From a virus, in the IMG/VR virus record IMGVR_UViG_3300032323_000840, positions 1-24,876 of that record: a stretch of 24,876 bases of DNA, one strand, 5' to 3'. The notes below the pieces were generated by a model, which saw only the letters and a program-made list of their open reading frames with translations, was not told the DNA's origin and did not search any database. Within the stretch, counting starts at the first letter, position 1. Each line of letters starts with the position of its first letter. Positions 1 through 24,876 of the stretch are shown one piece after another. The position numbers and the translations under genes were made by a program.

Positions 1-1
1 A

Positions 2-493
2 ATCACCATCACCACCACGCAGCAGATCACGGCGCTCACGATTGCCGGCAACACGGGCCAGTCGATCGGCGGCACTCAGGTGTCGCTGATGGCCGCCAAC
101 AGCGCCATGAGCTTCGTGTACCGTCAGTCCAACACCACCTGGTACCGCAACAGCGCCCCGGCGCTGGGTAACATCGGCACCGCACCCGTGTACGCCGCCC
201 GCGCATGGGTGAACTTTAACGGCACGGGCACCGTGGCGATCCGCGACAGCGGCAACGTCAGCTCGATCACGGACAACGGTACGGGCGACTACACGGTGAA
301 CTTTACGACCGCGATGGTAGACGCCAACTATTCGGTAGCCGGTTTTGCCGCAAATACTGGTGGCACTGGACGAGCCGTAGTCTGCCAAACAAACGTCAGA
401 ACCACCTACAGCACAGCCGCCGTGGCCGTTTTGACGGGCGACAGCGGAAGTGTGTTTGACGTGACAACTGTCAACGTTTCCGTCTTCCGTTAA
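2..493 (+). CDS. Phage tail-fibre-like protein, 5' end outside the window
   Basis: The reading frame is open from the first codon of the window (position 2), so the gene starts upstream; an internal ATG at 80 is not needed. The visible 163 residues are rich in Thr, Asn, Gly and Ser with almost no charge runs, typical of beta-structured fibre or spike tips. A block beginning ARAWVNFNGTGTVAIRDSG at about base 199 is repeated in the next gene. Receptor binding or another virion surface role is inferred from composition, from that shared module and from position ahead of the lysis genes. The exact family cannot be named from the sequence. Confidence 0.75.
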   Translation: MTITTTQQITALTIAGNTGQSIGGTQVSLMAANSAMSFVYRQSNTTWYRNSAPALGNIGTAPVYAARAWVNFNGTGTVAIRDSGNVSSITDNGTGDYTVNFTTAMVDANYSVAGFAANTGGTGRAVVCQTNVRTTYSTAAVAVLTGDSGSVFDVTTVNVSVFR

Positions 494-505
494 TCAGGAG
501 CCATC

Positions 506-943
506 ATGCCAATCACGATAGACGGTAACGGGATCATCACAGGCGCTGCGACGCTGGCGACGACGGTTGCCAACCCCACGTTCACAACACCCAACATCAA
601 CTCGGCGCAGTTTGCCACGGTGTCGGGCACTGCGCCCATCTACCCCTGCCGCGCATGGGTCAACTTCAACGGCACCGGCACTGTTGCGATTCGTGCGTCT
701 GGCAACGTGACGAGCATCACGGACAACGGCACGGGAAACTACACAATAAATTTCACCACCGCAATGCCAGATGCTAATTACATGATGGCAGGAACAATAA
801 CTCGTTCTGGGTTTCCGCAAACAGGGACCATCGGCCCCAGAGACGGCGGTACATTTACAACATCAGCTTTACAAATTTCAACATTTGATGACGGCGGGTC
901 GGCAATAGACCCACCGTATGTGGGCTCAGCCATCTTCCGTTGA
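506..943 (+). CDS. Small tail-fibre-like protein, paralogue of the preceding gene
   Basis: The 145-residue product has an AGGAG ribosome binding site seven bases before the ATG. Residues about 48-90 carry the same module as the upstream gene (RAWVNFNGTGTVAIR, then SITDNGTG and NFTTAM). The N-terminus (MPITIDGNGIITGAATL) and the C-terminus, which ends in FR like its neighbour, differ in detail. The shared core with divergent flanks points to a duplicated or shuffled fibre-tip domain. It is probably a virion surface or host-recognition protein; this rests on the repeat and on context, as no catalytic motif is visible. Confidence 0.72.
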   Translation: MPITIDGNGIITGAATLATTVANPTFTTPNINSAQFATVSGTAPIYPCRAWVNFNGTGTVAIRASGNVTSITDNGTGNYTINFTTAMPDANYMMAGTITRSGFPQTGTIGPRDGGTFTTSALQISTFDDGGSAIDPPYVGSAIFR

Positions 944-953
944 AGGACCAACC

Positions 954-1145
954 ATGAACTCAAGGATTATCTACCCCAACGACGATGGCGGCGTGTCCGT
1001 CATCGTGCCTGCTGCCGAGTGCGGCCTGACGATTGAACAGATCGCAGCCAAGGACGTGCCGGCAGGCAAACCCTTCCAGATCGTGGATGTCGCTGACATT
1101 CCGTCTGATCGCACTTTCCGAGGAGCATGGTCATGGGCATCGTAA
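954..1145 (+). CDS. Small protein downstream of the tail fibres, possibly a fibre-assembly factor
   Basis: A 63-residue acidic protein. The frame is open further upstream, but the ATG at 954 is preceded by GAAGGA at a normal distance and avoids overlap with the fibre gene. It starts MNSRIIYPNDDGGVSVIVPA and has no membrane segment or known motif. Its 3' end overlaps the start of the next gene by 13 bases. Small genes directly after fibre genes are often fibre-assembly chaperones, which is an inference from position only. A second small gene in the same kind of position, at 22220, is compared separately. Confidence 0.65.
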   Translation: MNSRIIYPNDDGGVSVIVPAAECGLTIEQIAAKDVPAGKPFQIVDVADIPSDRTFRGAWSWAS

Positions 1146-1357
1146 TCGACATCAACAAGGCGAAGGCTATCGCCCACGACGCTCGCCGCGCCGCCCGCGC
1201 GGCTGAGTTCGCGCCGCTGGACGTCAAGGCCACCATCCCCAGCGAAGCCGCTGCGGCTGAGGCTGCGCGCCAAGCCATCCGTGATAAGTACGCCGCCATG
1301 CAAACCCAGATGGACGCAGCACAGACGCCTGAGCAACTCAAGGCGTTGATGCCGTAA
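1133..1357 (+). CDS. Small Ala-rich helical protein, possibly a tail-fibre chaperone
   Basis: The 74-residue product begins MGIVIDINKAKAIAHDARR and is dominated by Ala, Arg, Lys and Gln in a helical, coiled-coil-like pattern, ending EQLKALMP. Two ATGs lie close together (1127 and 1133). The AGGAG at 1121-1125 leaves seven bases to the second, so 1133 is preferred. It overlaps the previous gene by 13 bases, suggesting translational coupling. Charged helical proteins of this size after fibre genes commonly act as assembly chaperones. That role is inferred, and no family is recognised with certainty. Confidence 0.65.
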   Translation: MGIVIDINKAKAIAHDARRAARAAEFAPLDVKATIPSEAAAAEAARQAIRDKYAAMQTQMDAAQTPEQLKALMP

Positions 1358-1361
1358 GCGT

Positions 1362-1574
1362 ATGGAGCCGGGAGAAATCGATCCGGTGCGGTACGGCGCC
1401 ATGTGGCAGCGCGTGCAGGACATGGACAAAAAGATCGACAAGATGGAGCGTCAGATCGAGGAGTTGCTCGCGCTCGCCAACAAGGGCAAGGGTGGCTTCT
1501 GGATGGGCATGACCATCGCCTCTGCTGTCGGCGGCGCCGTCACCTGGGTCGCAGGGCACCTCAAAGGCAGCTAA
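1362..1574 (+). CDS. Small coiled-coil protein with a C-terminal membrane segment (XhlA-like topology)
   Basis: A 70-residue protein. Residues about 12-40 form a charged heptad-like helix (QDMDKKIDKMERQIEELL) and residues about 45-66 are a Gly/Ala-rich transmembrane segment, followed by a short HLKGS tail. This layout resembles XhlA-type holin-associated proteins, which are of similar size. It opens a run of membrane proteins ending in the holin and endolysin, so a lysis-related role is reasonable. The ATG at 1362 has no clear Shine-Dalgarno sequence and lies four bases after the previous stop, so it may rely on re-initiation. Confidence 0.6.
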   Translation: MEPGEIDPVRYGAMWQRVQDMDKKIDKMERQIEELLALANKGKGGFWMGMTIASAVGGAVTWVAGHLKGS

Positions 1575-1575
1575 C

Positions 1576-2055
1576 ATGCTCGACCCCATCACCGCCCTTG
1601 CAGCGATCTCATCAGCCGTCGAGCTTGTCAAGAAGGTAGCTGCAACGGTCGATGATGTGACGTCGCTCGGCCCGGTGTTGGGCAAGTACTTCGACGCCAA
1701 GGCCGACGCCATCGAGGTCGTGCAGAAGTCGCAGCAGGGCGAGTTCAAGGGGTCGGCGCTGGGCAAGGCGCTTGAGCTTGAGATGGCGATCGAGCAGGCC
1801 AAGCAGTTCGAAGACCAGATCAAGATGCTGTTCTTCCAGTCCAACAAGATGGACGTTTGGCAGCGCATCGCGGCGCGCGCCCAGAAGATGGAGGCCGACG
1901 CCGCACACGCGGCCAGGCGCAAGAAAGAAGCCGCCAAGAAGCGGCAGCAGGAGATGGACGAGCTGTTCGTCCTTCTGATCGGCGGCTTGGTGGTGCTCGT
2001 CGTGATCGGCGCAACCGTCTGGTTCATCATGGAAGCAACTGCACAGGGGGGATGA
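1576..2055 (+). CDS. Coiled-coil protein with a C-terminal membrane anchor, unknown function
   Basis: The 159-residue product has an N-terminal amphipathic and hydrophobic region (about 1-30) and a long charged helical middle. A strongly basic stretch lies near 110-127 (Lys/Arg/Gln-rich), followed by one clear transmembrane helix at about 130-152. It starts two bases after the preceding stop and ends two bases before the next start. I do not recognise the family. The tail-anchored helical layout within the lysis block suggests an accessory lysis or membrane-associated virion role, inferred from context. Confidence 0.62.
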   Translation: MLDPITALAAISSAVELVKKVAATVDDVTSLGPVLGKYFDAKADAIEVVQKSQQGEFKGSALGKALELEMAIEQAKQFEDQIKMLFFQSNKMDVWQRIAARAQKMEADAAHAARRKKEAAKKRQQEMDELFVLLIGGLVVLVVIGATVWFIMEATAQGG

Positions 2056-2056
2056 G

Positions 2057-2365
2057 ATGGCTGAAGAAGCTGCAAAGAGTGCATTGATCGAAAAGATCGC
2101 GTTTGCTCTCCTGCCACTGCTTTTTAGCTGCGTGGTGTACCTCATGTCGGCGCTGGCAAACCTGAGCCATGAGGTCACGATCTTGAACAGCAAGATCAGC
2201 CTTGTGGTGACAAGCGACAACAAACAGGCCACCAACACCGGTGCCGAGTTGGCGCGTGAGCGGCTGCGCCAAGACCTGTCGGCTGAGATTCAAAAGAACC
2301 GCGACGACATCCAGTACAACCGCCAGAAGATTGCGATCATTGAAGCCAAAATGGAGAAAAGATAA
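2057..2365 (+). CDS. Membrane-anchored coiled-coil protein of the lysis region
   Basis: A 102-residue protein with an N-terminal transmembrane helix at about 14-36 and a charged helical C-terminal domain to the end, rich in Glu, Lys, Arg and Gln (for example RERLRQDLSAEIQKNRDD). A short N-terminal anchor followed by a periplasm-length coiled coil is the topology of inner-membrane spanins, but no partner lipoprotein gene is visible inside or next to it, so this remains a suggestion. A GGGGGATGAG region ahead of ATG 2057 can serve as ribosome binding site. The stop overlaps the next start by one base (TAATG). Confidence 0.62.
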   Translation: MAEEAAKSALIEKIAFALLPLLFSCVVYLMSALANLSHEVTILNSKISLVVTSDNKQATNTGAELARERLRQDLSAEIQKNRDDIQYNRQKIAIIEAKMEKR

Positions 2366-2868
2366 TGCTGTCTTTAATTTCTACCCTCGGCGGCCTGCTC
2401 ATCAGCGGTCTGCCCAAGCTGCTCGAATACTTCCAAAACAAGGCCGACCAAAAGCACGAGTTGGCTTTGGCCCGGATGCAAAACGAGCGCGAGTTGGCTC
2501 TGGCCGCGCAGGGCTACGCCGCGCAGCAAAAGATCGAAGAGATTCGCACCGAGCAGGTCATGATGCAGACCGAGGCGCAGATGACCGAGGCCGCGCTGCA
2601 ACACGACGAGAAGGTGCTCGACAGGGCGCACAAGTGGGTCGCCTCCTACGTCGGCACCGTGCGCCCGACGGTGACGTACATCTTCGTAATTGAATTGGTG
2701 CTGATCAACCTGTTCCTGTGCTACTACCTGTACACGAACCCCGGCATGATCAAGAGCATGGACGACGTGCTGCGCTACTCGGACATCATCTTCAGCCCCG
2801 ATGAAATGTCGATGCTCGGCGCGATTATCGGTTTCTGGTTCGGGACGCGGACCTGGGGCAAGAAGTGA
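2365..2868 (+). CDS. Holin, three-transmembrane GTA-type
   Basis: A 167-residue protein. Hydrophobic segments lie at about 2-20, 101-123 and 149-162, with a charged helical region (about 24-95) between the first two. The VGTVRPTVTYIFVIELV stretch and the C-terminal MLGAIIGFWFGTRTW block match the family called holin of 3TMs, for gene-transfer release. Such holins form inner-membrane lesions that release the endolysin. The start overlaps the previous stop (TAATG), and the stop overlaps the GTG of the next gene. The endolysin gene is one gene downstream, separated by a homing endonuclease. Confidence 0.78.
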   Translation: MLSLISTLGGLLISGLPKLLEYFQNKADQKHELALARMQNERELALAAQGYAAQQKIEEIRTEQVMMQTEAQMTEAALQHDEKVLDRAHKWVASYVGTVRPTVTYIFVIELVLINLFLCYYLYTNPGMIKSMDDVLRYSDIIFSPDEMSMLGAIIGFWFGTRTWGKK

Positions 2869-3557
2869 TCGGCCTGTATGCCATTGTCCACGCGCCTACT
2901 AACAAGGCGTATGTGGGCAGTAGCAAAGACATCCGAAAGAGACTTGCGTGCCACGCAAGTTTTTTGCGGCGTGGAAAACATCACTGCACGCACCTTCAAA
3001 ACGCGTATCGTCTTTACGGCCAGTCTGCCTTTACGTTTAAGGTTTTGGCTACGTGTGATACGCGAGACGAAGCGCAAGAACTAGAGCAAGCGGTGCTAGA
3101 CATTTGGTACGGCGGCCTCTACAACGCGTCTAAAAGGGCGGACCACTTGCACCGCTTAGGACGACCGCTGCCAGAAGAAGTCAAGGCAAAGATTGGCGCA
3201 AAAAATTCTGGTGCTATCAGGTCTGTTGAACAGCGCCAAAAAATAGCGCAGTCTTTAAAAGACAGATACGCCAGCGGCATGGTAAGCCCACAACGCGGCA
3301 AAAAACACACTGAAGAGACAAAAGCAAAAATCAAGGCTAAACGCGCGCTTCAAGGCGCGACAAATCGTGGGTACGTGGCCTCGGCCCAGACGCGTCAAAA
3401 GCAAGCGTTGGCAAAAATTGGCAATAGATGCCACGCCAAAACCGTATGCACTGACGTCGCCTGTTTTTTCGGCCTTGATACCGCTGCCAAGCACTACGGA
3501 GTGTCGGCGCCGACGTTTCGCAAAATGATGGCGCGTAATGGCTGGGGGTTTGTATGA
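2865..3557 (+). CDS. GIY-YIG homing endonuclease with NUMOD3-type repeats
   Basis: The 230-residue product has the GIY-YIG core at its N-terminus: Gly3-Leu-Tyr5, Tyr16-Val-Gly18, Arg24/Arg26 and a Glu (Glu72/Glu74) in the helix before Tyr86-Asn87. Two NUMOD3-like DNA-binding motifs follow (GRPLPEEVKAKIGAKNSG at 99-116 and GKKHTEETKAKIKAKRA at 145-161). A C-terminal helix-turn-helix-like stretch (about 204-225) resembles a NUMOD1-type element. It is probably a free-standing, Seg/Hef-like endonuclease that spreads its own gene. It starts with GTG in a GTGA overlap with the holin stop and overlaps the endolysin start. Its codons are noticeably more A/T-rich than those of neighbouring genes, consistent with recent arrival. 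Confidence 0.87.
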   Translation: MIGLYAIVHAPTNKAYVGSSKDIRKRLACHASFLRRGKHHCTHLQNAYRLYGQSAFTFKVLATCDTRDEAQELEQAVLDIWYGGLYNASKRADHLHRLGRPLPEEVKAKIGAKNSGAIRSVEQRQKIAQSLKDRYASGMVSPQRGKKHTEETKAKIKAKRALQGATNRGYVASAQTRQKQALAKIGNRCHAKTVCTDVACFFGLDTAAKHYGVSAPTFRKMMARNGWGFV

Positions 3558-4060
3558 AAACTTCTGAGGCTGGCCTTCACTTGATGCACAAGTTTGAAGG
3601 ATTCAGAAATCGCCCTTACCTCTGCCCTGCCCACATCTGGACGATCGGCTGGGGCACAGTGCTGTACCACGATCAGATTCGACTGCCTATGGCACGAGTT
3701 GAAGGAAAAGACTCGCCCGTGATTCGTAAAGAATACCCACTTCGCCCGGAGCATAATCGTGTATGGCCCAAGGAAGAACTGGTTGCGCTATTCAAAGCTG
3801 ACCTCGCAAATTTTGAACGTGCTGTTTTACGACTTATTCCCGGCAGTGTTAGCCGTCAAAGCCGCTTTGACGCTTTGGTCTGTCTGACCTATAACATCGG
3901 CGCGGGAAATTTGCAGCGAAGCAGCATCCGCATCAAGGCCAACCGGGGTGAGTGGGAGGCCGCAGCGGATGGCTTCTTGCTGTGGAACAAGGGCGGCGGC
4001 AAGGTGCTGCCGGGGCTGGACAAGCGCCGCAAGGACGAGCGGGCGCTATTTCTGTCGTAG
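3554..4060 (+). CDS. Endolysin, GH24 lysozyme (muramidase)
   Basis: A 168-residue phage lysozyme that cleaves the beta-1,4 bond between MurNAc and GlcNAc in peptidoglycan. The triad Glu15-(8 residues)-Cys24-(5 residues)-Thr30 fits the known E-8-D/C-5-T pattern, within KFEGFRNRPYLCPAHIWTIG. The later block RFDALVCLTYNIGAGNL matches the conserved second half. No signal peptide or signal-anchor is seen, so export should depend on the upstream holin. The start overlaps the endonuclease stop by four bases. The last 15 bases overlap the end of the first leftward gene on the other strand. Confidence 0.92.
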   Translation: MKTSEAGLHLMHKFEGFRNRPYLCPAHIWTIGWGTVLYHDQIRLPMARVEGKDSPVIRKEYPLRPEHNRVWPKEELVALFKADLANFERAVLRLIPGSVSRQSRFDALVCLTYNIGAGNLQRSSIRIKANRGEWEAAADGFLLWNKGGGKVLPGLDKRRKDERALFLS

Positions 4061-4225
4061 CAGGCTGCGGTACGCCTCCAGCGCCGTCTTGAGGTCTTGG
4101 CGTAGCTGCTCAAGCTGCTCAGTCTGGGCCTGCATCAGGTCGTGCGCCTCTTGCGCGAATTTCACCAGGTTCTCCTGACGCCAGCTTGCGAAGTCTGGGC
4201 CTGCCGCGAGGGTTGGTTGGGACAT
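4046..4225 (-). CDS. Small helical phage protein, unknown function
   Basis: A 59-residue protein (start [18 protein letters not shown]) that is almost entirely helical and charged, with a repeated Gln/Leu pattern near [25 protein letters not shown] lies six bases before the ATG at 4225. An upstream in-frame ATG at 4255 sits in a TAATG overlap with another gene but lacks a ribosome binding site. It is the last gene of the leftward early operon and overlaps both the endolysin gene (antisense, 15 bases) and the zinc-ribbon gene upstream (about 107 bases in another frame). Function unknown. Confidence 0.68.
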   Translation of the reverse strand: MSQPTLAAGPDFASWRQENLVKFAQEAHDLMQAQTEQLEQLRQDLKTALEAYRSLLRQK

Positions 4226-4343
4226 GCTGTTCCTCGGTTGAAAATCTGTGCTCATTAGCGCACACGCGCGATCGGTGTACGCCGCCGTTCCTCGGGACTG
4301 TTCGTTCTACTTCTGTCCACGCTTGGCAGATCGGGCATTTCAT
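4119..4343 (-). CDS. Small zinc-ribbon protein resembling the NrdR N-terminal domain
   Basis: A 74-residue protein starting [20 protein letters not shown]. Cys3-x2-Cys6 with a later [10 protein letters not shown] block recalls the N-terminal zinc ribbon of NrdR (CPxC ... RxCxxCxxRFTTxE), although one expected ligand is replaced by His. GGAGG lies seven bases before ATG 4343. The C-terminal half (after about residue 40) is low-complexity and overlaps the next gene in another frame. There is no ATP-cone domain, so it is not a full NrdR. A DNA- or RNA-binding regulatory role is a guess. Confidence 0.6.
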
Positions 4344-4440
4344 TAACGGGCCTCCATCCAAATTTACGCCATGTTGCCTGAATGTTCGTCGCCGCTGCCG
4401 GCACGTACTTAAAGTTCGGGTCAAGAATACGGGATTTCAT
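4255..4440 (-). CDS. Small basic hypothetical protein overlapping the zinc-ribbon gene
   Basis: A 61-residue basic protein. AAGGAGG precedes the ATG at 4440 by eight bases, a near-perfect ribosome binding site. The first 34 residues ([20 protein letters not shown] and following) look like a folded domain with aromatic and hydrophobic residues. The remainder is Arg/Pro/Ser-rich and is read across the start of the zinc-ribbon gene in a different frame, so the tail may be only a consequence of a late stop codon. No motif gives a function. Confidence 0.6.
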
Positions 4441-4619
4441 CGTATAGCCTCCTTCAGTAGTTCCACTCGTTCTCGCGCTGCACGCAGCATGGTATACCGC
4501 TGGTGCAGGCGCTCCAAGAACGTCACGCGCCTGGCGCCTTGGCGCTCGGCCTCCAGCAAGGCCAGCACTTCAGCCTCGGTTAGCATGTTTAGCTTTTGAT
4601 TTAGCGATCTCCAGTTCAC
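4437..4619 (-). CDS. Small helical hypothetical protein
   Basis: A 60-residue, strongly helical, Arg/Glu/Leu-rich protein ([20 protein letters not shown], then REVELL-like repeats). The GTG at 4619 has GGAG seven bases upstream and is chosen for that reason. An ATG at 4586, giving 49 residues from [11 protein letters not shown], is a credible alternative with less overlap into the preceding gene but no clear ribosome binding site. The stop overlaps the next start by four bases. Coiled-coil dimerisation is likely; function unknown. Confidence 0.58.
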
Positions 4620-4746
4620 GCTTCTTCTCCAGTTGGTCTAGGGATTTCTTGAGTCGCTCCATCAGGCGCTGCGACTGGTTGTACTGCTTGACGGCGATGC
4701 GGAACTGCGCCTTCGTCGAGCGTATTTTCTCTTGGGTTGTGTTCAT
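4570..4746 (-). CDS. Small Lys/Gln-rich coiled-coil protein
   Basis: A 58-residue basic protein, MNTTQEKIRSTKAQFRIAV onward, predicted as one long charged helix with a Lys-rich end. GGAG lies eight bases before ATG 4746. The start overlaps the helicase stop in an ATGA junction, so translation is probably coupled to the helicase. In-frame sequence further upstream lies inside the helicase gene and is not needed. It could bind nucleic acid through its charge, but no family is recognised. Confidence 0.58.
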   Translation of the reverse strand: MNTTQEKIRSTKAQFRIAVKQYNQSQRLMERLKKSLDQLEKKRELEIAKSKAKHANRG

Positions 4747-6023
4747 TTCAGACTCTCCATTGCAATGTCGCTGATCGCCCGCTTGTCGTGCAGCGCGGCC
4801 CATATTTTCTCGTCTACCGTCTGGTTGGCGAGCATCACGTAGCACCAGACGGCGTGGCGCTGCCCGGATCGGTGCAGGCGTCCGTTGGCCTGCTCGAACA
4901 GTTCAAGGGACCAGGGCAGACTGAGCCAGACGAGGTGGTGGCCGCCGTGCTGGAGGTTAAGCCCGTGTCCGGCGGACTTGGGGTGTAGACATAGCAGGCG
5001 TACTCGTCCGGCGTTCCAGTCATCAATGCTGTCAACCGTTCGGGCGTGAGGGAAGCGTCGCTGGAGTTCATTGAGTTCTTCGATGAAGTTGTAGAAGACG
5101 ATCGTGTTGGCCTGCTGGTTCTCGGCCAGCAGTTCTTCAAGCCGGTCAAACTTGTGGCTGCTGAACCAGACCGGCTCTGGCGTGTAGACGAACCCGGCGG
5201 CCATCTGCGAGAGCTTCTGCGTCACCGCCGCCGCGTTCTGGGCGACTGCCTGCGCGTCGGGGAACTGCACGATGAAGTCCTTCTTCATGTCCTCGTAGGG
5301 CTTGCGGTCGGGCAGATCGATCCGCACCTCGACCGTGTGCAGCGGCGGCAGCTTGTCCTTGTACTCGCCCGGCTCCAGCACGAACGTGGCCGGCTTGATG
5401 CGCTCCATCACCTGCTCCAGCGCGCCTTGGCGCGGCTGCCAGTCGCCGTACTCGCGGTTGACTAGGTAGAAGTACTGCTGCTGGAACGCGCCCTTGCTGC
5501 GCCCGAGCAGCTTTTGGTCGATGATCTTGCACTGACCGAACACGTCCTCCAGACCGTTGCTGGTGAAGCTGCCGGTCAGCCCCCAGCGGATCGGGCAGTC
5601 GAGAACCTTGGCGAGCGCCTTGAACCTGGCGCCGGATGGGTTCTTCAGGCGCGTCAGTTCGTCGAACACCACACCGTCGAATGTGCTTAAGTCTTGCCCG
5701 GCCAGCCACTGGAGGTTGTCGTAGTTGGTGACGATGATGTTGGCGTCGCTGTCGAGTGCTGCCTTACGCTGCGCTGGCGTGCCCACGGCCACGGCTAGGG
5801 TGTGGTACTCGGCCCACTTAGCCCGCTCCTGCGGCCAGACACTGGTGGCGACGCGCAGCGGTGCGATGACGAGCCACTTGGTCGCGATGTTGTCGAAGAT
5901 CATGTCGCTGATGGCCGTCAGCGTGATCGCCGTCTTGCCCGCGCCCACCGGCGCAAGGATCATGGCGCGGTCGTGCTCGTACAGGAAGTCGGCTGCCTGC
6001 TCTTGGTAGGGTCTTAGTTGCAC
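4743..6023 (-). CDS. SNF2-family DEAD/DEAH-type helicase
   Basis: A 426-residue superfamily 2 ATPase. Q-like motif LRPYQEQA at the N-terminus; Walker A APVGAGKT with Lys30; motif Ia near IAPLRV (53-58); motif II Asp121-Glu122 in VVFDELTRLKNP; motif III region LTGSFTSNG; second RecA domain with motif V (SAGHGLNLQ) and motif VI (ANGRLHRSGQ, about 380). It is short for SNF2 enzymes, as is usual for phage versions, and probably remodels or unwinds DNA in replication or recombination. A GTG at 6023 with GGGAG five bases upstream is preferred to the GTG at 6041. It partners with the VRR-NUC gene immediately upstream, which it overlaps by 10 bases. Confidence 0.9.
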   Translation of the reverse strand: MQLRPYQEQAADFLYEHDRAMILAPVGAGKTAITLTAISDMIFDNIATKWLVIAPLRVATSVWPQERAKWAEYHTLAVAVGTPAQRKAALDSDANIIVTNYDNLQWLAGQDLSTFDGVVFDELTRLKNPSGARFKALAKVLDCPIRWGLTGSFTSNGLEDVFGQCKIIDQKLLGRSKGAFQQQYFYLVNREYGDWQPRQGALEQVMERIKPATFVLEPGEYKDKLPPLHTVEVRIDLPDRKPYEDMKKDFIVQFPDAQAVAQNAAAVTQKLSQMAAGFVYTPEPVWFSSHKFDRLEELLAENQQANTIVFYNFIEELNELQRRFPHARTVDSIDDWNAGRVRLLCLHPKSAGHGLNLQHGGHHLVWLSLPWSLELFEQANGRLHRSGQRHAVWCYVMLANQTVDEKIWAALHDKRAISDIAMESLK

Positions 6024-6298
6024 TTGCGCTCCCTGATCCACTCGTCAACATGCTCTTTGCTCCACAGGCAGGCGTAGTTCTGGTTCAGCCGCGCCATCTC
6101 CGACTGGAAGTGCCGTTGCAGCGGCGAGAGCCGACCGCTTGGCGCCTTGAGTTCGACGAACCATGTGCTGCCGTCAGGCAGGCAGACGATGCGGTCGGAC
6201 ACGCCTCGATTTGAGGGGCTGACGAACTTGAACGCTGGCGCGTTTAGCTGCAAGCCGACCTGCTTACAGAAGTAGGTTTCGATTGTTGACTCTTTCAC
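6014..6298 (-). CDS. VRR-NUC domain nuclease
   Basis: A 94-residue stand-alone VRR-NUC nuclease of the PD-(D/E)xK fold. Catalytic pattern: Glu7 in the first helix, Asp35 in GVSDRIVCLPDG, Glu49-x-Lys51 in FVELKAPSG, and Gln61 in SPLQRHF. Such small enzymes act as structure-specific nucleases, and phage copies are commonly found beside SNF2 helicases and family A polymerases. The GTG start at 6298 overlaps the upstream stop in a GTGA junction, with the G-rich stretch GGGGTGG as likely ribosome binding site. It ends ten bases inside the helicase gene. Confidence 0.9.
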   Translation of the reverse strand: MKESTIETYFCKQVGLQLNAPAFKFVSPSNRGVSDRIVCLPDGSTWFVELKAPSGRLSPLQRHFQSEMARLNQNYACLWSKEHVDEWIRERKCN

Positions 6299-6456
6299 TT
6301 GTCCACCCCGAACGCCTTGCGGATGAGATCGGCTGCTTGGTACGGCTCGGCCTCGTCGGCGATCTCGGCGCAGCGTTTGGCCGTTGCCTCGCGCTCGGCC
6401 TTCACCGCCGCCTCAAGTTCTGATCGGTAGCACAGGGTGTCGTCGTCATCTTTCAT
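6295..6456 (-). CDS. Very small acidic helical protein
   Basis: A 53-residue ORF, MKDDDDTLCYRSELEAAVKA onward, rich in Glu, Ala and Lys and predicted as a helical coiled coil. GGAGGG lies seven bases before the ATG, one of the best ribosome binding sites in this operon. Both ends overlap neighbours by four bases (ATGA with the upstream gene and GTGA with the nuclease), the pattern of a translationally coupled chain. I read it by direct translation of the minus strand. Function unknown; it may simply be the next small early protein. Confidence 0.68.
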   Translation of the reverse strand: MKDDDDTLCYRSELEAAVKAEREATAKRCAEIADEAEPYQAADLIRKAFGVDK

Positions 6457-6641
6457 TCCAAAGCCCTCCATCTGCTCTTAGGCTCACTCGCCCGTTGGAC
6501 GTAGAAGTGAATCAGGAAATTAAAAATCTGCACGTAGGTCATGTCGATGCCGGTGTCGCGTTTGATGCGCTCGCGGATCAGGTCGATGTCCTTTGTCACT
6601 GGCACAGTGATGCGCTTGGCATCAGTACGGGGCTTGCTCAT
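6453..6641 (-). CDS. Small, possibly ribbon-helix-helix-like protein
   Basis: A 62-residue protein. The pattern KRITVPVTKDIDLIRERIKR followed by DTGIDMTYVQIFNFLIHFYV resembles a beta-strand plus two helices, as in Arc/CopG-type DNA-binding proteins, although the second helix is unusually aromatic. AAGGA precedes the ATG at 6641. It sits near the head of the leftward operon, close to the divergent promoter region, where an autoregulator would fit. The fold assignment is tentative and based on pattern only. Confidence 0.65.
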   Translation of the reverse strand: MSKPRTDAKRITVPVTKDIDLIRERIKRDTGIDMTYVQIFNFLIHFYVQRASEPKSRWRALE

Positions 6642-6732
6642 GGTCGTCCTTGGTGGGGTCGAACTTAGCCGGCGCGGCGGGCTGGCCGGGCCGATCGAGC
6701 GGGTTGGGGAAGGGTGGGAACGGCCAGGTCAT
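6622..6732 (-). CDS. Pro-rich micro-protein in the early leftward operon
   Basis: A 36-residue ORF, MTWPFPPFPNPLDRPGQPAA onward, extremely rich in Pro and with an acidic C-terminus. The ATG at 6732 overlaps the upstream stop in an ATGA junction, and GGTGA just before it may serve as a weak ribosome binding site. The 3' end overlaps the next gene by 20 bases. The chain of four-base overlaps supports translation, but the composition is low-complexity and no family is recognised. Confidence 0.5.
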   Translation of the reverse strand: MTWPFPPFPNPLDRPGQPAAPAKFDPTKDDHEQAPY

Positions 6733-6905
6733 GCGGTCACCACTTGTTGCAGTGCAGCAATCAGTTCCTTCGCCTGCTCGTGCGTCAGCACGGTGGCGAC
6801 GTTGCCGTGCTTGACGTACAGACTGAGCCACACGGTGTCTTTGTCGTAGCGGTTGACAAAAACATTCGAGCCTTCACGGCCATTGATTAGAAATCCTTCG
6901 TCCAT
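6729..6905 (-). CDS. Small hypothetical protein, first gene of the leftward early operon
   Basis: A 58-residue protein, MDEGFLINGREGSNVFVNRY onward, with alternating hydrophobic residues suggesting a small beta-sheet, then a helix (THEQAKELIAALQQV). GGAG lies seven bases before the ATG at 6905. In-frame codons upstream would run into the promoter region, so this start is preferred. It follows a TATGAT-type promoter candidate by about 30 bases. As the first early gene it may be regulatory or host-directed, but there is no motif to decide. Confidence 0.66.
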   Translation of the reverse strand: MDEGFLINGREGSNVFVNRYDKDTVWLSLYVKHGNVATVLTHEQAKELIAALQQVVTA

Positions 6906-6936
6906 TACGGTACTCCAGTTGATTGAGGGAGCCGCG

Positions 6937-6965
6937 ATCATAACGAGTAAAAAACTTTCGCGCAA
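6937..6965 (-). promoter_or_regulatory. Leftward early promoter candidate
   Basis: Read on the minus strand: TTGCGC (complement of 6960-6965), a 17-base spacer, then TATGAT (complement of 6937-6942). The -10 element matches five of six consensus bases and the -35 element keeps the TTG core. Spacing is ideal, and the first leftward gene begins about 30 bases downstream. Confidence 0.55.
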
Positions 6966-6977
6966 CAACTTTTTTCG

Positions 6978-6986
6978 TGCTATGAT
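6978..6986 (+). promoter_or_regulatory. Rightward early promoter candidate with extended -10
   Basis: TGCTATGAT fits an extended -10 element (TGnTATAAT). No convincing -35 is seen; the DNA upstream is a T-rich run. The replication operon starts at 7015 with AGGAG at 7004-7008, giving a short leader of about 20 bases. It lies back to back with the leftward promoter, and the two polymerase footprints would overlap. Confidence 0.5.
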
Positions 6987-7014
6987 GGCGGCTCAACAAC
7001 TACAGGAGCGTACA

Positions 7015-8130
7015 GTGCAACACTCAAACATCGTCGGCGGCTCTACCGCCAAGCGCGTCATTGCGTGCCCCGGCTCGGTGAAGCTGGTGCAGAAGATGCC
7101 GCCGCAGCCGTCGAGCGTCCACGCTGATCGCGGCACGATGCTGCACGACGTGATCAGCCGCATCCTGCTCGACCAAGGCGTCGTCATCGGCCAGTACAAA
7201 CACAAAGACCAACTACTCACACAGGAGCTTTACGATGAGAAGATTGCACCTGCCTTGGACGCGCTCGACGAGATCGATCCCCACGGTCGGCTGGTATACG
7301 AGGTTGAGACACGGGTGGGCTTCGGCGATCTTCTGCCTGGAGTGTTTGGTAGCACTGATCTTGTTGGTCGTATCGATCATCGCGCTATCGTCCTTGATTG
7401 GAAGTTTGGCGACGGTGTTGTTGTCGATGCTGTAGAGAACGCGCAGTTGATGTTCTACGCGGCAGCGGCCATGCGGACCGATGACCTCAAATGGGCCTTC
7501 GAGGGCGCCACCGAGATCGAGTGCATCATCGTGCAGCCGCCCGTCGTCAGGCGCTGGGTGACGACCGTGGGCCGCATCAAGCAGTTCGAGCACGAGTTGG
7601 TGTCTGCGGTCAAGACTGCGCTGCGCGACGACGCGCCGCTGGCGCAGGGCGACCACTGCCGCTGGTGCGCGGCCAAGCCGATCTGTCCGCAGATGACCGG
7701 CGCTGTCGATCGTGCGCTCAAGCAGCAATTGATCAACTTGGATGTTGACATGCTTGGCCGGTATCTGCACAATGCCGACCTCTTGGAAGAATGGATCAAA
7801 GACTTGCGTGCGCTGGCTTTCGGGATGCTTGAGAAGGGCGTTAATGTGCCCGGCGTCAAGATCGTCCAGAAGCAAGCGCGGCGCAAGTGGACCGATGAGA
7901 GCAAAGCCAAGCAGGCGCTGCTCGACATGGGTCTGAAAGAATCTGTCGTCGTCGAGACTACGATCATGTCCCCGGCGCAGGCCGAGAAGGCGCTCAAAAA
8001 GCGCTTTAGCGAACTGCCCGAGGACTTGATCAAGTCCGAGTCGTCAGGTACGACGCTCGCCCCGGAGGATGACCCCCGGCCAGCGGTGCAGTCGTTCATC
8101 GGGCTGTCAAAAGCCCTTTCTAAACTGTAA
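7015..8130 (+). CDS. Cas4/RecB-like PD-(D/E)xK nuclease, DUF2800 family
   Basis: A 371-residue protein. Nuclease core: His44 in RGTMLHDVI, Asp115 in VFGSTDLVGRID, Asp128-Trp-Lys130 (the D-x-K pair) and the NAQLMFYA helix (about 142-149). Cys18 plus Cys215-x2-Cys218-x5-Cys224 reproduces the four-cysteine iron-sulfur arrangement of Cas4/AddB-type nucleases. Phage homologues sit with single-strand-binding protein, polymerase and VapE genes and probably process DNA ends in replication or recombination. GTG 7015 has AGGAG six bases upstream; longer in-frame starts would overlap the promoter. First gene of the rightward replication operon. Confidence 0.86.
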   Translation: MQHSNIVGGSTAKRVIACPGSVKLVQKMPPQPSSVHADRGTMLHDVISRILLDQGVVIGQYKHKDQLLTQELYDEKIAPALDALDEIDPHGRLVYEVETRVGFGDLLPGVFGSTDLVGRIDHRAIVLDWKFGDGVVVDAVENAQLMFYAAAAMRTDDLKWAFEGATEIECIIVQPPVVRRWVTTVGRIKQFEHELVSAVKTALRDDAPLAQGDHCRWCAAKPICPQMTGAVDRALKQQLINLDVDMLGRYLHNADLLEEWIKDLRALAFGMLEKGVNVPGVKIVQKQARRKWTDESKAKQALLDMGLKESVVVETTIMSPAQAEKALKKRFSELPEDLIKSESSGTTLAPEDDPRPAVQSFIGLSKALSKL

Positions 8131-8140
8131 TGGAGTTCAC

Positions 8141-8773
8141 ATGTCTAATCTCGTAAAGTTCTCTGGCGCTAACCTGCCTTCCGTCACTTCCCTGTCCACC
8201 GCGCTGCGTAGCATCGCCACCGACGTTGGTGCCTCGACCACGGCCATCATCAAGATGGACCGCACGGGGCACTGGGTCTTCGGCGCTGACCAGACCGAGG
8301 CCGAGGCCGACGCAACTTGGGCTGTCAACCCCTTCTCCTTCGTCCACGGCTTCATCGCCTGGGGCGACGGCGAGGTGCTTGGCGAGAAGCTGGTGCCTGT
8401 CACCGAGCCGCTGCCTGAGCTTGAGGCCGCGCCTCACGGCGCCAAGAAGGGCTGGGAGCCGCAGACGGGCCTGAGCCTGAAGTGCATCAGCGGCGAAGAC
8501 GCCGGCATGGAAGCGCGGTTCACCACCACCAGCGTCGGCGGCCGCAAGGCCGTGCAGGCTCTGGCCGTGGAGATCGCCGCGCAGGTCGAGAAGGACCAGT
8601 CCAAGCCGGTGCCCGTCGTCAAGCTGGGCAAGGACCACTACACGCACAAGAGCTACGGCCGTATCTATACGCCGGTGTTTGAGGTTGTGGAGTGGGTCAG
8701 CATGAATGGCGAGGCAGCATCTGCTGAAGCTGAGGCCGCGCCTGCGGCTGGCCGTCGTCGTCGTGCGGCCTAA
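8141..8773 (+). CDS. Conserved-looking replication-module protein, candidate single-strand DNA-binding protein
   Basis: A 210-residue protein. GGAG precedes the ATG by six bases; the longer in-frame start lies inside the previous gene. The middle has beta-strand-like patterns with aromatic residues (TGHWVFGADQTEAEADATW, FSFVHGFIAWGDG, YGRIYTPVFEVVEW). The C-terminus is Ala/Glu-rich and then ends in Arg residues, unlike the acidic tip of SSB or T7 gp2.5. In other phages the slot between DUF2800 and polymerase is taken by DUF2815, an ssDNA-binding protein. The same role here is an inference from position and fold pattern, not from a recognised motif. Confidence 0.6.
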   Translation: MSNLVKFSGANLPSVTSLSTALRSIATDVGASTTAIIKMDRTGHWVFGADQTEAEADATWAVNPFSFVHGFIAWGDGEVLGEKLVPVTEPLPELEAAPHGAKKGWEPQTGLSLKCISGEDAGMEARFTTTSVGGRKAVQALAVEIAAQVEKDQSKPVPVVKLGKDHYTHKSYGRIYTPVFEVVEWVSMNGEAASAEAEAAPAAGRRRRAA

Positions 8774-8782
8774 TTGAGAACA

Positions 8783-8814
8783 GGGGTCGGCCTTCGGGCT
8801 GGCCCCGCCTTTTT
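8783..8814 (+). terminator. Intrinsic terminator with TTCG tetraloop
   Basis: A ten-pair stem (arms 8783-8792 and 8797-8806, two G-T wobbles) closes a TTCG loop and is followed after three bases by five T residues (8810-8814). It ends the upstream gene pair, or attenuates transcription into the next gene, whose start codon follows directly at 8815. Confidence 0.82.
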
Positions 8815-9396
8815 ATGCGAGTTCTCATTGCATGTGAATATTCCGGTGTCGTGCGCGATGCGTTCATCCGCGCAGGGCACGAGGCCATGAGTTGCGATCT
8901 GTTGCCGACAGACGCGCCGGGGCCACACTACCAAGGTGATGTGTTTGATGTCATCAACGACGGCTGGGACTTGATGGTTGCCCACCCGCCTTGCACCTAC
9001 TTGTCCGTCAGCGGTATGCACTGGACGACGCGCGGTCTGCGCGACCCGCAACTGACCGAGGACGCGCTGGCGTTCGTGCAGCGCCTGATGGACGCGCCAG
9101 TCGAGCGCATCGCCATCGAGAACCCGGTGAGCATCATCAGCACGCGCATTCGCAAGCCAGACCAGATCATCCAGCCGTGGTGGTTCGGCCATGACGCGAG
9201 CAAGAAGACGTGCCTGTGGCTCAAGAACCTGCCACTGCTCACGCCGACCGACATGCTGCCGGGCGACGCCAAGACGCGGCGGGGCAACCAGACGGCCAGC
9301 GGCCAGAACAAACTGCCGCCCAGCAAGGACCGCTGGAAGATCAGATCGGCCACCTACAAAGGCATCGCAGACGCGATGGCAGCGCAATGGGGGTGA
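8815..9396 (+). CDS. Compact cytosine-C5 DNA methyltransferase-like protein
   Basis: A 193-residue protein. The N-terminal MRVLIACEYSGVVRDAFIRA acts as a motif I-like SAM-binding strand and loop. VAHPPCTYLS gives the catalytic Pro-Cys (Cys60) of motif IV, and IENP at 101-104 matches the Glu-Asn of motif VI. It is far shorter than typical Dcm enzymes (over 300 residues), with no evident target-recognition domain, and Trp-rich segments fill the C-terminal part. It may protect phage DNA or modify free nucleotides; the substrate is uncertain. There is no Shine-Dalgarno sequence: the ATG directly follows a terminator T tract. The stop overlaps the polymerase start region. Confidence 0.74.
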   Translation: MRVLIACEYSGVVRDAFIRAGHEAMSCDLLPTDAPGPHYQGDVFDVINDGWDLMVAHPPCTYLSVSGMHWTTRGLRDPQLTEDALAFVQRLMDAPVERIAIENPVSIISTRIRKPDQIIQPWWFGHDASKKTCLWLKNLPLLTPTDMLPGDAKTRRGNQTASGQNKLPPSKDRWKIRSATYKGIADAMAAQWG

Positions 9397-11318
9397 CGCT
9401 CTGGATCGACTTCGAGACGCGCAGCCGGGTTGACCTCGGCGCCAAAGGCGTCTATAACTACGCGCAGGACATGAGCACCGAGGTGCTGTGCATGTCCTAC
9501 GCCTTCGACGATGGCGAGGTCGTCACCTGGACGCCCGACCAGCCCTTCCCCGAAGATGTGCGGCGCCACGAGGGGCCGATCTACGCCCACAACGCCGCGT
9601 TCGAGCGGCTGATCTTCTCCTACGTGCTGCAAGTGCCGTTCAGGCTGGAGCAGTTCTACTGCACCGCCACGCAGGCCCGTGCCAACTGCGCGCCTGGCAG
9701 CCTTGAGGACGTGGGGCGCTTCGCCAGCGCGTCCATGAAGAAGGACCACCGAGGCGCGCAACTGATCCGCTTGCTGTCGATCCCGCAGGCTGACGGCAAG
9801 TTCCGCGAGGACGCGGCGCTGATGGCCGAGATGATCCGCTACTGCGAGCAGGACGTCAGGGCCATGCGCGAGATCAGCAAGGCCATGCGGCCGCTGTCTG
9901 AGGACGAGCTTGCCGACTATCACGTCAACGAGCGCATCAACGATCGCGGCGTGCTGGTGGACGTGGCGCTCGCTAAGGCCGCCATGCGCTACGCCCACGA
10001 CGAGTTGATTGAGATCGAGGAGCGCGTCGCGGAACTGACCGACGGCGACATCACCAGCGTTCGCTCGCCTAAGATGCGCGAGTGGGTGCTTGAGCGCGTC
10101 GGCGAGCAGGCCAAGAAGCTGATGATGGTCAACGGCAAGTATTCGATTGACAAGACTGTGCGGGCTAACCTGCTTGCGATGGAGAACCCTGATGAAGTAC
10201 CGCCCGTTGTTGCCGAGGTTATACAGTGCGCCAGCGACCTCTGGGCGTCGTCGGTTGCGAAGTTCCATCGCATGGCAGACCTGGCAGACGACGAAGATTG
10301 TCGAGTCCGTGGAGCTTTTGTCTTCGCTGGGGGTGCCGCCACAGGTCGTGCGTCGAGCTATGGACTCCAGGTGCATAACTTCCCTCGCAAGTGCGCTAAG
10401 GAACCTGACGCAGTTCGAATCGCTATGGTCCGAGGACACGCTATCGTCCCAGCTTACGGACGCCGAGTTACAGATGTACTACGGGGAATGCTCCGGCCCG
10501 CACTGATACCGGCCAAGGGTAAGCACCTCGTCGTCGCCGACTGGTCGGCCATCGAAGGGCGCGTCAACCCGTGGCTGGCCGCCAGCGACCAAGGCGAGGC
10601 CAAGCTGGACGTGTTCCGCAAGAAGCTCGACCCGTACAAGGTCAACGCCGCTGCGACCTACAGCGTGGCCTACGACGACGTGACGGGCGAGCAGCGCCAG
10701 GTCGGCAAGGTGCAGGAGTTGGCGCTAGGCTTCGCCGGGGGTGTGGGCGCCTTCGCTGCGATGGGCCGCGCCTATGGCGTGCACTTCGAGGAGGCGCAGG
10801 CCCGGCGCATCGTCGAGGCGTGGCGCCGCGCCAACCCGTGGTCCGTGCGCTTCTGGCAGCAACTGGAGGAGGCGTACACCCGCGCCATGCGTAACGTCGG
10901 GCACGAGTTCTACGCCGGGCGCGTGGCGTATATGTTCGACGGGCAACACCTGTGGTACGCCCTGCCGTCGCGGCGCGTGCTATGCTACCCCTACGCCCGG
11001 CTTGATGGCGATGGGGTGACTTACGCCAAAGCATCTTGGAAGCCCGCCGCCGACGCGACAGAATGGCCCCGAGCGCGCCTTTGGAAAGGGCTTGCGTGCG
11101 AGAACATCACCCAAGCCACGGCCAATGACATCCTGCGCCACGCCCTGCGACAACTCGACGGCGTGGTGCTGCACGTCCACGACGAGATCGTCGTCGAGAC
11201 AGACAATCCCGAAGCCGTCAAGCAGGAGATGGAGCGTATCATGTGCTCCCCGCCTGCATGGGCCGAGGGCATCCCGCTGGCCGTTGAAGCCACCACCATG
11301 ACAAGGTATGGAAAATAA
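9387..11318 (+). CDS. DNA polymerase, family A (Pol I-like) with 3'-5' exonuclease
   Basis: A 643-residue phage replicative polymerase. Exonuclease motifs: Asp8-x-Glu10 in WIDFETRS, then HNAAFERL, and YCEQDVRAM. Polymerase motif A is Asp385 in VADWSAIEGRV; the motif B helix runs from Arg437 to Lys441 (RQVGKVQELALGFAGG); motif C is His598-Asp599-Glu600 in HVHDEIVVE. The 5'-3' nuclease domain of cellular Pol I is absent, as usual for phage enzymes. ATG 9387 is chosen; GTG 9393, in a GTGA overlap with the methyltransferase stop, is the alternative. Neither has a strong ribosome binding site, which suggests coupling to the upstream gene. Confidence 0.95.
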   Translation: MGVTLWIDFETRSRVDLGAKGVYNYAQDMSTEVLCMSYAFDDGEVVTWTPDQPFPEDVRRHEGPIYAHNAAFERLIFSYVLQVPFRLEQFYCTATQARANCAPGSLEDVGRFASASMKKDHRGAQLIRLLSIPQADGKFREDAALMAEMIRYCEQDVRAMREISKAMRPLSEDELADYHVNERINDRGVLVDVALAKAAMRYAHDELIEIEERVAELTDGDITSVRSPKMREWVLERVGEQAKKLMMVNGKYSIDKTVRANLLAMENPDEVPPVVAEVIQCASDLWASSVAKFHRMADLADDEDCRVRGAFVFAGGAATGRASSYGLQVHNFPRKCAKEPDAVRIAMVRGHAIVPAYGRRVTDVLRGMLRPALIPAKGKHLVVADWSAIEGRVNPWLAASDQGEAKLDVFRKKLDPYKVNAAATYSVAYDDVTGEQRQVGKVQELALGFAGGVGAFAAMGRAYGVHFEEAQARRIVEAWRRANPWSVRFWQQLEEAYTRAMRNVGHEFYAGRVAYMFDGQHLWYALPSRRVLCYPYARLDGDGVTYAKASWKPAADATEWPRARLWKGLACENITQATANDILRHALRQLDGVVLHVHDEIVVETDNPEAVKQEMERIMCSPPAWAEGIPLAVEATTMTRYGK

Positions 11319-11320
11319 AA

Positions 11321-11342
11321 ACGCCCGGTTGCAGCCGGGCGT
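11321..11342. terminator. Intercistronic hairpin, terminator-like for leftward transcripts
   Basis: An eight-pair perfect stem (ACGCCCGG/CCGGGCGT) with a six-base loop. On the plus strand it lies between the polymerase stop and the AAGGAG of the next gene and is not followed by a T run. On the minus strand it is followed by TTTTTATTTT, a good intrinsic terminator, although no leftward gene enters it. Confidence 0.55.
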
Positions 11343-11362
11343 CTTCACCAAAGGAGCTATTG

Positions 11363-13672
11363 ATGGATTTCTTGGAGTATATGACAAATCTCGCGCCCGA
11401 GGGCGAGACGTTCTTGGTTGTCAGGCAAAAGCCACAACTGAAGGACGGGCAGATGCAGTACCACGCCGACGGCGCGGTCAAGGCCACCTGGCCGGCGTTC
11501 CTGCCCACGCACAAGATGAAGGACGGGCAGTCGTGGTACGGCAACACCGCCAGCTTCATCGTTGACCGCTTCACCGACGGCAAGGTCAGCGCCTCGGCGG
11601 CCAACTGCGAGTACGTGCTCTGCATGGTGCTCGACGACGTGGGCGATCCTGAGAAGGCGCCCAAGACGCCGCCGCTGGCCCCGACCTGGATCATGGAGAC
11701 GAGCGAGGGCAGCGTCCAGTGGGGCTACGCCTTCGGCTTGGACGACCAGCCGACCAAGGCCGAGTACAGCGCGGCCATCCTAGCGATCGCCGAGGCCGGC
11801 TACAGCGACCGTGGCGCGATCAATCCGGTGCGGAACTTCCGCCTGCCTAGCTCGGTCAACATGAAGCCCGGCCGCAACAGCTTCGCCTCGCGCCTGGTCG
11901 AGTTCCACCCCGAACGGCAGTTCACCCTGCCCCAGATATGCGAGGCGCTCGGCGTCGCCCCGGCCGAGGCCGGCAGCAACCCTTACCGCCCGATCCGCGT
12001 CTCCGACGACGGCGCCGACGACGTGTTGGCCTGGCTGTCGGGGCAGGGGCTGGTGCTGGCCAAGCCGAACGCGCAGGGCTGGGCCGGTGTCATTTGCCCC
12101 AACAGCGCCGAGCACAGCGACGGCAACCCAGAGGGGCGCTACAACCCCAGTATGCGCGCGTTCTGCTGCCTGCACAGCCATTGCATTGATCTGGACAGCA
12201 ATACGTTCCTTGAGTGGGTGGCGAGCCAAGGCGGCCCGTCCCACGCCCCTGGCCTGCGCGATGAGCTACTGGCGTCGATGATGGCCGGCGCGCTCGACAA
12301 GCTAGAGCCTACCAAGGCGTTTCCCGACGAGGCCAAGCGCGTGATCGCCGAGGTCGAGCGCAAGGAGCTTGGCCGCACGACGATGGCCGACTGGTACAAG
12401 CGGTTCTGTTACGTCCAAGAAGGCGACCACTACTTTGACCTGCAAGACCGCCGCGAGATCAGCCGCAGCACCTTCAACGCGTTATTCCGGCACATCGAAT
12501 GCCGGTCGCGCTTCGGCAAGAAGCCCAAGATCGAGGCCAGTTACTGCTTCGACGAGAACCGCCAAGAGATGGGCGCCCGCGCCCTGGTCGGCATCACCTA
12601 CGCCGCCGGCGAGGGCGTGCTGGTGGCCCGTGACGGCGACGTGTATGGCAACCGCTGGCGCGACGCCCGGCCGCCCGTTTCAGGTGGGGGCGACGTCAGC
12701 CCCTGGTTGGCCCACTGCGAGGCGCTCATCCCCGAGGCGTCCGAGCGCGAGCACGTCTTTAACGTGATGGCCTATAAAGTCCAACATCCAGAAGTGAAGA
12801 TCAACCACGCCGTGCTGCACGGTGGCGACCAAGGCTGTGGCAAGGACACGCTGTGGGCGCCGTTCATCTGGGCCGTGTGCGGGCCGCAACTGAAAAACCG
12901 GGGCTTGCTCGACAATGACACGCTTGGGTCACAGTGGGGCTACGCGCTAGAGTCCGAGATTTTGATTCTCAACGAACTAAAAGAGCCAGAAGCCAAGGAC
13001 CGCCGCGCCCTTGCCAACAAGCTCAAGCCCGTGATCGCCGCGCCGCCGGATATGCTTACGATCAACCGCAAGGGGCTGCACCCGTATGACAGTTTGAACC
13101 GGATGTTCGTCCTTGCGTTTTCCAACGACCCTGTGCCGATCAGCCTAGATTCGCAGGACCGCCGCTGGTTCGCGATTTGGTCTACCGCGCCCCGTATGGC
13201 CCCAGACGCCGCCGCGCGGCTGTGGGCTTGGTACAAGGCCGGCGGCTATGAGGCGATCGCTGCCTGGCTGCACGCCCGTGACGTCTCGGCGTTCAACCCG
13301 TCCGCAGCGCCGGCTTGGACTGAGTTCAAAGCGAACCTGGTCGAGCATGGGATGAGCATTGCCGAGTCCTACTTGGTCGAGATGATGCGCGCGCGTCGGG
13401 GCGAGTTCGCCCGTGGCGTCGTCGGATCGCCCTTCCACGCCCTATGCGATCGCGTGGCCGGCTCGGCGCCGTCTGGCGTGAAAGTGCCCCAGGCGGCCTT
13501 GCTGCACGCCCTTAAAGAAGCCGGCTGGATCGATTGCGGGCGCCTGAAGTCGCGCGCCTATGACAACCGCAAGCATGTGTTTTGCGCGCCTGACATGGTG
13601 CAGCACAGCAAGTCCGAATTGCGCGACATGGTTGAGGAAACCGCGCCGGCCCTGATGGTGCGGGTCAAGTAA
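11363..13672 (+). CDS. Primase-helicase, DUF5906/VapE-like SF3-type ATPase
   Basis: A 769-residue protein. The N-terminal half is RepB-primase-like (VLDDVGDPEKAP metal-binding acidic block; METSEGSVQWGY). A Cys/His-rich zone at about 240-270 (VICPNSAEH, FCCLHSHC) may bind zinc. The C-terminal ATPase has Walker A GGDQGCGKDTL (Lys494), Walker B ILILNELKE (Glu538), sensor FSNDP (Asn588) and Arg599-Arg600 in DRRW as likely arginine finger. It should prime and unwind DNA with the polymerase encoded just upstream. AAGGAG sits six bases before ATG 11363; a TTG immediately upstream is ignored. Last gene of the replication operon. Confidence 0.88.
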   Translation: MDFLEYMTNLAPEGETFLVVRQKPQLKDGQMQYHADGAVKATWPAFLPTHKMKDGQSWYGNTASFIVDRFTDGKVSASAANCEYVLCMVLDDVGDPEKAPKTPPLAPTWIMETSEGSVQWGYAFGLDDQPTKAEYSAAILAIAEAGYSDRGAINPVRNFRLPSSVNMKPGRNSFASRLVEFHPERQFTLPQICEALGVAPAEAGSNPYRPIRVSDDGADDVLAWLSGQGLVLAKPNAQGWAGVICPNSAEHSDGNPEGRYNPSMRAFCCLHSHCIDLDSNTFLEWVASQGGPSHAPGLRDELLASMMAGALDKLEPTKAFPDEAKRVIAEVERKELGRTTMADWYKRFCYVQEGDHYFDLQDRREISRSTFNALFRHIECRSRFGKKPKIEASYCFDENRQEMGARALVGITYAAGEGVLVARDGDVYGNRWRDARPPVSGGGDVSPWLAHCEALIPEASEREHVFNVMAYKVQHPEVKINHAVLHGGDQGCGKDTLWAPFIWAVCGPQLKNRGLLDNDTLGSQWGYALESEILILNELKEPEAKDRRALANKLKPVIAAPPDMLTINRKGLHPYDSLNRMFVLAFSNDPVPISLDSQDRRWFAIWSTAPRMAPDAAARLWAWYKAGGYEAIAAWLHARDVSAFNPSAAPAWTEFKANLVEHGMSIAESYLVEMMRARRGEFARGVVGSPFHALCDRVAGSAPSGVKVPQAALLHALKEAGWIDCGRLKSRAYDNRKHVFCAPDMVQHSKSELRDMVEETAPALMVRVK

Positions 13673-13677
13673 AGAAA

Positions 13678-13708
13678 AACCCCCACGGGCTTGTGGCCGG
13701 TGGGGGTT
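13678..13708 (-). terminator. Intrinsic terminator of the leftward small-protein operon
   Basis: Arms 13678-13686 and 13700-13708 form nine pairs, extended by three GGC/GCC pairs after one G-G mismatch, with a five-base loop. Read leftward it is followed by TTTCTTT, so it best serves the minus-strand operon. In the plus direction the T run is only two bases, but it may still slow the converging transcript. Confidence 0.75.
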
Positions 13709-13729
13709 AAAACAGGAGGTGGCAACTGC

Positions 13730-13792
13730 TCAGAGGTCGAGGAAGACTACTAGCAGTGCCACTAGTGTAACCGCAATCAATCCTGCGACCAT
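13730..13792 (-). CDS. Hydrophobic micro-protein, 20 residues
   Basis: A 20-codon ORF encoding MVAGLIAVTLVALLVVF and a short acidic end, essentially one transmembrane helix. AGGAAGG is placed six bases before the ATG. Its start overlaps the upstream gene by 16 bases, and it is the last ORF before the operon terminator. Single-helix phage peptides of this size can act on host membrane proteins or in superinfection exclusion; any such role is speculative. Confidence is limited by length. Confidence 0.5.
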   Translation of the reverse strand: MVAGLIAVTLVALLVVFLDL

Positions 13793-13992
13793 AGGGCGCC
13801 TTCCTCGATCTGGCCGATCAGGTCGTTGCCCAGCAAGGGCAGGATGTCGACGCCGCCCACCTTGGCGCTGGTCAGGTAGGCCACCGGTGGATAGGGTGGG
13901 TCGATCTCGCTGGCCGTCTGGCCCGGCTCATACTCAAGGGTGCAGTCCAACTCTATGCCACCGAAGTGGTGCAGGTGTCCGATCGTCCTCAT
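13777..13992 (-). CDS. Small acidic hypothetical protein
   Basis: A 71-residue protein, MRTIGHLHHFGGIELDCTLE onward, with a Pro/Tyr-rich middle (EIDPPYPPVAYL) and an acidic helix near the C-terminus (LLGNDLIGQIEEGAL). The start overlaps the preceding stop in an ATGA junction, with a GGGG stretch upstream as probable ribosome binding site. It is soluble, with no cysteine pair or known catalytic motif. It belongs to a leftward operon of small unknown proteins, so host takeover or regulation is possible but not shown. Confidence 0.62.
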   Translation of the reverse strand: MRTIGHLHHFGGIELDCTLEYEPGQTASEIDPPYPPVAYLTSAKVGGVDILPLLGNDLIGQIEEGALWSQD

Positions 13993-14150
13993 CGCGCGCC
14001 CCGGTTGTATAGCTCATCTTCTAGCTGCTCAATCCGGGCCGTGGCCTCACCCAGCGCCCGCTGTAGCGCGTCGATCCGCGCCAGCAGCGCCGCCTTGTCA
14101 GTGTCGCCCGAGATGTAGGCTGCGCGTTCTTGTTCGGTGGTGGTGGTCAT
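13989..14150 (-). CDS. Small coiled-coil protein
   Basis: A 53-residue ORF read directly from the minus strand: MTTTTEQERAAYISGDTDKA, then a heptad-like helix (LLARIDALQRALGEATARI) and a short basic end. GGAG lies nine bases before the ATG. Both ends form ATGA overlaps with neighbouring genes, which strongly suggests real, coupled translation. Its size and regular Leu/Ile spacing suggest a dimerising helix; function unknown. Confidence 0.66.
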   Translation of the reverse strand: MTTTTEQERAAYISGDTDKAALLARIDALQRALGEATARIEQLEDELYNRGAR

Positions 14151-14269
14151 GGTTTCATGCTCCAAAAGTAGATTGCGAAGGGCGCGCCGATGAGCGCGGC
14201 GAAGACGAGGGCGGCCAAAAAATCGCGCCAGACGCTAGGCCGGCGCTCGGGCGTGTAGTGTTGTCTCAT
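14147..14269 (-). CDS. Small single-span membrane protein, 40 residues
   Basis: The ORF begins MRQHYTPERRPSVWRDFLAA and continues into a hydrophobic helix of about 22 residues (from Trp14 to Trp36) before a short SMKP tail. The basic N-terminus predicts it stays in the cytoplasm. GAGGAG precedes the ATG by eight bases, and ATGA overlaps link it to both neighbours. A membrane-targeted phage peptide acting during early infection is plausible but unproven. Confidence 0.66.
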   Translation of the reverse strand: MRQHYTPERRPSVWRDFLAALVFAALIGAPFAIYFWSMKP

Positions 14270-14526
14270 TCCGCATACTCCTCAAGCATGTGCTGCGCGA
14301 TCTCGCGCCAATTGACGTCGGACAGGAAGGCAAGGGCGTAGTCGCGGGCGAGGCCCGGCTCGGATGAGCACTCGACGTAGTACTCTGCGCGTTCTTGGCA
14401 GGCGTCGGCGAGCGTGTCCACGTCGTCGGCGTCGCTGAAGTCTTCAAGGGGCAGGCTGTCGAAAATTTCGAGGTTGACTCGCCAAGTGGCGTAGTTAGTC
14501 CAGCCGTTGAATTTGGTGTCGGTCAT
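14266..14526 (-). CDS. NGWTNYATW-motif protein (DUF7249-like)
   Basis: An 86-residue acidic protein. The N-terminal motif FNGWTNYATWRVNLEIFD is typical of a small family widespread on phages and mobile elements (recorded as DUF7249), whose function I do not know. The rest is helical and acidic (DFSDADDVDTLADACQ; AQHMLEEYAE). AAGGAG lies eight bases before ATG 14526, and the stop overlaps the next start. Strong negative charge could suit DNA mimicry or inhibition of a DNA-binding protein, but this is speculation from composition. Confidence 0.75.
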   Translation of the reverse strand: MTDTKFNGWTNYATWRVNLEIFDSLPLEDFSDADDVDTLADACQERAEYYVECSSEPGLARDYALAFLSDVNWREIAQHMLEEYAE

Positions 14527-14529
14527 GGC

Positions 14530-14772
14530 TCAGGCTCCTTGGCGGTTATGGTGGGCTTGCAGGCGCTGCGCGTAGGCAAGATAGGACGCATTGGCAGGAT
14601 GATCCATTGACCAACGGTCAGGCTCCGTGCCGAGGGTCTGGGCATAGGCGATAGCGTCAGCATAGGACGCCATCGGCAGGAGCTTAGGGCCAAGCTCGAC
14701 GTACACGCCATGCGTGCCTAGCTTCTTGGCGTAGTCTGACGTGGGGTAGGCGTAACCGATTGAGTGTTTCAT
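14530..14772 (-). CDS. Small hypothetical protein of the leftward operon
   Basis: An 80-residue protein starting MKHSIGYAYPTSDYAKKLGT, Tyr/Ala-rich, with a central helix (SYADAIAYAQTLGTE) and a second Tyr/Ala/Gln helix near the end. GGAG is eight bases before the ATG. It is separated by only three bases from the DUF7249-like gene and by 15 from the upstream gene. No known motif, membrane segment or metal site is seen. Function unknown. Confidence 0.64.
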   Translation of the reverse strand: MKHSIGYAYPTSDYAKKLGTHGVYVELGPKLLPMASYADAIAYAQTLGTEPDRWSMDHPANASYLAYAQRLQAHHNRQGA

Positions 14773-14787
14773 GTCGCGTGCTCCAGA

Positions 14788-14955
14788 TTAAATGGTTGAC
14801 TCTTGATACTTGCCTGCGGCCGCGTGGTCGGCGTAGGCGACGCGGGCGTCCTCTATCGTGTCGTAAACCTCGGTCCAAACCACGACGCCCGATTCGTCTG
14901 AATGCTCGGCTACGATTTGCTCGCCGTCGTCAAAGACAAAGATGGTGTCGGTCAT
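14788..14955 (-). CDS. Small acidic hypothetical protein
   Basis: A 55-residue acidic protein, MTDTIFVFDDGEQIVAEHSD onward, with alternating hydrophobic residues suggesting a small beta-sheet and a helix (TIEDARVAYADHAAAG). GGAGG lies seven bases before ATG 14955, and the longer in-frame start would overlap the upstream gene. The fold and charge resemble its upstream neighbour (also beginning with a VLFD/VFDD-type strand), so the two may be distant relatives. Function unknown. Confidence 0.63.
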   Translation of the reverse strand: MTDTIFVFDDGEQIVAEHSDESGVVVWTEVYDTIEDARVAYADHAAAGKYQESTI

Positions 14956-14957
14956 GC

Positions 14958-15176
14958 TCAAGCCTCCACAACCCAACGGAGGTACGGCTCGCCGTCGCCG
15001 TCCTCGTCGATCGTGTCAGTGCTGACGCCACCCTCTTGATAGCCGTACAACGCGCAGTCGAACGCAAAGGCAAGGGCCGGGTTCGGGTGGCTGACGCGCA
15101 GGTAGCCGTGCTTGTCGGTGGTGATGGGGGCCTGTGCGATGTGGCCCCCGTCCATATCAAACAAAACGATCATCAT
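14958..15176 (-). CDS. Small acidic hypothetical protein, first gene of the leftward operon
   Basis: A 72-residue protein. It starts MMIVLFDMDGGHIAQAPITT, contains an Ala/Phe-rich helix (ALAFAFDCALYGYQ) and ends in an acidic, Trp-containing tail. AGGAG sits eight bases before ATG 15176; the longer in-frame extension crosses the promoter and is rejected. It is the first gene after a TTGACA-type promoter. The DMDGG segment recalls a HAD-type DxD loop, but the protein is too short for a HAD enzyme, so this is not proposed as its function. Confidence 0.65.
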   Translation of the reverse strand: MMIVLFDMDGGHIAQAPITTDKHGYLRVSHPNPALAFAFDCALYGYQEGGVSTDTIDEDGDGEPYLRWVVEA

Positions 15177-15219
15177 GTTGCTTGCTCCTGGTGTTGCATC
15201 GCGTTGTTGCGATGGGGAG

Positions 15220-15248
15220 ACTGTAAGGGATTGTCTTGCAGGTGTCAA
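15220..15248 (-). promoter_or_regulatory. Sigma70-type promoter of the leftward small-protein operon
   Basis: On the minus strand TTGACA (complement of 15243-15248) is followed by a 17-base spacer and TACAGT (complement of 15220-15225). The -35 element is perfect and the -10 matches four of six. The first gene starts about 44 bases downstream. This is the best promoter in the window and suggests expression by host RNA polymerase soon after infection. Confidence 0.75.
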
Positions 15249-15488
15249 CAGCTATTTTGTAGGGACAAACCCTAAGTGTGGGTCGCGTGTGGTTAGGCGG
15301 TGGTTAGTTGTTTTGCGTGTGCGTTGTCCACGTTCGCGCCCAATGAGAAATGGCCTTTGTGGTTATTGTGGATAGTGGATTTGTAAGTCTATAAATAGAT
15401 GTGTGTTGTATATGGCTGTTAGCTGTGACGGCTCGCACATCCCGCGTCGCCGCACGCCCGCAAAGGGGGTCGACCGACTTGAAACCTA

Positions 15489-15674
15489 TTGTCCACATGG
15501 CCCACATTGCCCACAAACCCACGGCCGAACTGGCGCGAAAAAGTGACCACTAACTTATTTGTGGGCCATGTGGTCAACCGTTCGGCCATTGTCCACATTG
15601 TCCACAGCCCGCAGCACCAACTGCGCAGGCACGCAAGCCTAGCGACTGCAAAACCATTGTCCACATGACCCACA
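15489..15674. repeat. Clustered 9-base DnaA-box-like repeats
   Basis: Four exact TTGTCCACA copies (15489, 15589, 15598, 15657) are accompanied by contiguous variants on the same 9-base register: TGGCCCACA (15498), TTGCCCACA (15507) and TGACCCACA (15666). Inverted copies lie at 15560-15568 and 15569-15577. Looser sites occur at 15324 and 15367 (inverted). TTGTCCACA differs at one base from the E. coli DnaA box and equals the form favoured in some GC-rich bacteria. Confidence 0.78.
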
Positions 15675-15793
15675 GCCGGCCGGGCTTGTGAGTGAGTGCC
15701 CGCTGACCAGGGGGGGAGGGGGGGGGCCGACGGGGTAAAGGTCACAGCAGCGGAGGGGCTACAAACAATTTTTCTTTTTTCAAAAATTTTTGG

Positions 15794-15799
15794 TATATT
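15794..15799 (+). promoter_or_regulatory. Candidate -10 element for the late (terminase) operon
   Basis: TATATT lies six bases before the ATG of the small terminase; the -35 position holds only a T-rich sequence. If used, transcription would start at or next to the start codon, giving a leaderless or near-leaderless message. This agrees with the absence of a Shine-Dalgarno sequence in front of the gene. Confidence 0.35.
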
Positions 15800-15805
15800 C
15801 CGCGC

Positions 15806-16264
15806 ATGTTCGAGACTTTGCCGTATGAGCCGCGTCAGTTGCGTGCGACTGAGGATCGGCTCCATCGCATATACAAGGCTGCCAAGCGCGGCCTCAAGGG
15901 CGACGCTCTCGCGTTGGCCGCAGGCATGTTGCCCAAGGAGTACCAGCTACTCAAGCAGTTTGACGAGATCGCGGAGTACGCCGAACTCAAGGGCCGCGCC
16001 GAGGGCGAGATGGAGATGAGCGAGTTGCTGCACCAGGCAGCGCAGCAGGGCGACGCCAAGGCGGCGCTGGCGATCTTGCAGAACGTCCACGGCTGGGTCG
16101 CCAAGCAGGCCATCAGTGTGGACGTCAACCAGCAGATCAGCATCACGGCGGCGCTACAAGAGGCGCAGCGCCGCGTACTGGACGTCGTGGAGGTCATTAG
16201 TGAAGATACTTCTGTGGATCGCCTTGTTTCTAGTGATCATCTGGCTCGTCAGCCCGCTGTTTGA
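15806..16264 (+). CDS. Terminase small subunit (putative)
   Basis: A 152-residue protein directly upstream of the large terminase. The N-terminal part is helical, with an HTH-like stretch at about 31-50 (KGDALALAAGMLPKEYQLL). The centre (AALAILQNVHGWVAKQAISV and DVNQQISITAALQEAQRRV, about 87-124) resembles small terminases of podovirus-like phages, the central oligomerising region. Such proteins recognise the packaging site, which often lies in or near their own gene. There is no ribosome binding site before ATG 15806; a -10-like element lies just upstream. The C-terminal 20 residues overlap a micro-ORF in another frame and may be poorly conserved. Confidence 0.78.
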   Translation: MFETLPYEPRQLRATEDRLHRIYKAAKRGLKGDALALAAGMLPKEYQLLKQFDEIAEYAELKGRAEGEMEMSELLHQAAQQGDAKAALAILQNVHGWVAKQAISVDVNQQISITAALQEAQRRVLDVVEVISEDTSVDRLVSSDHLARQPAV

Positions 16265-16271
16265 TCTGTAA
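16200..16271 (+). CDS. Hydrophobic micro-protein overlapping small terminase, likely coupling ORF
   Basis: A 23-codon GTG-initiated ORF encoding a near-continuous transmembrane helix (KILLWIALFLVIIWLV, then SPLFDL). GGAGG stands six bases before the GTG. The TAA stop shares its last A with the ATG of the large terminase (TAATG). The large terminase has no ribosome binding site of its own, so this ORF may deliver ribosomes to it. The peptide itself could also be a small membrane protein. It is out of frame with the small terminase, and its length limits certainty. Confidence 0.55.
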   Translation: MKILLWIALFLVIIWLVSPLFDL

Positions 16272-17800
16272 TGCAGACCACACGCTACAGCGCGCAGGAC
16301 GAGCAGGAGTTAATGGCCCGGCTGTGGTCGCCGGCCATCAAGGACAACCCGCTCGCGTTCGTAATGTTTGCGTATCCGTGGGGCGTCAAGGGCACGCCGC
16401 TGGAGCACTTCACTGGACCGCGTAAGTGGCAGCGCGAGGTGCTCGCGACTATGGCCGAGCACATCAAGCAGAACGGCGGCCGTTTAGATTTTGACGTGCT
16501 GCGCCTGGCAGTCAGTTCGGGCCGTGGTATCGGCAAGTCGGCGCTAGTCAGTTGGATCACGGACTGGATGCTGTCCACGCGGATCGGCTCGACGACCATC
16601 ATCTCGGCTAACTCGGAGAGCCAGCTACGTAGTATCACCTGGGCCGAGTTGACAAAGTGGCTGGCGATGTCGATCAACAGCCACTGGTTCGAGGTGTCAG
16701 CCACCAGACTGATGCCGGCCAAGTGGCTGACCGAGCTAGTCGAGCGCGATCTGCGAAAAGGCACGCGCTACTGGGGCGTTGAGGGGCGGCTGTGGTCGGC
16801 GGAAAACCCCGACGCCTACGCTGGCGTGCACAACTTCGACGGCGTGATGGTGATTTTTGACGAGGCGTCGGGTATTGACGACTCGATCTGGGCCGTAACG
16901 AGCGGTTTTTTCACGGAAAACACGCCGAATCGCTTCTGGCTGGCGTTTTCCAACCCGCGTCGCAACACGGGGTACTTCTACGAGGCGTTTAACAGCAAAC
17001 GCGAGTTCTGGAAGTCGAAAATCGTAGACGCAAGGACGGTCGAGGGCACCGACAAGCAGGTCTACGAGCAGATCATCGCGGAATACGGGCCCGACAGCAG
17101 CCAAGCGCACGTTGAGGTGTACGGTCAGTTCCCGAACGAGGGCGACGACCAGTTCATCAGCATCGGCATCGTGGACGCGGCGATGAAGCGGCAGCCGTAC
17201 AAGGACGAATCGGCGCCGATCGTGGTCGGCGTGGACCCGGCGCGGTTCGGGGCGGACGCAACTGTCATCGCCGTGCGGCAGGGGCGGGACATTTTGAAGC
17301 TGATCAGGCACCGGGGCGACGACACCATGACGGTGGTCGGGCACGTCATCGACGCCATTGAGGAGTTCAAGCCGACGCTGGTCAACATCGACGAGGGCGG
17401 GCTAGGGGCAGGGGTCGTGGACCGGCTCAAGGAGCAGCGGTACAAGATCAGGGGTGTGAACTTCGGCAACAAGGCCAAGAACCCGATCATGTACGGCAAC
17501 AAGAGGGCAGAAATCTGGGGTGAGATGCGCGACTGGCTTAAGTCGGCCAGCGTGCCAAACGACAGGTTCTTGAAGTCTGACCTGATTTCGCCTAAGATGA
17601 AGCCCGATTCTCGTGGTACGATCTACCTAGAGTCCAAAAAGGACATGAAAGCCCGTGGTTTGGCAAGCCCCGACGCAGCCGATGCAATAGCGTTGACGTT
17701 TGCCTTCCCTGTGGCGCACCGCGAGATGCGCGAAGACAAGCAGCGCACCGCGCGGTCGATGGGCTACGGTACTGTCTCAACCTCATGGATGGGGGCGTAA
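16271..17800 (+). CDS. Terminase large subunit
   Basis: A 509-residue packaging motor. ATPase: Walker A SSGRGIGKSA with Lys89, Walker B VMVIFDEAS with Asp197-Glu198, and coupling motif region near SANSE (112-116). Nuclease (RNase H fold): Asp322 in VVGVDPARFG, Asp374 in LVNIDEGGLG and Asp468/Asp471 in SPDAADAIAL. It translocates DNA into the procapsid through the portal and cuts the concatemer. The start lies in a TAATG junction with a hydrophobic micro-ORF, and the stop overlaps the next ATG. All catalytic residues are present, so the enzyme looks intact. Confidence 0.95.
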   Translation: MQTTRYSAQDEQELMARLWSPAIKDNPLAFVMFAYPWGVKGTPLEHFTGPRKWQREVLATMAEHIKQNGGRLDFDVLRLAVSSGRGIGKSALVSWITDWMLSTRIGSTTIISANSESQLRSITWAELTKWLAMSINSHWFEVSATRLMPAKWLTELVERDLRKGTRYWGVEGRLWSAENPDAYAGVHNFDGVMVIFDEASGIDDSIWAVTSGFFTENTPNRFWLAFSNPRRNTGYFYEAFNSKREFWKSKIVDARTVEGTDKQVYEQIIAEYGPDSSQAHVEVYGQFPNEGDDQFISIGIVDAAMKRQPYKDESAPIVVGVDPARFGADATVIAVRQGRDILKLIRHRGDDTMTVVGHVIDAIEEFKPTLVNIDEGGLGAGVVDRLKEQRYKIRGVNFGNKAKNPIMYGNKRAEIWGEMRDWLKSASVPNDRFLKSDLISPKMKPDSRGTIYLESKKDMKARGLASPDAADAIALTFAFPVAHREMREDKQRTARSMGYGTVSTSWMGA

Positions 17801-18057
17801 TGGCGAAAAAAGGCGTGTCTCTTAGCGTTGGACGGGGCGAGAAGCTACCCGTCAGCAAGGGCGCGGGCCTGACCGCCAAGGGCCGCGCCAAGTACAACGC
17901 AGCCACCGGCTCCAACCTCAAGCCGCCGGCACCCAGCCCCAAGACTAAGGCGGACGCTGGCCGCAAGGCGTCCTTCTGTGCCAGAATGTCCGCAGTGGCT
18001 GAGAAAGCCAAAGATGGCGAACGCGCCAAAGCGTCACTTAAACGATGGAAGTGTTGA
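17800..18057 (+). CDS. Small basic protein, DUF6321-like
   Basis: An 85-residue, strongly basic protein. The ATG at 17800 overlaps the terminase stop (TAATG), with GGGGG as ribosome binding site. The block GLTAKGRAKYNAATGSNLK followed by PPAPSPKTKADAGRK, then SFCARM and a C-terminal LKRWKC, matches the small family recorded as DUF6321, common beside terminase genes. Function unknown. High Lys/Arg content and lack of a hydrophobic core suggest nucleic-acid or capsid contact, inferred from composition only. Confidence 0.78.
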   Translation: MAKKGVSLSVGRGEKLPVSKGAGLTAKGRAKYNAATGSNLKPPAPSPKTKADAGRKASFCARMSAVAEKAKDGERAKASLKRWKC

Positions 18058-18058
18058 T

Positions 18059-18211
18059 ATGAAAAAGCCCGGACTCTACGCTAACATCCACGCCAAGCGC
18101 GAGCGCATCAAAGAAGGCTCGGGCGAAAAGATGAGAAAGCCCGGCTCGCCTGGCGCGCCGACCAACAAGGCGTTCAAACAGTCGGCCAAGACGGCCAAGA
18201 AGGGCAAGTAA
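18059..18211 (+). CDS. Small Lys/Gly-rich basic protein, 50 residues
   Basis: Starts MKKPGLYANIHAKRERIKEG and ends in KTAKKGK. GGAAG is seven bases before the ATG at 18059; the frame extends upstream, but that part lies in the previous gene. The stop overlaps the next start (TAATG). The sequence is disordered-looking and very basic. I recognise the pattern as recurring in podovirus-like phages between terminase and portal, but no biochemical role is known to me. Confidence 0.72.
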   Translation: MKKPGLYANIHAKRERIKEGSGEKMRKPGSPGAPTNKAFKQSAKTAKKGK

Positions 18212-18348
18212 TGCCGCTCGTCAAGTCTGCTAGTAAGGAAGCCTTCCGCAAGAACGTGAAGGCTGAAGTCAAGGCTGGCAAGCCGGTCAAACAGGCCGTT
18301 GCCATCGCATATGCTGTCAAGCGCGCTGCGCCGAAAGGAAAGAAATGA
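18211..18348 (+). CDS. Small basic protein, 45 residues
   Basis: Read directly from the sequence: MPLVKSASKEAFRKNVKAEV followed by KAGKPVKQAVAIAYAVKRAA and a Lys-rich tail. It overlaps both neighbours (TAATG at the start, ATGA at the end), so it is a link in a coupled chain. The AVAIAYAVKR helix with flanking lysines is a recurrent small-protein motif in phages of this type. Probably nucleic-acid-binding given the charge; function unknown. Confidence 0.74.
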   Translation: MPLVKSASKEAFRKNVKAEVKAGKPVKQAVAIAYAVKRAAPKGKK

Positions 18349-18530
18349 GCAAGCACCTCGAACCCATCAGCAAACTCAACGCCCGCGAGCCGAAGATGTC
18401 CGGCGGCGGGATGCCCGACCGCAACAAAGAGACGTACTCCAAGATGCCCGGCATGGGCTGCCACGGTAGCATTCCCGCAGGCAACAACGTCAAAGCGACC
18501 GTTGCCAAGGTTCTGAGCAAGATCAAGTGA
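18345..18530 (+). CDS. Small Lys/Met/Gly-rich protein, 61 residues
   Basis: Starts MSKHLEPISKLNAREPKMSG and contains a Gly/Met/Pro-rich centre (GGGMPDRNKETYSKMPGMG) with one Cys-His pair, then a short basic helix. AAGGAAAG precedes the ATG, which overlaps the previous stop (ATGA). The stop overlaps a GTG of the portal gene. It is the last of four small basic ORFs wedged between terminase and portal. No function can be given from sequence. Confidence 0.7.
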   Translation: MSKHLEPISKLNAREPKMSGGGMPDRNKETYSKMPGMGCHGSIPAGNNVKATVAKVLSKIK

Positions 18531-18532
18531 CT

Positions 18533-20701
18533 ATGGACTACACAGGAATCGCCGCTGCTGGCGCGGTCAGCGAAGGCGGCTCGGCCAAGGACAAGAGCGA
18601 CTCCGAGGTGCTCTCGACGGCCCGCAGCCGCCTGAACATGGCGATTTCTGCGCTGTCTGAGTCGCGTGAGGACGAGCTAGACGACCTGCGCTTTTACGCC
18701 GGCTCGCCCGACAACCACTGGCAGTGGCCGGCCGACGTGCTGGCAACTCGCGGTGCGGTGCAGGGCCAGACGATCAACGCCAGGCCGTGCCTGACCATCA
18801 ACAAGCTGCCGCAGCACGTCCATCAGGTGACCAACGAGCAGCGGCAAAACAGGCCGCAGCCCAAGGTGATCCCGGCCGACGACGGCGCTGACGTCGAGGT
18901 AGCGGAAATCTTCAACGGCATGATTCGGCACATCGAGTACATCTCGGACGCCGACGTGGCTTATGACACCGCCTGCGAGAACCAAGTGTCTTACGGCGAG
19001 GGCTACGCGCGCATCTTGACCGAGTATTGCGACGACAACACGTTCGACCAAGACATCAAGATCGGACGCATCCGCAACTCGTTTAGCGTCTACATGGACC
19101 CGCTGATACAAGACCCGTGCGGCTCTGACGCCCGCTGGTGCTTCATCACCGAGGACATCCCTAAGGACGAGTACGAGCGCCAGTACCCGGACGCTGCGCC
19201 CATCACCACGTTGCAAACGCTAGGCGTGGGCGACCAAGGCTTTAGCCAGTGGATGAACGAAAACACGGTGCGTATCGCCGAGTATTTCTACATCGAGAAC
19301 ACCAAAGAGACGCTCAACCTGTACCCCGGCAACGTCACGGCGTTCCAAGGCACGCCCGAGGACAAGATGCTGCGGATGCAGTTCGGCAAGCCCCTGCGCT
19401 CGCGCCCGTCTGACCGCAAGAAGGTCAAGTGGCTCAAGATCAACGGCTACGAGGTGCTGGAGCGGTCCGACTGGGCCGGCTCGCACATCCCGGTGGTGCG
19501 CTGCGTGGGCAACGAGTTTGAGGTTGAGGGCCGGCTGTACGTCAGCGGCCTCGTGCGTAACGCCAAAGACGCGCAGCGCATGTACAACTACTGGACCAGC
19601 CAAGAAGCCGAGATGCTGGCCTTGGCCCCCAAGGCGCCGTTCATCGGCTACGGCGGTCAGTTTGAGGGTTACGAGATGCAGTGGAAGACTGCAAACACCC
19701 AGAACTGGCCCTACCTTGAGGTCAACCCGGACGTCACCGACGGCGCAGGCGCCGTGCTGCCGCTGCCCCAGCGCGCGGCCCCGCCGCTGCCGCAGACTGG
19801 TCTGATCCAGGCCAAGATGGGCGCGTCTGACGACATCAAGAACACGACCGGCCAGTACAACGCATCGCTGGGCCAGACGTCCAACGAGCGCAGCGGCAAA
19901 GCCATTCTGGCCCGTCAGCGTGAGTCGGACACCGGCACGTACCACTACGTGGACAACTACGCTCGGTTCATCCGCTACATTGGGCGGCAACTGATCGACC
20001 TAATCCCGAAAATCTACGACACGCAGCGCATTGCCCGCATCGTCGGCGAAGACGGCCAGTCTAAGATGGTGAAGATCAACCCGATGCAGCCCGAGCCGGT
20101 CAAGAAGATCGTCAACGAGCAGGGCATCGTGGTCGAGAAAATCTACAACCCTGGCGTCGGCAAGTACGACGTCATGGTCATCACTGGCCCCGGCTTTGCC
20201 ACCAAGCGCCAAGAGTCGCTTGAAGCAATGGCCCAGCTACTGCAAGGCAACCCAGACCTCTGGCGTGTGGCTGGCGACCTGTTCGTCAAGAACATGGACT
20301 GGCCGGGCGCTCAGGAAATGTCGCAACGCTTTGCCAAGGTGATCGATCCGGCCATTCTTGGCGACGACGAGGACAACCCGGCGCTGGCAGCGGCCAAGCA
20401 GCAGATGGAGGCCATGAACCAAGAGATGCAGCAGATGGCCGGCATGTTGCAGAACGTGCAGAAGTCGATGGAAGCCCGTGACTTGGCGATCAAAGAGTTC
20501 GAGGCCGAGATCAAGGCGTACCAGGCTGAGACGCAGCGCATCAGCGCCGTGCAGGCCGGCATGACCGAGCAGCAGATTCAAGACATCGCTATGGGCGTCG
20601 TGGCCGCCGCGATGGAGAGCAACGACATGATCTCTGAGCAGATGGAGCGCCAGATGCCGGAGATGCAACCAGAGATGCCGCCCCAAGGAGTTCCGCAATG
20701 A
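18533..20701 (+). CDS. Portal protein, P22 gp1-like
   Basis: A 722-residue portal, close to the 725 residues of P22 gp1. The N-terminal block GQTINARPCLTINKLPQHVH and VTNEQRQNRPQPKVIP is the hallmark of the P22-type portal family. Later, ATKRQESLEAMAQLLQGNP matches the crown-proximal part, and the C-terminus (about 625-722) is a Gln/Met-rich coiled-coil barrel-like region. Twelve copies would form the channel for DNA entry at one capsid vertex. ATG 18533 is preferred; GTG 18527 in a GTGA overlap with the previous gene is possible. Neither has a good ribosome binding site. Confidence 0.93.
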   Translation: MDYTGIAAAGAVSEGGSAKDKSDSEVLSTARSRLNMAISALSESREDELDDLRFYAGSPDNHWQWPADVLATRGAVQGQTINARPCLTINKLPQHVHQVTNEQRQNRPQPKVIPADDGADVEVAEIFNGMIRHIEYISDADVAYDTACENQVSYGEGYARILTEYCDDNTFDQDIKIGRIRNSFSVYMDPLIQDPCGSDARWCFITEDIPKDEYERQYPDAAPITTLQTLGVGDQGFSQWMNENTVRIAEYFYIENTKETLNLYPGNVTAFQGTPEDKMLRMQFGKPLRSRPSDRKKVKWLKINGYEVLERSDWAGSHIPVVRCVGNEFEVEGRLYVSGLVRNAKDAQRMYNYWTSQEAEMLALAPKAPFIGYGGQFEGYEMQWKTANTQNWPYLEVNPDVTDGAGAVLPLPQRAAPPLPQTGLIQAKMGASDDIKNTTGQYNASLGQTSNERSGKAILARQRESDTGTYHYVDNYARFIRYIGRQLIDLIPKIYDTQRIARIVGEDGQSKMVKINPMQPEPVKKIVNEQGIVVEKIYNPGVGKYDVMVITGPGFATKRQESLEAMAQLLQGNPDLWRVAGDLFVKNMDWPGAQEMSQRFAKVIDPAILGDDEDNPALAAAKQQMEAMNQEMQQMAGMLQNVQKSMEARDLAIKEFEAEIKAYQAETQRISAVQAGMTEQQIQDIAMGVVAAAMESNDMISEQMERQMPEMQPEMPPQGVPQ

Positions 20702-21063
20702 GCACCGCCGCCAACTTCATGGGCGTCTTGTTCTTGGCCCGCGACGTGGCCCATTCGGTGCACCTGAACACGCGCAGCTTCTCTAAGCACATGGCGCTCA
20801 ACACGTTCTACGACACCATCATCGACCACGCCGATGCGTTTGCCGAGGCGTACCAAGGCCGTCACGGGCTTATCGGGCCGATCAGCCTGCACTCGGCCAA
20901 GAAGACAACCAACATCATCGAGTTCCTCGAATCGTCGCTGGCCGAGGTCGAGGAGATGCGCTACAAGGTGGCGAAAAAAGAAGACTCTACTTTGCAGCAG
21001 TTGATCGATAATATTGTCGAACTGTACCTGACCACGCTGTACAAACTCAAGTTTCTGGCATGA
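20698..21063 (+). CDS. DUF5856-like, possibly ferritin/Dps-like helical protein
   Basis: A 121-residue helical protein. AAGGAG lies seven bases before the ATG, which overlaps the portal stop. FLARDVAHSVHLNTRSFSKH then ALNTFYDTIIDHADAFAEAY matches the phage family recorded as DUF5856. The spacing of His and Asp/Glu residues (His19, His22, Asp46/His47, Glu54) recalls Dps and ferritin helices. Whether metal is bound is not known. Its place beside the portal is constant in related phages as far as I recall, suggesting a virion or assembly role. Confidence 0.7.
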   Translation: MSTAANFMGVLFLARDVAHSVHLNTRSFSKHMALNTFYDTIIDHADAFAEAYQGRHGLIGPISLHSAKKTTNIIEFLESSLAEVEEMRYKVAKKEDSTLQQLIDNIVELYLTTLYKLKFLA

Positions 21064-22217
21064 CCTTAACAGTCAACCACTCAACGCCCGCCGACGGCAC
21101 GTTTAGCGCCACCGGCGCTGCTGCGTGGGACGCCAGCCATTCGTTGACGGGTGCAGTAGACATTGCCAACGGCGGGACGGGTCAAACAACACAGACCGCC
21201 GCATTTGACGCGCTGTCACCAACGACTACCAAGGGTGATTTGATCGCCAACAACGGAACCGACAATGTGCGCGTCCCCGTTGGTACGAATGGGCAGGTAT
21301 TGACGGCTGATTCAACTGCCGCTTCTGGTGTAGCGTGGGCTACTGGAGGCGGTGGCATTTCCAGCGCAGACATCCAAGAGTTCACTAGCACTGGCTCATC
21401 AACATGGACTAAGCCTGTGGGGGCAAAGCTGGTCTATGTGCTGATGTACGGTGGTGGCGGCGGTGGTGGTTCTGGTCGAAGGCGAGCTTTGGCTTCATCT
21501 GGCACAGCCGCATTTGGCGGTGGCGGGGGTGGAGGTGGTGGTCGTACAGAACTGTGGATTCCTGCAAGCTCTCTTGGCTCTACAGAAACAGTTACTGTTG
21601 GAGCCGGTTCTACCGGAGGAGCTGCTAGGACTACTGACGACACAAGCGGGCAAAACGCATCTGATGGCGGTAATACATCTTTTGGTTCTTGGGGTCTTGC
21701 TAGAGGTGCATTTGGCGGTAACGGTGGCACTACTGCAAGTGGTTCTGCTGGCGGTGGCGGCGGTGGGCTTGGAGAGGTTGTACTTAGTAATACGCAATAT
21801 ACCGCAGGCGGTGGAACAGGCGCCTCCCTTAATGGATCAGCCGGAAGTAGAGGCGGTTATAGGGCAGGTGGAGGCGCTGGAGGTGCTGGTTTTCAAGCAG
21901 GTTCTACAAGCGCGTCAACAGGCTCTTCTGGTGGTCTAGGCGGAGCACTTAATTCAACGAGTACCGCAACGACTACTGGCGGCGGTTCGGCAGGGACTAC
22001 CAATGGTTCCGGAGGCAACGGTTCTAATTCAATTACTTATTTTGTAGGAGGTGATGGCGGCGGCTCTGGCGGCTCAGGAACGACTACCGCAGGCAATGGC
22101 GGCAATGGTGGTTATCCCGGAGGCGGCGGCGGTGGAGGCGGTGCGGGTCACGGCGTGAACTCCGGTGCTGGTGGTAACGGCGGTAACGGCTATGTCCGTG
22201 TCGTGACGTTCTTTTGA
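21060..22217 (+). CDS. Glycine-rich tail fibre/adhesin protein
   Basis: A 385-residue protein. The N-terminal part has the fibre motif VDIANGGTGQTTQTAAFDAL (about 33-52) followed by KGDLI and NGQVLTADS, typical of tail-fibre linkers. SADIQEFTSTGSSTWTKPVG then LVYVLMYGGGGGGG leads into about 250 residues of Gly, Ser and Thr, with repeated runs of five to eight glycines. Glycine-rich motifs of this kind form polyglycine-II sandwiches in T-even gp38 adhesins and determine host range. The start overlaps the previous stop. Glycine codons shift to GGT/GGA in this gene, unlike its neighbours. Confidence 0.75.
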   Translation: MTLTVNHSTPADGTFSATGAAAWDASHSLTGAVDIANGGTGQTTQTAAFDALSPTTTKGDLIANNGTDNVRVPVGTNGQVLTADSTAASGVAWATGGGGISSADIQEFTSTGSSTWTKPVGAKLVYVLMYGGGGGGGSGRRRALASSGTAAFGGGGGGGGGRTELWIPASSLGSTETVTVGAGSTGGAARTTDDTSGQNASDGGNTSFGSWGLARGAFGGNGGTTASGSAGGGGGGLGEVVLSNTQYTAGGGTGASLNGSAGSRGGYRAGGGAGGAGFQAGSTSASTGSSGGLGGALNSTSTATTTGGGSAGTTNGSGGNGSNSITYFVGGDGGGSGGSGTTTAGNGGNGGYPGGGGGGGGAGHGVNSGAGGNGGNGYVRVVTFF

Positions 22218-22219
22218 CT

Positions 22220-22447
22220 ATGCCAAAACAATTTCTACTCAATGCAGACGGCAGCATTCCTGCCAATGCCAACATCGAACTGCTGCAAGCTGAAGGCATT
22301 CCGCTGGTGATGCCAACGCCTATGCCACGCCAGTCAGGCATGGTGGCAGTCGAGCAAGAGCCGCAGCAGGATGCTGACGGTGTGTGGCGACAGGTGTGGG
22401 TGATGGAGTTTGTGGTTGAAAATACGCCAGAAACCGGCGAAAATTGA
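22220..22447 (+). CDS. Small acidic protein after the fibre gene, possible fibre chaperone
   Basis: A 75-residue protein, MPKQFLLNADGSIPANANIE onward, with a beta-rich end (WRQVWVMEFVVENTPETGE). ATG 22220 comes two bases after the adhesin stop; an upstream TTG is ignored. Its LLNADGSIP start and ADGVWRQVWV block resemble small tail-assembly proteins that follow fibre genes. The gene at 954 occupies the same relative place behind the other fibre genes. Chaperone function is inferred from position only. Confidence 0.65.
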   Translation: MPKQFLLNADGSIPANANIELLQAEGIPLVMPTPMPRQSGMVAVEQEPQQDADGVWRQVWVMEFVVENTPETGEN

Positions 22448-22450
22448 CCT

Positions 22451-22570
22451 ATGGGCGGCCCTTTTTTTGGCGGAGATTTTTTTGCTGGCGGTTTCTTTGC
22501 TGGCGTTGTGCAAGCAACTGAGCAACTTTTGATCAAGTTGCGGTCATTCACTGAACGTAGGAGATTTTAA
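22451..22570 (+). CDS. Gly/Phe-rich small protein, 39 residues
   Basis: Starts MGGPFFGGDFFAGGFFAGVV and ends in a charged helix (EQLLIKLRSFTERRRF). The triple repeat of Phe-Phe-x-Gly at the N-terminus is striking. Three bases separate it from the previous stop, and its TAA shares a base with the next ATG. It may be a hydrophobic structural linker. Similar MGG-FF peptides recur in aquatic phages as far as I recall, but no role is known. Confidence 0.6.
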   Translation: MGGPFFGGDFFAGGFFAGVVQATEQLLIKLRSFTERRRF

Positions 22571-22875
22571 TGGCGATCAACCTCAAAGCAATCACGTCAG
22601 TGATGGGCTACCAGCAGATTACAAGTTTGAGTTCTGCTACCCGACTGACGGTTCCTAAGCGCGATTTAAGCGGCTTGGTGGGCACCCCACGCATTGCAAT
22701 CATCACGCCCGAAGGTCAAGCCGTTCGTTGGCGCGACGACAATGTTGCCCCGACTGCAAGTGTTGGGATGCCCTTGGCTGCGGGTGTGACTTTGCAGTAC
22801 GATGGCGATTTGTCTCAGATTCAATTTATCGAGCAAGTCAGCGGCGCAAAACTCAACGTCACTTACTACTCCTAA
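22570..22875 (+). CDS. Small structural-type protein, unknown function
   Basis: A 101-residue protein with AGGAG six bases before the ATG. It looks like a compact beta-rich domain: RLTVPKRDLSGLVGTPRIAI, QAVRWRDDNVAPTASVGMPL, then LQYDGDLSQIQFIEQVSG. The alternation, lack of charge clusters and place between adhesin and scaffold suggest a virion decoration or accessory structural protein. No catalytic motif and no membrane segment are present. The role is inferred from context. Confidence 0.7.
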   Translation: MAINLKAITSVMGYQQITSLSSATRLTVPKRDLSGLVGTPRIAIITPEGQAVRWRDDNVAPTASVGMPLAAGVTLQYDGDLSQIQFIEQVSGAKLNVTYYS

Positions 22876-22884
22876 GAGGTCAAA

Positions 22885-23373
22885 ATGCAAGTCTCCAACG
22901 ACACCCCTGCGTTGAACTACGTTGAGTATTTCACCAAGCAGCTACCGATTGATTTGGCGAACATGGCTATGCTGCGCGACGAGCTAGCCGCTCGTCAAGG
23001 CGCCTTGTCCGCTGTTCAAGACGCTGCGGCCGATCGTGAAAAAGCCAAGCAAGAGCTAAGTGCGGCCCGCGCCACTGCCGCTCAAGTGCAAGCTGAAGCG
23101 GCTCAGATGCAATCTGACGCTGCTGCCGCATTGGCAGAGGCTCAAGCCCAACAGAGCGCAGCGGCTAATTTTGCTAAGACCACAAACGCTACGCTGGCTG
23201 CGCGTGAGGCTGACGTAGGCAAGCGTGAAGCCGCTGCTGACGCCAAGGCCGCCGCACTGGCAAGTAAAGAAGCAGACTTGAACGCCCGCGCTGCTGTTTT
23301 GGCTGAACAAGAAGCCGCTTTGCAAGCTCGTGTCAAAGCATTCCAAGATAAAGTTGCGTCTATTAGCGCATAA
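22885..23373 (+). CDS. Ala-rich coiled-coil protein upstream of the scaffold
   Basis: A 162-residue protein. After a short N-terminal segment (NDTPALNYVEYFTKQLPIDL) nearly all residues from about 30 to 155 form an Ala/Glu/Lys/Gln-rich coiled coil without breaks, for example AAREADVGKREAAADAKAAA. AGAGG precedes the ATG. Long alanine coiled coils next to scaffold genes may help procapsid assembly or be internal virion proteins. Low complexity makes homology calls unreliable. Confidence 0.68.
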   Translation: MQVSNDTPALNYVEYFTKQLPIDLANMAMLRDELAARQGALSAVQDAAADREKAKQELSAARATAAQVQAEAAQMQSDAAAALAEAQAQQSAAANFAKTTNATLAAREADVGKREAAADAKAAALASKEADLNARAAVLAEQEAALQARVKAFQDKVASISA

Positions 23374-23385
23374 TGTAAAAAACTG

Positions 23386-23418
23386 TACTGGCCCAGTAGA
23401 CCAGGGTTCCTACGGAAC
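23386..23418 (+). promoter_or_regulatory. Paired inverted repeats ahead of the scaffold gene
   Basis: TACTGG-C-CCAGTA (23386-23398) is a six-pair inverted repeat with one central base. GTTCC-TAC-GGAAC (23406-23418) is a short hairpin whose second arm contains the GGA that would act as ribosome binding site for ATG 23424. The first could be an operator or promoter element; the second could tune scaffold translation. Confidence 0.45.
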
Positions 23419-23423
23419 ATGAA

Positions 23424-24215
23424 ATGACTGAAGAAGTCCAACAAGCCTTAGCGGAAGTTGAATCCGCGCCAGCACCCGAGGCGACGGCCGCCCCGGAAAG
23501 TGCACAAAACGCGCCGGAAGTAGCTGAGAATCAACCCGAGCAGACGCCCGAGGAGAAGAAATTTTCCCAGGCCGAGATCGATGCGATGATCAGCAAGCGC
23601 CTTGCCCGAGAGCAGCGCAAATGGGAACGTGAGCAGCAGGCAAAACTTGCACAACCGCAAGCGCCGAAAGAAGTCCCGCCTATCGAGCATTTCGAGTCTC
23701 CTGATGCCTACGCGGAAGCGTTGGCGGTCAAAAAGGCTGAAGAACTGCTCGCGCAGCGTGAATTCCAGAAGCAGCAGGCTGAGATTAACGACGCTTACCA
23801 CGAGCGTGAGGAAGAAGCCAGGGCCAAGTACGACGACTTTGAACAAGTCGCCTACAACCCGCAACTTCGAGTCACCGACGTGATGGCCGAGACAATCAAG
23901 GCGTCCGACATGGGGCCGGACCTAGCTTATTGGCTGGGAACCAACCCGAAGGAAGCTGATCGCATTTCCCGTCTGTCACCTCTTTTGCAGGCTCGTGAGA
24001 TTGGAAAGATTGAGGCCAAACTTGGCACCAATCCGATCGTAAAACCAACAACGTCTGCGCCAGCACCGATTTCGCCTGTTACCGCACGAACCAGTGGAAG
24101 CTCATCCTACGATACGACTGACCCTCGCTCTGTGAAGGCCATGAGTACGTCGGACTGGATTGAAGCTGAACGTGCCCGGCAGATGAAGAAGCTGCAAGCG
24201 CAAATGAACCGCTAA
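23424..24215 (+). CDS. Capsid scaffolding protein
   Basis: A 263-residue protein between portal and coat, the classic scaffold position. The first 50 residues are acidic and Pro/Ala-rich, the middle is a charged helical rod (AEIDAMISKRLAREQRKWER to REEEARAKYDD), and the C-terminus is a basic amphipathic helix (WIEAERARQMKKLQAQMNR). P22 gp8 binds coat protein through a basic C-terminal helix in the same way. It should assemble inside the procapsid and be released on packaging. The start is preceded by GGA inside a small hairpin. Confidence 0.82.
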   Translation: MTEEVQQALAEVESAPAPEATAAPESAQNAPEVAENQPEQTPEEKKFSQAEIDAMISKRLAREQRKWEREQQAKLAQPQAPKEVPPIEHFESPDAYAEALAVKKAEELLAQREFQKQQAEINDAYHEREEEARAKYDDFEQVAYNPQLRVTDVMAETIKASDMGPDLAYWLGTNPKEADRISRLSPLLQAREIGKIEAKLGTNPIVKPTTSAPAPISPVTARTSGSSSYDTTDPRSVKAMSTSDWIEAERARQMKKLQAQMNR

Positions 24216-24236
24216 AACTTTGAAAGGACTCGCATC

Positions 24237-24876
24237 ATGGCGAATAGCATTCTTACCATTGACATGATCACGCGGAAGGCTCTGGAGATTCTGGAGAACA
24301 ACCTCGTGCTCACCCGTAACGTGAACCGTCAGTACGACGACAGCTTTGCTGTTGAAGGTGCCAAGATCGGTTCGACCCTGCGTATCCGTCTGCCTGACCG
24401 CGCTCTGGTCACCGACGGCGCGGCCCTGCAAGTTCAGGACGACAACGAGCAGTTCACCACCCTGACTGTTTCTTCGCAGAAGCACATCGGCGTGAACTTC
24501 ACCTCTGCCGAACTGACCATGCAGTTGGACGACTTCGCAGAGCGTGTCTTGAAGCCTCGTATTAGCCAGTTGGCTTCGTCCATCGACGCCGACGTGGCAA
24601 ACAGCTACAAGTACATCGGCAATACCGTCGGCACGCCTGGCACCACGCCCGCTACCTCGCTGGTTCTGCTGCAAGCCCAGCAGAAGCTCAACGAGAACGC
24701 TGCTGTGATGAACCCGCGCTACGCAACCGTTAACCCGGCTGCCAACGCTGGCCTGGTTGAAGGCATGAAAGGTCTGTTCAACCCGACCGACACCATCAGC
24801 AAGCAGTTCAAGAACGGCATGATGGGCATGGGCGTGCTGGGCTTCGACGAAGTCAACATGTCTCAGTCGATCAAGC
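24237..24876 (+). CDS. Major coat protein, P22 gp5-like, 3' end outside the window
   Basis: The frame from ATG 24237 stays open to the window end (213 residues visible, probably about half of the protein). AAAGGA lies eight bases before the ATG. The N-terminus, MANSILTIDMITRKALEILE, then NLVLTRNVNRQYDDSFAV, KIGSTLRIRLPDRALV and the VNFTSAELTMQLDDFAERVL segment, agrees with the P22 coat protein family, an HK97-fold protein with long N-arm. The central NPRYATVNPAANAGLVEGMK fits too. No frameshift or truncation is seen in the visible part. Confidence 0.92.
   Translation, partial: MANSILTIDMITRKALEILENNLVLTRNVNRQYDDSFAVEGAKIGSTLRIRLPDRALVTDGAALQVQDDNEQFTTLTVSSQKHIGVNFTSAELTMQLDDFAERVLKPRISQLASSIDADVANSYKYIGNTVGTPGTTPATSLVLLQAQQKLNENAAVMNPRYATVNPAANAGLVEGMKGLFNPTDTISKQFKNGMMGMGVLGFDEVNMSQSIK

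Follow-up and report, generated by a model that had tools for sequence, protein, structure and literature searches.

Which protein reads the repeated 9-mers that stand in front of the small terminase gene (TerS) of this phage, and what do these repeats do? The stretch of DNA analysed here (the window) is a contig of 24,876 bases, a fragment of a genome that measures ~37-38 kb in its relatives; the nearest annotated record is MW202483.1, a circular podovirus of 38,801 bp. A preliminary description of the window had proposed a replication origin built of DnaA boxes, with a packaging (pac) array as the main alternative. Our comparison with related sequences leads to a different answer: the array very probably represents the iterons of the phage's own origin, read by the C-terminal domain of its PrimPol-SF3 helicase.

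Two opposed arms of abutting 9-mers

The 9-mer TTGTCCACA occurs perfectly at 15489, 15589, 15598 and 15657, always on the plus strand. With the family pattern [TCA][TGA][GAT]NCCACA, nine units were found within 15489-15674, every one of them in an abutting 9-bp group (of three, two reversed, two and two). These groups constitute the right iteron arm. Block 1 (15489-15515, plus strand) consists of three abutting 9-mers, TTGTCCACA-TGGCCCACA-TTGCCCACA; it is followed by a reverse-oriented pair (15560-15577, minus strand; TTGACCACA-TGGCCCACA), by block 2 (15589-15606, plus strand; TTGTCCACA-TTGTCCACA) and by block 3 (15657-15674, plus strand; TTGTCCACA-TGACCCACA). Additional units, located outside the region originally described (15489-15674), form a left iteron arm of minus-strand units (15277-15375), made of an abutting pair at 15358-15375 (CTATCCACA-ATAACCACA) and of single units at 15277 and 15288. 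As previously noted, the DNA of the array is non-coding, and it lies between small leftward ORFs, which end at 15248, and TerS, which begins at 15806.

The family pattern gives six abutting pairs in the whole window; they all lie within 15358-15674, and abutting 9-mers are confined to the array region. In 500 first-order Markov sequences of the window's length, no stretch of 190 bp exceeded 5 sites and any abutting pair was present in 2 of the 500, a result that bears out the 9-base register, in both orientations, to which attention had been drawn. Nor is the 9-mer equally common elsewhere: no further perfect TTGTCCACA exists in the window, and allowing one mismatch gave a weak window-wide enrichment (10 seen, 4.87 expected). 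Clustering and register, more than the frequency of the 9-mer, make the array stand out. A switch in GC skew at the array, which had been suggested as a check on the origin, was not present in the window.

The AT-rich stretch reported downstream of the array does exist (15750-15809, 68-72% AT), but the position that the relatives keep is the one between the arms, where the segment 15376-15430 (65-68% AT, measured over 15370-15429) is the probable unwinding element. In 96 of 96 distinct loci of array types A or B (see below), a minus-strand unit is located 40-260 bp to the left of the first plus-strand cluster. The gap between the opposed arms has a median of 110 bp in these loci, and its AT-richest 40 bp stand at the median 99.7th percentile of the AT content of the locus. 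All 96 loci combine iteron arms and an AT-rich element near the predicted initiator gene, at a distance of 1.8 kb in the window.

Other features were seen in the surroundings of the array and in the rest of the window. A block that combines a G-run with AT-rich DNA (15709-15805, plus strand) separates the array from TerS and is, by eye, alike in relatives of either array type. The G-run part (15709-15760; GGGGGGGAGGGGGGGGG...) and the DNA that follows may be the TerS promoter, a pac site or a G-quadruplex, outside the repeat system. Several relatives (G013, G015, G016, G017, G019 and L144) have an HNH homing-endonuclease-like gene between the array and TerS. Of 112 distinct loci, 35 have a LexA-box-like CTGT-N8-ACAG sequence no more than ~1 kb from the array (for example L241, L237 and L190), whereas the rest of the downstream DNA, 431 kb, had 4. 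Far from the array, the start of an ORF at 2865-3557 (plus strand; GLYAIVHAPTNKAYVGSS) resembles a GIY-YIG endonuclease, and this ORF had no match in relatives.

Relatives keep the arrangement and change the 9-mer

The TerS-based sample contained 80 IMG/VR loci with a related TerS. The upstream regions of these relatives carry tandem 9-mers in a similar arrangement, with a 9-mer that differs: arrays of type A are built of TTGTCCACA-like units, those of type B of TGACCCAAA/T and those of type C of TGACTTACA. In the relatives, the reverse units that match the left arm switch type together with the main array. Searches with the primase and with its C-terminal domain enlarged the sample to 206 primase/array loci, with ~57 variants of residues 726-743; part of this set was fetched with an A-type domain, and type A is consequently over-represented in it. 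The array type could be assigned in 80 of 99 distinct loci, the other 19 having short, unusual or weak arrays. A word-count re-search of several of these 19, and of other untyped loci, gave none that went against the residue/9-mer code presented below. The pooled per-base consensus of the B class mixes strands and was left out of use.

Array type co-varies with the end of the primase-helicase

Association with array type was analysed residue by residue for the 16 genes shared with the window in 40 contigs. The primase-helicase gene (11363-13672, plus strand) has seven perfect columns, all in the last 41 residues of the protein (730, 732, 733, 735, 743, 756 and 765, counting the TTG at 11360 as 1). 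The other genes together have one perfect column, in the gene beginning at 6729, where ten sequences with variable residues were compared, and this column looks like chance. Among the 80 distinct typed loci, K730 and R732 were found in 43 of 43 type A loci, with CCACA, while 33 of 33 type B loci, with CCCAA/T, have A730 and one of G, A or S at position 732. When mapped on a maximum-likelihood tree built from primase residues 1-699, array type switches at least 18 times, with no mismatch, and the independent pairs on well supported branches were all concordant (11 of 11; sign test, p=0.001).

One code held throughout the 206 loci and their ~57 determinant variants. KSRxxD goes with TTGTCCACA, KSRxxG (L301 and L302) with TTACCCACA, AS[GAST][DE] with TGACCCAA/T, IASRDYL (G044) with TGACTTACA, LM[SC]R with TGACTAACA or TGACTACA, and LASRDHT (L222) with TTGCTAACA. 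When R732 is present the 9-mer ends in ACA; when it is absent the end is AA or AT. This pattern indicates that the 9-mer and the part of the primase-helicase predicted to read it changed together at least 18 times and, going by co-variation only, that the C-terminal domain sets the specificity for the iterons.

About 2 kb separate the primase tail from the array, and with such proximity a single recombination event could move both. Their close physical linkage would suit an explanation in which the two have no functional link and are simply co-inherited. This was analysed by comparing 200-bp tiles of the window with A- and B-type relatives from 11300 to 17000. Outside 13400-13750 and 15200-15750 the tiles match both kinds of relatives about equally, whereas the region 13400-13750 matches type A at 84% and type B at 72-82%, and the region 15200-15750 matches type A only or best. 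Between the primase tail and the array, 14450-14800 matches the B-type relative G003 at 91-93% and A-type relatives little or not at all, and the tiles around 14900 match either type poorly. The tail and the array have stayed matched despite exchange of the intervening DNA, which points to selection for the match. Since the DNA between tail and array, like that flanking them, does not sort with array type, and since at least 18 switches have occurred with no mismatch, co-inheritance through proximity is scarcely credible.

Predicted structure of the candidate initiator

The predicted initiator is a PrimPol-SF3 helicase (DUF5906; PHROG DNA primase; PF19263). Its full-length model, weak overall (mean pLDDT 70), comprises an AEP PrimPol domain, an SF3/D5 helicase and a C-terminal domain. 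An AEP-type PrimPol domain was found in residues 1-199 of the model, which match the S-2L PrimPol (6zp9; Z 14.1, rmsd 3.6, 169 aligned). The Walker A motif of the D5/SF3 helicase is GGDQGCGKDT, in which G491, G493, K494 and D495 are invariant in the alignment. The helicase core matches NrS-1 (6k9c; Z 14.2) and the SaPI5 primase-helicase (7om0; Z 11.8, rmsd 3.3, 185 aligned), and the alignment with dsDNA-bound PriRep1 (7pds; Z 7.5) runs into the C-terminal domain.

The C-terminal domain (residues 638-770; 13271-13669, plus strand), predicted to bind the origin, was modelled alone with AlphaFold2 as a winged helix whose core has a pLDDT of ~93. In the predicted model the determinant residues occupy the loop between strands 724-729 and 738-742, which is the wing. 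This loop (residues 730-737; 13547-13570, plus strand) contains the predicted specificity determinants K730, R732, A733 and D735, which have a perfect association with the 9-mer type. Compared with solved structures, the domain matches general winged-helix folds (best Z 6.8), and this fold is common; a sequence search of the domain against solved structures gave no relevant match and no solved origin-binding domain.

Other possible readers and functions of the array

The origin proposed in the preliminary description retains its layout, with opposed arms and an AT-rich gap, and loses its DnaA boxes, since relatives replace TTGTCCACA by other 9-mers. The reason to think of host DnaA, either in a host-driven origin or in DnaA titration, is that TTGTCCACA, a usual DnaA box of actinobacteria, differs from the consensus for DnaA, TTATCCACA, by one base. 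However, the box is not conserved. Close relatives carry TGACCCAAA and others, and TGACCCAAA, TGACTTACA or TGACTAACA stand in the same positions, in the case of TGACCCAAA with near-identical neighbour genes; a conserved host DnaA would not follow relatives that keep the array geometry but swap the 9-mer. Moreover, neither the window nor its IMG/VR relatives have a DnaA domain, and we consider a host DnaA array very improbable. A pac array recognised by TerS, as its position directly upstream of this gene might suggest, has just as little probability. The TerS of relative G001 is 99% identical to that of the window, yet the G001 array is of type B, and neither a conserved host DnaA nor TerS explains this change. 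Across array types TerS is 95-99% identical, no column of it tracks the type (best normalised MI 0.38 over all TerS residues), so the recognition sequence does not follow TerS, and in several relatives the HNH gene intervenes between the two. Among the remaining candidates, the ribbon-helix-helix-like ORF at 6453-6641 (minus strand) was found in no relative, none of the leftward small genes was seen to track the array type, and the window has no consensus LexA box. A phage protein with a DnaA domain was also discarded as the binder, since MW202483 alone has one among the records searched. This small protein (31423-31719 in MW202483.1, the locus L144) clearly carries the C-terminal domain of DnaA (PF08299, 64 bits), which the other records searched lack. 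The MW202483.1 array is built of GTTTACATAAAC-like repeats.

It is unlikely, too, that the array is essentially an operator, through which the C-terminal domain of the primase-helicase would mainly regulate the divergent leftward and TerS promoters while replication started elsewhere. The array does lie between divergent genes, its minus-strand units are close to the leftward genes, and LexA-box-like sites are frequent in this region of the relatives. But the sole covarying protein is the primase-helicase and not a repressor, and opposed arms around an AT-rich segment are the layout of an origin. Units are also present at the leftward promoter region of the window; regulation by the same sites, as autoregulation of the leftward promoter, is possible and would be compatible with origin function. 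Overall, the comparison of relatives supports the two-armed layout, the co-variation, the exclusion of TerS and the lack of a conserved dependence on DnaA.

A proposed origin with an exchangeable reader

For the origin read by the phage's own primase-helicase, we infer direct binding, melting and the start of replication at the array. The winged-helix C-terminal domain would read the 9-mers, mainly via the wing loop (residues 730-735), and hexamers would load on both arms (left, 15277-15375; right, 15489-15674). Between the arms, the AT-rich segment 15376-15430 would then melt, the N-terminal PrimPol domain would prime, and synthesis would be handed over to the phage DNA polymerase (9387-11318). 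The likeness of TTGTCCACA to a DnaA box would be a coincidence.

A bolder proposal, to which we give somewhat less than an even chance, is that the wing loop works as an exchangeable cassette that sets specificity by a readable code (for example, C at base 8 would go with R732, CC at bases 5-6 with K730 and T at base 5 with M730), and that in aquatic phages the origin type switches again and again because something, be it competing phages, satellites or nucleases directed at origins, selects against a shared origin.

These results name a probable origin and a predicted initiator for a group of freshwater podoviruses that is abundant and has hardly been studied. With at least 18 switches and ~57 wing variants in 206 loci, the natural variation makes a residue-to-base code testable by simple binding assays, and with repeated switching the reason for changing origin type becomes directly testable. 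They also call for caution with DnaA boxes that look perfect in a phage, as such sites can be those of its own initiator.

Comparison with known systems

In the alpha protein of P4 a single chain carries a primase, an SF3 helicase and, at its C-terminus, a winged-helix domain that binds the origin, as predicted here, and P4 ori and crr have short repeats in both orientations, as in the window array, although the P4 repeats are 8-mers and not 9-mers. P4 alpha gave no sequence or fold match among the listed matches of the C-terminal domain. As the domain has general winged-helix matches and no sequence relative of known structure was found for it, any closer kinship with P4 alpha is no more than a possibility. 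The lambdoid phages also exchange type-specific initiator/origin pairs among related phages, but lambda O lacks a helicase function and is encoded by a gene that itself contains the iterons, both unlike the window. Bacterial oriC shares 9-mer boxes and an AT-rich unwinding element with the window, where, in contrast, the 9-mer varies among relatives and the predicted reader is phage-encoded.

The SaPI Rep helicases read iterons by their C-terminal domain; in the related Cch2, this domain binds the putative origin, and the direct repeats there are required (PMC7581432). SaPI5 Rep/PriRep1 and SaPIbov1 Rep resemble the window protein in being helicases with a C-terminal domain that recognises short origin repeats, as co-variation suggests for the window protein. 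SaPI5 has the same architecture, a PrimPol fused to a D5/SF3 helicase, and the SaPI structures 7om0, 7ola and 7pds match the window model over the helicase and into the C-terminal domain. However, the SaPI origin is directly downstream of rep, whereas that of the window would be 1.8 kb from the initiator gene, past the small leftward gene cluster and adjoining the terminase; the carrier here is a P22-like podovirus and not a satellite; and abutting 9-bp units and the predicted wing-loop specificity are features of the window family, unlike SaPI.

In the PLE satellites of V. cholerae, the DNA-binding domain of RepA varies in concert with the origin and has been exchanged on more than one occasion, and replication requires a cognate pair; the selection is suggested to come from a phage nuclease directed at one of the origin types (PMC8263062). 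The likeness is that of an initiator DNA-binding domain that co-varies with origin iterons through repeated swaps, which in PLE was confirmed experimentally (PMC8263062). PLE RepA belongs to another protein family than the window protein, with an N-terminal RepA_N domain and semi-palindromic iterons of ~30 bp. Judged from sequence comparison, the present case belongs with the known iteron-reading initiators, and what it adds is a family of free phages in which the predicted specificity maps to one loop.
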